A stretch of DNA of 64,000 bases from a virus: positions 1 through 64,000 of IMG/VR virus record IMGVR_UViG_3300031566_000017; one strand, given 5' to 3'. Positions 1 through 64,000 of this stretch are shown one piece after another. Below the pieces are notes generated by a model. That model was given only the letters and a program-made list of their open reading frames with translations. It was not told the origin of the DNA and made no database searches. The position numbers were made by a program, and so were the translations under genes. Each line of letters starts with the position of its first letter. Position 1 is the stretch's first letter.

Positions 1-9
1 CCGCCGTGG

Positions 10-306
10 CTACGCGAGGAACTCATTACATGCCTCAATCAGCGGATTGACTATCTCGCGTAAGGTTGCTGGAGTCGAGTAGTCAGCATCGTCATACCCA
101 CAAGCCGGGCAATAGACGCCGACGAAGTGATCTTCGTGATTGCTCACATTGCCCATGCGCCCATGCGGCTCGACCTTATAGAACCTATAGCGCATCTCAA
201 TCGGACCACTCGGCCTCTCCTCCCTAGCCGAACGCATCACAGTACCCGTTGGCTCTCCACACTCGGGGCAGGGCGTTCCTCCGACATCTTCCCAAGGGTG
301 TGACAT
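10..306 (-). CDS. small zinc-ribbon protein, paralogue of 10230..10550
   Basis: A 98-residue protein with two Cys pairs (CPEC near residue 13 and CPAC near residue 67) that would bind one zinc. Function is unknown. Its first 60 residues closely match the gene at 10230..10550 (shared start HPWEDVGGTPCPECGEP and VEPHGRMGN), so the two are duplicates with diverged C-termini. A strong promoter-like motif (365..394) lies upstream. The sequence just after the stop (GCCACGGCGG on the minus strand) also recurs downstream of the second copy, so the duplication runs beyond the window edge. Confidence 0.8.
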   Translation of the reverse strand: MSHPWEDVGGTPCPECGEPTGTVMRSAREERPSGPIEMRYRFYKVEPHGRMGNVSNHEDHFVGVYCPACGYDDADYSTPATLREIVNPLIEACNEFLA

Positions 307-353
307 TTGTTTTCTCCCTTCTTGGTCATGCAGATTCTTCTGCGCTCAAAGGA

Positions 354-653
354 TTATCCACTTATTAAAGTAACTTGGGTTCCTATTTCTTCAAGTAGTG
401 CATCCCTGAATCTAAGGTTGCCACAAGGACACTCTGGCCTGGAAAGGCATGACTCGCAGATCTCCGCGCCGCAGCCTGGGACCTTATCAGGGATGAACGG
501 CTCTAAGGGGCATTCGATGCAGGGCAAGGTGCCGAACCTCTCGCAAGCCTTCTCGCTGACTCGTAGGTAAGCCCGCATCGCCGGTCCGCCCAGAGGTGCG
601 GCGTAGACTTTGCTCACTGTATAGTTCGTTCCGGCCTTGCCTAGTTGTCTCAC
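354..653 (-). CDS. cysteine-rich small phage protein
   Basis: A 99-residue protein beginning with GTG that overlaps the TGA of the methyltransferase upstream (GTGA), so it is probably translationally coupled. It has eight Cys in CIEC, CGAEICESC and CPCG-type clusters, suggesting two zinc sites. No family recognised. Its last 14 codons coincide with promoter motif A. Confidence 0.75.
   Translation of the reverse strand: MRQLGKAGTNYTVSKVYAAPLGGPAMRAYLRVSEKACERFGTLPCIECPLEPFIPDKVPGCGAEICESCLSRPECPCGNLRFRDALLEEIGTQVTLISG
365..394 (-). promoter_or_regulatory. accessory promoter motif, copy A
   Basis: On the minus strand it reads TTGAAGAAA-N9-AAGTTACTTTAA. Three near-identical copies occur at 17007, 27602 and 42909, each 15-110 bp upstream of a gene. 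The layout fits -35 TTGAAG and -10 TACTTT with a 16-bp spacer. This copy lies inside the 3' end of the gene at 354..653 and would start transcription near 360, ahead of the gene starting at 306. Confidence 0.6.
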
Positions 654-1411
654 AATTCCATCGTTTGTTGTTCGGGCCGCATCACGAATAGCGGCGGTTG
701 CGTATTCCTCACCCTCTCCCTGGCGCGCCCCACTTGCTCGGGATTGATGTCACACGCCAGGAAATGACATCCCCCCTGCCAAGCCGCTAGGATGCTAGTG
801 CCCGATCCGACAAATGGGTCTATGACTAGCTGGCCAGGCACAGTGGTCAGATCGATAAAGTACGATAGCAGCTGTTCGGATTTCTCCCAGCGCCGTACCG
901 TCCCGTCCGGATCAAGCCAATATGAAAGATGCGTATTGTTTCCTGTCAGGGGAACTATCGTCGCTTGCTGCTGTTTGAACCTGTTTGAGTCGCCCCTTGT
1001 CCCATAGAACCAAGATTCCGTTACGACGTGAAACTTGTTGAATGTCGGGCGCTTGCGGCTGCCCTTATATGCGACCTGATAATCGCTATGATGCGAGAAG
1101 CCCGCCCTAGCCAACTCGTATGCCAAGTAATGGAATCCCTGATAGTTGCCCACCGCGAATACCGCGGCCCCATCCTTAGCTATGCGGTAGGATTCTCTGA
1201 CCCATTGACGTGCCCACGACGACCAATTGGCGCCTGCCGCAAACTGATAGCCATGATGACTACTTGTCCAACCCTGAACATCGAATGGCGGGTCTAAGAG
1301 CAGAAAGTCTGCTATCTCATCCGGCAATTCGACTAGAAACTCACTAGCTTCGCCCGTGACGATAGTGCAGCAATCAAAAGGCCCTATCTTCTGCCCGCAG
1401 CCCTCACTCAT
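650..1411 (-). CDS. DNA methyltransferase (amino-methylating, DPPF type)
   Basis: A 253-residue SAM-dependent DNA methyltransferase of the N4-cytosine/N6-adenine class (PF01555-like). The catalytic motif DPPF is at residues 40-43 and the SAM-binding motif DPFVGSG at 198-204, the motif order of the beta group. The 15 N-terminal and about 30 C-terminal residues (RARERVRNTQPPLFVM) match the methyltransferase at 56201..56863, including at DNA level, whereas the middle differs. The two are therefore paralogues with swapped or diverged recognition regions. No cognate nuclease is seen, so the likely role is protection of phage DNA from restriction. RBS GAGGG lies before ATG 1411. Confidence 0.88.
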   Translation of the reverse strand: MSEGCGQKIGPFDCCTIVTGEASEFLVELPDEIADFLLLDPPFDVQGWTSSHHGYQFAAGANWSSWARQWVRESYRIAKDGAAVFAVGNYQGFHYLAYELARAGFSHHSDYQVAYKGSRKRPTFNKFHVVTESWFYGTRGDSNRFKQQQATIVPLTGNNTHLSYWLDPDGTVRRWEKSEQLLSYFIDLTTVPGQLVIDPFVGSGTSILAAWQGGCHFLACDINPEQVGRARERVRNTQPPLFVMRPEQQTMEL

Positions 1412-1431
1412 ACTATGTATCCCTCTTCATC

Positions 1432-1445
1432 TTTACGCGTGTAAA
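1432..1445. promoter_or_regulatory. TTTACGCGTGTAAA palindromic site 1
   Basis: A 14-bp near-perfect palindrome identical to copies at 30291 and 56182. It overlaps the stop codon of the methyltransferase at 1433..3259 and lies 21 bp upstream of the next start codon. Confidence 0.6.
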
Positions 1446-3259
1446 CCTAGCCTCGGCTGTATCCAGTGCTCTTCGTCAATCTCATAGGTGACGTCCCCTA
1501 GATTCAACCATTCCTCCGCCAGCTTGATAGACTGAGGATCGACGTCTATACCTATCCAATCCCGGCCGTGCGCTCTTGCCTCTTTGAGAACCGTGCCCCT
1601 ACCACAAAAGGGGTCAAGGATGATAGCCTTCTTTGGAGGCTTCGTCTCTGGCTGGTAGCCTGCGTCGAGGCAATAGCGACAAGCCATCTCCGGCTCATCC
1701 TCTGGGTCTATCCCTGTGCCGTGGCACCGTTCGCACTCAACCATATCGCCGCAGGAGCAGGTGGGGCGGAAGCCGAGGGTATGAACATCTTGGACCATTG
1801 CCAAAGTGCGTGTATTCGACTCGCCCCAATATGCGTGCTCCGTCTCCGGCCTGTTTCCCTTGCGATAGTTAGGTTCTTTTGTTTCCCGTTCCGTCACCCT
1901 CTCCCACCCCGCCCCGCACTCAGCGCAGACCTTCTGAGAGGTTCCTGCTAGGATCATCGGCAGAATAAGCCCCGGCGGAAACGTCGCATAATGGCTTCCC
2001 TTGTATGGTCTCGTGTTCACGCACAGGGCCAGGGGATCCCCTTCTGGGCTGACTAACATTTGCTCGCCGCCCTCTAGGATGTAGCGGATGGACTCGTAGA
2101 ACCAGTCGGTTGTGCGGCGGTTGCGGCCAGAGGGATTCCCTACCGCCCGCTTGCGCCCTATGTTAGTGCTCGCGCTGGCTTTCGACAGAGGATCGTCTAA
2201 GGTTTTGTGCTTGCCGCCGATCCTGTCTTTCTTCTCGACCATCTTGCGGATGTCCGATGGTCCGCTTGTGCCCGGCATCCTTATCGCATCCGCATCCCAG
2301 TAGTAGTCATGCCCCCGCCAGAGGTTGACGCGCTTCCAGAGTTGAACAGTTCCCTTGCCCTTGCACCGCTCACATTCCACTGCCCACGACACGCCCCACT
2401 GCTCATGGATGATCTCACCGTCTTGACAGTCGGGGCACTTGACTACCTGCTTCCAGTCATCAGGGGCTTCCGAGACTTCTTCTCCGGTCAACTGATTCTG
2501 CCAGCGGTAGTCTGCCTTTGGTCTCTTCCGCACACCATCCCGGTCTCTGTGAGTCCAGTAGGTAGGCTTGCCGCTCTTGGTCAGCATGAAGAAGTATTCA
2601 TGGGCGGTTGTGGGTCTATCGTCGGTGCTCTCGGGCATGGGATTTCTCTTCAGCCAGGGAACTACTTGCCGCCAATACCACCCGTCCGCCTGTGCCGCGA
2701 GGACTACGCGCCAGGGGATTCCGCAGAGGTCTTTGGGCTTGAGGCCGATACTCTCTGCGGAGGTCGCCCATTTCTTTCCTTGGCCGTGCTCATCACCCTT
2801 GCCCCCGCGTCTATCGCCTGCGCCCGCATAGGAATCCCCCAGGTTAAGAAAAAGAACCCCGTCATCCCTCAGCACCCGCCAGATTGCCCGCAAAAACTCC
2901 AGCGTGTGCTCCACGTACATCTCAGGCGTGGGCTCCAATCCGAACTGACCACGCCAGCAGCCGCAGAGGGAGCAGAACTGAGTAGAGACATGCTTCTGAT
3001 GATTGCCGTCAAACCGCCTCGACTCATCACCATAGAAGCGATCCGTGGTCCTAGTCTTGCCGTGGGCTGCGTCCTCCCTTATGTCGCTAACGACCTCTCC
3101 GCTGAAAACGTGGTCGCATTGAGGATCCCCGCCAAAGACCATCTCCGCTGCATCGCCGTACCTTCGCAGCCCCCAATACGGAGGCGACGTAATGCAGCAC
3201 TGCACGCTCCCCTCTTCTATCTCTGCCAGCGCAGCCCTAGAGTCAGCGCAGATTAGCAT
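1433..3259 (-). CDS. DNA methyltransferase with zinc-finger-like insertions
   Basis: A 608-residue amino-methyltransferase of the N4/N6 class. The catalytic motif SPPY (TSPPYWGLR) is at residues 25-28 and the SAM motif DPFCGRGT is close to the C-terminus. It is much longer than the usual 280-400 residues because the middle carries several Cys-pair modules: CPDC/CERC, CAEC, and a DnaJ-like CERCHGTG/CRYC region, typical of large phage enzymes. ATG 3259 overlaps the end of the C5-methyltransferase by 17 nt, so the two are cotranscribed. Probable role: self-modification against host restriction. Confidence 0.9.
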   Translation of the reverse strand: MLICADSRAALAEIEEGSVQCCITSPPYWGLRRYGDAAEMVFGGDPQCDHVFSGEVVSDIREDAAHGKTRTTDRFYGDESRRFDGNHQKHVSTQFCSLCGCWRGQFGLEPTPEMYVEHTLEFLRAIWRVLRDDGVLFLNLGDSYAGAGDRRGGKGDEHGQGKKWATSAESIGLKPKDLCGIPWRVVLAAQADGWYWRQVVPWLKRNPMPESTDDRPTTAHEYFFMLTKSGKPTYWTHRDRDGVRKRPKADYRWQNQLTGEEVSEAPDDWKQVVKCPDCQDGEIIHEQWGVSWAVECERCKGKGTVQLWKRVNLWRGHDYYWDADAIRMPGTSGPSDIRKMVEKKDRIGGKHKTLDDPLSKASASTNIGRKRAVGNPSGRNRRTTDWFYESIRYILEGGEQMLVSPEGDPLALCVNTRPYKGSHYATFPPGLILPMILAGTSQKVCAECGAGWERVTERETKEPNYRKGNRPETEHAYWGESNTRTLAMVQDVHTLGFRPTCSCGDMVECERCHGTGIDPEDEPEMACRYCLDAGYQPETKPPKKAIILDPFCGRGTVLKEARAHGRDWIGIDVDPQSIKLAEEWLNLGDVTYEIDEEHWIQPRLGLHA

Positions 3260-4118
3260 TGACTAGCCTTCTTCCGATCCACTCGGCGACGTTTACCGTC
3301 ACCGCGTTGCCCAAACATCTGTACCGTGCACTGTCACTCAATCCCTCAGTCCAGCCGTCAGGGAATCCCTGCAAGCGTTCCCATTCTATCGGCGTTTGCT
3401 TTCTCAGTCGTAGGCCACCATTCCGGCGATCGCCTATGTATTCATTTCTATATTGGCTGTCCGGGCCACCAGACGTGCGTAGCGTTGCTACTACTAAGTT
3501 TCTAATGCCGGCTCCTCCAGAGGCATCAACCGTCCCTCTTCCGATAAGAGTATTGGAAACCAACCCTCCCTCCACCGTCTCCAGAAGTTTTCCGTCGGCA
3601 TCAAATAGTACTTCGACGCTACTTGCGTTTCCAAGACTTCCAACAATGAACACTCTACGGCGTCGCTGGGGTACTCCGAAGTATTGAGAGTCAAGCACGC
3701 GCCAGACTCCACAATACCCGAGTTCTTCCAGCGCTCGGAGGACAACCAGGAAGTCTCGGCCTGCTTGAGACGAAAGCAAGCCGGGGACGTTTTCGACCAC
3801 GACCCACTGAGGCGCCATCTCCTCAACAATGCGTGCAAACTCGAACCAAAGCCCGCTCCGGTCTCCAGCCAATCCCTCACGGCGTCCGGCCACTGATACG
3901 TCTTGGCAGGGGAATCCTCCAGAGATAATGTCAACTGGACTGAGGTTGTGTCTTCCGACTTCCTTGACATCTGTATGGCGTCTCACATTCGGCCAGTGCG
4001 TAGCCAGTACCTGATTGCAGTTCTTGTCCTTCTCTACCGTCCAAACCGTTTCGATCCCGTTTCGCTCAAAACCGAGGTCGAATCCTCCAATGCCAGCGAA
4101 CAGACTACCGTGCTTCAT
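3243..4118 (-). CDS. DNA (cytosine-5) methyltransferase
   Basis: A 291-residue C5-cytosine methyltransferase. Visible motifs are I (LFAGIGGFDLG, residues 6-16), IV (PCQ, 70-72, catalytic Cys), VI (ENV, 109-111), VIII (QRRRR, 151-155) and X (LGNAV near the C-terminus). The region between VIII and X is short, so the target-recognition domain is minimal. The start codon overlaps the stop of the upstream gene (ATGA). No partner endonuclease is present, so it is an orphan modification enzyme. Confidence 0.93.
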   Translation of the reverse strand: MKHGSLFAGIGGFDLGFERNGIETVWTVEKDKNCNQVLATHWPNVRRHTDVKEVGRHNLSPVDIISGGFPCQDVSVAGRREGLAGDRSGLWFEFARIVEEMAPQWVVVENVPGLLSSQAGRDFLVVLRALEELGYCGVWRVLDSQYFGVPQRRRRVFIVGSLGNASSVEVLFDADGKLLETVEGGLVSNTLIGRGTVDASGGAGIRNLVVATLRTSGGPDSQYRNEYIGDRRNGGLRLRKQTPIEWERLQGFPDGWTEGLSDSARYRCLGNAVTVNVAEWIGRRLVNANLR

Positions 4119-4732
4119 TTGCGACTCGCGAACGTCCTTCCCTTCGAGGAAGGGGCTGTCTTCGGCAACGTCACCGTCTCTACCGTTGGCACTCGCGCCC
4201 CTTTGACGCGCAGTCTCATAACCTCAGCCGGGGTCAAGTCCCTCCGGAGCATGCAGCGGGGAGCCTCGCAGATAGGGCAGAACGCCTCGTGCTTGGTCAG
4301 GCCTCGGGGAATGGGCCTGGCGTAGAAGCCCCTATCCATGCAGGCGTATTTGAGGCTATCATCCGGTTGGGCCGGCGCGCCGGTGATGATCTCCTCTGGG
4401 GGTTCCGGCTCGGGGTTGTTGCGCTTCTCGGCCTTCCTACTCTCGGCCTTCCTGATCTTGCAGCATAGGATGCAGTACCGCTCCGGGCCGTAGAATCCCT
4501 CAGGGCCCTTCCACTCACGGCACCGGGAACAGCGCCTCATCCCTGACGCTTTCATGTCGGCTGTGTATCTCATCTGGTCGGCCAGCGCCTCGACCTCCTC
4601 CCGCTTGAGCAGCCACTTCCCCCGTTCTTTTCGCATCGTGATCCCGTGACGCGCGCACAGTGTCTTCACGTTGCTGCGCCCAGGATAACCCGTCTCCTGT
4701 ACCGCCTCCGCCGTCGTCATCCAGTCAGACAT
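4115..4732 (-). CDS. winged-helix/excisionase-like N-terminus with Cys-pair zinc motifs
   Basis: A 205-residue protein. ATG 4732 is chosen because GGGAGG precedes it and it overlaps the upstream stop; a longer frame to 4888 lacks such a site. The N-terminus (WMTTAEAVQETGY through KREEVEALA) resembles a MerR/excisionase-type helix-turn-helix. It is followed by CSRCREW/CILCC and CPICEAPRC Cys clusters, as seen in phage zinc-finger DNA-binding proteins. Role unknown; perhaps a regulator. Confidence 0.7.
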   Translation of the reverse strand: MSDWMTTAEAVQETGYPGRSNVKTLCARHGITMRKERGKWLLKREEVEALADQMRYTADMKASGMRRCSRCREWKGPEGFYGPERYCILCCKIRKAESRKAEKRNNPEPEPPEEIITGAPAQPDDSLKYACMDRGFYARPIPRGLTKHEAFCPICEAPRCMLRRDLTPAEVMRLRVKGARVPTVETVTLPKTAPSSKGRTFASRK

Positions 4733-5343
4733 TTCGCCTCCCTCGCTTTCCTGATCTGCTCCACGAGCCAGCCAGTACCCAGTTTCTTGCCCCGGGCCAT
4801 TTGAGCGCCCATATAGGCCACAAGATCGTCTACGTACTCCGGCGTCACCCATTCCAGTTCTGCTAGTTCGCTGCAGGTCGGTTCCCATATCCCGGCCTCC
4901 GCCAACGAAAGGCGATTCTTTTCAGTGGCACTGACAGTGCCACATATAGAATCTTGTTGTTGATGTATAAGAGTATCTTTTATAGCATCAACATCATTAC
5001 TATAGATGTGGCACCCCTGAGTGCCAGTAGATACCCCACCAGTGCCATGTCTCAGGTTAAGAACGGTTATCCACCGCCCACGCGTCTTCACCCGATCCAA
5101 GAAACCAGCCTTGCTCAATAGCTCAAGACGCTTCCTCATGCCCCTGATCTGCAGGGGTCTACCCTCCAACTCGGAGAAGAGCTCCGCTAGCTGCTCCGTG
5201 CTCTGGAGAACGGTCCGATGATCGTTCCTCCAGGCCAGCGCATAGAGGATGATGTAGGTCAGTTTCAGATGATCCGCCAAGTCCGTTGTGAGTATCGAGA
5301 TAGGATAGACGCCAAACGACGGGGGCAAGCCCCAAGGTTTCAC
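4717..5343 (-). CDS. winged-helix protein, possible replication or regulatory factor
   Basis: A 208-residue protein beginning with GTG and overlapping the upstream TGA (GTGA). Residues 25-90 have the pattern of a winged-helix domain (YIILYALAWRNDH through RKRLELLSKAGFL), like the N-termini of phage replisome organisers and plasmid RepA proteins. The C-terminal third (WVTPEYVDDLVAYM through LVEQIRKARE) resembles the helical tail of such proteins. No helicase loader lies next to it, so the replication role is an inference. Confidence 0.6.
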   Translation of the reverse strand: MKPWGLPPSFGVYPISILTTDLADHLKLTYIILYALAWRNDHRTVLQSTEQLAELFSELEGRPLQIRGMRKRLELLSKAGFLDRVKTRGRWITVLNLRHGTGGVSTGTQGCHIYSNDVDAIKDTLIHQQQDSICGTVSATEKNRLSLAEAGIWEPTCSELAELEWVTPEYVDDLVAYMGAQMARGKKLGTGWLVEQIRKAREAKCLTG

Positions 5344-5618
5344 AGCACAACCGCCTCCTCGCTCCCCTCTAGGAAACTGAGCTGTTCCACCCGTTGGCTC
5401 TGTCTAGCCTCCAGGTATTGGATCCGGAGCTCAGTCAACCGATTCCAGAGTTCCAGCAGCCGCGCATCGTCGGCCGCATCCATGGTGAATACCAGGCGGG
5501 GTCCCGTACCGTTGCCAAGACAATGAGGAATCCCCGCAGCCAACAGGCACGGTATAAGGACCTTGATCTCCTGCCAGTCCGTTATGGTGATCTCCACGGA
5601 GTCCTTCTTAGGTGACAC
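5340..5618 (-). CDS. unrecognised acidic small protein
   Basis: About 92 residues. GTG 5618 is preferred over GTG 5633 because AGGAGGAAGT precedes it. It reads as a soluble alpha/beta protein (SVEITITDWQEIKVLIPCLL) with a helical C-terminus. It overlaps the upstream gene end by 37 nt and the downstream start by 4 nt. No family recognised. Confidence 0.65.
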   Translation of the reverse strand: MSPKKDSVEITITDWQEIKVLIPCLLAAGIPHCLGNGTGPRLVFTMDAADDARLLELWNRLTELRIQYLEARQSQRVEQLSFLEGSEEAVVL

Positions 5619-6136
5619 ACTTCCTCCTCGCACGTCCTCCCCTTTACATCACACCCCAGTTCTGCACACCTGCGGAACCAATCGCGCCTTCGCCTCCAGG
5701 CCTTCCGGCATTGCCTGTGAACGACCTGGCTCGGATGCCTTGGGAAGAAGAACTCGTCAACGTCCTGCCCCTCTGCTCGCCGGGCCTGGCATTCCAGACA
5801 AGCCTTCCGCTCCCCCTCCACCATAGAGGCCGGGATCGCCTCCCCGGTGAGTAGTTTCGCGGCCCTGGGCAGCCATTGCGGTTTAGCCGGAGGTGGCTCC
5901 TCTTCTAGTCTGGAGAACTTCTTCACGTAGGGCCGAGAGGGCTGGCGGCCTCTGAGGATCTGGCGGGTCATCCTCCCCTGGACGCTGTAGTCCATCGCGA
6001 AGTCCAATTCCTCCGGGCTATAGCGCACCGCACTCAGCAGGTCGTGGACTCGTTTGCGAAACTGCTCGAGCGCCTGATCTGACCATCGCCGGACCCTGGG
6101 ACGCCCGCTCCTTGTCAAGATACCCATTGCCCCCAT
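5582..6136 (-). CDS. basic HTH-like protein with cysteine-rich C-terminus
   Basis: A 184-residue strongly basic protein. Residues 20-75 suggest a helix-turn-helix unit (WSDQALEQFRKRVHDLL). The C-terminal half carries CLEC, HRQC and CAELGCDV clusters that could bind zinc. Start uncertain: ATG 6136 or 6127. It lies within the early operon next to other DNA-binding proteins. Function unknown. Confidence 0.6.
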   Translation of the reverse strand: MGAMGILTRSGRPRVRRWSDQALEQFRKRVHDLLSAVRYSPEELDFAMDYSVQGRMTRQILRGRQPSRPYVKKFSRLEEEPPPAKPQWLPRAAKLLTGEAIPASMVEGERKACLECQARRAEGQDVDEFFFPRHPSQVVHRQCRKAWRRRRDWFRRCAELGCDVKGRTCEEEVCHLRRTPWRSP

Positions 6137-6170
6137 AGTTCGCGCCAGTGGCCGTCTTGAAGCCCTACAA

Positions 6171-6184
6171 ATTGTTACAACAAT
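6171..6184. repeat. palindrome ATTGTTACAACAAT, copy 1
   Basis: A 14-bp palindrome with arms ATTGTT/AACAAT, 35 bp upstream of the gene starting at 6136. The same 14-mer occurs at 43886..43899, again 58 bp upstream of a gene start. Possibly a protein-binding site. Confidence 0.4.
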
Positions 6185-6226
6185 GAGAGGCCTGATCTCT
6201 TACTTGGCCTTTGATCTCCATGGGTT

Positions 6227-6625
6227 TCATCGGCCCATCAGCAATTGCAGCATAGCCTGGGCGTTGTCCGAATATTCCATCAAAGAATGATGGTGGCTGC
6301 ACAATACCGGAAAGAAGGCAGGCGTGTTCGCGAGGTACCATTCCAGTTCCTCTTGTCGCTTCATCCATGCGAGCTGATAGGCGTAAAGCAACAGGGAGTC
6401 TACGTCCTCAAATCTTAGGATGGGCCAAAAGAGTACATACGTGAAGACTCCGACGTGATGAACGTGGACCTTAGCCTTTGTGCTAGCCGTGCACAGCCCG
6501 CGAAAGTGCCCGTCGCCTATCTCGCATTTGCCCCCTGCCCGCTTGAGGGCAGCGGCGCGGATCTCTTTCCATCCGCTGCCATACTTGCTGTAGTACATCC
6601 TCTTCAGGTCATCCGTCCTTCCCAT
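6227..6625 (-). CDS. HNH-like endonuclease
   Basis: A 132-residue protein. The N-terminus (YGSGWKEIRAAALKRAGGKC) is typical of small HNH proteins, followed by VHVHHVG and LCSHHHSLME, giving the conserved His pairs of the nuclease fold. The second zinc Cys pair is incomplete. ATG overlaps the upstream TAA. It may be a homing-type nuclease or take part in phage DNA processing. Confidence 0.65.
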   Translation of the reverse strand: MGRTDDLKRMYYSKYGSGWKEIRAAALKRAGGKCEIGDGHFRGLCTASTKAKVHVHHVGVFTYVLFWPILRFEDVDSLLLYAYQLAWMKRQEELEWYLANTPAFFPVLCSHHHSLMEYSDNAQAMLQLLMGR

Positions 6626-6828
6626 TACTGAGTCTTCCCCATCACCCGGGCGTGCTCTGCCATATCGACCAGATCATCGGCCATCTTCTCCGCCTGATAG
6701 GGGGTTAGCCTCCAGACTACTCCGCCCCCGGTCATCACCACGCAGTTCTCGATAGCTACAAGTAGGGGAACCGCACGATTGCTCGGTCTGCCCTTTGCTA
6801 GAAGTCTCTTCCTGGTTGTCGGGGTCAT
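6625..6828 (-). CDS. unrecognised small protein
   Basis: 67 residues from ATG 6828, which overlaps the upstream TGA (TGATG) and follows AAGGTGG. Basic N-terminus, then a beta-rich core (LVAIENCVVMTGGGVVWRL) and a C-terminal helix. No family recognised. Confidence 0.6.
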   Translation of the reverse strand: MTPTTRKRLLAKGRPSNRAVPLLVAIENCVVMTGGGVVWRLTPYQAEKMADDLVDMAEHARVMGKTQ

Positions 6829-7049
6829 CACGTATACCACCTTATAAACACGATCTCGCCGGACCTGAGAACCTCGGCCGCTAATTCTGCGGGATCAGGT
6901 GCGCCATCGGCTATGGCATGTAAGACTTTGTCCCGCAGGGCGTCCTCATCCCTATGGGCATACTCATGGTCATAGTCCTCAGTGAACTCTGCGATCTGGG
7001 CCAATTCTCCGCGGATATATTCGACTGTGATTGCTGCCGATTCCGTCAT
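6828..7049 (-). CDS. unrecognised acidic small protein
   Basis: 73 residues, acidic and mainly helical (EYIRGELAQIAEFTEDYDHEY). RBS GGAG precedes ATG 7049, directly after the hairpin at 7067..7093. Function unknown. Confidence 0.65.
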   Translation of the reverse strand: MTESAAITVEYIRGELAQIAEFTEDYDHEYAHRDEDALRDKVLHAIADGAPDPAELAAEVLRSGEIVFIRWYT

Positions 7050-7066
7050 TTCGTTTCTCCAAGGAG

Positions 7067-7093
7067 GGCGGGGGGTAGGTCATACCCCCCGCC
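7067..7093 (-). terminator. strong intergenic hairpin without U-tract
   Basis: A perfect 11-bp stem (GGCGGGGGGTA/TACCCCCCGCC) with a 5-nt loop sits in the 94-bp gap between two early genes. It lacks a following T-run, so it may be an RNA-processing or attenuation element rather than a true terminator. Confidence 0.45.
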
Positions 7094-7143
7094 ATTGGGG
7101 AGAACAAGTGCGGCGCCAAGTCCTGGGCAAACCCGGCACCTGG

Positions 7144-7416
7144 TCACTTCCCCTCCCTTCCAATCCATAACTCCCGAGGCAAGACCTCGAGATCCGCGAC
7201 GACCCGGATGCCGTCGACGGCGAACCCCTCAGGGATGCCGCTCGGGTGAACGTGGCAGCAGTTAGGGCGAACGCCCAACTTCTCTTCATACACGCCCACC
7301 GCCTCCATGATTTCCTCCGCCAAGGGACCCTTCGTAAAGGGCCTCCACAATAGACCTATAGAAAGCCCAGCTGGAGCGGTTCCGGCTCCTTCGGCTTCCT
7401 TTCCTCTTCCATCCAT
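7144..7416 (-). CDS. conserved-looking small phage protein
   Basis: 90 residues from ATG 7416, chosen because GAGGAG lies 6 bp upstream; the open frame reaches 7671, but that part is a shadow of the neighbouring gene. The core LRVRPNCCHVHP-like segment (KLGVRPNCCHVHPSGIP) and the C-terminus (LEVLPRELWIG) look like those of a common small phage protein of unknown function. Overlaps the previous gene end by 61 bp. Confidence 0.65.
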   Translation of the reverse strand: MDGRGKEAEGAGTAPAGLSIGLLWRPFTKGPLAEEIMEAVGVYEEKLGVRPNCCHVHPSGIPEGFAVDGIRVVADLEVLPRELWIGREGK

Positions 7417-7808
7417 TGCAGGCTCCTCACTTCTCTCGTGTAGGGATAGGTACAAGGTCGACCTGGGACTTTGCCCCATTCGGCCAGGGGCAGGTGATAG
7501 TAGTAGACGCCGCGGCGTTTGTGGTTTTGTAGGATGCCCCTCTCTCTCACCCGTCTGGCCGTGGCGATGTAGGTCACATCCTCGTCGGAGTTGTAGAAAT
7601 GGATTTCGGCGACCTGCTCTTTGTCCATCTCGCGGAGCACGCAGGGAGCCACGCCCCACGAATCGAGGCACGCCATACGATCGGCGAGCGGGATGTCATA
7701 GGCATAGACCCGCTTAGAGCCTTGATGAATGCAAAAGGCTGTGACCAACTTTCCGGCCTGAATAACCTTCGCCAAACCGGGCTCCCAGAAGGTGATCACT
7801 ACATTCAT
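7356..7808 (-). CDS. unrecognised early protein
   Basis: 150 residues, mixed alpha/beta (VVITFWEPGLAKVIQAGKL). No family recognised. ATG 7808 overlaps the TGA of the small gene at 7805..7945, and the last 61 bp overlap the next gene. This dense overlap supports cotranslation. Confidence 0.65.
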   Translation of the reverse strand: MNVVITFWEPGLAKVIQAGKLVTAFCIHQGSKRVYAYDIPLADRMACLDSWGVAPCVLREMDKEQVAEIHFYNSDEDVTYIATARRVRERGILQNHKRRGVYYYHLPLAEWGKVPGRPCTYPYTREVRSLQWMEEERKPKEPEPLQLGFL

Positions 7809-7945
7809 CTTAGTTTGCGGTATCCGGCGTTTCGGGCCTTCTGCTGGCAGGCCCGGTCATGGCACACCCACATCTTCAGTTTCTTCTTCACCCATACGGT
7901 CATGCCCGGGTATTCCCTGTCGCAGTAGACGCAGACGTCTACCAT
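7805..7945 (-). CDS. 46-residue Cys-pair microprotein
   Basis: A frame starting MVDVCVYCDREYPG and ending QQKARNAGYRKLR. CVYC and CHDRAC could form one zinc site. Its TGA overlaps the next ATG (ATGA). It fills an otherwise empty gap and shares the coupling pattern of its neighbours. Confidence 0.6.
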   Translation of the reverse strand: MVDVCVYCDREYPGMTVWVKKKLKMWVCHDRACQQKARNAGYRKLR

Positions 7946-7950
7946 CACAA

Positions 7951-8049
7951 CTACCTCACAAAAGCCTCAAGAATTCTGATTCCGAAATAGCTGGCAGCCG
8001 CGGCGACCATCGCCGCGCACAAGACGTCAGAGAGCTTCATTCTCGTCAT
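7951..8049 (-). CDS. 32-residue single-pass membrane peptide
   Basis: The frame starts MTRMKLSDVL; its ATG overlaps the TGA of the sigma-like gene. One hydrophobic segment (LCAAMVAAAASYFGIRIL) suggests a membrane peptide. Function unknown. Confidence 0.5.
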   Translation of the reverse strand: MTRMKLSDVLCAAMVAAAASYFGIRILEAFVR

Positions 8050-8510
8050 CCTATCGCCTCCATAGCGGCGCGCACCCTCTTCCGCGCGCCTGAGATCGCC
8101 TGCGGACTAACCCCGGCCCTCCTGGCGACCTCGTTCTTCCGCTCTCCTCTGATCAGGCCGGCAACCAGCGCCTTCGCCACGCGATCCCCGGCCAATCCAC
8201 GCATCAACCGCAGGATGTAGGACTGAGACTGGAGGAGGTCCGTAAAGTCATCCGTGACGGCTGTCTCTACAACGACTTCCCTGTTCTCCCGAGACATCCG
8301 CTTGCGCCATTCGTTGCGCGTCCAGTACACGCCCGCCTGAACTACGTAGGCGTCAGTCTGGCTTAGCAATGAACGCTTCTTCGCCGTCTCGAGGATCCCC
8401 AGCCAGATCTCCTGTTCCGCTTCGTCGGAGTCGATTCCAGTAGAGCGGCTTAGATACTGCGCCGCCTTGCAAACGCGGGGCTCTAGTCGCTTCGCTCGCC
8501 TGCTATTCAT
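8046..8510 (-). CDS. sigma-70-like factor or sigma-like regulator
   Basis: 154 residues from ATG 8510 with RBS GGAGGGAG. The N-terminal half has a region-2-like helix set (AEQEIWLGILETAKK, then QAGVYWTRNEWRKRM). The C-terminus is a region-4-like helix-turn-helix (KNEVARRAGVSPQAISGARK). Length and domain order match small phage or ECF-type sigma proteins, though key region-2 aromatics are only partly present. It is a candidate to read the promoter motif found at 365, 17007, 27602 and 42909. Confidence 0.65.
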   Translation of the reverse strand: MNSRRAKRLEPRVCKAAQYLSRSTGIDSDEAEQEIWLGILETAKKRSLLSQTDAYVVQAGVYWTRNEWRKRMSRENREVVVETAVTDDFTDLLQSQSYILRLMRGLAGDRVAKALVAGLIRGERKNEVARRAGVSPQAISGARKRVRAAMEAIG

Positions 8511-8524
8511 GGCTCCCTCCCAGG

Positions 8525-8734
8525 CTATTGCCCAACCGGGATCCCTGGATATGGTTGCCAGGGATAGGATGCTGCCCATTGATCACCCCACCAATGCCGT
8601 GCCGTACAATCCTTGCCCTTGATGTGGACGCGTCCCCGTAGACCAAAAGGCGTACTCACGATGTCTGACACCGCTCTCAGATAGGTCCTAGATCCATAGA
8701 GGACTTTCTGCTTACTCCTACTTTTCTCGACCAT
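8525..8734 (-). CDS. unrecognised basic small protein
   Basis: 69 residues from ATG 8734 (RBS GGAGGG). It overlaps the peptidase gene by 17 bp. Lys/Arg-rich N-terminus, Trp-rich C-terminus (HWWGDQWAASYPW). Function unknown. Confidence 0.6.
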   Translation of the reverse strand: MVEKSRSKQKVLYGSRTYLRAVSDIVSTPFGLRGRVHIKGKDCTARHWWGDQWAASYPWQPYPGIPVGQ

Positions 8735-9179
8735 CACTCCCTCCGAACCATGGGTACCAAGGCGCCAAATCCTCAGGAATCTTCCCGCCGAGCAGAAGAG
8801 GCAAGTCCGCATGTAGCTCTGGCGGGTCGTAGCACATCGTCCGCATCGTCCCGCGCTGGTGCTCGTCGTAGTGGCCGTAGAGGATCATGTCTGCGATGAC
8901 GTCACAGAAGGCGTCCCAGTCCGCCCTTTCGTAGAGTCCTGATGTGAATCCGAGGCTATGCTGGAGTTCGTGATTCACGGTTCGTCTCAGTCCGCCGCAA
9001 ACGATCCAGTCGTCAGGATCCGGCGAGATGAAGACCAGACCGTCGCTTCTAGCGCACGCTAAGGGGCTCTCGCAGGTCGTGTAGACGGTTCGCGCGTCCA
9101 TGTTCACCGATGTCGCGAGAACAGTCGGCAACCAGAACGGATTCCACGGAAGCCATAGCGCAAACAGCAGTACCAACAT
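8718..9179 (-). CDS. secreted zinc metallopeptidase-like protein
   Basis: 153 residues. The first 24 form a hydrophobic signal or anchor sequence. Residues 70-74 are HELQH followed by SLGF, matching the HExxHxxGF zinc signature of metzincin-like peptidases, although the third ligand cannot be assigned with certainty. GGAGGAGAA precedes ATG 9179. A secreted protease in an early operon is unusual. It might act on the cell envelope or in lysogenic conversion. Confidence 0.65.
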   Translation of the reverse strand: MLVLLFALWLPWNPFWLPTVLATSVNMDARTVYTTCESPLACARSDGLVFISPDPDDWIVCGGLRRTVNHELQHSLGFTSGLYERADWDAFCDVIADMILYGHYDEHQRGTMRTMCYDPPELHADLPLLLGGKIPEDLAPWYPWFGGSDGREK

Positions 9180-9297
9180 TTCTCCTCCGTGCCAGGAAGG
9201 CTAATTTGGCTAATGCCTCATCGAATTTGGGTCCCAGGTCCACTGCGTTGCTGGGACCGGTCAAGGTCACTCCGTTTCCCGTGATTCTCACTACCAT
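9049..9297 (-). CDS. small protein overlapping the peptidase start
   Basis: 82 residues. ATG 9297 overlaps the upstream stop. The first 40 residues (VVRITGNGVTLTGPSNAVDL) lie in a gap and look natural, but the last 43 overlap the peptidase in another frame. Either a long overlap is real or the gene has lost its original stop. Confidence 0.4.
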   Translation of the reverse strand: MVVRITGNGVTLTGPSNAVDLGPKFDEALAKLAFLARRRNVGTAVCAMASVESVLVADCSRDIGEHGRANRLHDLREPLSVR

Positions 9298-9497
9298 GCC
9301 CAGTGCCCCAGGCGGACTACGCCATGCCTTATCAGTGACAGATCGGTAGCTATGCCCAGGTATTCAGCGTTCCACTTGACGCATTGGCCGAAGTTCAGCA
9401 TGCGAGTAGCCATACGCGTTATCTGATGCCCTGCGTACCAAGAGGCCCGCACATACTCCCGACGATTCTTTGCCCTGCGTTCTCTTGATCCGATCAC
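9291..9497 (-). CDS. unrecognised small basic protein
   Basis: 68 residues from GTG 9497, preceded by AAGGAGGGAGCG; the open frame extends upstream only as a shadow of the HTH gene. Basic N-terminus, Trp-rich C-terminus. Function unknown. Confidence 0.55.
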   Translation of the reverse strand: MIGSRERRAKNRREYVRASWYAGHQITRMATRMLNFGQCVKWNAEYLGIATDLSLIRHGVVRLGHWAW

Positions 9498-9517
9498 CGC
9501 TCCCTCCTTGAACCATT

Positions 9518-9748
9518 TCAAACCAGCGCGGAAACTTTCAAGTCCGCCAGCAAAAAAAGGGCCAGGTCCTGCCGCCTTTCCGGCCGCAGCCGAGCCAAGC
9601 CCTCTATGAGCTTTCGCCCGATCGGAATCTTGCCGTGATACACTTTGCTGAGGTAGGAGTTGTCCACCCCCAACCGTTGGGCGAATTGGCAATCCGTCTG
9701 CGTGCCCTGGCTCTCTTTCAATAGCTCAACTACTTGATCTTCTGTCAT
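9518..9748 (-). CDS. Cro/XRE-like helix-turn-helix regulator
   Basis: 76 residues with a clear helix-turn-helix (CQFAQRLGVDNSYLSKVYHG) followed by a short helical tail. It is the second gene after the repressor-controlled promoter at 10114..10142, so a Cro-like early regulator is the simplest reading. Overlaps the upstream gene by 4 bp. Confidence 0.75.
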   Translation of the reverse strand: MTEDQVVELLKESQGTQTDCQFAQRLGVDNSYLSKVYHGKIPIGRKLIEGLARLRPERRQDLALFLLADLKVSALV

Positions 9749-10083
9749 CTCTCCGCCTTTGCCTGGGTTGGTCGGGTTATCATATCCTCTTCAGCACGCT
9801 CTAGTTCGTCAGCTTCTTGCTCTAACCTGACGGCTTCCCTGCGGTGAACCCTGGGCCTCATTCCCCCGTCTGCCAGACGTCGCAGGTCAGCGGCTCGCTG
9901 GCGTAGGATGGCGGCCTGTTCCTGCGGCGTAGACTCTCTGGCCTTTGGTCTGGGCATTCCGTTTGGTCCAAACAGCTTTACCCGTAACCGTTCCTCTGCC
10001 GCCTTGCGTGCTCGTTTAGACATGTGCCCACTAGGTGAAGATAGGGCTATGGCCTCGACCATTGTATCATTGTGTTCGCCCAT
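9745..10083 (-). CDS. helical basic protein, first gene of the 10.1-kb early unit
   Basis: 112 residues, highly charged coiled-coil-like C-terminus (REAVRLEQEADELERAEED). ATG 10083 is chosen because a consensus promoter lies at 10114..10142. The frame continues to 10251 and encodes GGPRKGAG, a common phage N-terminal motif, so a longer product or a relic of an older start cannot be excluded. Function unknown. Confidence 0.55.
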   Translation of the reverse strand: MGEHNDTMVEAIALSSPSGHMSKRARKAAEERLRVKLFGPNGMPRPKARESTPQEQAAILRQRAADLRRLADGGMRPRVHRREAVRLEQEADELERAEEDMITRPTQAKAER

Positions 10084-10087
10084 CTTC

Positions 10088-10101
10088 TTGCAACCTCTCA
10101 A
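10088..10101. promoter_or_regulatory. repressor operator, distal (second promoter)
   Basis: TTGAGAGGTTGCAA on the minus strand, two mismatches from the palindrome TTGAAAGGTTTCAA at 14446. It lies 41 bp from the operator at 10129, the same spacing as at 14.4 kb. Confidence 0.6.
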
Positions 10102-10113
10102 GATTCTGCCCCT

Positions 10114-10142
10114 ATTATAACCGATTACTTGAAAGTTGTCAA
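10114..10142 (-). promoter_or_regulatory. consensus sigma70 early promoter
   Basis: -35 TTGACA (10137..10142), 17-bp spacer, -10 TATAAT (10114..10119). It drives the minus-strand early genes from 10083 onward. The operator at 10129..10142 covers the -35 box. Confidence 0.85.
10129..10142. promoter_or_regulatory. repressor operator over the -35 box
   Basis: The 14-mer TTGAAAGTTGTCAA is identical to that at 14487..14500, where it also overlaps the -35 box. Binding would block RNA polymerase. Confidence 0.75.
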
Positions 10143-10229
10143 TAGCCAATTCATCGGGGCGCAGCGATTCTCGTTCCTTCCCAACGGATAGGCCCGCGCC
10201 TTTGCGGGGTCCGCCGTGGCTATGCTTGG

Positions 10230-10550
10230 TCATGTGGCAGGGTGCCCCCATTTGCTTGGTGGCAACCTGTGCACCCCTGTGCGCAGAGGTCTTAGTTCGA
10301 CTGATTTCATAATCCGACCATCGACCTCTTCAGAATTGTAGTGGCAAACAAAGCAGTGTTCGCCCAGGCAAGAATCTTCTCTATGACTCTTGTTGCCCAT
10401 CCTACCATGCGGCTCTACGTTGTACTGAACGTACTCCGTTTTGATGGGGCCGCGCGAAGACACTTCTCTAGCGCCCACCCAGATCGTGCCCATCGGCTCT
10501 CCACACTCAGGGCAGGGCGTTCCTCCTACATCTTCCCAGGGGTGTGTCAT
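10230..10550 (-). CDS. small zinc-ribbon protein, paralogue of 10..306
   Basis: 106 residues. CPEC near residue 13 and CFVC near residue 68 form a likely zinc ribbon. Strong N-terminal match to the gene at 10..306; the C-terminus is unrelated. RBS GAGG is 5 bp before ATG 10550. Function unknown. Confidence 0.75.
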   Translation of the reverse strand: MTHPWEDVGGTPCPECGEPMGTIWVGAREVSSRGPIKTEYVQYNVEPHGRMGNKSHREDSCLGEHCFVCHYNSEEVDGRIMKSVELRPLRTGVHRLPPSKWGHPAT

Positions 10551-10636
10551 TGTATCCTCTCCTCTCTCTACTTGGCCTCTGCCTCATCGGCGCCGGGCGG
10601 CCAGTCCGGACGGACCGGGGTTGCCCCCGGTTTCGG
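10551..10636 (-). repeat. intergenic structured repeat, copy 1
   Basis: Shares order and sequence with 11262..11345 and 11862..11941: a conserved GCCGAAACCGG start, a CCGG-rich hairpin (ACCGGGG/CCCCGGT), then GTCCGGAC, and an AGAGAGGAG RBS. Each copy exactly fills the gap between two small genes. Confidence 0.65.
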
Positions 10637-10885
10637 CTATCTCTTCCAGATGGTCTCGCCGCATCGAGAGCAGTAGATGCTCTCAGTCTTGTGCTCCGCG
10701 TTTATGTCGCCCCAGACGATCTCGCCTGTGTCGGGGTTGATATACCCAGTTCTTTTGCCCACTAGCTGGCCCTCAACCGCTAGCTCTGACCCCGGTTCAC
10801 CACAGACCATACAGCCTAGACTTACCGCTTCTATCAGTTCATCGTTCGTCGGCCATTCACCCTGGTTTCCTTTGTCAGACATCAT
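10637..10885 (-). CDS. zinc-ribbon small protein
   Basis: 82 residues with CMVC near residue 25 and CSRC near residue 72, typical of a single zinc ribbon. ATG 10885 or 10882 after GGAGAG. Function unknown. Confidence 0.65.
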   Translation of the reverse strand: MMSDKGNQGEWPTNDELIEAVSLGCMVCGEPGSELAVEGQLVGKRTGYINPDTGEIVWGDINAEHKTESIYCSRCGETIWKR

Positions 10886-11261
10886 CCTCTCCTTCCTCTA
10901 TGTGAGGGCGATTCTCCTGTGGGTAGTTGTGGTCATAGTAGCCGCAGCTCGGGCACTTCAGATCTGTGGAGTTGCCGACTGGCAGAAGGATCGCGGCCTG
11001 ACACTGCGGGCACGTATCAGGCGGCCAGTCCGAGTCGGAGAAATGCGTCCTGATTTGATCGGCGAGGTACTTTAGATCGTGATCGTCAAACCAGTCCGGC
11101 ATCTCGTGATCGCGGGGGTCACTGGAGAGGTTGAGCAGAGTCCGAACCTCCTCGGGCGTGACATCGAGTGGCCCGACCTCGGTGGGGAGGCCCTCAAACA
11201 TCTCCTCCGCGAGCTGATTCAACGCATTGACCTGTTGGGTTCTATCGGTTCCGTCGTACAT
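10875..11261 (-). CDS. acidic zinc-ribbon protein
   Basis: 128 residues, acidic helical N-terminus and a C-terminal zinc ribbon (CPQC and CPSCGYY). Preceded by repeat copy 2 and a GGAGAG RBS. Function unknown. Confidence 0.65.
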   Translation of the reverse strand: MYDGTDRTQQVNALNQLAEEMFEGLPTEVGPLDVTPEEVRTLLNLSSDPRDHEMPDWFDDHDLKYLADQIRTHFSDSDWPPDTCPQCQAAILLPVGNSTDLKCPSCGYYDHNYPQENRPHIEEGEDDV

Positions 11262-11345
11262 CGTTCTCTCCTCTCTTTGTGGCCTGCCATCTTCACAGCC
11301 CCGGTCAGCCAGTCCGGGACGACCGGCCCGAAGGCCGGTTTCGGC
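11262..11345 (-). repeat. intergenic structured repeat, copy 2
   Basis: Same architecture as copy 1 with a different hairpin loop (ACCGGCC/GGCCGGT). Hairpin arms differ between copies yet pair in each, the pattern expected of a conserved RNA structure. Confidence 0.6.
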
Positions 11346-11666
11346 TCAGTATTCGCTCGGGAAGAGCATAGTCGTCACCGATCTATCGGCCTCTGTGATT
11401 ATCCACAAACTCCCACCGTCAGCAAGTACATAGGAGGAGAACAGGCGGAGGTACTTGTCCAGGGAGAACTCGTTCTCCTGGGTATCCTCTTCCTCAAGGT
11501 CACCCCAGTCGCCACTCAGGTGCCGCGCTAGTGATGCTTGAACCTGCGCCGCGAACTGGTCATCCTCTGCCGCCCTCTCACATACGCCCGCCGTCATGAC
11601 TATCTGACCGGCCTCGAACTTCTGATCTTTTGCCCTTACCAGTTCCGCTACTATTCCTGTTGTCAT
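11346..11666 (-). CDS. conserved plasmid/phage protein of unknown function
   Basis: 106 residues. The C-terminal block (DWGDL, ENEFSLDKYLRLFSSY, WIITEADRS and TMLFPSEY) matches a family I recall as widespread on plasmids and phages without a known role. Full length. RBS GAGGGAG before ATG 11666. Confidence 0.8.
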   Translation of the reverse strand: MTTGIVAELVRAKDQKFEAGQIVMTAGVCERAAEDDQFAAQVQASLARHLSGDWGDLEEEDTQENEFSLDKYLRLFSSYVLADGGSLWIITEADRSVTTMLFPSEY

Positions 11667-11675
11667 TTCGCTCCC

Positions 11676-11861
11676 TCACCACTTTCGCCAGACCTTGCGC
11701 TTGACATCTTCTGCAAGCTCACGGTCCCTATCGGTAGCAGATGCCCGGCTCTCAATAGTCCGAACCGCCGCCTTGATAGTCCCCAGGCCCCACGCTTGGA
11801 GCCAGGAGTAGGATTTGCCGCTCACTTCATGAATGATGCGCTGCGCATTATCTAGTCTCAT
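11676..11861 (-). CDS. unrecognised small basic helical protein
   Basis: 61 residues, Arg/Lys-rich helices. RBS GAGGGAGAG immediately before ATG 11861, which follows repeat copy 3. Function unknown. Confidence 0.55.
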   Translation of the reverse strand: MRLDNAQRIIHEVSGKSYSWLQAWGLGTIKAAVRTIESRASATDRDRELAEDVKRKVWRKW

Positions 11862-11941
11862 CTCTCCCTCTCTACTTGGCCTGCCTCATCAGCGCCCGGC
11901 GGCCATTCCGGACGAACCGGGGAGTAACCCCGGTTATCGGC
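11862..11941 (-). repeat. intergenic structured repeat, copy 3
   Basis: Closest to copy 1 (shared CCGATAACCGGGG, GGCCGCCGGGC and AGAGAGGGAG). The stem-loop is ACCGGGG/CCCCGGT. Lies between the genes at 11676..11861 and 11942..12340. Confidence 0.65.
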
Positions 11942-12340
11942 TTAGAATTGAGGCTCTTCCATCTGGTCAAGCTGGCATTCCTTGCAGATGGTCGCTCCGC
12001 CCTCAAGCACATCCACCTGCTCAACAGGCTTAGCCTGACCGCACTCATCACAGCCCCACATCTTGGTAGCCTCGGCCTTTCGGAGCATCAGCTCAGTCTC
12101 GGCCTCAAAGGTCTCTACCGCCCTGCGCTCTTCCCTCTCTTGTGCCGCTATTGATGCCATCGTTCCCTTCCTCTTATCCCTAGCCACAAACCTGATCGCT
12201 TTGTCTATCGGTCGTTCGGTTGTCATTCTAGGATCTACTTGCCCAGTCATTTCGCCCCCCTTGAATCCCTGATGATCGACTACTCTAGGTTGCCTTGCAG
12301 CGACTCTTGCCTTTCTTAGCTGAGCCTTTGTCATCGTCAT
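11942..12340 (-). CDS. charged protein with C-terminal zinc pair motif
   Basis: 132 residues. CDEC and CKEC near the C-terminus suggest a zinc ribbon. Two starts each have a good RBS: ATG 12340 (GAGGGGGCGAA, overlapping the upstream stop) and ATG 12250 (GGGGGGCGAA, start MTGQ), so two forms may be made. Function unknown. Confidence 0.6.
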   Translation of the reverse strand: MTMTKAQLRKARVAARQPRVVDHQGFKGGEMTGQVDPRMTTERPIDKAIRFVARDKRKGTMASIAAQEREERRAVETFEAETELMLRKAEATKMWGCDECGQAKPVEQVDVLEGGATICKECQLDQMEEPQF

Positions 12341-13155
12341 TTCGCCCCCTCTTTGATTCTGCTCTCTACGTTCTCGATCACCGAACTCGCGACCCGCTGC
12401 GCCTTTTCGAGTGCTGGCAGTAGGTCCTTCGGATTCTCATTCCAGCTGGCGATGTAGTTGGCTGAACTCACCCTCACGTCTACCCCGAAGTGGAGGCAGA
12501 TGATCGCCGCCGCCGCATCGGTCAAACCCTCGCGGACCGCTGTAACCTTTTCCTTCCACTCGGGAGTCAGTTCGTGAACCAACTCATGGGCGATCGTCCT
12601 CGGTACATTTCCGTTGTCGGTGTAGCCGATCTTGCCTCCCGCCGACCAACCCAGGGCACCTCCCCTGTAGTCGTACTCCTGGACGTCGATCTGAAGCTCC
12701 GCAGCGTATTGGAGCAAAGCCTCCTCGACCTTGCTGGCGCGCCCGTCGCCCTGCCAATCGAGCTCGGGGATTTCGTCGCCCTCCGTCTGCGAGATGTCGA
12801 ACACGTGAACGCCCTTGAACCAGATGCCCGTTTGCGCCTTCTTAGTTTCGCCGTCTTCCGTCTCGATCTCCGCGTACCGGGGAACCGGCGCCAGGATCGC
12901 GATGCCCTTTTCGCCCTTGAGGACTTGCCTTCCTAGTTCCTGCCACTTGCGGTATCCAGCGACTTTCGTGGCGTCAGGCCTTTGGACCGCGATCAGCATG
13001 ATGTTTCCGAAGCTGTACTTGTGGAACTTGGCCGAGACCTTGAGGTACTCCTGAAAGGCCTCGGACGCCCGCGCGGATTCGGCGCTCTGGATTAGGTCCT
13101 CCAGCTGCCGATCAATCCTCTCCTTCAGTTCCTTGCCGTTGTTTTGCCCAGTCAT
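12337..13155 (-). CDS. ArdC-like antirestriction protein
   Basis: 272 residues from ATG 13155 (start MTGQ, RBS GAGGG). The N-terminal part (FHKYSFGNIMLI, WQELGRQVLKGEKGIAIL) matches the ssDNA-binding domain of ArdC. The C-terminal part is a zincin with HELVH at residues 190-194 and a downstream EGLTDAAA segment that may carry the third ligand. ArdC proteins counter type I/II restriction during DNA entry. Its early position and the orphan methyltransferases fit that role. Confidence 0.85.
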   Translation of the reverse strand: MTGQNNGKELKERIDRQLEDLIQSAESARASEAFQEYLKVSAKFHKYSFGNIMLIAVQRPDATKVAGYRKWQELGRQVLKGEKGIAILAPVPRYAEIETEDGETKKAQTGIWFKGVHVFDISQTEGDEIPELDWQGDGRASKVEEALLQYAAELQIDVQEYDYRGGALGWSAGGKIGYTDNGNVPRTIAHELVHELTPEWKEKVTAVREGLTDAAAAIICLHFGVDVRVSSANYIASWNENPKDLLPALEKAQRVASSVIENVESRIKEGAK

Positions 13156-13307
13156 TTCAGCCCTCCTCCCCTTTACCTCTTTGCCACTACTGACCACACC
13201 AGCCCAGGAATCGAGCCTGTATCCCCGGCTTCCACCGGTTGAGCACCATGCCGCTTTTGTATCCCTGGTGCAGTCAGCAGGGGCAAAGCCCCTGCCTATT
13301 CATATCC
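13156..13307 (-). other. structured intergenic region
   Basis: About 150 bp with serial stem-loops on the minus strand: AGCAGGGGC/GCCCCTGCT-type, GCACCA/TGGTGC and CCGG/CCGG, with GGGATACA present twice. No frame supported. One arm resembles a tRNA T-arm, but no cloverleaf forms. Confidence 0.4.
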
Positions 13308-13625
13308 CTAGCCATTGAGTAGGCACTCCGGCCAGCGCCGGGCCTCACAGAATACGTTACAGGCAAGCATACCGTGTTTGGCTTGGCACCCGTGGAATCG
13401 GGCGTCCTTGGCGGCCTGCTCGGGTGTGCGGGTAGGCATGACTTCCTTTTGCAGGCAACCGTCGCCATACCAGTGAGAGCACAGGCGGCTGCAGTGCGGC
13501 AAGCTGTGGAGCTTGGCACAGTCACGGATCACTTCTAGGCGGACCCGGCGCTCAAAGTCTGGCCCGTTGGGATCGTTTCCTTGCTCAATGACGCGGACAG
13601 ATAACTGGTTGTAGTAACCCATCAT
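13308..13625 (-). CDS. cysteine-rich small protein
   Basis: 105 residues with eight Cys (CSRLCSHW, GDGCLQK, CQAKHGMLACNVFC) suggesting metal binding. ATG 13625 or 13622, both after GGGAGAGA. Function unknown. Confidence 0.6.
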   Translation of the reverse strand: MMGYYNQLSVRVIEQGNDPNGPDFERRVRLEVIRDCAKLHSLPHCSRLCSHWYGDGCLQKEVMPTRTPEQAAKDARFHGCQAKHGMLACNVFCEARRWPECLLNG

Positions 13626-13813
13626 TCTCTCCCTTCGCGTATCGGGTCCTTCAGTATCTTGATGATTGCCAGTGTCACGTCGTCTACGGTGGCCTGGCCG
13701 GTCGCAGCAAGTTCTTCCAGTTCTGCTTCAGTTCTTGCGATGCCGTCTGCGTTCTGGCTGGCTTAGAATCCGAGCAACTTGATTTCGAGTGCTGCTAGTA
13801 GTGCTGACTTCAT
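13622..13813 (-). pseudogene. small gene interrupted by an in-frame TAA
   Basis: ATG 13813 with GGAGGAG reads MKSALLAALEIKLLGF, then TAA (13763..13765), then 46 in-frame codons (ASQNADGIARTEAELEEL and so on) to a TGA coupled to the next gene. The part after TAA has no own start codon yet looks fully coding. Nonsense mutation, read-through or sequencing error are all possible. Confidence 0.5.
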
Positions 13814-13848
13814 CTTCATCTCCTCCTCGGTTGGGGTAGTGATTAGGT

Positions 13849-14100
13849 TCATCGTAGCGGTGACAACTCTCTCTTCAGAGCCACTGCGTCCTCTTCCCAC
13901 TGAGGAAGGTAAACCCCGCTCTCGATTGGCGTTCCAAGTTCTGCAAAGCGAGTCCAGTAGACTGACTCATCCGTGGCAATCAGTTGGGCAGCGGCACTGG
14001 CCGCATCGTCAAACGTGCCTGGCATCGTGGCGGCCCATTCCCACTTGCCCATCGGTGCTCTCTTCTCGATTCTCCAGATTCTCTCGTTCTGCCCAGTCAT
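13849..14100 (-). CDS. first early gene, unrecognised
   Basis: 83 residues starting MTGQNERIW, with RBS GGGGGG. First gene behind the leftward promoter at 14472..14500, about 365 bp downstream of the expected transcription start. Compact Trp-rich protein (GKWEWAATMPGTF). By position it could be an anti-repressor, antiterminator or anti-host protein, but nothing in the sequence proves this. Confidence 0.65.
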   Translation of the reverse strand: MTGQNERIWRIEKRAPMGKWEWAATMPGTFDDAASAAAQLIATDESVYWTRFAELGTPIESGVYLPQWEEDAVALKRELSPLR

Positions 14101-14471
14101 TGCGCCCCCCTTTCATTATCGGTTGGCTGCTGTTAGGTGGCCCGAATGCTTCCGGCCACCACAGCAGGAGCCAACCAGCTCCTGCGCCCCGTTCTTGCCT
14201 CTGGCTGCGTGCCATTCGCTCTCGCTTCGGTAGGCCGCCTTCCGCCGCCCCTCCCTGGGCCTTACCCCGGTCCGGTTCTGTACTCTCTCCGGTCGCTCCG
14301 GGTTATCTCCCAGTTAAACCTCTAGCCCTGGCTCCTGGCTTGCTTGCCCGCCCCCTCGGCCCTCTGGCCTTCCCGCGTCTCGTCCGGTTCTTCGTCCGGC
14401 TCGGCCCGGTCTCGGGATCTATCTCTCCCTCTGGGGCTTTGGCTATTGAAACCTTTCAAGTTTCTACCTAC
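14101..14471 (-). other. long untranslated leader of the early operon
   Basis: About 365 nt between the leftward promoter and the first start codon, with no supported frame. Purine- and CCGG-rich on the minus strand. Near its end is a long stem-loop (GGTTGGCT/AGCCAACC enclosing GTGGCC/GGCCAC). The size and structure suggest a regulatory RNA leader, for example for antitermination. Confidence 0.5.
14446..14459. promoter_or_regulatory. repressor operator, distal
   Basis: TTGAAACCTTTCAA, a perfect 6+6 palindrome, at about +6 to +19 of the leftward transcript and 41 bp from the operator at 14487. Confidence 0.75.
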
Positions 14472-14500
14472 ATTATACCTCTGTTTTTGAAAGTTGTCAA
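14472..14500 (-). promoter_or_regulatory. leftward early promoter, consensus sigma70
   Basis: -35 TTGACA (14495..14500), 17-bp spacer, -10 TATAAT (14472..14477) on the minus strand. The -35 box is inside the operator 14487..14500. Confidence 0.88.
14487..14500. promoter_or_regulatory. repressor operator over the -35 box
   Basis: TTGAAAGTTGTCAA, identical to 10129..10142, in the same position relative to a consensus promoter. Confidence 0.78.
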
Positions 14501-14540
14501 GGGGGTTTATGTTAAAGTTTTGGTATCCAATCTTAAAGAT

Positions 14541-14554
14541 TTGAGGGGATTCAA
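14541..14554. promoter_or_regulatory. third operator-like site near the repressor promoter
   Basis: TTGAGGGGATTCAA keeps the TTGA-N6-TCAA outer bases. It lies 20 bp upstream of the repressor -35 box, so it could mediate autoregulation. Weaker match than the others. Confidence 0.4.
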
Positions 14555-14573
14555 GGCCCTTCCCGCCTGCTCA

Positions 14574-14603
14574 TTGACAGTCTAGGGGCGTTTGTGGTAT
14601 GAT
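14574..14603 (+). promoter_or_regulatory. repressor promoter with extended -10
   Basis: -35 TTGACA (14574..14579), 18-bp spacer, -10 TATGAT (14598..14603) preceded by TGG (extended -10). Transcription should start about 14610, at or next to the repressor ATG. Confidence 0.75.
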
Positions 14604-14609
14604 AGAAGC

Positions 14610-14963
14610 ATGAATCTAGGGAGCAAACTCCGACAACTACGCCAACACAAGGGGTGGACGCTTGATGAAGCCTTCCGGGCTTCCGGCATCAGCGGATCCA
14701 ACATCTCCCGCCTCGAAGATGGGCAGAGCCCTCGCGTAGCAGCGTCCACGCTGGCCGCGCTGGCCCAAGCCTATGAGGTGAACGTCCTGGTACTCTATGA
14801 GGCGGCGGGTTGGTATGAACCGCCCACGGGTCCGAACCCCGAACTAAGCCCCTCTGAAAAGGAACTGATCGACGTCATCCGTTCGGCTCCTTCGGTAAGG
14901 GAGAAGTTGATTCATAGTCTCATTGACGTGGCGAAGATCGCCCGGGATGCGAATCGCCGATAG
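14610..14963 (+). CDS. XRE-family phage repressor (CI-like)
   Basis: 117 residues from ATG 14610. The helix-turn-helix spans residues 5-60 (LRQLRQHKGWTLDEAF, then SGSNISRLEDG). The C-terminal half is short, helical and lacks a LexA-like Ser/Lys protease, so induction cannot be by classical self-cleavage. No RBS precedes the ATG and the -10 box ends 6 bp before it, so the mRNA is probably leaderless, like lambda cI from PRM. It likely binds the TTGA-N6-TCAA operators next door and at 10.1 kb. Confidence 0.82.
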   Translation: MNLGSKLRQLRQHKGWTLDEAFRASGISGSNISRLEDGQSPRVAASTLAALAQAYEVNVLVLYEAAGWYEPPTGPNPELSPSEKELIDVIRSAPSVREKLIHSLIDVAKIARDANRR

Positions 14964-14968
14964 TTACT

Positions 14969-16411
14969 ATGCGATGTCTCCTCTGGGCAGCCGTTTCGAG
15001 CAAACCGCAGGCTGACGAAACCAAGGACTCAATCCCCACGCAGATCTCCGCCGGCCGTGAGCTGATTGAGCAAAACGAAGGCTGGCACGAGGTCCGCGAT
15101 CCTCTTGTGATCCCCGGTCATTCCAGAAACTACATCTTCCTGGCCGACGCCGCCGTTGACATGCCTCCCTATTCCTCTCTAATGACCCTCGCCAGGGAAG
15201 GGCAAATCGACCTGCTGATCTGTAGGGGCCGGGACCGCCTGGGGCGCACCGACGCCCTGGTCGCCCAACTGGAAGAATATCTAGCCTCCTACAACGTGCA
15301 AATCCTCTCTATGTCCATGCCCACCAGAGTTCAGGAGCCCAAAGACTTCTCTAATCACCGGGACCGCGCAGGGCTTTGGATGCGTTCCATCGAGCGGGCC
15401 AAGGCGCAGGACGAAATCATGGAGTTGCGGGCCCGGCACGATCGGGGCATGACCCGGGAGGTTAAGTCTGGCCGGCACGTGGGCAAAACGCCCTATGGCT
15501 ACCGCAAGAACGGGCAGGTTCCGGAGGTCTACGAGCCAGAGGCGGCGGTAGTGCGGTTGATCTATCGTTGGTACCTGGAAGGGGAGTCTATGAGCGAGAT
15601 CGTGAGGAGACTACCCCTCTACGCCAGCGAACGGCATCCTACCTGGGTCACTCCGGTGAGGTACATCCTTCGGAACCCTTTCTATGCAGGGTTCACCGCC
15701 TGGAAGCGTCATGGCAAGCACAAGCGCAAGCCGCGTTCAGAATGGATCCTCGCCGACGGGCATCATGAAGCCTTAGTCAGCGTTGACGATTGGGAGCGAA
15801 CGCAGCGCGAGATGGGGGCCAGGAAGGGGCAGGGACCTCGGGCGCCGTACACAGTCTATGCCCTGAGCGGGTTGGTCCATTGCGGTCTGTGCGGAGGCCT
15901 GATGAAGATTGCCAGAAGCGGGGATGCCAGATACTACGCCTGTCTGCGTCATGACGCGCGGGTGAGCATGCGGCTAGAGATCGTGGAGGGGCACGTGGCG
16001 GCCTGGCTGCAGTACCGGTTAGAACGCCCGGAGATGGTCCGCTACGAAATCAAGGAGAACCCGAACCAGGAGATCGAGCAACTTCGCAAAGCCCTTGACC
16101 GGCACCGGAGCGCACTCGATCGGTGGAGACGGGACTATGAGGACGGTCTGCTAAGTCGCAGCGAATTCTACACCCACAAACTGCGGCTGGAGGAGGTTAG
16201 CGAAGTCACGGCCACGCGCCTGCAGGAAAAGGAAAAGGCGACGGTAGACCCCGAACGCCTCAAGGAAGACTGGAAGAACCTCGCCGCGGTAGATGACATC
16301 CTCGCCGCCTGGCACGACCCCGATCGTGTGGCGCAAATGAAGGCTCTCCTGCGCTCCCTTGGGATTCACATCACGATCACAGGACGTGAGATCACCCTTG
16401 CCCTCAAGTAG
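14969..16411 (+). CDS. int: large serine recombinase (integrase)
   Basis: 480 residues. The resolvase domain has the nucleophile Ser in AAVSSKPQ (residues 7-14) and the Arg motif CRGRDRLGRT near 76-86. A recombinase domain (GRHVGKTPYGYRKNG, then YILRNPFYAGF) and a zinc ribbon starting CGLCGG follow, then a coiled coil near 350-430. The second zinc pair is degenerate (CLRH in place of CxxC). It starts 5 bp after the repressor stop and is transcribed with it. Catalyses site-specific integration; attP was not identified. Confidence 0.93.
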   Translation: MRCLLWAAVSSKPQADETKDSIPTQISAGRELIEQNEGWHEVRDPLVIPGHSRNYIFLADAAVDMPPYSSLMTLAREGQIDLLICRGRDRLGRTDALVAQLEEYLASYNVQILSMSMPTRVQEPKDFSNHRDRAGLWMRSIERAKAQDEIMELRARHDRGMTREVKSGRHVGKTPYGYRKNGQVPEVYEPEAAVVRLIYRWYLEGESMSEIVRRLPLYASERHPTWVTPVRYILRNPFYAGFTAWKRHGKHKRKPRSEWILADGHHEALVSVDDWERTQREMGARKGQGPRAPYTVYALSGLVHCGLCGGLMKIARSGDARYYACLRHDARVSMRLEIVEGHVAAWLQYRLERPEMVRYEIKENPNQEIEQLRKALDRHRSALDRWRRDYEDGLLSRSEFYTHKLRLEEVSEVTATRLQEKEKATVDPERLKEDWKNLAAVDDILAAWHDPDRVAQMKALLRSLGIHITITGREITLALK

Positions 16412-16459
16412 TCCAGCCGCATGATCCTCGACACGATAGTTACGCTGGGCGCACAGAAT

Positions 16460-16487
16460 GAAGCGGGGGCCGAAGCCCCCGCTCTTC
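16460..16487. terminator. hairpin between convergent integrase and holin-like genes
   Basis: GCGGGGGC/GCCCCCGC stem with CGAA loop (16463..16482), followed on the plus strand by TCTTCGTT. Placed between convergent genes, probably bidirectional. Confidence 0.7.
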
Positions 16488-16491
16488 GTTG

Positions 16492-16905
16492 TCAGAGCTG
16501 CCGCGCGTGAGCCAGTGTACTCGTGCCGAATGCTATGAAGCCCGCCGCTAACGCCACGTAGAAGGCTTCTACGGTCAGTGTCTCGGTGCAAAGCAAAGCA
16601 GACAGCCCGAGGGCCGCTATGGGTAGGATGAATGTCGCTCCGAACACAATCCATCTCTTGGCCTTCGGAGCAATCGCACCCCAACCGGACCACGTTTCTA
16701 CCAAGAATGAGATGACCACCCCCACGGCGATCGGCACGGCTGCTACCACTCCTTCGATAGTTCTCAGCCATGTCAGCAACGTACAGAGGGGCGGGATCTC
16801 GGTCTGTGCCGTAGGCGCTGCTGCGATCATCACGAAGACCAAGCTGAGCAGAGCAGCGATAATAAGCAGGGTTCGCCCTGCATTTCTAAGCATGCTTCCG
16901 ACCAT
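16492..16905 (-). CDS. four-helix membrane protein, holin candidate
   Basis: 137 residues from ATG 16905 (RBS GGGAGGTGA). Four hydrophobic segments: TLLIIAALLSLVFVMIAAA, VVAAVPIAVGVVISFLV, WIVFGATFILPIAALGLSAL and FYVALAAGFIAFG. It follows the lysin block, which suggests a holin, but length and topology are not specific. Preceded by promoter motif B and two TTTRCGCGTGTAA sites, so it is separately controlled. Confidence 0.55.
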   Translation of the reverse strand: MVGSMLRNAGRTLLIIAALLSLVFVMIAAAPTAQTEIPPLCTLLTWLRTIEGVVAAVPIAVGVVISFLVETWSGWGAIAPKAKRWIVFGATFILPIAALGLSALLCTETLTVEAFYVALAAGFIAFGTSTLAHARQL

Positions 16906-16972
16906 GTCAGTCACCTCCCTATTTTTCTGGCCGATTCCGCTAGTCAAGGTTTCTGCTACTGCCTCCTTTCTA

Positions 16973-16986
16973 TTTGCGCGTGTAAG
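16973..16986. promoter_or_regulatory. TTTACGCGTGTAAA-type site 2
   Basis: TTTGCGCGTGTAAG, two changes from the consensus. It lies between promoter motif B and the membrane-protein start. Confidence 0.5.
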
Positions 16987-17006
16987 CTCGGATTCTCTTC
17001 TGACTA

Positions 17007-17036
17007 TTAAAGTAAACTCAGCCCTGATTTCTTCAA
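17007..17036 (-). promoter_or_regulatory. accessory promoter motif, copy B
   Basis: TTGAAGAAA-N9-AGTTTACTTTAA on the minus strand, in the gap upstream of the holin-like gene. Flanked by sites 2 and 3 of the TTTACGCGTGTAAA family, so the two signals may act together. Confidence 0.65.
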
Positions 17037-17065
17037 GTCATTACGGACATCATGTGAAAGCCCTG

Positions 17066-17079
17066 TTTGCGCGTGTAAA
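17066..17079. promoter_or_regulatory. TTTACGCGTGTAAA-type site 3
   Basis: TTTGCGCGTGTAAA, one change from the consensus, 30 bp upstream of promoter motif B. Confidence 0.55.
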
Positions 17080-17087
17080 GCCTCACG

Positions 17088-18317
17088 CTATCCCTTTGCT
17101 CCTGTCCACTCGAAGATCGGGTCCATCTTGATAGACTCCTCGACCGGGACAGGATAGTTGAGATAGTCATTGGGGATCTCTGCGAAGTTCTTCCGCCGTG
17201 GCCAGTCCTCTAAGAGTTGCCCGTCGCTTGTCATCTTGAACTCATAGATGAACCCGCCGATCACTGGCGTCTTGCCCTTGCGCTTCAGATATGGCGTCTG
17301 GCCCTCAAAGCAGGGTACTTGTGCGCACACTATTGGCCCGGCGTCGAATAGGACCCTAATATGTAGATGTCCAGCAAAGAGCACCCGCACTGCTGGCGAG
17401 TGTTGCCGCTCGACGACCTTCTGTAGCTCTGCGAAGGCCATCTCCTCAACGTGCTTCTGCATCTTGTAGGAGTAGGCGTAAGGCACGCCACCCATCGGGT
17501 GCCACAACCTTGCGTCTGTCCCCGGTAGCATCGGCACATCCGCCAGGTCAAAGCCCATGTATATGATGTCAGCCCTCTGGCTTGCCACATCTCTGACGAC
17601 GTTGTAGCCATTCTCCTTGATGAACGCGAAGTCGTGATTGCCGCCGATCATGTAGTACGTTAGCCCGTCGTGTTGGGGTAGGTATGCGATAGCAAGCGCA
17701 GCCTGTTCTGGGCCGCTAGGCGTCACGACATCATGTATCTGGCCTCGGTATATTTTGTCTCCTGCCGTTAGGTCTCCGCAGAAGAGTACCTGCCTAACCC
17801 CGTCATGATACATCTCTTCAATGCAGCGGTGTAGGTTTGTGATCTGTGCGTACTTAGAGCCAAAATGGGTATCGCTGATGATTCCTATGATGAACTGGCC
17901 GTACTCTTCATCCCAAATAGTCGGGGGCGGCGGCACTGCGCAAGTAGCCCTGGTGGCCCACAGCACATCCTCCGTTGCCGTCTGGATAATCTCATAAGAC
18001 ATGGCCCCCAAGATAGAGACCACGTCGCTTATCGTTCTCTCAGAGCGGTCAAACTTGTGGGACAATTGGGAACAGGATTGAGGGTTATCCTTGATTGCCT
18101 TCAGGAACTTGGCAACCGGGATGCCATGCACCCTCTCGCCTACCTCCCCATTGGGAGCAGGATCACCCATGTTCCCCTTGGCAATGTGGCGGTAGTGGGA
18201 CCTGGTAGCTTCCTTAGACCTACCAAGGAGCGCACCGCATTCTACCCACTCTCTCGGTGGCTTCTCGGCTCGAAGGGAAAGAAGTTTCTGGTCTTCGGCT
18301 CTAGTCCATTTAGTCAT
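17088..18317 (-). CDS. metallophosphoesterase with N-terminal DNA-binding-like region
   Basis: 409 residues. Calcineurin-like core with SDTHFG (148-153), CGDLTAG (180-186), GGNHD near 224 and AGHLH near 318. Residues 3-46 resemble a SANT/Myb-like helix-turn-helix (WTRAEDQKLLSLRA, then GRSKEATRSHYRHI), followed by a second winged-helix-like segment (CSQLSHKFDRSERTISDVV). Such fusions occur in phage late regions; the substrate (nucleotide, DNA end or phosphodiester) is unknown. RBS GGAGGG. Confidence 0.8.
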   Translation of the reverse strand: MTKWTRAEDQKLLSLRAEKPPREWVECGALLGRSKEATRSHYRHIAKGNMGDPAPNGEVGERVHGIPVAKFLKAIKDNPQSCSQLSHKFDRSERTISDVVSILGAMSYEIIQTATEDVLWATRATCAVPPPPTIWDEEYGQFIIGIISDTHFGSKYAQITNLHRCIEEMYHDGVRQVLFCGDLTAGDKIYRGQIHDVVTPSGPEQAALAIAYLPQHDGLTYYMIGGNHDFAFIKENGYNVVRDVASQRADIIYMGFDLADVPMLPGTDARLWHPMGGVPYAYSYKMQKHVEEMAFAELQKVVERQHSPAVRVLFAGHLHIRVLFDAGPIVCAQVPCFEGQTPYLKRKGKTPVIGGFIYEFKMTSDGQLLEDWPRRKNFAEIPNDYLNYPVPVEESIKMDPIFEWTGAKG

Positions 18318-18406
18318 TCATGCCCTCCTGAACTCTGGTCAATCATTGGCCCTTTACTTTTGGCAGTAAAGTGCCTATGCTTGTCGGGCTTTCAGTCACC
18401 CTACGT

Positions 18407-21016
18407 TCATCCGGCTAAGGCCGCCCTCAATCTGCCAGGGCATGCAGTATCAGACACATAGCAATGAGGCAGAACATACGGGTACGCCGGCGTAGTCCTA
18501 CTGTTGGCTCGCCAGTAGCCGAGGGCTTCTATCAGCTTGCGCACCGTTCTCACCTGGACGTCGGTGATCTTATTCAGTCCCATCACCGAGATGCCGATGG
18601 TGTCCGCGTTCACAGACCCTGGTCCGGTGTCTAGCCCGCTGTGTATCGTGATGTGCCTGAACGGCGCCGCGAAGTGGGGCTTTGCTTCCCAGTCGACCAG
18701 GATGTGATAGGCGATGCTGGGATAACCACGGCCTTTCTTGGTCTTCGCCCTAGTGTGATATTCTGCGATGCTAGCGCAGGTCTGCGTCGCTAGGTCGCTG
18801 GCCGTGTAGTGAACGACGATCCCATCCCATTCCCTTGCTCCGCGGGTCTTGATGCGGCTCGTGCCCACATACTTCTCCAGCGCAAGCCTTTCCTCAATCA
18901 GTTCAAGGCCAACTATTCGGCACGCTTCAAAGACGGTCAATTCAGTGCTCACGGGTTCCTCCTCTTCCGGTTCTGGCGTCGGCGGGGCAGGTGGCATCGT
19001 TCCTCGTTCAAACGTGGGTATCGCCTTCACGGCGCTTATTGTCTTTGTCCTTTCGGTGAATCCGTACCATGCCTCATCGCTAGGGCCGCTCAGAATCCAA
19101 GGGCAGACCGCGAACAGGTAGTCGGGCAAGGGACTTCCGTCGGATACCTTGCCGTCTAGGAACCAGCGGTACATCTCGCCATGGTATTGAGCGTGTAGGG
19201 CATCATCTACTCTCGGATAGCGATCGTCGTCCGATGCCTTGTAAAGCCATCCCCCTTCCCCGCAGATGATAGGCGGCACGAACCCTAAGGAGTCCTGAAA
19301 CATACGGGCGAACGTCTGCCAGCCTAGAACAGACCAATAGTCCTCCTTCCAACTCGGAGGGTGATTGAGGCCGTAGTTATGGGAGCAGAACCACGTACGC
19401 TTCCAGATATGACTATCGGGCGGAAGGACGGCGAACAGGGCGAACAACTCCGGCGGACTAAGACATTGGATCCCAGGGAATCCTCCCGCCGATACGACCT
19501 CACTGGCTTTCAGGGCCCAGAGACCGGCCCATTTCTGCATGAAGTCGGCTGGCCGCTCCTTCTCCCACTCCCGGTTGTCGGAAGGTTCATTGAAAATCTG
19601 GATGTAGGCAGGGATGCCTGCTGATAGCAGGAGTCTGGCGTCCCTTGCGAAGTCGTACAACTTGCTAATTCCCAGCACCTTGCGAACGACTGGCATGATG
19701 CCCGCCGCCCACAACTGTTTCGCGGCCTCGAGCATCACATCTTCCCCGGCGCCGAAGGCGAGCATGCCCCATGTGGCCCTCAGGGCTTTCGCTCGAGCAA
19801 TGTCCTCAGTAAGTGCGGCGCCGACTAGCCGGTCCCCCAACCCGAAATGAATACCTATGCCGTTGTCGCCCGGAGGTCGCGGGAAACCCTCTGGGGCGGG
19901 TGGAGTTGGGGTTGGCGTAGGGGGTGGCGTAGGGGTAGGCGTAGGGGTAGGCGTAGGGGGCGGCGTAGGGGTTGGGGTAGGCGCAGGTGTCGGCACATCA
20001 ATCGAACGCGGCGGGTTTTGCTTCAACAGTTGCACGACGGGCCTGGTTTCGCCAACCCTGTACCAAGCCTCTTCGTCCCAGATTCCCTGATGCCCTAGAA
20101 CCTGCTGAGCCAGAATCCAGGGGCAGTATCCCCAGAACCACTTGTGCTCGGGCCAATAGACATCCCTATACCACCTGTCCAGCGCCAGGCTCCAGTTGCC
20201 GTGATCTTGGCTGTTCTGGACCCACATAGGATAGTCTTTATCCCATTGACGGAAGATGTGAAATACGCCACCCTCTGTGCTGATGATAGGTAGCCGTTTG
20301 CCCCACCGATTCCAGATCATGTCCCGGTAGGCTTCATGACCTATCGCGGAGCAATCGTCGTCTAGCGGGGTCAGTCCAAGGTTGTAGGGGTGCTCGAAGT
20401 GCCAAACGCCGTTTTCTATCCACGCGTGATTCAGCACCGCGTCGTGAACGGCCAGCCACAAGCCATTGTCCAGAAGCCAGCGCATCTCTCCATCGGCGTT
20501 CGCTGCCAGCCAGTTGAAGAAAGCCCTGGAGTAACGAATACTGGAGCACTCCCCATGATACGCACAATGAGCTAAGGGAGGAATCGCCGGATAGCCGCCC
20601 ATCTGCGCGATCCTCAAGGCGTCCGCCAGCCAGAGCGGCGCCACGATTTCGGCCGCCTTCTCAATCGGCTGCGGCAAGGCCCTGTTCTCCCATTCGTCGG
20701 GCAGGTTGGTCTCATTATGGCTGGTGAGTATCCACCTCGTAATCCCTTCCTTGATATACCTCTCGACCGCAAGCCAGCTCTTAGCCATCATTCTGCGAGG
20801 CGCAGGCCACTTCTCGTACATACGCATAATGGGCGTCATGTCGTTCTCGCGCCAGGCCTTGGCCGCGTTATACATGGAACCGGCGTCGTCAACGAAGACG
20901 GTCCAGCCGATGCCCATCTGCTTCATCTCTTTGGCCCACCAGCCGATGTCAAACCCGCAAGAGGTGCCGGGCCCGAAGTGTACGCCCCTCAGGACGTCAG
21001 GCCTCTCGTATTGCAT
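18407..21016 (-). CDS. modular lysin: two GH-A-like barrels plus amidase
   Basis: 869 residues. Two homologous TIM-barrel glycosidase-like domains (about 1-340 and 380-690) each keep an Asn-Glu acid/base motif (HNETNLP; FNEPSDN) and a Glu nucleophile motif (STEGG; GEGG), the pattern of clan GH-A. They are joined by a PT-repeat linker and followed by an acidic Pro-rich linker and an N-acetylmuramoyl-L-alanine amidase-2 domain (WDGIVVHYTAS, AYHILVD, PHCYVSDTACPG). Probably degrades the cell wall or a surface glycan at lysis, or is tail-associated. Confidence 0.8.
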   Translation of the reverse strand: MQYERPDVLRGVHFGPGTSCGFDIGWWAKEMKQMGIGWTVFVDDAGSMYNAAKAWRENDMTPIMRMYEKWPAPRRMMAKSWLAVERYIKEGITRWILTSHNETNLPDEWENRALPQPIEKAAEIVAPLWLADALRIAQMGGYPAIPPLAHCAYHGECSSIRYSRAFFNWLAANADGEMRWLLDNGLWLAVHDAVLNHAWIENGVWHFEHPYNLGLTPLDDDCSAIGHEAYRDMIWNRWGKRLPIISTEGGVFHIFRQWDKDYPMWVQNSQDHGNWSLALDRWYRDVYWPEHKWFWGYCPWILAQQVLGHQGIWDEEAWYRVGETRPVVQLLKQNPPRSIDVPTPAPTPTPTPPPTPTPTPTPTPPPTPTPTPPAPEGFPRPPGDNGIGIHFGLGDRLVGAALTEDIARAKALRATWGMLAFGAGEDVMLEAAKQLWAAGIMPVVRKVLGISKLYDFARDARLLLSAGIPAYIQIFNEPSDNREWEKERPADFMQKWAGLWALKASEVVSAGGFPGIQCLSPPELFALFAVLPPDSHIWKRTWFCSHNYGLNHPPSWKEDYWSVLGWQTFARMFQDSLGFVPPIICGEGGWLYKASDDDRYPRVDDALHAQYHGEMYRWFLDGKVSDGSPLPDYLFAVCPWILSGPSDEAWYGFTERTKTISAVKAIPTFERGTMPPAPPTPEPEEEEPVSTELTVFEACRIVGLELIEERLALEKYVGTSRIKTRGAREWDGIVVHYTASDLATQTCASIAEYHTRAKTKKGRGYPSIAYHILVDWEAKPHFAAPFRHITIHSGLDTGPGSVNADTIGISVMGLNKITDVQVRTVRKLIEALGYWRANSRTTPAYPYVLPHCYVSDTACPGRLRAALAG
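19890..19990 (-). repeat. low-complexity PT linker repeat
   Basis: Near-tandem GTAGGC/GTAGGG units (plus strand) encode alternating Pro-Thr in the lysin linker. Such runs are prone to slippage, so linker length may vary between isolates. Confidence 0.8.
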
Positions 21017-21025
21017 CCTTCCTCC

Positions 21026-21385
21026 CTAGCTTGAGAAGTATTGCGTTGCCCAGCGAATGATCTCCAAGGCCAGCAACAGGGTAGGCGCACCTACGATCCC
21101 GCCTACCGCAGCCTTCGTTTTCCTGTCGCTCAGATCAATGACCAAGTTCCCCCCAGACGCCTTTCTGGCCGGACAGTCTTCATGGGCTTGGCGTTGCAGG
21201 GCTATATCCTTATCATGCTGGCGCACCGTGCCGTTCAGTTGTGAGAGCTGAGCCTTCATCGCTGGCAGGTTCTCCGCCAGCGTGGTGTCTATCCTCACGA
21301 TGGCCTCCCTCGTCCCACTGACCATGTGGGTGACTTCCTTCATATCATCCTTGAGCCCTTTGATGTATCCTGGTTCTCCTGCCAT
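21026..21385 (-). CDS. XhlA-like coiled-coil membrane protein
   Basis: 119 residues from ATG 21385 (RBS GGAGGG). A long amphipathic helix (VTHMVSGTREAIVRIDTTL, then LSQLNGTVRQHDKDIAL) is followed by one C-terminal membrane segment (VGGIVGAPTLLLALEII). This resembles haemolysin XhlA/holin-accessory proteins. It directly precedes the lysin, as expected for a lysis cassette. Confidence 0.65.
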   Translation of the reverse strand: MAGEPGYIKGLKDDMKEVTHMVSGTREAIVRIDTTLAENLPAMKAQLSQLNGTVRQHDKDIALQRQAHEDCPARKASGGNLVIDLSDRKTKAAVGGIVGAPTLLLALEIIRWATQYFSS

Positions 21386-21400
21386 AGTTCCCTCCACAAA

Positions 21401-21440
21401 AAAGGCGACAAGCTCAATAGAGAAAGAGCCTGTCGCCAGT
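21401..21440 (-). terminator. rho-independent terminator with conserved upstream box
   Basis: On the minus strand a GGCGACA/TGTCGCC-type hairpin is followed by seven T. The 28 nt including its 5' arm (21431..21458) are repeated with two changes at 60749..60776, also at a terminator. It separates tail genes from the lysis genes. Confidence 0.75.
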
Positions 21441-21470
21441 TATCTTGTCTGGATCGACGCCGGTATTAGG

Positions 21471-22178
21471 TTATAGGTTCCCTGGTATCGTCCCCCAGAA
21501 GTCTAGGTTCATGTAGCGGGATGCTGCGGCAACGGCATAGCACATCGCCATTGGCGTCAAGACCGCCGTGGGCACCGAGATCGTCGTCGTCGCAATCTGC
21601 ACGCCGTCCAGATAGTAGTCCACTTGTCTGAGCCCGCCCGTTATCGGGTAGACATTCGCGGCGTGCCAGTGATTGCCGGTATCCGCAGGCACCGCACTGG
21701 CTACGGTATTGACTGCGCCACCGCCAGTCCTAGTTTGAATCAGCCAGTTCACGGATAGGGTCGTGTCAATCCCTAGCCTGATGAAGTTCGCCCATGCCAC
21801 ATCACGAGAACCGAACAAGCCCAATACGCTGGTTGTGCCGCTAACCGCCATCCTTGCCAGCATTACCCAGCCTAAGTCGGCGTCCAGCGTACCATAGCTG
21901 TCAGCTGCATCACCAAGATAGAGGTAGTGATAGAATCCCGCCCCTGCGCCCGCCGTGAGCCGATAGGCTCCGCCATGTGTGGACAGCAAGGTGCCGCCGC
22001 TACCTGCGCCATTAGAGACAGGGGTGTACTGCTCGTGCAGGCTATCGCCCAGGAAGTCGTCCTTCCAACCCCTATGCCAGTCGTAGTCGGTGATGAACCG
22101 TCTGACCTCACGGCTCTGTAGCCTTTCCAGCCGTTTCTCAGCGTCTACGATGCGCCGGACTAGCTCTTGATCTATCAT
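21471..22178 (-). CDS. fibre-like protein with lectin-like fold (copy 2)
   Basis: 235 residues. The first 50 residues are nearly superimposable on the gene at 22175 (RLITDY..W..WKDDFLG..L.EQYT); the C-terminal part is beta-rich and may be concanavalin-A/LamG-like. Probably a tail fibre or adsorption protein formed by tandem duplication. Overlaps its paralogue by 4 bp. Confidence 0.65.
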   Translation of the reverse strand: MIDQELVRRIVDAEKRLERLQSREVRRFITDYDWHRGWKDDFLGDSLHEQYTPVSNGAGSGGTLLSTHGGAYRLTAGAGAGFYHYLYLGDAADSYGTLDADLGWVMLARMAVSGTTSVLGLFGSRDVAWANFIRLGIDTTLSVNWLIQTRTGGGAVNTVASAVPADTGNHWHAANVYPITGGLRQVDYYLDGVQIATTTISVPTAVLTPMAMCYAVAAASRYMNLDFWGTIPGNL

Positions 22179-22846
22179 TCGGGCGCCACTATCCAGCAGT
22201 TAACGTCCGTATAGCGAACGAAGTTGCCGCGTCTGCGCTGTCGCAGAAACGGGGTCATGGCTACCGTGGGCACCTTGGTTGTGTGCGTGTTTATGAGTTG
22301 CCCGTCTAGCAGGTGTTCTATCCTTCCAGATCTCGCAATCATTGTGTGCCAGTGCCAGTCAGTGTCTATGGCTACGCCGCTGTCGGTATAGCTCACGAAC
22401 AAAGAGTCGTTGTCCGACGCGATGTACCAATTGTTTCCCCAGTCCGTATTGCAGCAAACCTCGACGTAGTTGGCCGCCCCAGGCTGTATTGAGGCGATAG
22501 AAAAGAAAGTCTCCGTGGTGTGAGATAGCTGCGCCCGGCATATCTGCTCATACCCATCATCCGGGTCTATCGTCGCAAAGCCCGCGTTGTTTCCGAGCCA
22601 AAGGTACGCCCAAGAACCAACGGCGCTATCACTCGTGAGGCGGACCACGCCCCCGTGACGGTTGTTCTGCAGAACAACACTACTACCACCTCCAGAAAGC
22701 TCTACGGTATACTGCTCCTGTAGAACTTGGCCCAGAAAATCATCCTTCCAAGGCCGCAGCCAGCGATAGTCGGTGATCAGCCGCCTCTCCTCCTCGCTCT
22801 CCAGCCGCTCGATACCTTCCGCTATAGCCGCCAGCCGATCGATCAT
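22175..22846 (-). CDS. fibre-like protein with lectin-like fold (copy 1)
   Basis: 223 residues. Short coiled-coil N-terminus, the shared WKDDFLG motif, then a beta-sandwich-like region ending in a variable surface. Diverged paralogue of the next gene, as is common for receptor-binding proteins under selection. Confidence 0.65.
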   Translation of the reverse strand: MIDRLAAIAEGIERLESEEERRLITDYRWLRPWKDDFLGQVLQEQYTVELSGGGSSVVLQNNRHGGVVRLTSDSAVGSWAYLWLGNNAGFATIDPDDGYEQICRAQLSHTTETFFSIASIQPGAANYVEVCCNTDWGNNWYIASDNDSLFVSYTDSGVAIDTDWHWHTMIARSGRIEHLLDGQLINTHTTKVPTVAMTPFLRQRRRGNFVRYTDVNCWIVAPE

Positions 22847-23958
22847 GCCGCGTACTCCAGGTTGGCCCTGATCTCCTCCCTCTGACCCTTTACCGTCACC
22901 TGTACCGCCGCCACGTGAAGATCATACTGTTCGCCCTCATAGCTACCTGTCACTAGGTCCCCATGACCCCAATGCACCCCGTAGAGACTGGCGGGGGTTT
23001 CTATGATGGAAAACCCGAATCTCTTCTTCGGGCGGCCTTCCTCCAGGGCCGCTCTGCCAGCGCTACCTAACCGGCTGATGTAGTCTTCACTGCTTTCATC
23101 CAGCAGGGTTTCGCACCTGTTCAACGGGCTTTCGCCGATCCTGGCCGCATCCTGCACCGGGAGGATTATACAGTTGTCGGCTTGGCCGGATCCCTGAACA
23201 TAGACGAATGTGATCTCGTCCCAGGCGTCTTCCTCAGACCAGGGTTCCGCCATGTTGTTGCGCTCCAGCGCGAAGATCTGCGGCCCGTGGATTCCGCCGG
23301 GGTGACGGTGATCCTGCCCCCACTGTTGGACGTTCGTCCTGAACTCCATATCGAATCCGCGATTGAGAGGCACCACTCCGAACCATACCCCAGTAGAAGG
23401 GGTCTCCATGCTTGATAGAGAGACCTCTTGCAGCGTCGTGAGTAGTTGGCGCCGGCAGGCTTGCTTCCATACTACCGTTCCTGCGCCAGCGTTCGCCTGC
23501 ACGCTCAGGTATCCGGGGGTCACTAGGTTCCGGTCCGCAGTCGCGCTGGCCCCAAGGTTCTCCCTCACTAGCGCCTTTTCAAGATCGTCTGCCGCTTGAT
23601 ATTTGAGGGCTTGAGCCGTACCCGCGTTGTAGGCGATGATCCGCCTCCCTAGAATGTGATTGTAGCAGGGCCCCTTCAGAACCAGGGTGTGTTTGCCCTC
23701 CATGTATTGCCTGCGCTTGAACCGAATCAGTCCCGCAAAATCGATGGCCCTCTTGCCGCCCTCCGGCTGGCGCCAAACTACTACCCTCCCGTCCTTCTGC
23801 GCCATAGAGATGTCAAAGGCGTCCTCACTTATGGCGAATGTAAAGGCTCCGAGATCATTGGTGCTCTTGGCGTATTCCAGCGTCTCAAAGTCATCTGCCA
23901 AAAGTAGAGGCACTCCGGTCGCAGGATGCAGTATCCAGACCTCATACTCTGCCATCAA
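22843..23958 (-). CDS. tail hub/baseplate protein (ReqiPepy6 Gp37-like)
   Basis: 371 residues. The N-terminus (VWILHPATGVPLLLADDFE, SLEYAKSTNDLGAFTF-like) and the overall pattern (RVVVWRQPEGG, FAGLIRFKRR, LVLKGPCYNHIL) match the siphovirus Gp37-like hub family. Placed after the distal tail protein, as expected. It should form the tail tip on which fibres sit. Confidence 0.72.
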   Translation of the reverse strand: MMAEYEVWILHPATGVPLLLADDFETLEYAKSTNDLGAFTFAISEDAFDISMAQKDGRVVVWRQPEGGKRAIDFAGLIRFKRRQYMEGKHTLVLKGPCYNHILGRRIIAYNAGTAQALKYQAADDLEKALVRENLGASATADRNLVTPGYLSVQANAGAGTVVWKQACRRQLLTTLQEVSLSSMETPSTGVWFGVVPLNRGFDMEFRTNVQQWGQDHRHPGGIHGPQIFALERNNMAEPWSEEDAWDEITFVYVQGSGQADNCIILPVQDAARIGESPLNRCETLLDESSEDYISRLGSAGRAALEEGRPKKRFGFSIIETPASLYGVHWGHGDLVTGSYEGEQYDLHVAAVQVTVKGQREEIRANLEYAA

Positions 23959-26246
23959 CTCACCGCGCTATCTAAGTCCCACCATCGATTCCGCCAGAAC
24001 ATTGTCACGATTGTGAACCAGACCTCAATGTCCGCGTCCGCTCCCACTACCGCGTCAACCGTGATCGTCCCTCCAAGACCCGAGCCGTTGTCCTCTATGA
24101 TCGCCTGGGCCCCAGGGGCAGCGTAGTCGGCCGTATGCCCCACTAGCTCAGTCCTGGCCGCGTCGCTGTAGAGGTTGACGTGATAGTCCGCGCCGTCGAA
24201 AACGATGCTCACATAGAGCCTGCCCCGGTCCGTGTTGCCCTGCGAGATCCCGGTGATACTCTCCCATGCTGAGAGCTGGTTGTTATCGTCGCCACTCTCC
24301 CTGGGGTCCGCGTCTGTGATGAACACGCTCACATGATTTTGCCCATGCACGCCGCCGTACTGCGCCCTCGGGGCGGATTCTAGGCAGAACTCACCCATAT
24401 CGGACATGGGGAGGATGCCGCCCAAACGATTGCCGCGCCGGTTGGACGTGGCGGTCTTCTGGCCTACACTCAGGTCCAGGGTGACGATTTCGCCGTCGAG
24501 GATGAGCACATCACAGGGGATTTCCTGGCCCGTGGTCTCGTTGCGGATGGACCGGACTAGCCCCGCGTTCTTGACCTCGATGATCGGAAGGGCAAAGACG
24601 CTTCCGGCATCGGTGACAGTATTGTCTCCAGCCACCAGGACCGTGCCCGCAGCGTCCCAACCAAAGTACAAGTCCTCACCGTCCACCGTCACCGACCGCA
24701 CAGACGGAGCGCCGGGCAAGTCAAACGCTAGGTGCGCCCAGGCGAACCCATTCCACCAGGCCGCCCGATCGGTCAACGTCAACTCACCAGCCTGCCCAAA
24801 CGATCCCACGACGTACAGCCTCCCGTCGTCACCCATCGCCATTTTCCACGCCTGAGCATCAAGCCCGCCGTCCAGGTTGCTCCATATAACCCCGTTAAAG
24901 GACGCGACATAGTTCACAGTCTGGCCGCCCGCCGTAGTGAACACGCCGCAAGCGTACAGCTTGCCGTCGGGTCCGTAGACCACATCAAGCACAGTGCCAT
25001 TGGTCCCGGCCCCCAGGGGCGACCAAACGGTCCCGTCCCATTCCGCTATGTAGCTGCAGGCAACGCCGCCCGCCGTGCCGAAGAAGCCCCCGACGACGAG
25101 GTGGCCGTTCGGAGCGATCACGCCGCAACGCCCGAACTGGTTCAGTCCATTGCCCACCGTGGCCCAGGCCCCGCCTAGAGGCAACTGGACGATATGATCA
25201 CCCGCTGGCGATCCGAGGCCGCCCCAGTTCGTGAACTCCCCTATCACGTACAGCGCCCCGTCGTGGCCCTCCACGATGTCATAGACGCCAGTAACCGCAC
25301 CCGCTCCAGGACCGCCGCCAACGTTGACCCAGGTGTCCGTAGTCGGGTCGTACTGCGCCAGATAGTCCGCCGCCCCATCCCCAGCGCCGCCCGATCCGTT
25401 GGTGAACAATCCGCCCACGTACAGCGTCCCGTCGGCTGTGATGTAGAGGACGTGGACCGCCCCGTTCAGTCCGCCGCCAATCGCTACCCAGGCTTGCGCC
25501 GACACGTCCCACATGACCACGTTGTTCCCGGTGACGCCCGGCAACCCGTCCCACGCCGCGAACGAGCCGCCCACGTAGACATCGCCGGTGGTGGGGTCCA
25601 CGACGATTGTGCTCACGGTCCCGGCGGCGGTTGGCGGTCCCATCGGATCCCACACCCCGTCTATCTTCGCCAGGATGTACCGGCTAGTGAACTCATCCTC
25701 CCAATCCAAGACTTGCTCCTGAGTCACCGGGTCATACCAGAACGGGTCGTGAGCAATCAGTCGTAGCGCGACGATTGACATAAGACCAGGGCGCCCCACC
25801 CGGCGCTCTACTGAACTGTCATAACGCACGTAGAGATCCCTGGAGACCCCATTGACCGTGATGCGATAGATCGAGGGGTCGCCACGGTCTGCCCTGTCCC
25901 AACGCAAGGCCCCCTGCATCCGGGCCTTGATCTGCATAAGGGCTTTCTGATTGTTTCCCCACATGGTCGCGGTGAAGATCAGTAGCCGCGGCTTGACCAC
26001 GACACCCTTGTAGAGCGCCCCCGGCATTCCATACACCTCTTGTTGCAGGTGTTCGATTTGGGGCAGACCTTCCCCTCCAAGAGGCCAGTCGAGGTCCGGC
26101 GAACCGGGTACGATCCTCCCCGTGCACACGAACTCCTGGCCATCCGGGGTTATGATCTTATGCTCTATGTCACACCTACCCATCTGCAGCCTCACTCCAA
26201 TCATGGCCAGCAACAGAACCGCCAGCAGAAGGGCTCCCTTCTTCAT
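23955..26246 (-). CDS. distal tail protein with beta-propeller insertion
   Basis: 763 residues. Residues 25-180 and the C-terminal 200 read as a distal-tail (Dit) type protein. Between them is a run of kelch-like or delta-60-type repeats (DVYVGGSFAAW, TLYVGGLFTN, ALYVIGEFTNW, HLVVGGFFG, KLYACGVFTT, RLYVVGSFG) that would form a beta-propeller, likely glycan-binding. Start unclear: ATG 26246 has a strong RBS (AAGGGGG) but adds a signal-like stretch LLLAVLLLAMIGV; ATG 26183 would give a typical Dit start. The long start overlaps the HNH gene by 71 bp. Confidence 0.72.
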   Translation of the reverse strand: MKKGALLLAVLLLAMIGVRLQMGRCDIEHKIITPDGQEFVCTGRIVPGSPDLDWPLGGEGLPQIEHLQQEVYGMPGALYKGVVVKPRLLIFTATMWGNNQKALMQIKARMQGALRWDRADRGDPSIYRITVNGVSRDLYVRYDSSVERRVGRPGLMSIVALRLIAHDPFWYDPVTQEQVLDWEDEFTSRYILAKIDGVWDPMGPPTAAGTVSTIVVDPTTGDVYVGGSFAAWDGLPGVTGNNVVMWDVSAQAWVAIGGGLNGAVHVLYITADGTLYVGGLFTNGSGGAGDGAADYLAQYDPTTDTWVNVGGGPGAGAVTGVYDIVEGHDGALYVIGEFTNWGGLGSPAGDHIVQLPLGGAWATVGNGLNQFGRCGVIAPNGHLVVGGFFGTAGGVACSYIAEWDGTVWSPLGAGTNGTVLDVVYGPDGKLYACGVFTTAGGQTVNYVASFNGVIWSNLDGGLDAQAWKMAMGDDGRLYVVGSFGQAGELTLTDRAAWWNGFAWAHLAFDLPGAPSVRSVTVDGEDLYFGWDAAGTVLVAGDNTVTDAGSVFALPIIEVKNAGLVRSIRNETTGQEIPCDVLILDGEIVTLDLSVGQKTATSNRRGNRLGGILPMSDMGEFCLESAPRAQYGGVHGQNHVSVFITDADPRESGDDNNQLSAWESITGISQGNTDRGRLYVSIVFDGADYHVNLYSDAARTELVGHTADYAAPGAQAIIEDNGSGLGGTITVDAVVGADADIEVWFTIVTMFWRNRWWDLDSAVS

Positions 26247-27582
26247 TTTGGCCCCCTTTTGTATTCAATAGTAAGTTTGACCTAGCTCGCCCCAATTTTA
26301 CCTGCGCTTGGAATAGGTTCGTCCAAAAGGCCCGGTTGCGACTCGTCTTCGAATGGCAGCTATGGCATAGTAGGCTGAGGTTGTCTGGGTCGCTGTTCTG
26401 CTTGTCATAGTCCACATGATGGCAGTGGTGCGCCTTCCCGTTCTCCGGTTCGCTGCACAGTTGGCAGGTAAACCCATCCCGTTCTCGAATGGTCAGTTTT
26501 AGTGCTCCATTGAACTGCGGGGTATATGGCTCAAAGGACTTGCCGCCCTGCCAGCTAGAACCATTGACCCCGGCTTGCCACAGATCATGGCAGGCTTTGC
26601 TACAGAAATGATTTCTCGCCCTCTCCGTCTGGGCTTTACATTTGCGGATCTTCTTTCCGCAGAACGCACAGATGACTTCGATTGGGCCGCCCCTCCAGTT
26701 AGGACCATTCTCGCCAGTCCAGTTTTCCGATCTCCAGTGAGCATAGCATTCTGCGCTGCAGAAGAGATTGCTTGACTTCTTGATCTCATTCTTTTTCCGG
26801 AGGATTTTCTCACCGCAGAAGGCGCAGGCTACTTCCGTTGGGCCACCCTGCCAGCTCGGATGGGCCGCACCCTTCTGATTCTCCGACCTCCACTGAGCAT
26901 GGCATGCTGCGTTGCAGAACTGATTGCTTGACATCTTGATCTGAGACTTGTCCCGGAGAATGGCCTCGCCACAGAAGGCGCACTCCACTTCGGCTGGGCC
27001 CCCGTTCCAGGTAGGACTGTTGGGGCCTTTCCACTTTTCCGATCTCCACTGCACCTGGCACGCCGCGCTACAGAAATGATTGCTGTGTTCTTCGGCCTGC
27101 CATTTAGCCCGCAGGATAGTCTCCCCGCAGAAAGCACAGGCGACTTCAATTGGGCCGCCCTGCCAGCCGGGACTGTCGGGGCCACTCCGAGTTTCCGATT
27201 GCCACCGAGCCTGGCACGCTGCGCTGCAGAAATGATTGCTATACTTATCGGCCCGTGACTTTTTCCGCCGGATCTTCTCGCCACAGAAGGCACAGGTCAC
27301 TTCGGTTGGACCACCGTTCCAGCTGGGATGGTTAGGTCCGATCAGGTTTTCTGATCTCCACTGAGCGTAGCACGCTGTGTTGCAGAAGTGATTGCTTGAC
27401 CTCTTGACCTGATCCTTATTCCGGAGAACGGTCTTCCCGCAGAAGGCGCAGGTCACTTTGACTGGGCCGCCCTTCCAGTTAGGACTGTTGGGACCCCGGC
27501 CACGAAGGGTATGCCCTTTGACAAACCGATTCCCTGGCTTGCTCACCCGCTCACCGCAACCGCACTCACAGAGCCCATTCAT
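26176..27582 (-). CDS. HNH endonuclease with six tandem zinc-finger repeats
   Basis: 468 residues. CECGCGERV and KGHTLRGR at the N-terminus, then six repeats of 52 (last one 51) residues from 30 to 340. Each has CAFCG, HFC and AC.A.WRSE zinc ligands joined by GPN.P.W.GGP linkers. Residues about 350-425 form a complete HNH nuclease (RERDGFTCQLC, HHCHHVDYDK, NLSLLCHSCH). It lies between tape measure and distal tail genes with its own promoter motif C, typical of an inserted homing nuclease. The array is probably the DNA recognition surface. See repeat entry. Confidence 0.85.
   Translation of the reverse strand: MNGLCECGCGERVSKPGNRFVKGHTLRGRGPNSPNWKGGPVKVTCAFCGKTVLRNKDQVKRSSNHFCNTACYAQWRSENLIGPNHPSWNGGPTEVTCAFCGEKIRRKKSRADKYSNHFCSAACQARWQSETRSGPDSPGWQGGPIEVACAFCGETILRAKWQAEEHSNHFCSAACQVQWRSEKWKGPNSPTWNGGPAEVECAFCGEAILRDKSQIKMSSNQFCNAACHAQWRSENQKGAAHPSWQGGPTEVACAFCGEKILRKKNEIKKSSNLFCSAECYAHWRSENWTGENGPNWRGGPIEVICAFCGKKIRKCKAQTERARNHFCSKACHDLWQAGVNGSSWQGGKSFEPYTPQFNGALKLTIRERDGFTCQLCSEPENGKAHHCHHVDYDKQNSDPDNLSLLCHSCHSKTSRNRAFWTNLFQAQVKLGRARSNLLLNTKGGQNEEGSPSAGGSVAGHDWSEAADG
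26563..27495 (-). repeat. six 156-bp tandem repeats encoding zinc fingers
   Basis: Units begin at 27495, 27339, 27183, 27027, 26871 and 26715. Zinc ligands and linker are nearly invariant. Variation concentrates in the 10-13 residues after CAFCG (for example KTVLRNKDQVKRSS against EKIRRKKSRADKYS). Confidence 0.88.
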
Positions 27583-27601
27583 TGCTACCCCTATCTGACT
27601 G

Positions 27602-27631
27602 TTAAAGTAAACTGGACCCTAGTTTCTTCAA
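27602..27631 (-). promoter_or_regulatory. accessory promoter motif, copy C
   Basis: TTGAAGAAA-N9-AGTTTACTTTAA overlapping the tape-measure stop codon. Predicted start near 27597, 15 bp before the HNH ATG, which has AGGGG between. Confidence 0.68.
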
Positions 27632-30240
27632 CTCATAGAGCTCATCATGTGAAAGTCCTGAATGATTGGCTCCACGGGTGACGCTGAGTGAACAGTCAGG
27701 TTTTGATAGTAGTTATTCGTCGTGACGTTGCTAACGCTGTGCATCGTCGCCCCCGCCACGCGCCCCATCTCCAATGCCGGGAGGTGCCCTAGAGATCGGA
27801 TGCCCTCCGCCAGAGCAAGGTCAAGGTTCTGCCCGATCTCTAGGAAGACCCTGCTCGGACTCCCGATACCCAGCTTGTCTAGGGCCGCCCGCACCGCCCG
27901 CCCCATCAGGTCCCGCACCACGTCGGCGATCCAGTCTTGCAGGTACAGCATCCCTTTGCCAAAGGCTAGCATCACGTTGTACCCGAGGGTCCAGAAGTCC
28001 CCTATTTTCTCCCGCATCTTCTGGAGGCCCTTGACCATGATGCTCCCCATGGCCAAGGCCGCCACTGCGTCGTAGGACAGGATGCCCTTGATATACGATG
28101 TCATCCAGTCCACCACAAACCCGGCGATCACGCCTTGCACTTTCGCACGCGTATCCCAGTCGACCCTCCAGATCGCCAATAGTGCCATGTCCCCCAGGGA
28201 ACTCCAATCCTCTGCGTCCCACGCGGCCTTGATGAGAGGGAACTGTATGCCTAGCTTCTGTGCGAACACTTCCGATAAGCGGTCGTAGGCCGCGGCCGAT
28301 TCCACTAGGTACTTGGCGTGGAGAGCGGGCATTTGGGCAAGTGATGATACCAGTTCCATGCGCTCTTTGGCAAGTTGCAATGAAAGCGCCGCTCGCTGTT
28401 GAATGTACCCTTCCTCTTGCCTCTTCTGGATCTGCGCTATCTCTTCATTCAGTGCCGCCAGTCGTTCGCTCGATGCCGCCTTGAGATCGGTTTCCCTGCG
28501 GCCGGCCTCCTCCCTCTGGCGAGCCATGCGCAGGTTGAACTCCTCTTCGTCCTGGCGCAACCTGATCTGGCGGTCCTCTTCTTCCCTTGCCCGGCGGCGG
28601 TTGAACTCCACCTCCATCACTGCGGCCCGTTCCTGGGCCCGCCGCTTTTCCTTGGCCAGCTCAGCCTGAAACTCCCTCTCCTCCGCTGCCAAGGCCTCCC
28701 GCCGGTTCTTGGCTTCGAGTGTCTGTTCATCCTTGAATTGCGCCTCCTTTTCGGCGATGATAGACTGAATGAGATCATATTCCTCTTTGGTCTCGGCCAT
28801 GTTCGCGTCTCTGCGAAGGTTGGCCATATCATCCTCGTGCCGCTGTTGCGCCCGCTGGACTTGCTGATTCCAGGCCTCCGATTCCCTGGCCCGGTCCTTT
28901 TCCCGATCCGCCATCATCTCTGAGATTCGTTCGTCCACATCGGCAAAGACCTCGGCGATGCTCCGGTGAAAGTCTTCTAGGTCTCTGGCTTGGTCCCTGA
29001 GCCAATTGCCCAGGTCTTGCCCCCGGCGTCGATTCCAGTCATCCATGCTCTGGCTTATCGAGCGGTTCACGTCCTCCCATATCCGCCCGATCGCCGCGCC
29101 CAGATCCCTATTGATCTTGACTATCTCACTAGCTTCATCCTGCCATCCCTTGCTCAGGTCGGGTGGCTTCAGTCCGGTGATTTGCCTCTCAAGATCGGCG
29201 ATACTGGAGCGCATCAGGTCCACGTCCGGTCCCCTAAAGGTACCCATGACTAGATACAGGTCCTGCATCACCCCTATCGCCGTGCGCCCAAAGGAGATGA
29301 ACGGAGCCGCCAACGTGTTGACCGTCGCGCCGAGTTCCTTGAGGATGGTGTTCAGCCAGCCGCCCTCTTGCGCAGCAATGGTCAGTGCGGCGGTGAAGTC
29401 AACCAGGAGGAACACGGCGTCACTGAAGGTCGTCTGGAAGGGGATGCCTATCTCGAGCAGAAGTTCAGCGACATACCGGGGTATAGACCGGATTTGTTTG
29501 CCGGCGGTCTCCATAGCGGCCCCGTACAATCCGATCAGGGGTTGCCCCGCCGCAAGTGTAGCGTTAAGGGCTGCGTGTGCCCGTTCGGCATCATCCAGTT
29601 CGTCGGCCTCTTTGCCCAGGAGCTTGGCGTGGTCCTCCATCGCCTTGCCCATGTTGACGATGATGCCACGACGTCGCAGCATCATCGTGTTCTGGGTCAC
29701 AACGGCGTCGATCAAGACCTGCATCGACTCCGAGGAATCCTCATTCGCCTTGATCGCCACGCCCTGAGCGACGGCTACTAGGTCGGTGGCTTTGGCTAGG
29801 TCGAGTTGATACTGTGCGAATTGGGCAACGGTGCCCTGCGCGACATCTGTGCGGATGCCAGCCTCTTTGATCTGCGCTACAAACGCATCTAGTTGCTTCT
29901 CGCTGTAGCCCGCCTGCTCGCCTAGATACTTTACGACAACGCCCATCTCCTCCACGCGGGCAGCGGTCATGATCGCTCTACCACCGATGTCAACGATGGT
30001 AGAGCCGATCTGCTGGAGACCGGAAACCAGCTTAGGGATGAGCTGCGCCGTGACAACACCAATAGCGGCGCCGAGGCCGGTCATCAGGGCCACGCCCAAG
30101 CCCGACATGGCACCCCCGCTGGTCTGGGCAGTATCGGTCGTGCGCCTTTGCATCTCGTCCAGACCGTGAACGTAGCGCTTTATGCCCTGCTGGAATTGTG
30201 CATCTTCAAGAACGGCCTGGAGGCCGATCTTCTCAGCCAC
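27628..30240 (-). CDS. tape measure protein
   Basis: 870 residues, the longest tail gene. Hydrophobic N-terminal segments (VALMTGLGAAIGVVTAQLI), a long charged coiled coil (about 390-620, rich in Glu/Arg/Gln) and C-terminal hydrophobic helices. Position after the chaperone pair is diagnostic. Sets tail length; at roughly 1.5 A per residue the tail would be near 130 nm. Confidence 0.88.
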   Translation of the reverse strand: MAEKIGLQAVLEDAQFQQGIKRYVHGLDEMQRRTTDTAQTSGGAMSGLGVALMTGLGAAIGVVTAQLIPKLVSGLQQIGSTIVDIGGRAIMTAARVEEMGVVVKYLGEQAGYSEKQLDAFVAQIKEAGIRTDVAQGTVAQFAQYQLDLAKATDLVAVAQGVAIKANEDSSESMQVLIDAVVTQNTMMLRRRGIIVNMGKAMEDHAKLLGKEADELDDAERAHAALNATLAAGQPLIGLYGAAMETAGKQIRSIPRYVAELLLEIGIPFQTTFSDAVFLLVDFTAALTIAAQEGGWLNTILKELGATVNTLAAPFISFGRTAIGVMQDLYLVMGTFRGPDVDLMRSSIADLERQITGLKPPDLSKGWQDEASEIVKINRDLGAAIGRIWEDVNRSISQSMDDWNRRRGQDLGNWLRDQARDLEDFHRSIAEVFADVDERISEMMADREKDRARESEAWNQQVQRAQQRHEDDMANLRRDANMAETKEEYDLIQSIIAEKEAQFKDEQTLEAKNRREALAAEEREFQAELAKEKRRAQERAAVMEVEFNRRRAREEEDRQIRLRQDEEEFNLRMARQREEAGRRETDLKAASSERLAALNEEIAQIQKRQEEGYIQQRAALSLQLAKERMELVSSLAQMPALHAKYLVESAAAYDRLSEVFAQKLGIQFPLIKAAWDAEDWSSLGDMALLAIWRVDWDTRAKVQGVIAGFVVDWMTSYIKGILSYDAVAALAMGSIMVKGLQKMREKIGDFWTLGYNVMLAFGKGMLYLQDWIADVVRDLMGRAVRAALDKLGIGSPSRVFLEIGQNLDLALAEGIRSLGHLPALEMGRVAGATMHSVSNVTTNNYYQNLTVHSASPVEPIIQDFHMMSSMS

Positions 30241-30463
30241 GAATCATCTCCCGCTCCCGTTCCTGTATCTCCACAGCGGCCATCTTGAGCTTTACGCGTG
30301 TAAAGGCCAGCATATTGGCGCGCTCCTCCTCGGGCAGTGCCTGCCACTCATCACCCGTCTTCCCCCACTCCTGTCTCGCCATCGTCTCCAGGTAGGTCAT
30401 GCTGAAGCTCCACGCTCCCGCCGCGATCTTCAGGTTCTCCAGCGGCGTCCCCTTCCACTTCAC
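30233..30463 (-). CDS. tail assembly chaperone, frameshifted T part
   Basis: 76 residues if begun at GTG 30463, but more likely made as an extension of the upstream gene by +1 frameshifting near 30468. Contains PLENLKIAAGAWSFSMTYLE, a fold typical of gpT-like chaperones. Overlaps the tape measure start by 8 bp. Confidence 0.65.
   Translation of the reverse strand: MKWKGTPLENLKIAAGAWSFSMTYLETMARQEWGKTGDEWQALPEEERANMLAFTRVKLKMAAVEIQEREREMIRG
30291..30304. promoter_or_regulatory. TTTACGCGTGTAAA site 4
   Basis: Exact consensus, inside the coding region of the tail chaperone. Confidence 0.55.
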
Positions 30464-30962
30464 CTCGAAAGGAACGCTCCACAGCCGCTATCACCTCCTC
30501 AGGCGTACCCGACAGGGCCATCAACCGTAGACTTAGCTGCCGGATGTCATCTTCGGTGGTGAATGCCTCGGTCTCCAGCCAGTGTCTCTTCCGCTCCAGG
30601 GGATCTTTAGGAACCTTAACACCTAGTTCCTTCTGCTCCTTGATCCACCTGTCATCCTCGGGTAGTTCTAGCGCTTCGTAGTCGATGCCGCGCTTGAAGA
30701 GCGCATTGCCGACCCGCAGCGCCCGTTCCTGCTCGGCCTGCATGAACTCCACCAAGTACCGATCCCACGCCTCGCGATCCTCGTCGGTCTCCAGCGTGGT
30801 TTCATCATGCTCGTGGACTTCGATGTCGCCGGCGACGGTCTTGGCTTCGTAGGTCGGCCTCTTGGGGAATTCGACGCTAGTTCGCACCATGGCCATAAGG
30901 GCCGGGGAGATATTCTTCAGGGTGATTTCCACCCCGGTAGATGTGACGAAGATTTCACTCAT
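30351..30962 (-). CDS. tail assembly chaperone, G part
   Basis: 203 residues. The region to about residue 165 reads as a gpG-like chaperone; the last 35 residues overlap the next frame and look unselected (Gly/Asp-rich). RBS AAGGGGGC before ATG 30962. Together with 30233..30463 it forms the usual G/G-T pair preceding the tape measure gene. Confidence 0.72.
   Translation of the reverse strand: MSEIFVTSTGVEITLKNISPALMAMVRTSVEFPKRPTYEAKTVAGDIEVHEHDETTLETDEDREAWDRYLVEFMQAEQERALRVGNALFKRGIDYEALELPEDDRWIKEQKELGVKVPKDPLERKRHWLETEAFTTEDDIRQLSLRLMALSGTPEEVIAAVERSFRGEVEGDAAGEPEDRGGSVELQHDLPGDDGETGVGEDG
30465..30473 (-). promoter_or_regulatory. candidate +1 programmed frameshift site
   Basis: Codons TCC-TTT-CGA: TTT could slip to TTC while the rare CGA waits in the A site, entering the frame that reads PFEVKWKGTPL. 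This joins the two chaperone frames without an intervening stop. Confidence 0.5.
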
Positions 30963-31037
30963 TCTTGCCCCCTTTCATCAGGGCCGGCGGGAGGCTGGGC
31001 AGGGAGCATATCCCGCCTCCTCACCGACCCACTATAC

Positions 31038-32522
31038 CTACGCAACTTTCAGAACTACTCCGGTCGTGCCTTCCGCCTCGCCTACGACATAGGCCATGTT
31101 CACGTTGCAGGCCCAAATCGCGTTTAGACCCGCGTTCGTCGGCGTGTCCGTTAGCAGGCGCCAGCTGCGCCCGCCGTTGATCGTGCGGTACACATCACCT
31201 ATGGGGCCGGCCTTGTTGGCTATCATGTAGCCGACCAGATCGTTGACGAATGTGATGTCCGTGATCCCCAGAGTATGGGTCGCCGCCTCGGGATAATCCC
31301 TCTGAACGAAGGTGACTCCGCCGTCCTCGGTGTACCAGAGGGTGCCGTCTACATATCCTAGCCACCAGCGGTACTGGTCCCTCACGTCCACGCAGAGGAT
31401 CTCTATGGCCCCATTGTCTCCTAGGATCAGCTGCCACGTCGCGCCCCCGTCGTCCGTGTAGAGCATCTCATCGGCGACCCCTACCGCCACGCCATAGTTC
31501 TCATCGGCGAAATCGATGTGGTTCAGGGTGCCGATCAGGGTGCCTGCAGACTGCGCGGTCCAGGTTACCCCTGCATCATCGGAGAAGTAAACATACCCGC
31601 CAGTGCAAACCAGCCAGATATGGTAGAGGTCCAACGCGAATAGGGTTCCCCCCATCGTGGCGTACTGGTCATCTACCGCCCCTACTTCGACGGGTACCCA
31701 CGCCGTAGCCCCACCGTCATCGCTATAGGCGATGTCCACAGGGCCGCCGTCTTGTGTTCCCCGGGCGACGATCGTTCGCGTTATCCCGCCGCCGATCTCC
31801 ACGCAGATCACGCTGGCGATGACCATAGCTGCGGCGAAGGGCTCTTCTACGGTTTCCAGCCAACCATCTGCGCCGCCGTCTACAGTGGACAGCACGTTGG
31901 CTACGTTCGCGGCGCTACCCGTCAGTGGGTCGCTGACGATGAACCCGGTCTGGCAGTAGTCCAATGCCACGCCGCAATCATCCTGACACCTGGGGTCGTT
32001 GCAGAACACCACATCGTTGAGAGACTGCTCTTCAGTGATCGTCTGCCGGTTGACGTTCACGTCCAGCAACCGGTGCAGCGCCACGGCCTGCAGATCGAAG
32101 CTCTGGGTCGACTCATCTTGGTCGCCCGGCTTTCTGACTACCAGCTTGGAGAGGCGTTTCGTAGAGACTCGCACACCTTCCAGAACGAAAGACCTCACCC
32201 AATTCTCGAAAACGTCTGCGCGTCCGCACTCCCACATATTGACGAAGATCGTCGCTGGGCAGCGCAGCCCTTCGAGCCAGTCCGCCGTCTTCAGAACATT
32301 CGTCAGGATGCTCGAGCTGATCGTCCCCGGCTCGCCCTCATAGCTACCGATTTTCTGGAACTTGTTGGGTGCCGAAGGATCCCGGCACCACAATAGGGTG
32401 AGGTCACCCAACGGCTCTTCGATGTCACCCAACTCGTGACACCCTAGATAGTGAACCTCCGAGTTTGGTCCGTCCAATTGCACGAACAGTGCACCATTTC
32501 CGCCCTTCAATGGCTCGCTCAT
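31038..32522 (-). CDS. major tail (tube) protein fused to a BNR-type propeller
   Basis: 494 residues. The first 160 resemble a tail tube subunit. The remainder carries Asp-box repeats (SDDGGATAW, SDDAGVTWT, TDDGGATWQ, TEDGGVTF, TINGGRSWR), predicting a beta-propeller similar to Ycf48/sialidase folds. Position just before the chaperones fits. The propeller would decorate the tail surface. Confidence 0.72.
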   Translation of the reverse strand: MSEPLKGGNGALFVQLDGPNSEVHYLGCHELGDIEEPLGDLTLLWCRDPSAPNKFQKIGSYEGEPGTISSSILTNVLKTADWLEGLRCPATIFVNMWECGRADVFENWVRSFVLEGVRVSTKRLSKLVVRKPGDQDESTQSFDLQAVALHRLLDVNVNRQTITEEQSLNDVVFCNDPRCQDDCGVALDYCQTGFIVSDPLTGSAANVANVLSTVDGGADGWLETVEEPFAAAMVIASVICVEIGGGITRTIVARGTQDGGPVDIAYSDDGGATAWVPVEVGAVDDQYATMGGTLFALDLYHIWLVCTGGYVYFSDDAGVTWTAQSAGTLIGTLNHIDFADENYGVAVGVADEMLYTDDGGATWQLILGDNGAIEILCVDVRDQYRWWLGYVDGTLWYTEDGGVTFVQRDYPEAATHTLGITDITFVNDLVGYMIANKAGPIGDVYRTINGGRSWRLLTDTPTNAGLNAIWACNVNMAYVVGEAEGTTGVVLKVA

Positions 32523-32534
32523 TGCTTACCTCCT

Positions 32535-32885
32535 CTAGCCCCCTTCCGTTGTCATGGCGCTCACCGCCCTTGCGATCAGGGCGCTAACGCCTATCTTGTG
32601 CACCGCCTGTAGCGCGGTCGCTGCCTTCATCGGGTTCTTCTTCGCGTCCTCCAGAGTCCAGATGCCGTGTCTCTTCAGCGTGTCCTCGATCTGCTTACCG
32701 GTGATCACTAGGTCCCCTACGACCTCCGCCCACGGTACTCCATAGGGGATCCCCATCTGCAACTCTTCCGAAGGGCACTCATCGTCTGTGACCGCTTCGG
32801 CAGGCACATACGCGCGCCAGCGACCTTCGTCCTGCCATTCGACTAGAACCGTTTGCTGTTTGCGCCTTATGACCGTCACTCTCAT
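32535..32885 (-). CDS. tail-region protein, unrecognised
   Basis: 116 residues: N-terminal beta-strand region (VTVIRRKQQTVLVEWQDEG) and C-terminal helices (KQIEDTLKRHGIWTLEDA). Between tail completion and tube genes, so probably a head-tail joining factor. No family recognised. Confidence 0.6.
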   Translation of the reverse strand: MRVTVIRRKQQTVLVEWQDEGRWRAYVPAEAVTDDECPSEELQMGIPYGVPWAEVVGDLVITGKQIEDTLKRHGIWTLEDAKKNPMKAATALQAVHKIGVSALIARAVSAMTTEGG

Positions 32886-32930
32886 TGCTACCTCTCAATC
32901 TTCTTCCTGGCTTGCAAGTTTCCCGGCAAA

Positions 32931-33422
32931 TTAGATCGCGTGCCCGCTGGCCTTTGCTGCCCGCTTCATCGCCTGCTCCATCCTGCGCTTGAACGGCTTC
33001 TCCCACTTTGCCTTGACCTGTTTGTCGAAGTCTCTTGGCTTCGTCCCGGGATGAATAACCCCCGCCGTCATAACTACCTTGCCGAACTGCGCCCCTGCCA
33101 CTGACACCAACGTCCCCGGTCTGGTCTTGGGAATGAACCCCTCTCTAAAGCGTAGCGCCTGCGCGTTCACCGGAAGAATGATGTGCTCCTCCGTTCCTCC
33201 GCTCACATAGTTGTAAATCTTGTCATCAGTCCAAACGAAGATCTCGGCCCCATACTTCAGGGCTATCTCTACCTCAAACTCCGGGCGGTTTTTCCACGTC
33301 GCCGTGGTCTGGTTGAATGAACGCTTGATGTCTTCACCGACCTTGCGCATCTCATCAACTAATGCAGCCCTGAACGCCGCGTCCTTGAACCGCTTCGGCT
33401 TGATCTCTTTGAACAGGATCAC
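32931..33422 (-). CDS. tail completion protein (HK97 gp10-like, tentative)
   Basis: 163 residues, basic, helical N-terminus (DEMRKVGEDIKRSFNQTT), beta core and basic C-terminus (KRRMEQAMKRAAK). Length and place between adaptor and tube fit gp10-type tail completion proteins. Confidence 0.6.
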   Translation of the reverse strand: MILFKEIKPKRFKDAAFRAALVDEMRKVGEDIKRSFNQTTATWKNRPEFEVEIALKYGAEIFVWTDDKIYNYVSGGTEEHIILPVNAQALRFREGFIPKTRPGTLVSVAGAQFGKVVMTAGVIHPGTKPRDFDKQVKAKWEKPFKRRMEQAMKRAAKASGHAI

Positions 33423-34594
33423 ATTACATGCACCCGAACCTTCTTCAGTGCCCTAGCGAACTTCCACGCTATCCACGCCCCGTCGTTTATGCCGAACGGA
33501 TTGTTTGCCCGCTCCGCCGTCATTATTGCAGGAATGTTCCTGTCCCTAGCCCACAACCGCTGTACTATGTCGCAGCCGCATGGCTCATTGGGCATCTTCG
33601 AGTGCGCCAACCTCAGAAGAGCATCCTCCGCCTGATAGGTCAACGGATCCATCCCCGCCCTATAGTTCAACCGTACGATCTGCGGTCTCGAGGTAAGGCA
33701 ACTGGCTACCCACGCCCCATCGGAGTACGTACCCGGGAGAACGTCGACGATCCCCGCCTCTCCGTTCCTGATATACATGCAGCCATCTTTCGTGTATTCG
33801 CCGCAGCTCGCCGCGCCGCATTCGCTGCTGCACCTGTGCGGCCAGACCAGCGTCGCGTTCTCTGAGGTGTCATCGTAGACCCGCGTCACGTCTACTGTGT
33901 CCTCGAAGTTGTCATCGTCTTCATAGTCAATGCCTGCTCTCGGATTGTCGGCAGCCGCCTCAGTCACCAGCCTACATCTCGGAATCTCGATGGTCAGTAC
34001 CCCCGCATCGATGGTCACACAACTAGGGTGAATCTCTACGGGAGTCAACGAGCAGGGATCCCCTCTGGGATGGTATACTCTGACTTCGCTGATGTCCGTA
34101 AAGGTCACGGCCGGGATCGTCACTAACGCCGGGTCGATAATCAGACCACCGACTCTCAGAACTACCGTCTGTCCCAGGGCTACATCGTCCTCCGCCCGTA
34201 CCCCCGCCTCAATGATCTTGTGCCACATAGCCTCCACCGGGCAGCTGTATGGCCTCTGCTCATCTTCTATCCACCGCGGCTTGAGTGGATACCTGATGTG
34301 GTTCTCTAGTTCCTCTTGCGCCTCTAAGAGATATTTGAGTACCATGTCCCGCTCTGACTTGAGCCAGATGGTCCTACACTCCGAATCGGCGATTTCGTCC
34401 TCATTGCGCACACCGAAGAACTGGCACTCAGGGTACCCTATGAGCTGCGTATACCTCGCCATAGAGATCGCGCTCTTGCTGTCGTCAACCAGGGCACTCG
34501 CCACCGGCACGATCGACGGTGAGACTCCCACCACAGCGCTCGGAGTAGGCGGGATTATTACTACCGGGGTTCCGCTTCCCTCCCAATCCGACAT
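33419..34594 (-). CDS. head-tail adaptor region protein
   Basis: 391 residues from ATG 34594, which overlaps the upstream TGA and has GGAGG. Residues 30-110 have a helical pattern of head-tail connectors (SERDMVLKYLLEAQEELENH). The remainder is beta-rich with several Cys (HRCSSECGAASCGEYTKDGC). Longer than usual connectors, so an added surface domain is likely. Confidence 0.55.
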   Translation of the reverse strand: MSDWEGSGTPVVIIPPTPSAVVGVSPSIVPVASALVDDSKSAISMARYTQLIGYPECQFFGVRNEDEIADSECRTIWLKSERDMVLKYLLEAQEELENHIRYPLKPRWIEDEQRPYSCPVEAMWHKIIEAGVRAEDDVALGQTVVLRVGGLIIDPALVTIPAVTFTDISEVRVYHPRGDPCSLTPVEIHPSCVTIDAGVLTIEIPRCRLVTEAAADNPRAGIDYEDDDNFEDTVDVTRVYDDTSENATLVWPHRCSSECGAASCGEYTKDGCMYIRNGEAGIVDVLPGTYSDGAWVASCLTSRPQIVRLNYRAGMDPLTYQAEDALLRLAHSKMPNEPCGCDIVQRLWARDRNIPAIMTAERANNPFGINDGAWIAWKFARALKKVRVHVM

Positions 34595-35331
34595 CAGGGT
34601 ACATCCTCCGTATCTGGATTGGTGAAGTTCCATCCAGTCTTCTGCCGCCAGACGTAGACGGTTGTTCCGGAATCCAGCCAGAAGACCACTTCCCCAAGGG
34701 CGTCTGTCCTGCCACCGGCTATCACGTTCAGGCCTCCAATGTCCGTAGTCACCCAAACGTCCGCGTCGGGAATCGGATCAAAAGGCCCTACCGTGCTAAG
34801 CAGCGTATAGGTCACTTCTACTGCGCCGGCCCCCAGAGTACAGACGCCGTCTATCTGATCGCTCAAGGTCTCCAAGGTATCCGCATCCGCCCCGGTTCGC
34901 GCTACCTCAGTCGCGCCAGCATCCTCCGCTTCGAGAGGAAAGGCTGTCGTTTCGTCGTACTTGGCACTCGTTATAGCGTCGTCCTCCAGTGCCATTTCAT
35001 CTCCGGGCACAGCTAGGTCCCCTATCTGCTGAATGTCGGTCCCGACTATGTATGTCACGTCTTGCCACTCGCCTCCGAGCACGTCGTGGAACCAAACCGC
35101 TGTCATATCCCCTACTTCTGCGCCAGCGAGATTGACCTGAACCTGGGGGCCCCCAGCAGGAACTACAGTTGGGAGTACCGTGATAGGATCCAAGGCGCCG
35201 CCGTCTACCGATACCAGGACATCCCCTGCTGCTAGGGTTGGGTTGACCTGGAAGATGTTCGTATTCGCTTGACTGGTCAGGTAGGCGTAGAAGGTGAACG
35301 GCTGACCCTTGACCGCTGGCTGTCCTGCCAT
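34594..35331 (-). CDS. virion accessory protein with Ig/carboxypeptidase-regulatory-like domain
   Basis: 245 residues, beta-rich. The C-terminal 80 residues (DADVWVTTDIGGLNVIAGG, TDALGEVVFWLD) match the pattern of carboxypeptidase-regulatory/Ig-like domains found on phage surfaces. Likely a head or neck decoration. Confidence 0.55.
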   Translation of the reverse strand: MAGQPAVKGQPFTFYAYLTSQANTNIFQVNPTLAAGDVLVSVDGGALDPITVLPTVVPAGGPQVQVNLAGAEVGDMTAVWFHDVLGGEWQDVTYIVGTDIQQIGDLAVPGDEMALEDDAITSAKYDETTAFPLEAEDAGATEVARTGADADTLETLSDQIDGVCTLGAGAVEVTYTLLSTVGPFDPIPDADVWVTTDIGGLNVIAGGRTDALGEVVFWLDSGTTVYVWRQKTGWNFTNPDTEDVP

Positions 35332-35340
35332 GCTATTCTC

Positions 35341-36144
35341 CTATACCGTAAAGGCTGCGTAAGTGAGCGGCGTGCCCCCATTCCAGAGGGCTGTTCTCTG
35401 CGCTGCTGTCAATACTCCGCCCGCCCCGGCTGCGGACTTCCAGAACATCGTCGGGCCGATGCGACCGTCCCAGTCAAAACCCGCCTGGTTCCAACTGATT
35501 CTAAAAATCCCCGCCGTATCAGCTGGCGCTCCAGTCGTCGCTGCGGCATCCACTCCCCCATTGTTGACTTGGATAGATACGGTGTTCGCCACCGCGTCAT
35601 GCCAACAAACGATCAGATACCATGTGGCAAGGACCGGTGCGCCGAGAGTCACCGCGTTGACATCACCAATGATGTTGTTGCCATCCCGCACTATCCAACG
35701 ATAGCGGTCTGTGGGTTGATCCCAAACACCCAAATACTCCCTTGTGTTGACACCATTATTATCTTTGCCTGCAATAGCCATAGATGCGCCCGGTTTTGAA
35801 TCCTGATACACACACGTCGCCAGCGTGAAATCTATATCCCCGGTGGACAATAAGGCATCGTCGCCCGGGCGCGTGTGATATTCGTTATTCGCCGCCGTGT
35901 ACTGGCGAGAGTTCGCATAGACCCCAGGCCAGCCAGGGTTGCTTGTGACGGTATTCACGTCCGTGAGGTGCAGGGCGTTGACGTGGAGGTCTAGCCGGTC
36001 GCCGTTGAGTTCGTTGCCTGCCGAGTAGGTAATGAGGTTGTTCAACAACCCGTTGCCAGCAGGAGCGCCACCGCTAGATATGACGCTAAGTCCTATGCCC
36101 AATGGCACAACGTGGGTACCTGGCCTGAGTACAGTTATGGTCAT
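35341..36144 (-). CDS. concanavalin-A/LamG-like decoration protein
   Basis: 267 residues. Predicted beta-sandwich (FTLATCVYQDSKPGASMAIAG, ATWYLIVCWHD, GRIGPTMFWKSAAG and TAAQRTALWNGG), a signature of LamG-like domains. Probably binds glycan on the virion surface. Confidence 0.7.
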   Translation of the reverse strand: MTITVLRPGTHVVPLGIGLSVISSGGAPAGNGLLNNLITYSAGNELNGDRLDLHVNALHLTDVNTVTSNPGWPGVYANSRQYTAANNEYHTRPGDDALLSTGDIDFTLATCVYQDSKPGASMAIAGKDNNGVNTREYLGVWDQPTDRYRWIVRDGNNIIGDVNAVTLGAPVLATWYLIVCWHDAVANTVSIQVNNGGVDAAATTGAPADTAGIFRISWNQAGFDWDGRIGPTMFWKSAAGAGGVLTAAQRTALWNGGTPLTYAAFTV

Positions 36145-36208
36145 CTTAGCTCCGAACTAGAATGCAGAGATATGGAGTCGTTTTGAGAACGGAATCGGTT
36201 GTGCCGTC

Positions 36209-36526
36209 CTATACCCACCATTCTTTCTTGACTCTGGCTCCCTGCCACCACCTGACGATCAAGACAACTATCCCGAGGACCGCCAATCCTTCTATCCCTG
36301 GCAACCCGAGCCAGTTCCATACGAGCACCGCTACAGTGGCGACCACCGCAGCGCAGCTCGGGCAGTTCACCCATTCTGCTAGTCGTGTGGCAGCCCACCT
36401 CTCGATGGGAAAGCCCCCGGCATCCGTGTCGTAACCGACGCCCAACTTCTCCCGGAGCCATTCGGTGCCGCTCCAGAAAGTGAGCAGCCACGTCAGCCCC
36501 CATACCGCCAGCGCCAGTTTGATCAT
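36209..36526 (-). CDS. membrane protein (DUF1360-like)
   Basis: 105 residues with hydrophobic stretches at both ends and a central NCPSCAAV motif, as in DUF1360 proteins. Start overlaps the glycosyltransferase stop (ATGA). Role unknown; an inner-membrane partner of the glycosyltransferase is possible. Confidence 0.65.
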   Translation of the reverse strand: MIKLALAVWGLTWLLTFWSGTEWLREKLGVGYDTDAGGFPIERWAATRLAEWVNCPSCAAVVATVAVLVWNWLGLPGIEGLAVLGIVVLIVRWWQGARVKKEWWV

Positions 36527-38391
36527 TCCAAGTCGGGCTGTCCTTCAGCGTCGGCTATCGCCGCATCTATGAACTTGATCGCCGTGCCCCTGTTCTTGCC
36601 GTTCTCTTCGGCCTCGCGGAGGGCCTTCCAATCATCCAGGCTTCCAGAGAACTCCTTGATCTCCTTGACCTTCATCGAGCTGGGGTCCGGGATCTCCGCT
36701 GTACTGAGAAGCGGGAACTCCTCGACCGGAGGCTCTACCTTCTTTCTCGGGGGCGCCTTGCCGGGGTCCTTGGTCTCCCTGAAGATCCTCTTCTTCCCTT
36801 GATACATCTCTAAGAAGCCGGGGTTCCTAGCCGTTCCCGTTCGGAGGTCTCTCTTGTCTACCCTCCCTATTTTCCTGCGCCCACCGAACTGATAGGCTAT
36901 ACCCGTCACCGGGCCATAGATCGTCTTCGGTGCACCGATGTCCAGTTCAAAAACGACTAGCGCCATACCCTTTACTCCCACGTCGTATACCTCCCTTTGC
37001 ACCCGGGCTGTGGGGTTTTTCGCCACCACAGCGGCTTTTCTAGGTCCACAGCATCCCATAGGTCGATCTCCTGCATATACCGCCGGAAACAGCGCCGTCA
37101 GCTGCCTTCTGAAGAATCTGTAGTAGTCCGCCGTCGCCGTGGTCAGGCTTCTGTTCTGTTTCTCGCGCCGGATCAGGTATCCAGGGGGGCCTCCCACATG
37201 GAGCCCGCACCATCCCTGTATCCCGAGGGCGATATTGAAAGCCCAGTCCTCGCGGCCCTCTACCATGATCTCGGAGTACCCGCCGGCCTCTCTCCAGGCC
37301 TTCTTCGGATACATGATCCCCGCCGACATCGGGTTCTTTTTCAACACCTGCTCGAAGTTGTACTGAGGGAGCTTGAGCGCCTTGTCCCTCTGGCCGCTCT
37401 TGAGCTGCCTCAGGTCGCCATAGGTCACCCTCTGGGGGTTGGCCTCGCACTCCCGGTATAGGCTGTCAAGGTGCCACGGCTCCAGCATGTCGTCCGCTGA
37501 GAGGATAGTTATGTACTGACCCCGAGCCGCCTTTACGCCGGTGTTCAGGGCGAACGGCGTCCCGAGGTTCCTCTTGTGCCTGATGTATCGGATGCCCTTC
37601 CAAGGATCCGCGAACGCCCGGCCGATCTCTGCCGTTTCATCCGTACTGGCGTCGTCGACGATAATGACCTCGAAGGACTGGAAGGTCTGGCCGTCCATCA
37701 GCCCGAGGCATGTATCACCGCCTATCAGAGAATTGATGCAATCCGTGAGGTATCGCCCATAGTTGTAGCAAGGCACCACTACGGAGATCGCCGGCGGCGT
37801 GCGGATGAACAGGTTCTTCTTGTTCGGCTCCCGCTTGATCGCTTCCGTGATCGCTGGTCCGAATGGGCTGCCCTCCGGCCTGGGTTCATGCTTCATCCAC
37901 TGATTGAACTCCTCAGTCGGATAGGCGCTGAACCCCTTCCTGCACGCCCTTAGCTGGTATTCGCACGTCGAACCCCATAGCGGGTAGTCCCGTTCATTCA
38001 GGAACCCTACCCGTTCAATCACAGCGCGGGCTACGTACATGAACGTTCCTTGCACGTAGCCCTGAGGCCATACGGGGTGACTCATCACCCCGTCGCCGAC
38101 GATCTGATGCTTCTCCCGCAGTCCGTTCAGATGATCGAGCCAGCCGTCCTCAAGCCACACATCCTGATTCAGAATGAGAACATCAGTGTCGCAGGCCCGC
38201 ATGCCAGCGTTGACCGCCCCCGAGAAGTATCCCTTCTCCAGAGGGCGGATGATCTCCACGTCCAGATCGAGAGCCTTATCCGAGTGATCGTCCACAATGA
38301 TCACCGGAAGGTCGACTGGTAGACTACGCAGCAACCGCTCGATCGTCTCGTGTCCGTTCCAGAACGGTACTATGGCCGTCAGTTCCTGCAC
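36523..38391 (-). CDS. double GT2 glycosyltransferase
   Basis: 622 residues. Two GT-A family 2 domains: residues 1-195 (TAIVPFWNGHETIERLL, VDDHSD) and about 203-425 (SVVVPCYNYGRYL, VDDASTDET, LSADD). The C-terminal 190 residues are basic and unrecognised. Each domain transfers a sugar from a nucleotide-sugar donor. Sits inside the structural module, directly downstream of the major capsid gene, suggesting glycosylation of a virion protein or host surface glycan. Confidence 0.88.
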   Translation of the reverse strand: MQELTAIVPFWNGHETIERLLRSLPVDLPVIIVDDHSDKALDLDVEIIRPLEKGYFSGAVNAGMRACDTDVLILNQDVWLEDGWLDHLNGLREKHQIVGDGVMSHPVWPQGYVQGTFMYVARAVIERVGFLNERDYPLWGSTCEYQLRACRKGFSAYPTEEFNQWMKHEPRPEGSPFGPAITEAIKREPNKKNLFIRTPPAISVVVPCYNYGRYLTDCINSLIGGDTCLGLMDGQTFQSFEVIIVDDASTDETAEIGRAFADPWKGIRYIRHKRNLGTPFALNTGVKAARGQYITILSADDMLEPWHLDSLYRECEANPQRVTYGDLRQLKSGQRDKALKLPQYNFEQVLKKNPMSAGIMYPKKAWREAGGYSEIMVEGREDWAFNIALGIQGWCGLHVGGPPGYLIRREKQNRSLTTATADYYRFFRRQLTALFPAVYAGDRPMGCCGPRKAAVVAKNPTARVQREVYDVGVKGMALVVFELDIGAPKTIYGPVTGIAYQFGGRRKIGRVDKRDLRTGTARNPGFLEMYQGKKRIFRETKDPGKAPPRKKVEPPVEEFPLLSTAEIPDPSSMKVKEIKEFSGSLDDWKALREAEENGKNRGTAIKFIDAAIADAEGQPDLE

Positions 38392-38407
38392 GGATGCCCC
38401 CTTCTAG

Positions 38408-38434
38408 TAAGGGGGGGCGACGCTGCCCCCCTAT
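38408..38434 (-). terminator. hairpin after the major capsid gene
   Basis: GGGGGGCAGC/GTCGCCCCCC stem-loop, followed by CTTACT without a clear T-tract, just after the capsid stop. May attenuate or protect the capsid mRNA. Confidence 0.5.
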
Positions 38435-38438
38435 CATG

Positions 38439-39824
38439 CTATTCCGGGCACTGAGCCACGCAGAAGCACTCCTCGGGGTGGTAACTCTCCTCACAAGGAT
38501 CCGGGCTCTTAGGTCCACCAGGAACCGCGCACCTGACATCGTGGAACCGTGCCAACGTCCACGGCGCCCACGCGACGATTCGAGGCCTCATCTCTACAAT
38601 CTGCTTTACGCAGGTATGGTCCTGCTCCTCCCACGTCAGGAGCCTTCCGCCATCGGTATAGGCAAACCCGTCATGCTTGGAGGGGATCTTGCTCATATCC
38701 AGCATCTCACCATGCAGAGTCTTCACCCCGCCGATGCCGCCGGTGAGCAGGTAGATGTCCCCGCGGGTCGGACCCTTGGTCAACTCCCAATCGTATTGAA
38801 TGAGAGGGATCGTAAACCCGTCGATGCTGATTGCCCCATCCCCAAACATGCCGCCGTTCAGGGAGAGGCGGAACTGCCTGGCCTCGTAGCTCTGTATCGC
38901 TACCTCTTGATACTGAGCACCGGGGCAGACAGACCAGCACGTGAACGAATCCAACAGGCACTGCCGGAGGAAGCCGGGCAAGAGGATGATCATCTCGCCG
39001 ACCTGCATCTGACGCGCCGCCAGCGAAGGCGCCCACGAGATGTTTTGCTTGATGTGCCTGTAGACGGCCATCAGCACATCAACAAAGTTGAACCCGGCAC
39101 CTACCGCACCACCGTTCCAGGTGATGCCCGCTCCGCCAGCCATCGTGTTCTGATTCCAGTCGATGACGATACTGTCCATCGAGGAACAGGGCTTGCCGTT
39201 GGGATCGACATAGCCGTTGGTCACCAAAGACTCCAGGCCGTCAAACAGGCCAGGGGCCGCCGCTCCGGTGACGGTATATCGCTTCAGGTCCTGCAGAATG
39301 ACCTCAGTGGCGAAGCGCATCTCGTACTCGGTCTGGTTGGTTATCAGAGACCCATCCAGACGGTACATCGGCTGGCGTTCGCAGTATTTCATGAAGTCAT
39401 AGGTCACGTCCTGAACGTGGCCCTCTCTCCGCAAGCGCCCGTAGTCCTGGATGATGAAGTCACAGGTACCGAACTCGTAGGAGTTCGGGTCGGCGCACGG
39501 ATCCGCCAGATACCCGGCGGTGCACGCGCCTGCATACTGCTCCGGCCTCACGAAGTTGATGAAGGACCGTCTCTCGATGCAGACTTCGGTGAGGATCCAC
39601 CCCAGCCAGTCGAGGAACTTGTTGGCGCCCTCCAGGGAGAGCGACATCAGATCCTGGTTGCTACAGAGGTCGAACAACCCGCAACATCCGAAGATAGTCG
39701 CGTCGTCCCCTATCGTGAGGCGGCGGACCAGTTGATCGTTGGTCTTGAGCAACTGCCGGACCGCACTAGCGTTGGCCTCGCTGGTGTCTGCCAGGTGGGC
39801 CAATACTGATTCAAGTTCACTCAT
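38439..39824 (-). CDS. major capsid protein
   Basis: 461 residues. Placed directly after the protease/scaffold gene and overlapping its stop by 1 bp. Mixed alpha/beta pattern compatible with an HK97 fold; unusually rich in Cys (about 15). The C-terminus (CEESYHPEECFCVAQCPE) may form a metal- or disulphide-stabilised knot. No identification beyond position and size is claimed. Confidence 0.72.
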   Translation of the reverse strand: MSELESVLAHLADTSEANASAVRQLLKTNDQLVRRLTIGDDATIFGCCGLFDLCSNQDLMSLSLEGANKFLDWLGWILTEVCIERRSFINFVRPEQYAGACTAGYLADPCADPNSYEFGTCDFIIQDYGRLRREGHVQDVTYDFMKYCERQPMYRLDGSLITNQTEYEMRFATEVILQDLKRYTVTGAAAPGLFDGLESLVTNGYVDPNGKPCSSMDSIVIDWNQNTMAGGAGITWNGGAVGAGFNFVDVLMAVYRHIKQNISWAPSLAARQMQVGEMIILLPGFLRQCLLDSFTCWSVCPGAQYQEVAIQSYEARQFRLSLNGGMFGDGAISIDGFTIPLIQYDWELTKGPTRGDIYLLTGGIGGVKTLHGEMLDMSKIPSKHDGFAYTDGGRLLTWEEQDHTCVKQIVEMRPRIVAWAPWTLARFHDVRCAVPGGPKSPDPCEESYHPEECFCVAQCPE

Positions 39825-41203
39825 TATGCGCCTCCTTTGATCGCGGCTACGGTTTCCTCAGCCGTTTCCGCATAAGTCTTAGGGGCCGGTTCACCCTGCT
39901 CCCTACCCGGCGCACGGTATTTCACAGTGAGCTGCCGTTTGGCGGGCAAGTCCTTCATCCACTCGTCCTTCTTCTCGTCGTCGGTCCGCTCCAACTGATC
40001 GAGCCTGGTACGGATCGGCTCCAGCGCCTCCGTCTGGGTTGCGGTCAGTGTAGCCACCGCCTCTTCGAGCCTCTTGCCAAGCGCCTCCAGGCTCTCTACG
40101 ATGGGCACGAGAATCCCCTGGAAGGGTTCGGAACTCAGGAGTCCTTCGGCGAGCGCGGGCAGTGCTTCCTCATCGAGTACCACTTCTGCGGGCTCTTCCA
40201 CAGGCTCTTCTACCAACTCTTCTACGAGCACTACTTCTGGTGTCTCCGCGGGTGCCTCTTCGATTTCTCGCGTCACCATATCCTCATCCTTGACACGGTG
40301 CTTGACGTCATCGACCAAAGTACCGAGTTCCGCGATCCGCTCCTCGCTCAGTCCAAGCGCTTCTAGCGCCTTGGCGATTCTGCTGTCCATGCTAACCTCC
40401 TCTCTAATAACTGCCGTGAAGAGAGCCGCCGCATCTTCCTTCAGAATGAGCGACAGCTCGCTATGCTCCCCCTCGCGATATACGGGAATCCTTACCCCGC
40501 CGATCTCCGCCAGCTCAGGCGGGGCCGTGGGGTTGAATCCGATAGACGTGCCCCAAATCTCGGCGTTCTCCTCTAGGGCACGCGCCATATCCGCACCGAG
40601 AGGCGTCGATTCGTCTAGCAAGCCGGTGACGATGTAGGCCACCTCATCTCGAGCCAGGTAGTCACACTGACCCATGCGGAACGTAGGGAGGAGCTTCTCA
40701 TTGCTGATGTGGTAGAAGGTGACGTAGGGGTACTTTCCGCTATCCTCGGCACGCTGGATGAAGTTGTCGAACAAGGCCATACTGTCGATCTCGCCGACGC
40801 GGTTCAGAATCGCCGTGTTGGCGATCGCCACGAACCGGCACCTGCCGTCTGCCTGGCGCTCTACCGTAAGCCTCGTTTCGATGGGCACATGGTCTACCTT
40901 GATCTGTTGCCACTCACCCAAGATCACCGTATCTGTCGCTGAGTCGACGTCAAGCTTCGCGCGGTATAGCTTGCCCTCACTCGCGATGACCATGTAGAGC
41001 ACGCCATCGTCAAGGAAGAAATCCAGAAGCCACGCGTTCCTCAGCAGCTCATCGGTCGAATCCCATAGCTGGGCATATACCTGCGCTATCATGTCGCAGC
41101 CCGAGATCGCCCTTGCTTCCTCGTTTGACTCCTTGATCGAGGGCTCTAGCGCCTCCGCAAAGGCGGCGCTTATTCTTTCCCGCAACCTCTCCAAAGCATT
41201 CAT
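39824..41203 (-). CDS. capsid maturation protease with scaffold domain
   Basis: 459 residues from ATG 41203 (RBS AAGGAG). The middle (DSMALFDNFIQRAED, LARDEVAYIVTGLLDES, AEIWGTSIGFNP) resembles XkdF-like prohead serine proteases. The acidic region 275-400 (repeated VEEPVEEPAEV) is scaffold-like. In the same frame, 26 sense codons and one TGA upstream, lies the ChaB-like segment 41282..41374, so the true product may begin at 41374 by TGA read-through. Confidence 0.75.
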   Translation of the reverse strand: MNALERLRERISAAFAEALEPSIKESNEEARAISGCDMIAQVYAQLWDSTDELLRNAWLLDFFLDDGVLYMVIASEGKLYRAKLDVDSATDTVILGEWQQIKVDHVPIETRLTVERQADGRCRFVAIANTAILNRVGEIDSMALFDNFIQRAEDSGKYPYVTFYHISNEKLLPTFRMGQCDYLARDEVAYIVTGLLDESTPLGADMARALEENAEIWGTSIGFNPTAPPELAEIGGVRIPVYREGEHSELSLILKEDAAALFTAVIREEVSMDSRIAKALEALGLSEERIAELGTLVDDVKHRVKDEDMVTREIEEAPAETPEVVLVEELVEEPVEEPAEVVLDEEALPALAEGLLSSEPFQGILVPIVESLEALGKRLEEAVATLTATQTEALEPIRTRLDQLERTDDEKKDEWMKDLPAKRQLTVKYRAPGREQGEPAPKTYAETAEETVAAIKGGA

Positions 41204-41281
41204 AGCGTTCTCCTTGATCGCGCCGCTGGCCTGCGCGAAAGCGGAAGCCTCGCAGTCGTCCTGACTGCCGCCTTCCTCAAT

Positions 41282-41374
41282 TCAGGTGTCGTAGGCGCTA
41301 TTCCAGACCTTCGCCCACTGATCGGCTTTGTCATCGGGTACGTAGTCAGGTACGGTCTCTGGCGTATAGGGCAT
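41282..41374 (-). CDS. ChaB-like segment ending at an in-frame TGA
   Basis: 30 residues (MPYTPETVPDYVPDDKADQW, then AKVWNSAYDT). WNSAY is the core of ChaB-like segments that, as I recall, often start phage protease genes and are followed by C-x(n)-GG-x(n)-C-x(3)-AFA. Here the first Cys position is TGA (41282..41284), after which IEEGGSQDDCEASAFAQ continues in frame to the protease. Either a separate micro-gene, a nonsense mutation or recoded TGA. Confidence 0.6.
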   Translation of the reverse strand: MPYTPETVPDYVPDDKADQWAKVWNSAYDT

Positions 41375-41376
41375 AG

Positions 41377-41496
41377 CTACCTCGCGAACTTCGCCAGTAT
41401 CAGCATGCAGAAACCGGCCATGGCGAATGTGATCAACGCTATGGCCCAGCCGAGGATCATCCCCTGCACGCCCACGTTCATAAGAATCTCGGCCAT
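41377..41496 (-). CDS. 39-residue membrane peptide
   Basis: MAEILMNVGVQGMI, then a hydrophobic stretch LGWAIALITFAMAGFCMLIL. RBS GGGAGGGG. First gene after the terminator at 41526. Function unknown. Confidence 0.6.
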   Translation of the reverse strand: MAEILMNVGVQGMILGWAIALITFAMAGFCMLILAKFAR

Positions 41497-41525
41497 CCCA
41501 CCCCTCCCGCCATTTGTTGGGCAAC

Positions 41526-41563
41526 AAAAAAGCGCCGCCCGGGAAGCGACTCCCGAACGGCGC
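41526..41563 (-). terminator. strong rho-independent terminator
   Basis: 14-bp stem (two G-T pairs at the TT/GG positions and one at the loop), TCGC loop, six T on the minus strand. Ends the 0.85-kb noncoding transcription unit. Confidence 0.92.
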
Positions 41564-41575
41564 AATGGCTCACGC

Positions 41576-41589
41576 TTTACATGGGTAAA
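41576..41589. promoter_or_regulatory. TTTACGCGTGTAAA-type site 5
   Basis: TTTACATGGGTAAA, arms conserved, centre changed. It lies 13 bp from the terminator stem. Confidence 0.45.
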
Positions 41590-41612
41590 CTATTCAGTGT
41601 TAAACTACTCAG

Positions 41613-41643
41613 CGTATACGTTTGGTAGTCAATCGTATACGTT
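41613..41643. repeat. paired CGTATACGTT repeats, 21 bp apart
   Basis: Two identical 10-mers with a palindromic CGTATACG core, at 41613 and 41634. A 21-bp spacing places both on the same helix face, suggesting a cooperative binding site near the end of the ncRNA. Confidence 0.4.
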
Positions 41644-42065
41644 CTGTATGCAGAAAGAGCCGGGGATCGCTCCCTGGCTCATCGGCTCGTTGGGCACCTT
41701 GTCGGGCGGTCCGCCGGTGCCCTTACTTTCTCATGCCGGGGTACTTGCCGCCTCCCGGCGCTATATCATGTGGTAAGGGACAGTGGGAATAGTCCAGGCC
41801 CGTCACGCCGTCGATAGCCTTCCGGCTGTTTGTCGGCAGCTTCCCAATCCGCAGCCGGTGGGCGGATAGAACGATAGCGACAGGTTCCCCGGACCAGAGG
41901 CCCCTGATAGGCTCAGGGGCAAAAGCCAGGGGTGGGCAGGATTACTCCCGTCACCCTCCACCAGCGGGCTGTTTGCGGCACAGCCAGCGAAGCCAGAGAC
42001 AAGCCCCTCGGGGCTGTCGGCCCGGCCATACTATGTGCCGGGGGAGCTAGGCAGCGCCCCGCTGC

Positions 42066-42266
42066 CTACGATTTCTCTAAACACACACCAGCTAAATCTT
42101 CTAAGCCCAATTCTACAGCCTGTTTCTTGGCCCATTCCAAGTCCTGTTCTGTCGCCTTCTGGCAGCTAATCAAGGCTACCTGCCAAGGGATTCATTCGTC
42201 CCCGTAATGTTCATGGGCATAGAGAATGATTTGGCGTAGTCTACAATCTTCTATTCTGTCGCACAT
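42066..42266 (-). pseudogene. small frame interrupted by in-frame TGA
   Basis: ATG 42266 reads MCDRIEDCRLRQIILYAHEH then YGDE, TGA (42192..42194), then 41 natural-looking in-frame codons (IPWQVALISCQKATEQDLEW and on) to TAG 42066. A 6-bp stem (TGGCAG/CTGCCA) starts about 7 nt after the TGA. Broken gene or recoded stop. Confidence 0.45.
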
Positions 42267-42378
42267 GGTCTTCCACCATTTCTGAACTTTAGTAAAAGTA
42301 GCGCCTCTGTCGCTAGGCTGTCAAGCGCACGGCATGCAAAGCCGACTTTCGCGAACAGAGGAGCAACGTCTACTTAGT

Positions 42379-42407
42379 ATTATACCACATTTTCTGAGAA
42401 CGTGCAA
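42379..42407 (-). promoter_or_regulatory. promoter of the ncRNA unit
   Basis: -35 TTGCAC (42402..42407), 17-bp spacer, -10 TATAAT (42379..42384) with TGG in front (extended -10). A second possible start, TTGACA-N18-TACTTT, lies at 42295..42324. Confidence 0.8.
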
Positions 42408-42422
42408 GCTGATTGAGAGGAT

Positions 42423-42890
42423 TCAGCCGATAGGCGTTCTTGGCGGAAGAGGCAGCGCCTCCCTCAATGCTTCTTCCCGCGCTTCTTCTTGCTTCGCCTC
42501 GCTGACCGCCTGTCTCACTGCATCGATAAGACTGTCCGCCAAGCCACAATTATCGTCCATCGATACGAACCATTTCCGCTCATAGCCGAAATCCTCGGGT
42601 ATGTCGTAGTGCAGCCTACAGCGAGAATCCGTGTGGTGCTCAATTGCCCTTATAGCTGTACCGTCCTGAATCAGCTTCATCCGGCGTTGGGGCGGTTGCC
42701 CTTCTATCCACTTCTCCACGGTGACATCCCAATCAACCGGTCTTCGCTCGTGGTTTCTCACGGCGGCGATGATGGGTTCTGCGCCGAAGAGGTCTACTAG
42801 CAGCCGAATGTACTCTAAGGCAGGCAACGCCCCCGCATCGACCATCAGTTCCCCTAGGTCCCCGAAAGGAATGGGCTTGCGTTTGGTCAT
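42423..42890 (-). CDS. unrecognised accessory protein
   Basis: 155 residues, alpha/beta with a charged helical C-terminus (AVRQAVSEAKQEEAREEAL). Own promoter motif D 19 bp upstream and GGGGGGAG RBS. It ends 16 bp before the -35 box of the ncRNA promoter. An independently expressed cargo gene by context. Confidence 0.65.
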   Translation of the reverse strand: MTKRKPIPFGDLGELMVDAGALPALEYIRLLVDLFGAEPIIAAVRNHERRPVDWDVTVEKWIEGQPPQRRMKLIQDGTAIRAIEHHTDSRCRLHYDIPEDFGYERKWFVSMDDNCGLADSLIDAVRQAVSEAKQEEAREEALREALPLPPRTPIG

Positions 42891-42908
42891 TCTGCTCCCC
42901 CCTAATAG

Positions 42909-42938
42909 TTAAAGTAAACTGGGCACCTATTTCTTCAA
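42909..42938 (-). promoter_or_regulatory. accessory promoter motif, copy D
   Basis: TTGAAGAAA-N9-AGTTTACTTTAA. Predicted start near 42904, 14 bp before ATG 42890. Confidence 0.7.
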
Positions 42939-42984
42939 GGAAGTGCCTTTCGTCTACTTTAGTCGAGATCTCCATGAAACGCCA

Positions 42985-43197
42985 TCATGCTTCCTCAAGC
43001 AGATACCCCATCGCCTTCAAACGCTCCGCGAGGGGATGACAGACCTTCACTATCCACTCCTGCGGTTGGTCCGTCACGACGGCCATGTGATGCCCTTCCT
43101 CCCCATCGTGACAGAGTTGGCAGCATTCAACATTCGGCCATGGGGAGAAATCCCACACCTTGCAACCATCTCTTGACCTATCTAGATATTCTGGCAT
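42985..43197 (-). CDS. small Cys/His-rich protein
   Basis: 70 residues from ATG 43197 (RBS GGAGGT). VECCQLCHDGEEGHHM could bind metal. A direct repeat CCATGAAACGCC(A/G)TCAT brackets the gene (42972 and 43205). Function unknown. Confidence 0.6.
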   Translation of the reverse strand: MPEYLDRSRDGCKVWDFSPWPNVECCQLCHDGEEGHHMAVVTDQPQEWIVKVCHPLAERLKAMGYLLEEA

Positions 43198-43408
43198 TGT
43201 ACCTCCATGAAACGCCGTCATAATGCGGCGGTCCGAACGCTATCTTCCGCCCTGCGGGGTAGAAACGCCGCCATAGAGAGCGGGTACCAGGAGTGCCCCT
43301 TAGCTGCCTACCGCAACGCCTACACTTGCCGTTCAGCGCCGCTGCCTCATAGTCGATCTCAAAGTCATGAACCTTCCTGATCCAGCACTTCCATATTCTG
43401 TGAAACAT
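43178..43408 (-). CDS. small zinc-finger-like basic protein
   Basis: 76 residues, Arg/Lys-rich, with CRRCGRQL but no obvious second pair. Overlaps both neighbours. Function unknown. Confidence 0.5.
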   Translation of the reverse strand: MFHRIWKCWIRKVHDFEIDYEAAALNGKCRRCGRQLRGTPGTRSLWRRFYPAGRKIAFGPPHYDGVSWRYNARISR

Positions 43409-43607
43409 CGGCCAATGCCTCCTCTAATTCTTGAACGGACACCTCTACCAGCCGTGTCCCACGCTCAGCCGAACGACGCCGGTCCTTGTCGCAGACCTCG
43501 AGCTTTACTACGCCGTCCTTGACCACGCGCCGCCCGAGCTTCACGCCGTCTACGATCACAAACCCCCTCTCATCTACGGATACGGCACGCGCCCTAGATC
43601 GTATCAT
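43365..43607 (-). CDS. unrecognised small protein
   Basis: 80 residues: beta-hairpin-rich middle (GFVIVDGVKLGRRVVKDGVV) and acidic C-terminal helix. Overlaps the upstream stop by 4 bp. Function unknown. Confidence 0.6.
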   Translation of the reverse strand: MIRSRARAVSVDERGFVIVDGVKLGRRVVKDGVVKLEVCDKDRRRSAERGTRLVEVSVQELEEALADVSQNMEVLDQEGS

Positions 43608-43828
43608 TCCTCTTCCTCCAGATGCTTTCCTGACATTATGTAGCTGCAGAAGGCCTGCCGCCGCTCTAGGTCGGTAAGGTCTTTGATGGGTTTGCCCAGG
43701 GCCTCGGCATACTCATCTAGCGCTTTTGGAAGGTGTTCAATCGCGTTCAGGCCGCCCCGCGCATAGTACTGTACATACGCCCGCTGTTCAGTTTCGCTGA
43801 TTTCTGTGGCCTTTTCCGCCTCATCCAT
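43604..43828 (-). CDS. unrecognised acidic small protein
   Basis: 74 residues, helical and acidic, ending KHLEEEE. Lies after the head morphogenesis gene. Function unknown. Confidence 0.6.
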   Translation of the reverse strand: MDEAEKATEISETEQRAYVQYYARGGLNAIEHLPKALDEYAEALGKPIKDLTDLERRQAFCSYIMSGKHLEEEE

Positions 43829-43885
43829 GCCTAGATACCCCTTTCTCCTATGGCGTGCGTCAGCCGCCGTCTGGGCCCTCTACGA

Positions 43886-43899
43886 ATTGTTACAACAAT
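43886..43899. repeat. palindrome ATTGTTACAACAAT, copy 2
   Basis: Identical to 6171..6184, including flanking CTAC(A/G)A. It overlaps the end of the head morphogenesis gene by one base and lies 58 bp upstream of the next gene. Confidence 0.4.
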
Positions 43900-44531
43900 C
43901 ATGCCGCCTCTACTATGAGGGGGTTCCATGTCATCGCTCTCCCCACGCAATCGTCGCAGTGCTCCGTCTTCACCGCGCCCAACCTCCAATAACAGGTCCA
44001 CCGCATGCGCTCTTCCTCCGCCTCGGCGCTGTGGATCTCCCAGTTGCAGGCGCAGTTCGTTAGACAAATGGTGCTTCCGTCCCCGGGATAGGCTGGCAAC
44101 GGAGCTCCGCCCCAGGCCTGCCCGTTCGCCCTTTCGTATGCCTCTCGAGCACTGGCAGAGTACATCCTCGCCCTGACGGCTACCTGACCTTCCGAGAGCT
44201 TGTCAATCTCCTTATAGAAGCCCTCAAGGTACCCATACTGCTCCTTGAGCATTCCCCCGAGCCGCCCCCAGTCCTCGAAGGTCATCTGGTCTCGCCCGCC
44301 GATCCCTAACAGGTATTGCCTGATGTATTCCCTCTTGATCTCCTCGCGCATCATGTCGCGCCAATCGGGAGGGGACAACCGTCCCTGGGTCACGAGATCA
44401 GCTAGCGTGTCTGTAACCAACCCGCCGGCGTTGATGCTCCCCTGCACGTAATTGAGCACCGTAGTCCTGGGCATGAACTGTCCGGTTTCGTCGTTGTAGT
44501 AGCGCCGAGCTCGGCTATTCCACTTCCACAT
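43899..44531 (-). CDS. phage head morphogenesis protein
   Basis: 210 residues. The C-terminus (MRWTCYWRLGAVKTEHCDDC) is characteristic of SPP1 gp7/Mu gpF-type head morphogenesis proteins. The N-terminal half is helical. Acts in procapsid assembly or as an ejected protein. Confidence 0.82.
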   Translation of the reverse strand: MWKWNSRARRYYNDETGQFMPRTTVLNYVQGSINAGGLVTDTLADLVTQGRLSPPDWRDMMREEIKREYIRQYLLGIGGRDQMTFEDWGRLGGMLKEQYGYLEGFYKEIDKLSEGQVAVRARMYSASAREAYERANGQAWGGAPLPAYPGDGSTICLTNCACNWEIHSAEAEEERMRWTCYWRLGAVKTEHCDDCVGRAMTWNPLIVEAA

Positions 44532-44550
44532 ACGAAGTTCCTTCCGCCCC

Positions 44551-45171
44551 CTAGCTGAGCCGCATCGCCACCCAGGCCATGCGGCTATACTGTTCGTGAA
44601 GATTCGTCGCCCCCAGCATGACTCGGTTCAACCGATTGCAGGAAAGTCCGGCGTCGGCCGCCAGTCCTCGGATCGTGTCCATCCGGTACCACGCCACTTC
44701 GGGGTAGGTTAGCTTTTCTCTCTTGTCGTCTATCTCCGCCGCGTGGAAGGATACCACGAAGACGGATTCCTTCTTCATGACAAGTCGCGCCTGTTCCATA
44801 CAGGTACTGATCTCTGCCAGGGTGATGTGGCAGAACACCGCCTGCGCTAGAATGTAGTCGAACTTGCACCCGAATCCGCCGAAGGAGAACTTGTCGCTAT
44901 ACATGAAGAGCGGATCCTTCGCCCCGCCTTCCCCTAGTTCGTTCTTGAGCCCTTCCTCTACGATAGGTTGGGTCTCGGGACGGTCTATCCCGCAATATCT
45001 TCCGGGCAACAGGTAGGGGATAAACAACCTCCCTCCCCTGAGAGATCCACAGCCGATGTCCAGCAGGTAGTGATGCTCACGCAGGCCGAGCATGGTCAGA
45101 ACGACGAACTGCACCGCCCCGCGCCTATCATACTCCGCTTCTTTGCCCACGAAGGCCCTGTAGTTCACCAT
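44551..45171 (-). CDS. SAM-dependent methyltransferase (class I)
   Basis: 206 residues from ATG 45171; the frame continues to 45294 without a start signal. The SAM-binding motif LLDIGCGSLRGGRLF (about residues 36-50) and a later acidic D motif (FDYILAQAVFCH) are typical of small-molecule or glycan methyltransferases, not DNA enzymes. Overlaps the acetyltransferase by 7 bp. Confidence 0.8.
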   Translation of the reverse strand: MVNYRAFVGKEAEYDRRGAVQFVVLTMLGLREHHYLLDIGCGSLRGGRLFIPYLLPGRYCGIDRPETQPIVEEGLKNELGEGGAKDPLFMYSDKFSFGGFGCKFDYILAQAVFCHITLAEISTCMEQARLVMKKESVFVVSFHAAEIDDKREKLTYPEVAWYRMDTIRGLAADAGLSCNRLNRVMLGATNLHEQYSRMAWVAMRLS

Positions 45172-45704
45172 TTCTTCACCTTCGTCTCGAGGTGATTCAT
45201 GATCGGTTTCTCTTCCTCTACAGCAAGGTGATCCCAGTAATGGATTGGCCGTAGTAGCCAGGCCGCACCATACGCGTCCTCTTTCTTTACGCACGTAAAA
45301 CCTAGAAACTGAGGATTGTATTGCGCCATGTATCGGTCTTCGAAGCCCTTCTTCACGCGGGCGGCAACGCAGTCGAAGTCGCTACCATCCAGGATGGCAT
45401 TCCGCAACTTGATCAAGGCGGTATAGATTCCCTGGCGGCGATAGCCGGGGGCGACCACGGTGTTGCTCAATCCCGCGATGCGCAGGCCGGCCGCCGTTCC
45501 CAAGTCCCTGATCTCACTATGGGCAACTACCGTCCGGCCTGGAGTCCACACCGCTAGCTTGACAGGAATAGGCTCACTCAGTAGGCTCCAGTCTACCAAG
45601 AGACGGAAGGGCTGCTCGCTAACTTCATCGTTTGCCTTCACCCTTTTGAGAATGAGATTCCACCACTTCTCGCCCGTTGCCTTCTCGACAATGTAGTTGT
45701 CCAC
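45165..45704 (-). CDS. GNAT-family acetyltransferase
   Basis: 179 residues. The acetyl-CoA signature VVAPGYRRQGIYTALI (near 90-105) matches GNAT motif A (R/Q-x-x-G-x-G/A variant). Clustered with sulfotransferase and methyltransferase genes, so sugar or protein acetylation is plausible. Confidence 0.78.
   Translation of the reverse strand: MDNYIVEKATGEKWWNLILKRVKANDEVSEQPFRLLVDWSLLSEPIPVKLAVWTPGRTVVAHSEIRDLGTAAGLRIAGLSNTVVAPGYRRQGIYTALIKLRNAILDGSDFDCVAARVKKGFEDRYMAQYNPQFLGFTCVKKEDAYGAAWLLRPIHYWDHLAVEEEKPIMNHLETKVKKW
45286..45299. promoter_or_regulatory. TTTACGCGTGTAAA-type site 6
   Basis: TTTACGCACGTAAA, two central changes, inside the acetyltransferase gene. Confidence 0.5.
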
Positions 45705-45706
45705 TC

Positions 45707-46438
45707 CTACCCCCTGAACTCTATCCTGGCCTCCGCTGCCTGCAGGCCCTCGATGAATTGCCGCCCTTCCAACCCGAGCAGGTCTGCGATCTTGGTCAGT
45801 GGCGCGATGTGCCCGCCCCGATTCACCAGATGCTCATAGTGGATGTCGATGCACGGACTGCCCGTCCTGACGAAGAAGTTCGTGATCCGGTTCTCGTGGT
45901 CCTGAATGACGGGGATCCATGCCGCCCGCTGCTCCGCCAGCGGCACATTGCCCAACTGCTCGCCCCTCCTGATGAGGCTGTCAATGATCGCCCGCCTTTC
46001 CCTCCGCACCCGCACGAAACGTATATCGCGCTCCAGAAGATGCGGCCACCACGCTTCGATAGTGAGGCAGCTCCGGGGGTCCTTCCATCCCCAACCGATC
46101 CAGCTGCTCGCCCCCGTTAGCGTCCGCGCCGCCAGGTTCTCGCTTTCCATGACCTTCTGTTTCGTCGCGATGATCTGGGCCATGTCCTCATTCCAACCCC
46201 GCGCGGCCTGTAGGATGCGTTCTCTCTTCGGGGGGCGGTGCCAGTGGCCCTTCGCGTCCCTGATGATCAACCGATTGAGGGAGGTGAAGTCTTGGTCCTC
46301 CCAATAGCCCTGAGGCTGGCTGTCGGGGTCCCTCCGCTCCAGGTGTACCTCTTCCCCCATCTTCACACCCATAGAGTGTAGAACGGAGGAGACGAGAGAC
46401 GTTCCGCTACGGTGCATGCCCAAGACGATGACGATCAT
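45707..46438 (-). CDS. sulfotransferase-family protein
   Basis: 243 residues. The N-terminal 5'-PSB loop VLGMHRSGTS binds the PAPS 5'-phosphate; a later segment (RFVRVRRERRAIIDSL) resembles the 3'-phosphate-binding loop. Such enzymes move sulfate from PAPS to sugars or tyrosine. Rare in phages; here it sits with glycosyl-, acetyl- and methyltransferases. Confidence 0.82.
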   Translation of the reverse strand: MIVIVLGMHRSGTSLVSSVLHSMGVKMGEEVHLERRDPDSQPQGYWEDQDFTSLNRLIIRDAKGHWHRPPKRERILQAARGWNEDMAQIIATKQKVMESENLAARTLTGASSWIGWGWKDPRSCLTIEAWWPHLLERDIRFVRVRRERRAIIDSLIRRGEQLGNVPLAEQRAAWIPVIQDHENRITNFFVRTGSPCIDIHYEHLVNRGGHIAPLTKIADLLGLEGRQFIEGLQAAEARIEFRG

Positions 46439-46641
46439 CTAGTCTCCTCCCGGTCCTTCTCCAACGTGTTCAAGAGTGCTAGTTCCTCGGGCGAAAATGC
46501 CTCAGGCCACCGTTTAGCTGCATCAATCATCTCCGACGGGAGGCCGGTCATGCCTGGGCTTGGATAGCCAAATGGGTAGGCCCGCAGACGCTCTAGCATG
46601 ATGCTCACGCCCCTCTGCACGCTTGCCGCTGTCAGTCCCAT
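46435..46641 (-). CDS. unrecognised small helical protein
   Basis: 68 residues, mainly helical (SPEELALLNTLEKDREE). ATG after GAGAGGGAG. Overlaps the sulfotransferase start by 4 bp. Function unknown. Confidence 0.6.
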   Translation of the reverse strand: MGLTAASVQRGVSIMLERLRAYPFGYPSPGMTGLPSEMIDAAKRWPEAFSPEELALLNTLEKDREETR

Positions 46642-46808
46642 CTCCCTCTCCTCGAATCGTCTGAGATAGCCCGGACCGCGCCCAACCCCATCAGGCTGAA
46701 GAACGCCCCTGCTACCCCCGCGACGGCGAAGGGTAGACCGTGCATCGCGTAGCCGAACAGCCGCGCGCTGACTACCAAGCAGACCGCGGCAATGATCACG
46801 TATCTCAT
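46632..46808 (-). CDS. two-helix membrane protein
   Basis: 58 residues from ATG 46808 (RBS GGAGGGGG; overlaps the upstream TGA). Two membrane segments: YVIIAAVCLVVSARLFGYAM and LPFAVAGVAGAFFSLMGLGA. Function unknown. Confidence 0.65.
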   Translation of the reverse strand: MRYVIIAAVCLVVSARLFGYAMHGLPFAVAGVAGAFFSLMGLGAVRAISDDSRRGRWD

Positions 46809-47161
46809 TGCCCCCTCCATTGCCTAAAGGCTGCGATGTCCCTCAGCGTTTCCTCCCACTGTCCGTAGAAGTGCACCGCCCTGTCGTCCAGATACATCAG
46901 CGCCGGCAACTTCATGGCAGTGATCTGATCCACGACTATCCCTTGTTCCTTTAACCAACGCGCTATAGCACGCTTGCGCTTCACACTGTCCGCACGCGCT
47001 GACAGGACCACTACCTCATACCTCTCCCTCAGCAGGGCGATCGCCTCCTTGGCTCCAGGCACCGGATCCCCTTCTATCTGGGCGATGCTCTGGCCGGGTT
47101 CCCAGTCCATCAAGTGGATGACATTGTCGAAATCAATGCAGATTCTATCTCTCGCCATCAC
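46805..47161 (-). CDS. HAD-superfamily phosphatase-like protein
   Basis: 118 residues. Motif I DFDN (10-13), motif II LSAR (53-56), a conserved Lys and motif IV LDDRA. Small C0-type HAD without cap, as in phage polynucleotide phosphatases and nucleotidases. Substrate unknown. Confidence 0.78.
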   Translation of the reverse strand: MMARDRICIDFDNVIHLMDWEPGQSIAQIEGDPVPGAKEAIALLRERYEVVVLSARADSVKRKRAIARWLKEQGIVVDQITAMKLPALMYLDDRAVHFYGQWEETLRDIAAFRQWRGQ

Positions 47162-47168
47162 ACACCGC

Positions 47169-47441
47169 CTAGCTTCTTTGTCCTATGATGATTTCGTTAG
47201 GCTCAAGATCGTCGCTAACATAGAACTCCTTGCCCATCAGCTTAGGCTCCGGCCCCTCTGTCGGAGGCATCGTAAAGCCTTCCAATCTCGCAGCCTCCAA
47301 CTTGACGGCCTCATAGAGATTACGCCCGCAGATAACGGCGTCCGCTGGCTTCTTGAAACAGTATTGAGCACTCAGCCTCTTTCTAACTAAGTCAAGTGGC
47401 GAATGAGTCTCGACGATTACAATGACCCTATCTTCCGGCAT
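47169..47441 (-). CDS. unrecognised small protein
   Basis: 90 residues, alpha/beta. RBS GGAGG before ATG 47441. Overlaps the upstream gene by 14 bp. Function unknown. Confidence 0.6.
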   Translation of the reverse strand: MPEDRVIVIVETHSPLDLVRKRLSAQYCFKKPADAVICGRNLYEAVKLEAARLEGFTMPPTEGPEPKLMGKEFYVSDDLEPNEIIIGQRS

Positions 47442-47919
47442 TTGTTAGCGCCTCCCTGTAGTATTTCCAGTTGCCGTCATGCTTGGCCTTGACACACACG
47501 GATTCAAGGCGGATTTCGTCTGTAGTGAGGAAGTTCCGGAAGTACCGTATCTTGCGCCTGGTCCTCTTGCCTGTCTTTCTCCACGCCCGGTGAAAGAGGC
47601 CGCTCCTGTCTTCGCCGTCTATCATCACCGGCCGCGTCACCCTGCCGAACCATGCCGCGTTCAAGACGAACCGGATCCATGCCAGTCCCCACCTGAGGGC
47701 GTGCGATTCCCCTTCCGCCGAGGAATCATAGACTCTACAGTCATCGCCCCGAGCCAGGGCCATGAGGAAGTTCGCATCCAGCTCTGCTAGAATAGCCTCC
47801 CACTGAGGAGGCCCCATCTTGTGCTCACAGTCGGTGGAGCGGATGCGCACGAATTCAAACGCTTCGAGTCCTTCTATCGCTTCTAAGCCCCCGCTCAGGT
47901 TGATGAAGTGGCGGATCAT
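47428..47919 (-). CDS. unrecognised protein, founder of two 5'-fragments
   Basis: 163 residues from ATG 47919 (RBS GGAG, overlapping TGA). The first codons (MIRHFINLSGG) recur as short dead-end frames at 48162..48200 and 48630..48674, showing past tandem duplication. Basic C-terminal half. Function unknown. Confidence 0.65.
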   Translation of the reverse strand: MIRHFINLSGGLEAIEGLEAFEFVRIRSTDCEHKMGPPQWEAILAELDANFLMALARGDDCRVYDSSAEGESHALRWGLAWIRFVLNAAWFGRVTRPVMIDGEDRSGLFHRAWRKTGKRTRRKIRYFRNFLTTDEIRLESVCVKAKHDGNWKYYREALTNAGR

Positions 47920-48146
47920 TCCATCTCCAATATAGTGAACTGGCAAGCGCGGGCTATCTCTACAACGGCTTCATAGATTCTCTTCTGCGGCGTGTCGATA
48001 GCGGTTGAACTGCGAACGCTAGTTCCATCGTTGAAATAGATCCACACGTACCCATCCGCCGCCTCATCCATGTGTGTGATGTTGTCTATGACGGCCACAC
48101 CGCTAAACCTCCCATCTGTCGTCCCGTATCTGATCGCTCCGTTCAT
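47916..48146 (-). CDS. MNGAI-family small protein, copy 1
   Basis: 76 residues. Shares with 48328 and 48671 a start MNGAI, a central VVIDKI/VAVID segment and a strand-rich middle. Function unknown; a tandem paralogue family. Confidence 0.65.
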   Translation of the reverse strand: MNGAIRYGTTDGRFSGVAVIDNITHMDEAADGYVWIYFNDGTSVRSSTAIDTPQKRIYEAVVEIARACQFTILEME

Positions 48147-48161
48147 GGCTCCCTCCCCTTC

Positions 48162-48200
48162 TTATATGTTGGCGCTTAGGTTGATGAAGTGGTGGATCAT
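48162..48200 (-). pseudogene. 5'-fragment of the 47428..47919 gene
   Basis: MIHHFINLSANI then TAA. Only the first nine codons match the full gene. Its ATG overlaps the TGA of the membrane peptide upstream. Confidence 0.5.
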
Positions 48201-48325
48201 CCGTCAAGCCACCTGAGAGAACCCGTTACTACGTGCCAGATCACCAAGATGGGCAAGGCGACCATCGCGGCTACAATGAGGCACATCGCCCAAACCGTAA
48301 AGATTGCCTCGAATAGTTGATTCAT
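48197..48325 (-). CDS. 42-residue membrane peptide
   Basis: MNQLFEAIFTVWAMCLIVAA start with one or two membrane segments (VWAMCLIVAAMVALPILVIW). GGAGGG lies 6 bp before ATG 48325. Function unknown. Confidence 0.55.
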   Translation of the reverse strand: MNQLFEAIFTVWAMCLIVAAMVALPILVIWHVVTGSLRWLDG

Positions 48326-48327
48326 GT

Positions 48328-48633
48328 TCATCCCTCCTTGAGCGGCCGTGGTTTGTCCCCTGATCTGAGCGGCTGCCCGGGCAAGGGTTCGGGCAAGGCC
48401 ACGATGTTACAGACTGTAGGTTGTTCCTGGGCAAGGAAAGCCGCCACGTCATTGATTCTCCTGCCCAAGTCGAACAGGGTTGTTCTGGTCCTGATTTGGC
48501 TACCGTCGCTGAGAAGAATGAGCCTGTAGCCGTACCTTGTCTCCTGGATAGACTTGACCTTGTCTATCACCACTATCCCATCCGGATTTCCGCCTACCCC
48601 GCGGCTCGCCTCATATTGTATTGCTCCGTTCAT
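48328..48633 (-). CDS. MNGAI-family small protein, copy 2
   Basis: 101 residues, with a longer Pro-rich C-terminus than the other copies. RBS AGGAGGGAG. See copy 1. Confidence 0.65.
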   Translation of the reverse strand: MNGAIQYEASRGVGGNPDGIVVIDKVKSIQETRYGYRLILLSDGSQIRTRTTLFDLGRRINDVAAFLAQEQPTVCNIVALPEPLPGQPLRSGDKPRPLKEG

Positions 48634-48674
48634 GTCTCCCTCCTTGTCTTCAGGTTGATGAAGTGATGGGTCAC
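48630..48674 (-). pseudogene. second 5'-fragment of the 47428..47919 gene
   Basis: GTG start, THHFINLKTRRET, TGA. Overlaps the stop of copy 3 and the start of copy 2, keeping the same order as at the intact locus. Confidence 0.5.
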
Positions 48675-48883
48675 AGTTCTCTTCCCCCGAGAAGAGAGTT
48701 GATTCTACCCCTTAGTTCAGCCACGCTAGTCTGACTCCTAATCAGCCCCCCATCAACAAGATGAATAAGCGTATAGTGATGCTTGTCGTCCTCGGTGATA
48801 TTCACGATCTTATCTATCATCACTACTCCGTCTGGGGATCCTCCAACGCCACCTGTGCCTTCGTACCATATCGCTCCGTTCAT
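48671..48883 (-). CDS. MNGAI-family small protein, copy 3
   Basis: 70 residues. MNGAIWYEGTGGVGGSPDG closely resembles copy 2. RBS GGAGGGAG. Function unknown. Confidence 0.65.
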   Translation of the reverse strand: MNGAIWYEGTGGVGGSPDGVVMIDKIVNITEDDKHHYTLIHLVDGGLIRSQTSVAELRGRINSLLGGREL

Positions 48884-48894
48884 AGCTCCCTCCT

Positions 48895-49293
48895 TTATGC
48901 CAAGGCCTGCAGTATCAGCAAGCTCATCGCCGCAACCAGAATCGCTATTGATAAGGCTTGTCCAACGCGGTCAAGGTTCGGATGCCTTTCTGCGAAACAA
49001 CCCCTGTCTTCGTCTATCTCCTCATACGGTTCGATCCGGAAGTCCTCTGCGGGAGGTGCCTTACCCGAAGGTGTATGATTTAACGCGTCTACGAAGGCAT
49101 ATTCTGAAAACCATTCTCCCCAGCCCTTCGGGTCTTCGGGAAGGATTTCATCAACCGGGAGTGAATATCTGGGACAACGTGGCCGGTGTAAGTAGAAGGT
49201 GCCTTTAGGGACTTTCAGAGGCCCCCCGCACTTGGGGCAGTTGGGCGTCCATTCTTCGTGTCTGGTCTTGCAGTATTCGCACTGGTACATCAT
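48895..49293 (-). CDS. zinc-ribbon protein with C-terminal membrane anchor
   Basis: 132 residues from ATG 49293. CEYC/CPKC ribbon at residues 3-25, then a linker and a C-terminal membrane helix (ALSIAILVAAMSLLILQAL). Function unknown. Confidence 0.65.
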   Translation of the reverse strand: MMYQCEYCKTRHEEWTPNCPKCGGPLKVPKGTFYLHRPRCPRYSLPVDEILPEDPKGWGEWFSEYAFVDALNHTPSGKAPPAEDFRIEPYEEIDEDRGCFAERHPNLDRVGQALSIAILVAAMSLLILQALA

Positions 49294-49307
49294 AGCTCCC
49301 TCTCCCT

Positions 49308-49505
49308 TCATCCAGTACACATCTCAAGTACAATCAAGATCAGTAGAACAGTTAGTAGTGCGGTCAAATGACCCACTAACGCCGCCCGGAACAATCCCCA
49401 ATCTATCAAGGACCATCGATGCCTGAGTCGATAGAATCGGGGCGGTGAATAGCTCGGATCAGTTACCTTTACGACCTTTCGGGGACTACGTGTCGCTGCT
49501 CCCAT
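49308..49505 (-). CDS. single-pass membrane protein
   Basis: 65 residues from ATG 49505, overlapping the upstream TAA (TAATG). Basic N-terminus and one membrane helix (LTALLTVLLILIVLEMC). Function unknown. Confidence 0.6.
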   Translation of the reverse strand: MGAATRSPRKVVKVTDPSYSPPRFYRLRHRWSLIDWGLFRAALVGHLTALLTVLLILIVLEMCTG

Positions 49506-50248
49506 TACAACTCCCCCTTCTTCCATATCCTCATTCCGAGAGGCTTGTTCACCCTGTAGGCCACTTGCTCAATGTCTTCCGCCCGTCCATGCAGCACCCT
49601 CACTGGATACCGTGCGAACCCCCCGAAGATGAACCTGAAATGATACTCGGGAGGCGCTACCCAAATCCTCACATCCTCCGTTCTCCAGAGGGTTTCCCTG
49701 AGAGAAGCCTGGTCGTTGTCACCGTAGACGTCCTTATGCGCTTCGTAGCGCCGCGCCCATTCCCTGAGCACTCCCCTCATCTTGTCGCTGTTGCGAAAGG
49801 CGAGCATGCCTAGATTGAGCTCGCAGAAGGCCTCCGGAACGGGCCCTATGGTCCTGCTCGTGTAGCGTGCCGGCGCATGCGTCCCTACTACGTCAAATCG
49901 TGTCAGCACTTCCAGCAGATCATAGAAGGGCTGGATCACATAGGTATCAACGTCCAGATTGATAAGCACATCGGGAGTAGGCTCTAGCAAAGGCGCCTGA
50001 AGATTGCGCGCCGCCCACTCAAAACACGCGATGCTGAACGGATACCACGGTTCGTCAGGTTCGGGATTCACCATCCCGATGACCTCATTGAACGCCGCCG
50101 TATCGCGGATATAGGAACCTAGATACATATTCTGTGTCAGGAGTACCCGCACTACATCTGGCATGTGCCGTCGCAGGCTCTGCGCCGATTTGACCGCTTC
50201 TCTAAGATACGGCTCCCCGGCTGCTATCCAGAATGCCGCGCTATTCAT
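49505..50248 (-). CDS. GT-A-type glycosyltransferase
   Basis: 247 residues. NLDVDTYV supplies a DxD metal motif, and GDNDQASLRE fits the acceptor/catalytic region of glycogenin-like (GT8) or nucleotide-diphospho-sugar transferases. No membrane anchor. Member of the glycan cluster. Confidence 0.75.
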   Translation of the reverse strand: MNSAAFWIAAGEPYLREAVKSAQSLRRHMPDVVRVLLTQNMYLGSYIRDTAAFNEVIGMVNPEPDEPWYPFSIACFEWAARNLQAPLLEPTPDVLINLDVDTYVIQPFYDLLEVLTRFDVVGTHAPARYTSRTIGPVPEAFCELNLGMLAFRNSDKMRGVLREWARRYEAHKDVYGDNDQASLRETLWRTEDVRIWVAPPEYHFRFIFGGFARYPVRVLHGRAEDIEQVAYRVNKPLGMRIWKKGEL

Positions 50249-50478
50249 CCCATCACCGCCAGGCTCTTCTCTCCCTCTTTGGGCTTATACCTCTCAATAC
50301 TCAGCCCCACCAAGGCGTCCGGTTCGCCTACGCGCTCGGGGTCATAGGTATAGAACAGCACGTACCCCTCGGGCGTCAGCACGCGGTTCAGCCTAGTCAG
50401 TAGCCCCTTCTCCCGCACTTCCTGAGCGGCCTTCTTGTCTAGCCCGTCGCTGATGATCTTGTCGCCGTCCCAGTGCAT
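50245..50478 (-). CDS. unrecognised small protein
   Basis: 77 residues, alpha/beta. Overlaps the glycosyltransferase start by 4 bp. Function unknown. Confidence 0.6.
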   Translation of the reverse strand: MHWDGDKIISDGLDKKAAQEVREKGLLTRLNRVLTPEGYVLFYTYDPERVGEPDALVGLSIERYKPKEGEKSLAVMG

Positions 50479-50481
50479 CTC

Positions 50482-50730
50482 TCAGACCCTCAATACTCTG
50501 GACTTTGGAAACACGTGCTCTATAGGTCCCCTGCCCCTCTGAACGTAGATGTGGCGCCTCAAATCAGGAGAGACCTTCCCTATGGGATTGAATACGCTAA
50601 TCGCCCCGCACCTCTGACAGGTCAGCCTAACGTACTCCTTGACCCAGGTTGATTCGAGGGTCATCTTGCCGCCGCCCACTGTATGCAGACAATTGGGGTT
50701 TAGGCATCTGCGCAGGCGCTTGTATCGCAT
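50482..50730 (-). CDS. zinc-ribbon basic protein
   Basis: 82 residues. CLNPNC and CQRC form a probable zinc ribbon. Overlaps its upstream neighbour by 31 bp. Function unknown. Confidence 0.6.
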   Translation of the reverse strand: MRYKRLRRCLNPNCLHTVGGGKMTLESTWVKEYVRLTCQRCGAISVFNPIGKVSPDLRRHIYVQRGRGPIEHVFPKSRVLRV

Positions 50731-51062
50731 TCGTTCTCCCCTTGTGATGCCTCTAGCTCAGCGAACTCGGCTTCTATCGCTACCAGCTCCTTCCAATACC
50801 GTACCCACGCGTCTTCGATGTCCCGGGAACGCCGATCTCTAGCTTGCTGGATGCGGGAGAGGTATTCATAGCGTTGGCACCAGAATTCCGCGGGGCCTAC
50901 CTTTGGCAGTTGATCCTCCTGAGCGTCCATCTCGGCCAAACGCTTCCCTGTCGCCTTGTGTTCTAGATGTGGTACGATCAGTAGGCTATAGATGAACAGC
51001 GCGCCAAGTATGCAGATCAGGACTACCCAAGCAATGCTCACGAGGCTGTTTAGTAGTATCAT
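50700..51062 (-). CDS. membrane protein with coiled-coil tail
   Basis: 120 residues. N-terminal membrane helix (VSIAWVVLICILGALFIYSL) and charged coiled coil (AWVRYWKELVAIEAEFAELE). Role unknown. Confidence 0.65.
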   Translation of the reverse strand: MILLNSLVSIAWVVLICILGALFIYSLLIVPHLEHKATGKRLAEMDAQEDQLPKVGPAEFWCQRYEYLSRIQQARDRRSRDIEDAWVRYWKELVAIEAEFAELEASQGENECDTSACADA

Positions 51063-51067
51063 GGTGA

Positions 51068-51394
51068 CTATGCTCCCCCTTCCGCGATTATGTGATTCAG
51101 CAGTGCTCGTTTCTTCTGCAATAACCAGTACGGTATTTCAACTGACCAGCAGCCTTCGTGATAGATGGCATGGTGCCCCACATTTTCTGCCCGTTGTACG
51201 TCGGCTGTTTGAATCCGAATGGAGGCATGGGGCCACTTCCCGTGCGTACAACAACACGCAATCGTTCTGATTCCCCTGGCGTTCAGTTCATGTATCGTAC
51301 AAGCAAGACAAGGATCAACCTTGGCAATCTTTATGTCCTGTCTATCTTCATCCCACAATATGACGGGCGTAGGCTTGGCGCCATGCTCACACAC
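51068..51394 (-). CDS. conserved Cys-rich phage protein
   Basis: 108 residues from GTG 51394 (start VCEHG). The frame reaches ATG 51424, but the CEHG start and RIRTIACCCTHGK-like core (GIRTIACCCTHGKWPHASI) match a common phage family of unknown function. Its C-terminal KKRALLNHIIAE repeats that of the gene at 51644. Confidence 0.65.
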   Translation of the reverse strand: MCEHGAKPTPVILWDEDRQDIKIAKVDPCLACTIHELNARGIRTIACCCTHGKWPHASIRIQTADVQRAENVGHHAIYHEGCWSVEIPYWLLQKKRALLNHIIAEGGA

Positions 51395-51647
51395 CTTTCG
51401 CGGTAGCCTCCCGGATAAGGTCATTCACCACATCGTCGGCTTCGTCTATCACTACTGAAGCGTCTGTGTTTGGCTTACTGATCCGGCCATTTGTGATCTG
51501 GTCATAGACCTCAGAAACGCTTGTCATCATCCGGCGGTAGTCATAGAGTTCCCGCTTGACCTGCTCCAGATTCCATTCCCCGTTAGGCATGACGATAGGC
51601 TGCCAGAACTCCTCGAATACCCCTTGCACTTCTGCATCGGTTGTCAT
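51387..51647 (-). CDS. conserved phage protein of unknown function
   Basis: 86 residues. The blocks LYDYRRMMTSVSEVYDQITN and GRISKPNTDASVVIDEADD look like those of a widespread phage family without known role. ATGA overlap with the upstream gene. Confidence 0.75.
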   Translation of the reverse strand: MTTDAEVQGVFEEFWQPIVMPNGEWNLEQVKRELYDYRRMMTSVSEVYDQITNGRISKPNTDASVVIDEADDVVNDLIREATAKGV

Positions 51648-51856
51648 CTCGTGTCCCTAGCCTCCCTCTCCGCGATTACGTGATTCAGTAGTGCTCGTTT
51701 CTTCTCTGCCTGAGTGATTGGAGGGTGTCCGTTCTCTAGCTCGAATGCCTTGCTTGCCTCCTCGATGATCTCTCCCATTCGCGTCTCTTCCTCATGCAGC
51801 CTATCGAAGAGGTTCCGTTGTCGAAAGTACGCATCTATGAGATAGGCACCTATCAC
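51644..51856 (-). CDS. unrecognised helical protein
   Basis: 70 residues from GTG 51856, chosen because GGAGGAGCGACT precedes it and it overlaps the upstream TGA. Ends with AEKKRALLNHVIAEREARDT, shared with 51068..51394. Function unknown. Confidence 0.6.
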   Translation of the reverse strand: MIGAYLIDAYFRQRNLFDRLHEEETRMGEIIEEASKAFELENGHPPITQAEKKRALLNHVIAEREARDTR

Positions 51857-52824
51857 AGTCGCTCCTCCACTAACTGAACTAACCTTCTCGCCGTCTTCTC
51901 CCATGCAAACTGCTTAACGTGACTGTAAGCATTCTGCGCCAGCCGATCTCTCAATGCCTGATCCTTGACCAAACGAATCAACGCCTCCGTCATAGCGTCC
52001 ACGTCTTTAGGTGGCACCAGCAGTGCCGTTTCCCCATCAAAGGCGAAATCCTTTACCCCTCCGATGTCCGTACAGACTACCGGGGTCTTGCAGGCCATCG
52101 CCTCGAGGACGGGGTTGTTCCATCCCGCCCATAGTTGCCCGTCGGCGAAGATCGTAGCCTCCGAATACCATTGCCCCATCTGCACCTGACTCAAACCCTC
52201 TCCCCAGTAGGTGCGGGCAATGGCCGTGTGATTCATCCGGTGAATCATCTGGCTAATCGCCTTCCTGGTAGTGTCGGTGCCTTTGCGCTTTCGCGGGTCC
52301 CCCGAGTAGTAGACCCTTAACCCCTTGGCCTTGGGGTATGGGCGGAAGTGCTGCCGGTTGATGCCCCCTAACAGCGTTTCGGCATCGTTTCTGTATCGGT
52401 CTCGGAGGTGCTGCCCTATCCACGTCGAGCAAGCCAGCACCAAGAACTCCGGATCGTCGAAGACGCTTCTGATCACCCTTATCCCTGGGTCCGGGCTGCC
52501 TCCCTTAATGTGCTGCTCGATGTCGTCCAGCCTGGTCTCTCCCCACCCCAGGACGTAGAAGGCGCGGACCTTCGCGTCTGTCTTCCTCACTAAGCGTAGT
52601 TCGTCCGGCTTGGAGTTGTTGAACAGAGCCAGGTCGTAAGTTCCCCTAATCGCCGACCATAGCTTTACGGGCGTAAAGAGCGGGATCCACTTGGGCGGCT
52701 GCCCGTTCTTCGTGTAGACCGTCACATCATGCCCTAAGACTTTCAGGGCGTTGGAAAGTTCGACTATCCGACGAGTGCTCCCGAAGGTCTTGGTTACCGT
52801 TTGCTCAGTGAAGGCGATTCTCAT
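51853..52824 (-). CDS. GT4-family glycosyltransferase
   Basis: 323 residues from ATG 52824 (RBS GGAG). GT-B fold pattern: LSNALKVLGHDVTVYT in the N-domain and EAMACKTPVVCTDIGGVKDF in the C-domain, the donor-binding signature of family 4. Belongs to the glycan cluster. Confidence 0.85.
   Translation of the reverse strand: MRIAFTEQTVTKTFGSTRRIVELSNALKVLGHDVTVYTKNGQPPKWIPLFTPVKLWSAIRGTYDLALFNNSKPDELRLVRKTDAKVRAFYVLGWGETRLDDIEQHIKGGSPDPGIRVIRSVFDDPEFLVLACSTWIGQHLRDRYRNDAETLLGGINRQHFRPYPKAKGLRVYYSGDPRKRKGTDTTRKAISQMIHRMNHTAIARTYWGEGLSQVQMGQWYSEATIFADGQLWAGWNNPVLEAMACKTPVVCTDIGGVKDFAFDGETALLVPPKDVDAMTEALIRLVKDQALRDRLAQNAYSHVKQFAWEKTARRLVQLVEERL
52664..52677. promoter_or_regulatory. TTTACGCGTGTAAA-type site 7
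   Basis: TTTACGGGCGTAAA, two central changes, inside the GT4 gene. Confidence 0.5.
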
Positions 52825-52834
52825 TTGACTCCTG

Positions 52835-53374
52835 TCATATAACTTCGACGCGGAACGGCGGCCGAACGTCACTGCTAAAGTGCGCAGCTGCCTCAAGAGC
52901 GATGTCGAGCCGCTGGAAGGGGTTCAGCTGGGTTCCCTTGGTTGCGTAGAGTGCCCCCAGTGCTACCTCAGCACCGCATCCACAGGCGTCCATGCCGTCT
53001 AGGGTCTCATTGACCTGATAGTCGCTGCCTATAAAGTACAGGTGGCCGCAGTAGCCCACTAGGAATGTCCCGCCCGTCTCCTCGTTGTTCTCCCGTCTGG
53101 CATAGCCAAAGGTCTTGAATAGCTGGCGCACCTTCTCGATAAACACGCATACCATGAACTCGTGTGCCGAGTCGCTTTCCTTGAGGTCATCGGCGCGGAG
53201 GTGGTGCTGTAGAATCTGACCCATCCTCCAAGACGACGTATAGCCGATCACGAACGGATCCTTCCGGAAGAGCTTGGGCACCGTGCTTACCTGTGTCATG
53301 GATCCATTACCCGAAGCGGAGTCCCCTCCGATGTAGACCTTGCCTTTGTCTGTTAGCCCTACTATGCAGGTCAT
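52835..53374 (-). CDS. proteasome-like Ntn hydrolase
   Basis: 179 residues. Starts MTCIVGL with Thr2 as potential N-terminal nucleophile after Met removal, then VYIGGDSAS; similar to HslV/20S beta-type phage proteins. A lone subunit of this kind occurs in several phages; role unproven, perhaps in capsid processing. Confidence 0.75.
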   Translation of the reverse strand: MTCIVGLTDKGKVYIGGDSASGNGSMTQVSTVPKLFRKDPFVIGYTSSWRMGQILQHHLRADDLKESDSAHEFMVCVFIEKVRQLFKTFGYARRENNEETGGTFLVGYCGHLYFIGSDYQVNETLDGMDACGCGAEVALGALYATKGTQLNPFQRLDIALEAAAHFSSDVRPPFRVEVI

Positions 53375-53523
53375 CGGTTCGCCCCCTGTAGTATCACGAC
53401 ATGGTTCTCCATGCGATCATCAAAAATGCCGCTGTTTCCAGGAACCTCCACGTAGTACCGGTTTCCTATCTTTACCGCCTTCCGGGCTTTTCCCTTGCTG
53501 TCTCGTATTACAACCGTTTCCAT
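53371..53523 (-). CDS. 50-residue beta-rich protein
   Basis: METVVIRDSKGKARKAVKIG start; GGAGGGAG RBS and TGA/ATG overlap with the Ntn hydrolase. Function unknown. Confidence 0.6.
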   Translation of the reverse strand: METVVIRDSKGKARKAVKIGNRYYVEVPGNSGIFDDRMENHVVILQGANR

Positions 53524-53533
53524 GCTCCCTCCT

Positions 53534-53962
53534 CTAACCTTGCGCCGCGAGTTCCTTTACAGCATCGACTTCCTTGGCCTTGAGGGCCGCTAGGCAGATG
53601 GCGTGAGGCGCGGTATCAGCCTTGGCCTTGACCTTGCCAATCTTAATGCCGTTGATTTCCGCTTCCCACCAGTTGCCCGGATCGTCAGGGTTAGACGGGT
53701 CTGGGCCCTGCCCCATCAGTATTAGCATGTTGTCGCCCACATCCCAGTTGCATAGCTTCTCCACCACTTCCCATGCGGCGGCCATGTTGGTGGAGTATTC
53801 CTTATATGGGCCATAGCGCCATTCGCCACACTGAGTACACCGCGATCTATCCCCACAGTAGCGCATCTCTGAATCGCAATAGGGGCATGGCGTCTCAGTA
53901 TTCCACTCAACATCGAGGCCCATCACCTTCTCGGCTACCAACGCGTCAAGCTCCGTACCCAT
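53534..53962 (-). CDS. phage ABA-sandwich protein with zinc motif (copy 2)
   Basis: 142 residues. CPYC and CTQC form a zinc knuckle; STNMAAAWEVVEKL and APHAICLAALKA are typical of the phage ABA-sandwich domain. Paralogue of the gene upstream (both start with RELDALV-like and end VKELAAQG). Confidence 0.75.
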   Translation of the reverse strand: MGTELDALVAEKVMGLDVEWNTETPCPYCDSEMRYCGDRSRCTQCGEWRYGPYKEYSTNMAAAWEVVEKLCNWDVGDNMLILMGQGPDPSNPDDPGNWWEAEINGIKIGKVKAKADTAPHAICLAALKAKEVDAVKELAAQG

Positions 53963-53974
53963 TGCTCCCTTCCT

Positions 53975-54331
53975 CTATCCTTGCGCCGCGAGTTCCTTCA
54001 CGACATCAACACCCATAGCGGCTAACCCGCACATACAGATCGCCTCTGCAACAGGTCCGCTCTCGGTCAAGGGGGCTGAATAAGGACCCCAACATTCAAC
54101 TGTTGCCTCACCCGGCTTTGTGATCTGAATCCGAAAGGTGAGTAGTAGTTCAGCCGTGAGGTGGTCAATAATCGGCCATGCTGACGTTGGATCGGAACTC
54201 CGGTGCGGCATCTCGGGGCAAATGCAGAACGAGAGCATACGCCCCTTCTCATCGAAGTGGGGGCAGTCGTAATAACTTGGGTCTCTCCCGAAGATGTGCT
54301 TCTCTACTAAGGCGTCAAGCTCCCTACTCAT
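53975..54331 (-). CDS. phage ABA-sandwich protein (copy 1)
   Basis: 118 residues from ATG 54331 (RBS GGAGGGAG). PTSAWPIIDHL and VAEAICMCGLAAMGVD give the domain pattern; the zinc knuckle is partly lost. Function unknown. Confidence 0.7.
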   Translation of the reverse strand: MSRELDALVEKHIFGRDPSYYDCPHFDEKGRMLSFCICPEMPHRSSDPTSAWPIIDHLTAELLLTFRIQITKPGEATVECWGPYSAPLTESGPVAEAICMCGLAAMGVDVVKELAAQG

Positions 54332-54341
54332 CGCTCCCTCC

Positions 54342-54512
54342 TCAGTTCCACCATACCTGAACGATCTCCCACCAAAACACGTTCCTCGGTCCATTGTCAG
54401 TCCTGCCGACGAACACCCACTCCCTGGGCTGGGGCATAGGAGGCTCCATCGAAACGTGAGCCCACGTGGCCCCCGCGATGGCTCTCTTGATCCAGGCTAC
54501 TCCCGCGTTCAT
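54342..54512 (-). CDS. unrecognised small protein
   Basis: 56 residues from ATG 54512, which overlaps the portal stop (ATGA). Trp-rich C-terminus (FWWEIVQVWWN). Function unknown. Confidence 0.5.
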   Translation of the reverse strand: MNAGVAWIKRAIAGATWAHVSMEPPMPQPREWVFVGRTDNGPRNVFWWEIVQVWWN

Positions 54513-56158
54513 CGTCCGAGAATCCGCTGCCACAATGATCTCTCCGTCCCCTCAGGAGCCGTGAACAGTTCTGCGAGCTCCGGATCGACTCTCTTGCCGC
54601 CCTCCTGTATAGCCCTGTTCACGTCTTCCTCAGTGATCGTCACTCCGCCCTCGGAATAGATCACCTCTCCGGTCTCACGCTTGATCACCCTCCAACTCTT
54701 GCGGGCCACCGCGTCCGCTGCCCTATCCCACAAGTACAGTTCTCTCCCAAGCGGGTGCTTGACGGGGTCATAGATGTATTTGATGATTGGCTCCTCAGGG
54801 AAGGCTTCGATAGCCAGCCTCACCCGAGGCATCTCTAGGGCGCGTTGCCGCTGCACCTTGCGCCAGCGGTCCACGTCCTCCACGTCAGTGCCTTCTACGT
54901 CTTCCTCGATCGCAGTCCATTCCTCCGGCACTACGCCCTTCTCCACCAGAAGGGAGATCGCCTGTTCCCTGGTTAGAAGCGGCTGGCCCTGTAACAGACC
55001 GGTCTCATACGCCTGAGTTACCCACCCCACGACCCTTTCAGTGAGCTCCGCGTCCAGGATTTCTCCCCCGATGTCCCTCTGCTCGAACTCGAAATGCAGG
55101 GTCTCAGGTAGTTCTTCCTGTAGCGCTTCCTGGTATCCGGTAGTGAAGTCCATCTCTCCCTTGGCGGTGGCCTTCCTGTGTTGAATCTCCGTCTCCGTGC
55201 CCCGCCCCAGGGATCCATACTGTACCGGCCAGAACTCCGAGGGGTCGTATCCAAAGGCAAGGGCATACCCGTACATCAAGAGGTTGGTAAACTTCTCTAG
55301 GTCGAACCCTTCGGGCAGCTGAGAAAGGGCGACTAGTTTAGCGTCCATCGATTCTCCACCTGCCGCCTCAGAAGCGAGTACAGCCACGCCCCCGTACCAA
55401 TCGCGTTGCTTTGCGGTCAGCTTGTCTTCCCTGGCCTCCATAGCCTCTTCCCACGTGCTCTCAGCGATGTTCTGGAGGAGCAGCAGCCCTTTAGGAGCGC
55501 GAGCGCCTAGTTTCTCCTGGTCGTGTTCATAGATGGCGATCATGATCTTCGCCAGATCGAGGCACCTACTGACGGCGCACAACCCCAAACCGAACAGGGC
55601 TTCTTCGTCCGACGGCATCGGCGTTACGCGGAAGAAGTCACCGGGCGCCCAATTGAACTCTCCGCCCTGTCTTGCCCTGTATGTGAGGGGTTCCTCCCAG
55701 TTGCCGGTCAGACGGCACCGGGCCGAATCCACGTTGTAGAGGGCCCTCAATGGTCCATCCTTGCCGTCGCGGCCGGTTTCCCCGATGAACCCCAGGTCCG
55801 CGTTGTAGAAGCCTTTAGCCCCTCTCCCGAGGTAGTACCTCCACCCCGCGCCGTGCTCTGCGGAGTGCATCACATTCGTGAAGCGAATGACCTGGTTGCG
55901 CCCGCCGACGATAGACCAACCCCTGTTCTTGTCGATCGAGATGACTGAGTTCATCACTCCCAAGAGGTGGGGTTCCCTGCGAATGAAACCGCGCAGCCAT
56001 TGATCCCTAGCCATAGAGTTAGCCTGGTATGGTTTCTCCTCCATGTCGGCGCGCTGTACCCATCCGAACACCGAGCCAAATACCTGTTTGGGATCCAGGA
56101 ACCGAGGCTGTTTTGAATAGATCTTGTCGGGGATTGCCCGCTCTACTTTACTTGCCAT
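54509..56158 (-). CDS. portal protein
   Basis: 549 residues. Helix-rich body with the portal-like blocks SMARDQWLRGFIRREPHL, ALAFGYDPSEFWP and QYGSLGRGTETEIQHRKATA. Located after terminase as expected. Forms the dodecameric DNA channel at the capsid vertex. Confidence 0.85.
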   Translation of the reverse strand: MASKVERAIPDKIYSKQPRFLDPKQVFGSVFGWVQRADMEEKPYQANSMARDQWLRGFIRREPHLLGVMNSVISIDKNRGWSIVGGRNQVIRFTNVMHSAEHGAGWRYYLGRGAKGFYNADLGFIGETGRDGKDGPLRALYNVDSARCRLTGNWEEPLTYRARQGGEFNWAPGDFFRVTPMPSDEEALFGLGLCAVSRCLDLAKIMIAIYEHDQEKLGARAPKGLLLLQNIAESTWEEAMEAREDKLTAKQRDWYGGVAVLASEAAGGESMDAKLVALSQLPEGFDLEKFTNLLMYGYALAFGYDPSEFWPVQYGSLGRGTETEIQHRKATAKGEMDFTTGYQEALQEELPETLHFEFEQRDIGGEILDAELTERVVGWVTQAYETGLLQGQPLLTREQAISLLVEKGVVPEEWTAIEEDVEGTDVEDVDRWRKVQRQRALEMPRVRLAIEAFPEEPIIKYIYDPVKHPLGRELYLWDRAADAVARKSWRVIKRETGEVIYSEGGVTITEEDVNRAIQEGGKRVDPELAELFTAPEGTERSLWQRILGR

Positions 56159-56181
56159 AGTTGACCCTCTCAGTCGCTCCC

Positions 56182-56195
56182 TTTACGCGTGTAAA
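56182..56195. promoter_or_regulatory. TTTACGCGTGTAAA site 8
   Basis: Exact consensus in the 42-bp gap between the methyltransferase stop and the portal start. Confidence 0.6.
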
Positions 56196-56200
56196 TAGGT

Positions 56201-56863
56201 TCATAGTTGCATCTCTACTTGCTCGGGCTGCATCACGAATAGCGGGGGCTGCGTGTTCCTCACCCGCTCCCTAGCCCGCTCTGCCACGTCGGGGTCTATC
56301 TCGAAGGCTAGGTAGTGACGGCCCAGCATCTTGCAGACAGCGGGGACAACGCCGTGCCCAGTGAACGGGTCAACCACAACTGCATCAATCTTCGTGAACG
56401 CATCTACCCACCGCTCAATAACCGCAGGGTTCTTATTCCATTTGAAGCCATTTGCTGGCTTCCTGCCGTCAATGAATGTGTCTGGTATGCGCTTTATCGG
56501 GAACCCCTTGCCCTTGCGAAACCAAAGGCACGATGTCGTCCACGTGAATAGATTGTACCCAATCAACTTATTCGCTTTCGCTGGCACCGTATAATTGAGC
56601 TGCCATGTCAACGACTCACCCATGGCACGCTGTACATCAAACGGCACAGGCCCACCGTACCATGCCAAGCACGCCCTATCATCCTTGAGCACCCTCGCCG
56701 CCGTCTCTGCCAGCCACCGATAGTCCTCAATCCTGTCATACACGGGGTCAGTAAAGATCAGGTCCACGCTCTCATCTGGTATCGCCGGGGCAAGCTCCTT
56801 AGCGTCACCCGTGATGATGGTGCAGCAATCGTATGGCCCTATCGAGCGACCACAGCCTGTCAT
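56201..56863 (-). CDS. DNA methyltransferase paralogue with DPVY motif
   Basis: 220 residues. Motif IV reads DPVY (39-42) instead of the usual DPPY; the SAM motif DPFTGHG is at 165-171. N- and C-termini match 650..1411. The Pro-to-Val change in motif IV could lower activity or alter the target. Inserted between portal and terminase. Confidence 0.82.
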   Translation of the reverse strand: MTGCGRSIGPYDCCTIITGDAKELAPAIPDESVDLIFTDPVYDRIEDYRWLAETAARVLKDDRACLAWYGGPVPFDVQRAMGESLTWQLNYTVPAKANKLIGYNLFTWTTSCLWFRKGKGFPIKRIPDTFIDGRKPANGFKWNKNPAVIERWVDAFTKIDAVVVDPFTGHGVVPAVCKMLGRHYLAFEIDPDVAERARERVRNTQPPLFVMQPEQVEMQL

Positions 56864-58251
56864 CCCGCCGCTCCCCTGGCCCAGACATAAGGACTCCGGG
56901 TCAATACGTTGTGCCCTCCACTACTGGCATCCATAATGTCATCGTGGCCGAACTGCGGCTGGTTGTGCATATGCGTCAGCCAGGCCTCATTCCAAGGGCC
57001 CGCCAGTAGTTTGACGTTGCCGGCAAACGCTTGGCTGCTCAATGGCTTGGCACGAACCACTTTGTCTCCCTGCGGCCGTATGGGTGCGGCATCATACCCG
57101 GCCAGCATCTTCATAATGCGGGCGCTGTCGCGTTTGCCCGAGGCCCCGGGTTCCTGTTCCCAGCGGACCATGTAACGCGCCCCCGTCTCCTGTGCCCTTT
57201 GAAAGTCCTGAGATGCTGTATTCACCAGAAGCCGATCCACCTCTGCGGGGCCGTCCGTGACTTCGATACAGTCCTCAACGATGTATAGCCCCTCTGTCTG
57301 TCTCTGCAAGACGCCAGCGGTCCGGTCGGGATCGGCCTTCTTCATTTCTTTCTTCGTGGCCGCCAAGTCCCAGAACCTGCACATCTTGCCGCCTCGAGGA
57401 GCAGCTGGGATGATCTCGAACCACCCCCTGTTGAATAACAGCCCAGCCTCCGGCCTGATCTTCCAGTTGCCCTCCAAAAGCCGCTCCCTGTCAATCGTAG
57501 GGAGGGCCATCAGGTTTGCGAGGTAGCCGGGGTCTCTCTCCAGCAGAATCTTATTGTCACGAACGCTCGCCGGAATGAAGGTGACCGATTTGGGCTGTAT
57601 GCCTTCCACTGCGCGGAACCGTTCTGCCAACTCCTCCCGCGTGTCTCCCCAAACCAGCTCATCGCCGCTTCTCACAAACCACCTAGTATGCCCTGCCCTA
57701 TCCTGTCTCGCGTACCCGCTGTCTTGGTCGATCCACCACGACAAGAAACCCGCGAGCCAGGAGTCCGGGTCTGGGTTGCAGGTTGCGCGCACGTATGGCT
57801 TGACCCCGCACATGCTCCGGTTCCTCGATAGCATGAAGAAGAACTGCCCAGCGGAGAATTGCTCAGCCTGGTCGAAGCCAATCAAGGGGATCTGTGCTCC
57901 CTGATGTCTGTACTTGTCATTCTCATATTGCATGTATGCGAATCTCACTCGGGCACCCGATGGGAAGCGCCATTCTAACCTCATCGCTCTCTGCTGGGCA
58001 CCTAAGAGCGTATACAGTCTGGCGCTCTCGTCCCACATGCCGCCTTCCTGCATGATCTGCGGGTAGGTCTGGCGGAAGATGACCGCGCCGAAATCCGGGT
58101 TGTCGATGTGGAATATGGGCTCCAGCAGCAGGGCGTAGGTCTTGCCGCCGCCCGCCGCGCCCCCGTAGAACGTGATGTCGGCACTCGACCTTAGAAAGGC
58201 CATCTGTGGGCCTGGCTGCGACTTGATCATCGTGTCGTCCATAGCGCTCAT
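56860..58251 (-). CDS. terL: terminase large subunit
   Basis: 463 residues. Walker A GGAAGGGKT (30-38), Walker B-like PLIGFDQAEQ, and RNase-H-type nuclease with FWDLAAT and HDDIMDASSGG acidic residues. Packages DNA into the prohead with ATP and makes the terminal cuts. Confidence 0.95.
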   Translation of the reverse strand: MSAMDDTMIKSQPGPQMAFLRSSADITFYGGAAGGGKTYALLLEPIFHIDNPDFGAVIFRQTYPQIMQEGGMWDESARLYTLLGAQQRAMRLEWRFPSGARVRFAYMQYENDKYRHQGAQIPLIGFDQAEQFSAGQFFFMLSRNRSMCGVKPYVRATCNPDPDSWLAGFLSWWIDQDSGYARQDRAGHTRWFVRSGDELVWGDTREELAERFRAVEGIQPKSVTFIPASVRDNKILLERDPGYLANLMALPTIDRERLLEGNWKIRPEAGLLFNRGWFEIIPAAPRGGKMCRFWDLAATKKEMKKADPDRTAGVLQRQTEGLYIVEDCIEVTDGPAEVDRLLVNTASQDFQRAQETGARYMVRWEQEPGASGKRDSARIMKMLAGYDAAPIRPQGDKVVRAKPLSSQAFAGNVKLLAGPWNEAWLTHMHNQPQFGHDDIMDASSGGHNVLTRSPYVWARGAAG

Positions 58252-58811
58252 TCATCCCCGTCCCTGCCATCTCCTTCCTTTTCGGGGAGGAAGAAGTGCA
58301 CCTTTGCGCCGCCTGATGTGACATCCGTTGTGGTCTGAGGTTCGCCCAAGGCCAGTCTCTCCAGGGCAACGCCCACTGATGCCAGACGGGCCATCTGGTA
58401 TGGGGTCAAGTTTGGCTCTGCTGTATGAATCTCCTCGCCGTCTTTGCTCTCCACCCCTTCATTGATGCCGCTGAAAACACTCAGCGCCTCTTGCGCCTTG
58501 CGCCTGAGCATTTTCCCGAGTTCGGCGGTTTCCTTGCGGGCCTCGATTCGCTGCCGCTCCAATTCAAGACGCATCTTCTCATCAACGTGCAGGTCATACG
58601 CTTCCGCCCTTTTCTTCCAATTGTATTGCTCAAACCAACGTCTCCAAGTCCCGCAAACATTGGCCTTTTCTTGACCCTTAGCTATCCTATAGGCTCCCAA
58701 CAAATTGCGGTCTCCCGGCAGCAGGTCCCGGTAGACCTGAAACGCCGCCCATGCCGCGTTGGTCTCCTCCTTCTGCCTCTCCCACAACGCCAGTTGTGCT
58801 TCAAACACCAT
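58248..58811 (-). CDS. terS: terminase small subunit
   Basis: 187 residues. Position before terL, a helical N-terminus (CGTWRRWFEQYNWKKRAEAYD) and central coiled coil (DEKMRLELERQRIEARKE). Recognises the packaging start. Overlaps terL by 4 bp. Confidence 0.85.
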   Translation of the reverse strand: MVFEAQLALWERQKEETNAAWAAFQVYRDLLPGDRNLLGAYRIAKGQEKANVCGTWRRWFEQYNWKKRAEAYDLHVDEKMRLELERQRIEARKETAELGKMLRRKAQEALSVFSGINEGVESKDGEEIHTAEPNLTPYQMARLASVGVALERLALGEPQTTTDVTSGGAKVHFFLPEKEGDGRDGDE

Positions 58812-58826
58812 GCTGGTTCCTAGTTT

Positions 58827-59056
58827 GCCCTGCCATGCCGTGCCTTACCGCGCCCCGCCCCGCCCAACCCAGCCGGGCCAAGCCACGAATCTTATGATCG
58901 CCAGACTGGAACCCTGCCTCGCCTCGCCCCGCCGCGCCTGGGCGGGCCTCGCCGTGGGCGATGATTCCTACTCCCTGCCTTGCCATGCCCGGCCGCGCCA
59001 GGCCGTGCCCGTGCTGGCCGCGCCGTGCCCCGCCGCGCCTAGCCTCGCCACGCCTA
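58827..59056. repeat. phased GCCNN pentanucleotide array
   Basis: GCC recurs every 5 bp in three blocks: 58827-58886 (12 units, two ACC), 58916-58955 (8 units) and 58977-59056 (16 units), while the other two bases vary. Fills the gap just upstream of terS. No coding or CRISPR structure. Confidence 0.85.
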
Positions 59057-59635
59057 GACTAGCTCAACCGATTCAACTCGGAATCGCCCGAACCGTGGCC
59101 GCCAGTCACCGATGCCAACGACCTCGCCAGCAACTTTGACCCATCGCCCTACGTCCTCTTCGTTGACTAGGTCCGCATCGAAGGCGACGTCAAAGCTGGC
59201 TGCCCACTCACGGAAGATAGGACGTGTACGCATGACTGCGTTAGCCTGGACCTTGACCTTTACGCGAAGACGGAAACGCTCATCTGCCCATAGCTTGTCG
59301 ATGTCCGTCGGGCCCTCATATTCCAGCAGGGCATTGCCCGGGAGAAACATCGCGGCTTCAGCTTGCTTGCCCATCTTCTCCTTGCGCGCCGCCCCACCCT
59401 TGCCGGATAGTGCCGCCTCCAGGTTCTCTGCCGGGATACACGGTCTGCCCTCATCAAGGTATAGACCGCCGTGCCATTCTAGGCGGGCTAGTTCCTCGTG
59501 GTCCGCGTCCACCTTCTTCCGCTTGGATGAAACCTCCTTCATCTTGCGACTGATTGAATCTAGCGGATCCGCTAGCCTTCCGTTGTGCATAACCAGGGGT
59601 GACTCTCCGATAATCCGAAACCGCAACTTCTTCAT
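59054..59635 (-). CDS. conserved-looking phage protein upstream of terminase
   Basis: 193 residues starting KKLRFRIIGESPLVMHNG. This N-terminal pattern and length recall a phage family of unknown function. RBS AAGGGAG. The stop lies at the end of the GCCNN array. Confidence 0.7.
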   Translation of the reverse strand: MKKLRFRIIGESPLVMHNGRLADPLDSISRKMKEVSSKRKKVDADHEELARLEWHGGLYLDEGRPCIPAENLEAALSGKGGAARKEKMGKQAEAAMFLPGNALLEYEGPTDIDKLWADERFRLRVKVKVQANAVMRTRPIFREWAASFDVAFDADLVNEEDVGRWVKVAGEVVGIGDWRPRFGRFRVESVELV

Positions 59636-59993
59636 CTGTCTGCTCCCTTTCTATCTCTGGACGTAGCTTCTCACAGTCAGATGCGGCAATCTCGCGCCTA
59701 GTCATACGTTGCCGCCGAATCGCATCCGTGAGCATGTCATGGCATCGAGTACAAACTGTGATCCCATCCTCTAGGCTTTCGTGTCCGTAGTGTCTATACG
59801 TCCTATGGTGGACTTGTAGATCATCCGCGCAAGGGACTCCCGTTAGCTCGGTGATTCCGAATACTCTTGATAGTTGGCATTTGTGTTCATCTCGCTCCAA
59901 GATTTCCCGCCGCCAATTTGGATTTGCCACTACGCGCTCCCTCACCGACAGAACCTGTGTTTCCCTATCTGCTGGCAATCCCCTCTTAGCCAC
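59454..59993 (-). CDS. HNH endonuclease with overrun C-terminus
   Basis: 179 residues. WRREILERDEHKCQLS, LQVHHRTYRHYGHE and VCTRCHDMLTD form the HNH core. The last 60 residues overlap the next gene in another frame and look unselected, so the original stop may have been lost. Confidence 0.75.
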   Translation of the reverse strand: MAKRGLPADRETQVLSVRERVVANPNWRREILERDEHKCQLSRVFGITELTGVPCADDLQVHHRTYRHYGHESLEDGITVCTRCHDMLTDAIRRQRMTRREIAASDCEKLRPEIEREQTDEEVAVSDYRRVTPGYAQRKASGSARFNQSQDEGGFIQAEEGGRGPRGTSPPRMARRSIP

Positions 59994-60385
59994 TTAGGCA
60001 GCCCTTGGGGCCAGAATGCGGGGTTGTCGAAGTTCATCATCCCCTCTAGTCCGGGAGGGGCCTCACTGCCCCCGTAGACTCTCAGGACCATACGATATGT
60101 CCGCCACCATTCCTCTTTGCCGATCCCCAGACATCCCGGCGTCAACTCTTCCCTGGCCGCGCATTTAAGGACTTTCATCCTCACGTCCAGATTCACCCAG
60201 ACCGCGAACTGCCCCGGTTGGTACAGAACCTCTTCCGCGCTCATCCCTGAGACGTTCATCCGGTTGACTACGACCCGGGCGACCATCTCCTGGCCTAGAA
60301 GGGGTTCACCCCCCGCCTCCATGAGGACCGTGAGGACGATCAGGGCGATGTAGTACCCTACCAAGGTCCCGTGTTCTCGCAGCAC
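59942..60385 (-). CDS. SleB-like cell wall hydrolase
   Basis: 147 residues (GTG 60385; TTG 60364 also possible). A hydrophobic N-terminus (GYYIALIVLTVLM) and EAGGEPLLGQEMVARVVVNR, the core of SleB/CwlJ-type hydrolases (catalytic Glu in EAGG). Probably a second wall hydrolase, away from the main lysis genes. Confidence 0.78.
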   Translation of the reverse strand: MLREHGTLVGYYIALIVLTVLMEAGGEPLLGQEMVARVVVNRMNVSGMSAEEVLYQPGQFAVWVNLDVRMKVLKCAAREELTPGCLGIGKEEWWRTYRMVLRVYGGSEAPPGLEGMMNFDNPAFWPQGLPKWLRGDCQQIGKHRFCR

Positions 60386-60696
60386 TGGCAGCCGAACAGA
60401 GCCGTATCCTCACGAGGTTGATGTTTCCGGTACCATTCAACGGCCTTGCGCCATTCATTCACAGAAACGTCGGCCAGCGTGACTTCCGAGATCTTGAGCC
60501 AGCGCGGCAGCGTTCTGTATAGGACTGCAGCCATCGCCCTCACTTTCCATTCCTGCGCGGTCTCCCAGTCGCCCTCCATCGCCACCGCGCCCACAACCCT
60601 CAGGGCCAGCATGCGCTTTGCGATCTCACATAGCATCCATCCCACTAGCGCATGTATTGCGATCACCAGTAGCGCCACCACACTCAGACTTCCCAT
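60358..60696 (-). CDS. membrane-anchored protein, unrecognised
   Basis: 112 residues from ATG 60696 (RBS GGAGGGAG). N-terminal membrane helix (LSVVALLVIAIHALVGWML); C-terminal CQCC. Function unknown. Confidence 0.65.
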   Translation of the reverse strand: MGSLSVVALLVIAIHALVGWMLCEIAKRMLALRVVGAVAMEGDWETAQEWKVRAMAAVLYRTLPRWLKISEVTLADVSVNEWRKAVEWYRKHQPREDTALFGCQCCENTGPW

Positions 60697-60711
60697 CACC
60701 GCTCCCTCCTT

Positions 60712-60750
60712 CATAAAAAAAGCGACAAGCTACCGGAGTATCCGGGCTTG
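60712..60750 (-). terminator. rho-independent terminator with conserved box
   Basis: AGCGACAAGC/GCTTGTCGCT stem with an inner CCGGA/TCCGG stem, then seven T on the minus strand. The 5' box 60749..60776 matches that at 21431..21458. Confidence 0.85.
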
Positions 60751-60791
60751 TCGCTAGTTATCTTGTCTAGATCGACAATCAGGTTAAATGA

Positions 60792-60941
60792 TTATTCCGA
60801 ATCTTCTGTGGGTTCCTCTACTTCATCCATCTCCTCCTCTGTCATGGCCTCCGCCGTCAAGAGTTCGGCGAGCTCGGACCCGACGCGCTTCCGCGCTTCA
60901 TCGACCGCTTTTTGTATGTCTCGCCCGTTCAACGAAATCAA
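60792..60941 (-). CDS. small acidic protein from TTG start
   Basis: 49 residues (ISLNGRDIQKAVDEARKRVG and an acidic end). TTG 60941 follows GGGGGCGAAG. Overlaps the upstream gene by 44 bp. Frame use looks natural but start is uncertain. Confidence 0.45.
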   Translation of the reverse strand: MISLNGRDIQKAVDEARKRVGSELAELLTAEAMTEEEMDEVEEPTEDSE

Positions 60942-61149
60942 TAACTTCGCCCCCAGGTTTGTGGCTGGAGTTTAGAGAGCCCTGCACAAACCACGTTGGC
61001 CCCTTCTCGCCCTTGCTTGCCTTCGTTACCTCCAGCGCTACGTGAAAGTACACGCGACCTCCCTCGATAAGGCGCTTCCTTGCGAAAGGCCACCATTGAT
61101 TGAACTCCTCCAGAAACGCAAGCTCCATGTCCTGAAGGCAGCCTTCCAT
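60898..61149 (-). CDS. unrecognised protein with own promoter
   Basis: 83 residues, alpha/beta (FNQWWPFARKRLIEGGRVYF). First gene behind the promoter at 61161..61190, whose expected start lies only about 5 nt before the ATG. Function unknown. Confidence 0.65.
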   Translation of the reverse strand: MEGCLQDMELAFLEEFNQWWPFARKRLIEGGRVYFHVALEVTKASKGEKGPTWFVQGSLNSSHKPGGEVIDFVERARHTKSGR

Positions 61150-61160
61150 CTGTACCTCTC

Positions 61161-61190
61161 ATTATAGCACAAACGAACCCCTTTAGTCAA
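61161..61190 (-). promoter_or_regulatory. extended -10 promoter
   Basis: -35 TTGACT (61185..61190), 18-bp spacer, -10 TATAAT (61161..61166) with TGC in front. Very short leader to ATG 61149. Confidence 0.78.
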
Positions 61191-61265
61191 TGCAGGATTG
61201 TTACTTCGACTCCGCTTGTGCATAGTTCAGCATCCTATCACAATTTATACCAGAATGCAAGCCTG

Positions 61266-61601
61266 TCAAGTTGAATAATACGCCCTTTCTTCTGTGCGGG
61301 TTACCTTATCCGGAGGCCAGGCGATTCCGAATTCCCTGACCCACGACATGTCGTAGTCGTATAGCTCTACCATCTTCTCGAGTAGTTCGATCCGCATCCA
61401 GGTTTTCTGGCCGTCGTTGTGGTGCGGGAGGCACATGCAGCACATATTCTCCGCGCGCCAGAGCTTCGGACTCCACCTCTTGCCCCTAGACCTGGGGACG
61501 ATGTGGTGTGGCTTATACATCGCTGGCGTAGAACAGAGGATACATCGTTCCTCGTCGCGTTCTATGACCTGTGCGTTTAGATCCGAGATCCATTTACGCA
61601 T
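61266..61601 (-). CDS. HNH endonuclease
   Basis: 111 residues from ATG 61601. ERDEERCILC, YKPHHIVPRSRG, AENMCCMCLPHHND give a complete HNH with Cys4 zinc site. Such genes near terminase often act in packaging, but this one is 3 kb away. Confidence 0.85.
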   Translation of the reverse strand: MRKWISDLNAQVIERDEERCILCSTPAMYKPHHIVPRSRGKRWSPKLWRAENMCCMCLPHHNDGQKTWMRIELLEKMVELYDYDMSWVREFGIAWPPDKVTRTEERAYYST

Positions 61602-61776
61602 CGTCAGTCTTCTCAAATATGAAGGCTAGACGTTTCATCACCTTGGTCCCGGCCCCTACTTGGTCTACCCACACAGTTGCCAGTAAGCGAAGGCCATGCT
61701 CGGCCTTCATGTTCAACCAATCCTCTAACGGCCCTTCTGCCCACTTACCCGTTGTGAACTCAACATGGTACCTCAT
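61594..61776 (-). CDS. small alpha/beta protein, unrecognised
   Basis: 60 residues from ATG 61776 (RBS GGAGGGG). MRYHVEFTTGKWAEGPLEDW start. Function unknown. Confidence 0.6.
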   Translation of the reverse strand: MRYHVEFTTGKWAEGPLEDWLNMKAEHGLRLLATVWVDQVGAGTKVMKRLAFIFEKTDDA

Positions 61777-61792
61777 TCCTTCCCCTCCACCG

Positions 61793-62167
61793 TTATTCCC
61801 AATTCGGAACCAGGTGCTTGCATTCCCTGCGGATCGCGTAGTACGCATCCTTGTCAATTAGGATGATTGTGACGTCAGGATGATACTTCGCCATTCGTTT
61901 CAGTTTCGTGCTGCTCTTAGGATCCATCCAGCCCTTGACCTCGTGGTACTCCACGGAGCCATCCAGATTAGTCACTTTGAAGTCTGGCGTGTATGAGCGT
62001 GTTCCCCTTTTGATTGCGTCAAACTCAAAGGTCTCTGGTTCGTATTCCCATCCCTGGATCTCGCCAAGGCTGGCTAGCCAGTTCAAATACCTGCAGTAAT
62101 TTGCCTCCCAGGAAGAGCGCACAAAGATGCCTAGATCAGAGCGAATGCCTCCGCTAGACAGCCTCAT
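61793..62167 (-). CDS. PD-(D/E)XK nuclease-like protein
   Basis: 124 residues. VRSSWEANYCRYLNWL, YTPDFKV and YHEVKGWMD give the E, PD and ExK elements of a restriction-endonuclease-like fold, as in phage Holliday-junction or DUF1064-type nucleases. Confidence 0.75.
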   Translation of the reverse strand: MRLSSGGIRSDLGIFVRSSWEANYCRYLNWLASLGEIQGWEYEPETFEFDAIKRGTRSYTPDFKVTNLDGSVEYHEVKGWMDPKSSTKLKRMAKYHPDVTIILIDKDAYYAIRRECKHLVPNWE

Positions 62168-63003
62168 CCGACCCGCCCCTCAAAGAAGGTGCGCAGCTGG
62201 CCTATGTCTTCCTTCTCTTGCTTGCGCGTTTCTGCAAGGGCGTCCAGATCCATCAGACCATCGACCTCCTGCTCAATCATCGCGCTCAATACATCTGGGG
62301 GCAGGGCATCAAGCTCGACGCAGTTGTTTCCGTGAAGGGCGATGAAATTGTCTGCCCGCGAATCGCTCAGTTTCGCCGGGTTTGGCGGCAAATCATACCG
62401 CTCAATATCTTCGGCGGTGATCGCTATCTTAAAGATCGTCGGCCAGCAACCGAAGAAGCCAAGCCGTTCCTCGAGGGAGCGCACCATGTCTTCGCCCGAT
62501 GGGTCGAAGTCGCCGAAGTAGAGGATTGTCGTATCCGCGCCGCCTTCGGCGCGTTCTGTTTCGTAGCGTTGGCTCGCGGAGCATATAGACGACCAGCTAT
62601 CGTAGCCCCGCCCCACATTGAGCGTCACACCATAGGGCCTCAATGCCCTCTCGAAGATCCCTGAGAGCGCGTCCTTTTCAAGCCAGACCTCAATATAGTC
62701 TGCCTGATTGGCCCACACGTCTCTCCGATAGCCCTTGATGACTGCCCGACCAAAAGCAGCCAGGTCGCCCCACATGCCGACCTCCCTTGGAATCCGCAGG
62801 CGATCCTCTATCCACTCCCAGGGTATCATCCCTTCCTGTCTAGCCCGCACCAAGGTCCGAGACAGGGACTTGTACCGGTTCTGTCTGTTCTCAATGACCT
62901 GCGCTGCCACCAAGCGGTAGAAGACTTGGCGCAAGGTCATTGGATGATGAGACGCCAGCACCCGATGCGCTTCCTCAATCAGTACCTTGGTATTCTCTCT
63001 CAT
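62164..63003 (-). CDS. TOPRIM/Spo11-like protein
   Basis: 279 residues. N-terminal winged-helix (TLRQVFYRLVAAQVIENRQ) and a TOPRIM-like core (LYFGDFDPSGEDM, supplying D-x-D; IEVWLEKDAL, supplying Glu). Resembles topoisomerase VI-A/Spo11-related phage proteins, whose role is unknown, possibly DNA cleavage or repair. Confidence 0.72.
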   Translation of the reverse strand: MRENTKVLIEEAHRVLASHHPMTLRQVFYRLVAAQVIENRQNRYKSLSRTLVRARQEGMIPWEWIEDRLRIPREVGMWGDLAAFGRAVIKGYRRDVWANQADYIEVWLEKDALSGIFERALRPYGVTLNVGRGYDSWSSICSASQRYETERAEGGADTTILYFGDFDPSGEDMVRSLEERLGFFGCWPTIFKIAITAEDIERYDLPPNPAKLSDSRADNFIALHGNNCVELDALPPDVLSAMIEQEVDGLMDLDALAETRKQEKEDIGQLRTFFEGRVG

Positions 63004-63016
63004 CTCACCATCCCCG

Positions 63017-63292
63017 TCACGACCTCCCTAGCGGCACCATGCCTATCATCCTCTTGCGTAGGCGTTTGTTCTCTCGACGAAGCAAGTCTACCTCTTCTTG
63101 TATCTTGTCATAGTCAAACTGGACAAACGCATCTCTTGCCTCGATTAGTTCGTCTTGGCAGATTGTAAGCTGGCGGCGGAGTTCGGCGTTCTCCTTCTTC
63201 AGCGGATCGCCGCAGCCCATCTCGTCTAACTCAGCCTGAAACTTCCCGGCCCTGACTGCGAGATCCTTGATTGCATCCAGCCCGTCCATCAT
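63017..63292 (-). CDS. coiled-coil protein
   Basis: 91 residues with continuous coiled-coil heptads (KKENAELRRQLTICQDEL, VDLLRRENKRLRKRM). RBS GGAGGGG. Function unknown. Confidence 0.65.
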   Translation of the reverse strand: MMDGLDAIKDLAVRAGKFQAELDEMGCGDPLKKENAELRRQLTICQDELIEARDAFVQFDYDKIQEEVDLLRRENKRLRKRMIGMVPLGRS

Positions 63293-63308
63293 CCCCTCCT
63301 ATTCGCTG

Positions 63309-63476
63309 TCAACTTCCCGCCAGCATTTGTAGTAAGACCGCTGCCATACTAGCCACTGCCAACAGCCGCAGTGCCCAGAGTACCCGGTTGTTATCCCGTT
63401 CATCTCCGGTAGTCGCGCAGGAAATCATATCGAGTATACAAGCAATGCAACATAGTCCTACGAAGAACGCTATCAT
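63309..63476 (-). CDS. 55-residue two-helix membrane protein
   Basis: MIAFFVGLCCIACILDMISC and a second hydrophobic helix (LLAVASMAAVLLQML). ATGA overlap with the upstream gene. Function unknown. Confidence 0.6.
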   Translation of the reverse strand: MIAFFVGLCCIACILDMISCATTGDERDNNRVLWALRLLAVASMAAVLLQMLAGS

Positions 63477-63985
63477 GATTTCTGTTCACTCTCTGTTGGC
63501 CTACCTCTGAGCCGTGCTATCACGTCCTCTGGTCGTTCGCCGCTCTCATCCCACGGAAGCACGCCCCTAGCTAGCTTGTAGCCCTGTTCGCTCTCTTGGG
63601 GTTGTTCGGGGCGCCGTGAACACTGTACGGTATCCGGGGCCTGTTCGCCCTTGGGTGGATACTCTACGACAAAGACATCGACATGGCCATCGCTGCGGAT
63701 ATTCTCGAACTCTTCCACACTCGATGCCTGAATGAATACAACATGGCCGCTCACTACCTTGGCGTCTCCTGGCAAGAAAAACACAGGCGTTCCATGAACA
63801 TTGAACCTTGTTTTTGCCATTCCGTGCCACACCACCTTCGGGGCAGCGGAGAGGGCAGCCCTTAGTGTCTCTCCGAGCCAACTGTCTCCACGTCCACGCC
63901 GCTCTAGCACATCGGTTATCGCTGTAGCCATCACCGCCACCTGCGCCACCTGCGCCTGTAGACCCTCTATCTCTATGGCGTACAT
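63473..63985 (-). CDS. unrecognised alpha/beta protein
   Basis: 170 residues. Helical N-terminus (AQVAQVAVMATAITDVLERR), then a beta-rich core (HGTPVFFLPGDAKVVSGHVV) and a charged tail. Start MYAIEIEG 16 bp from the window edge. Function unknown. Confidence 0.6.
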   Translation of the reverse strand: MYAIEIEGLQAQVAQVAVMATAITDVLERRGRGDSWLGETLRAALSAAPKVVWHGMAKTRFNVHGTPVFFLPGDAKVVSGHVVFIQASSVEEFENIRSDGHVDVFVVEYPPKGEQAPDTVQCSRRPEQPQESEQGYKLARGVLPWDESGERPEDVIARLRGRPTESEQKS

Positions 63986-64000
63986 ATCACGAACCGCTAC

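Follow-up and report, generated by a model that had tools for sequence, protein, structure and literature searches.

No function is known for the phage RNAs GOLLD and ROOL, which often occur near tRNA islands; the 3′ region of GOLLD is universally conserved, and ROOL is frequently found in proximity to tRNAs (PMC12286853). For both classes such proximity is frequent, not obligatory. Here we compare them with a unit of about 0.85 kb in a phage window, the 64,000-nt stretch of DNA analysed (positions 1 to 64,000 of the 72.9-kb IMG/VR record IMGVR_UViG_3300031566_000017). Like GOLLD, the unit is phage-borne, measures about 850 nt and has many helices, which in the phage unit are predicted ones; unlike GOLLD, it has no model match and no tRNA island, and its body is without homologue. 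It resembles ROOL as a putative large structured RNA carried by a phage, and differs from it in lacking a covariance-model match and a tRNA island. A third relationship, to a DUF3800-VIII RNA of a Bacillota genome, is confined to the 5′ hairpin. The RNA reading of the unit is the best supported: most likely, this self-contained 0.85-kb gene makes a large folded RNA rather than a protein. The fuller description, in which this RNA gene is accessory to the phage, has no assigned class and carries a modular hairpin at its 5′ end, stands in our judgement at an even balance.

Setting and layout of the unit

The minus strand carries nearly all genes of the phage window. Gene E (42423-42890), whose 155-aa product has no assigned family, flanks the unit on one side, and a small membrane-protein-like ORF (about 41380-41496) on the other. 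Genes 39824-41203 and 38439-39824, downstream of the unit, are conserved in related phages and are probably head genes. Genes for the terminase large subunit (56860-58251) and a large serine recombinase (14969-16411) are identified with certainty. The first-pass annotation had placed the unit beside the head genes, which is reasonable; for the conserved 461-aa neighbour there was neither a family match nor a confident predicted fold, and a capsid protein call for it was rejected because the fold was too uncertain. A 30-codon ORF on the minus strand (41282-41374, MPYTPETV...) resembles the N-terminus of a fused, longer version of gene 39824-41203 in contigs L006 and L013; it seems that the fused gene was split in this phage or that two genes were joined in L006 and L013. 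The features of the unit, in the direction of the expected transcript, are as follows.

42379-42407, minus strand: extended −10 promoter, TTGCAC-N17-TATAAT with TGG before the −10 box, TGGTATAAT (read from the sequence)
Near 42371-42373, minus strand: expected transcription start
42291-42374, minus strand: predicted 5′-terminal hairpin with an outer stem of about 20 bp, beginning at the expected first transcript base (inverted repeat I1; pair probability 0.84-0.96)
42300-42366, minus strand: conserved core of the 5′ hairpin (67 nt), homologous to G034:C1:226928-226997 (blastn and covariance model R1)
42066-42266, minus strand: ORF-like stretch of low GC, MCDRIEDC...EKS, with one in-frame TGA at 42193-42195 (not supported as coding)
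41570-42068, minus strand: GC-rich, strongly folded 3′ half (z −4.9/−5.3, lowest of 72 windows)
42048-42068, 42021-42042, 41998-42018 and 41964-41988, minus strand: hairpins of the 3′ half (predicted fold)
41770-41961, minus strand: central domain, with stems 41887-41931 and 41802-41881 inside (pair probabilities 0.84-0.98)
41934-41961 with 41770-41801, minus strand: two-part 25-bp long-range helix closing the central domain (pair probabilities 0.84-0.98)
41735-41759, 41692-41722 and 41657-41680, minus strand: hairpins of the 3′ half (predicted fold)
41613-41641, minus strand: hairpin with two CGTATACG palindromes (repeat D3/I2; pair probability 0.98)
41526-41563, minus strand: intrinsic terminator, 14-bp stem (10 GC), 4-nt loop and T6 (stem 41563-41532 plus tail; terminator scan and folding)

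Both boundary elements that had been described earlier, an extended −10 promoter and a near-perfect 14-bp terminator, were seen again at these positions. The −10 box is perfect and extended, and since the −35 box has only three of six matches, a simple promoter scanner omits the site. The terminator is the sole hairpin of such strength with a T run in the 64 kb, on either strand. The two elements are about 0.8 kb apart, and the expected transcript measures about 847 nt. We infer that transcription of an RNA about 850 nt long would begin near 42372, driven by a sigma-70-type extended −10 promoter, and stop at the terminator, at about 41526.

Folding of the predicted transcript

Folding is concentrated in the 3′ half. 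The 497-nt segment 41570-42066 gave z-scores of −4.9 and −5.3 against dinucleotide shuffles, and it and an overlapping window were the two most stable of 72 sampled 497-nt genome windows, the next reaching −4.0. At the 150-nt scale, some coding windows are equally stable. Both strands of the 3′ half have similar folding energies, so that folding energy alone neither proves an RNA nor separates an RNA from a DNA function. Single-sequence folding of the unit predicts at least ten helices with a mean pair probability above 0.85, where at least six strong stem-loops had been noted from the letters. The autonomous unit, the unsupported reading frames and the folded 3′ half are consistent with a structured noncoding RNA. 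The 5′ half, 314 nt in length (z −1.35), is not unusually folded.

A 5′ hairpin module shared with a DUF3800-VIII RNA

A search of 399 genomes of one phylum with the unit returned a single credible match, in G034 (Bacillota). This blastn match scores 48.2 bits, with 79% identity over 63 columns, at a single locus; its E value is 8e-6 within G034 and about 0.003 across the 399 genomes, and the best of 200 trials with shuffled queries (0.65 Mb of loci) reached 40 bits. The two hairpins match arm to arm, with 14 of 14 pairs kept. One pair is changed on both sides, from U-G to A-U, which in two sequences is no proof of covariation; most of the other differences fall in the loop or in the joining segment on the 3′ side. 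A CCUCUGU/ACAGAGG stem, GCGAAAGUCGGC, GCCG and GCCUAGC are present in both the unit and G034, the only two known members.

The covariance model R1 was built from the phage and G034 sequences that it matches, and its scores on them are therefore not independent evidence. The setting of the G034 module is independent evidence for the 5′ homology: it is intergenic, follows promoter-like TATAAT sites and directly precedes a DUF3800-VIII RNA (RF03075, 58.5 bits) on the same strand. Module and RNA stand tail to tail with a DUF3800 gene, with tRNA genes and, by reading, an apparent serine recombinase end nearby. This G034 locus (L061 4860-4998), where the DUF3800-VIII RNA carries an added hairpin domain at its 5′ end, is perhaps a decayed integrated element.

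The likeness to the G034 RNA thus comprises the hairpin module and the promoter-like sites before it, whereas the 64-nt DUF3800-VIII hairpin that comes after the module in G034 and the DUF3800 gene beside it are both missing from the phage unit, which is several times longer than the G034 RNA gene. The unit gave no RF03075 match at E up to 10, and no PF12686 (DUF3800) match was found in the phage record and ten related records. The 5′ module is absent from ten other DUF3800-VIII loci in the same genomes, which argues for an exchangeable RNA module, joined as an extra 5′ domain to the RNA in G034 and to an unrelated body in the phage. No relative was found by blastn of the 5′ module in INPHARED or of the G034 copy in INPHARED and PLSDB, and an R1 scan of 396 genomes of G013's phylum (taken from a Sphingobacteriaceae locus) gave no match. 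A weak R1 match in G180 lies within a gene and antisense to it, and was set aside as chance.

Absence of the unit from related phages

The 38439-39824 protein has relatives (40-57% identity) on twelve IMG/VR contigs, and neither the unit nor the ORF at 42066-42266 is present near the homologue in any of them; 349 genomes of G034's phylum contained no relatives of this protein. DNA and protein searches of ten full related records found no match to the unit or the ORF beyond chance level. The cargo site, bounded by gene 39824-41203 and the homologue of ORF 43365-43607, holds an epimerase-like gene and others in L010, a relative of 45707-46438 in L013 and only about 120 bp in L006. Across L006-L016 it contains other cargo or almost nothing, indicating fast turnover and making the unit optional. 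No relative of the unit was found by blastn in INPHARED and PLSDB, and its body, about 750 of the 850 nt, has no homologue in the related phages, INPHARED, PLSDB or the 399 genomes. IMG/VR contains exact matches of 16 to 17 nt to the body, which were rejected because they occur in unrelated sequence with scores near shuffle level, as was a body match in G200 that lies within a reading frame and is attributed to chance.

Coding potential

Coding potential was assessed by codon usage trained on this phage's genes, against 300 dinucleotide shuffles. No frame of either strand, in either half of the unit, exceeded the shuffles; the best p, about 0.1, was reached at three places, a weak coding signal rather than none. 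The neighbouring small ORFs D, E, G and I gave p = 0 in 300 shuffles, and against these values the first-pass statement that no long reading frame is supported was upheld. The neighbouring small ORF F reached only p = 0.10, showing that the power of the test is limited for short ORFs.

These results bear on an alternative that we consider unlikely, though serious: the unit would be cargo coding for a small protein, whether intact or decayed, and ending in a structured tail. The 66-codon frame 42266-42066 would then be carried by an mRNA from the promoter, its TGA being a nonsense mutation (read-through is less likely), and the remainder would be a 3′ UTR or remnants of other broken genes. In favour of this, the frame is soluble-protein-like both before and after the TGA, starts at an ATG with a GGTGGA-type ribosome site before it, and has a coding-like GC content by codon position of 54/34/49%; the stretches 41914-41789 and 41703-41632 are weakly coding-like in the codon-usage test, and turnover at the cargo locus is quick. 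Yet the frame does not clearly rise above shuffles, its product has a single-sequence predicted fold of low confidence, and the ORF has no homologue in any search made, Pfam, PHROG, tblastn and PDB yielding no relative of any frame of the unit that was tried. TGA is the usual stop in this phage, ending 22 of 35 genes, so genome-wide recoding is ruled out. A nonsense mutation is the likeliest account of the codon at 42193-42195. A readable protein at 42266-42066 is not supported, and the small-protein account leaves the strong fold of the 3′ half unexplained. A small hairpin follows the TGA. A glycosyltransferase pseudogene, proposed from two collinear short L023 matches, was also rejected, its total score lying below the best shuffles and no Pfam match being found.

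Promoter and terminator as separate elements

It is improbable that the promoter and terminator do not belong to one unit, the terminator instead ending an upstream cargo operon, the promoter serving as a minor internal start and the intervening sequence being spacer left by cargo exchange. Gene E ends just upstream, and a terminator would be expected after it; moreover, the window contains two TGNTATAAT sites, at 42387 and 61169, both on the minus strand, against about 0.8 expected by our own estimate from base composition, so that the motif alone is not beyond chance and it is the position of the promoter that counts. Against this reading, the 5′ hairpin begins where transcription is expected to start, and the G034 relative likewise follows promoter-like sites. 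The terminator lies 860 bp beyond gene E, and the folding of the 3′ half would be unexpected for a spacer.

Comparison with large RNA families

The Rfam covariance-model check for GOLLD, ROOL, OLE and HEARO that had been suggested was run with cmscan and Rfam 15 (4 kb at E up to 1; 0.9 kb at E up to 10), and neither these families nor any other credible one was matched, in agreement with the earlier remark that no hallmark of a known class is present. MDR-NUDIX and FMN matches to the leader, at E 7-9, were dismissed as chance. ARAGORN found no tRNA in the window or the remaining 9 kb of the record. With no Rfam match and no tRNA, the proposed likeness to GOLLD and ROOL is one of size only, and kinship with them is not supported. 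A divergent member of GOLLD, ROOL, OLE or HEARO, to which size and phage setting point, is highly improbable in view of the empty covariance-model search at E up to 10 and the lack of a tRNA throughout the 72.9-kb record.

Proposed role

For the RNA gene, the preferred reading, we propose that the compact 5′ hairpin module would lead the RNA and most likely shield its 5′ end or bind a partner protein. The GC-rich 3′ half would be the functional body, a multi-hairpin domain around the long central helix, most likely scaffolding a partner, protein or RNA, in host takeover or conflict with other elements, the usual role of phage cargo genes. Tentatively, and with more doubt than conviction, the unit may represent a new class of large structured phage cargo RNA, combining a mobile 5′ module shared with DUF3800 RNAs and a class-defining 500-nt body. 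To our knowledge, new classes of large structured phage RNA are rare, and we know of no function for DUF3800 RNAs. If the unit is real, large structured phage RNAs can occur away from tRNA islands as exchangeable cargo, DUF3800 RNAs gain a link to phages, and the 67-nt 5′ module common to the phage unit and a DUF3800-associated RNA can be searched for and tested by itself. Only this module offers a firm lead for further work.

Other elements in the window

Phage VIPR systems are reported to combine a Vipr protein with a vrRNA array (preprint PMC13142463). The same layout is seen in a 193-aa ORF (59054-59635) ending in GIGDWRPRFGRF that lies directly upstream of (GGY NN) repeat arrays on the minus strand (58825-59055; runs of 8, 7, 6 and 12 units). 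The ORF is RAMP-like by eye and gave no Pfam or PADLOC match. The second TGNTATAAT site (61161-61169, minus strand) is located upstream of genes leading to this VIPR-like locus. A gathering-threshold Rfam scan of the window returned hammerheads only. Three type II hammerhead ribozymes are encoded on the minus strand at 10573-10638, 11278-11346 and 11875-11942, scoring 39.8, 35.3 and 45.4 bits, respectively, relative to a gathering score of 37; the middle one is under the cut-off and its core is seemingly altered. All three fall in intergenic gaps of a single operon of consecutive small genes.
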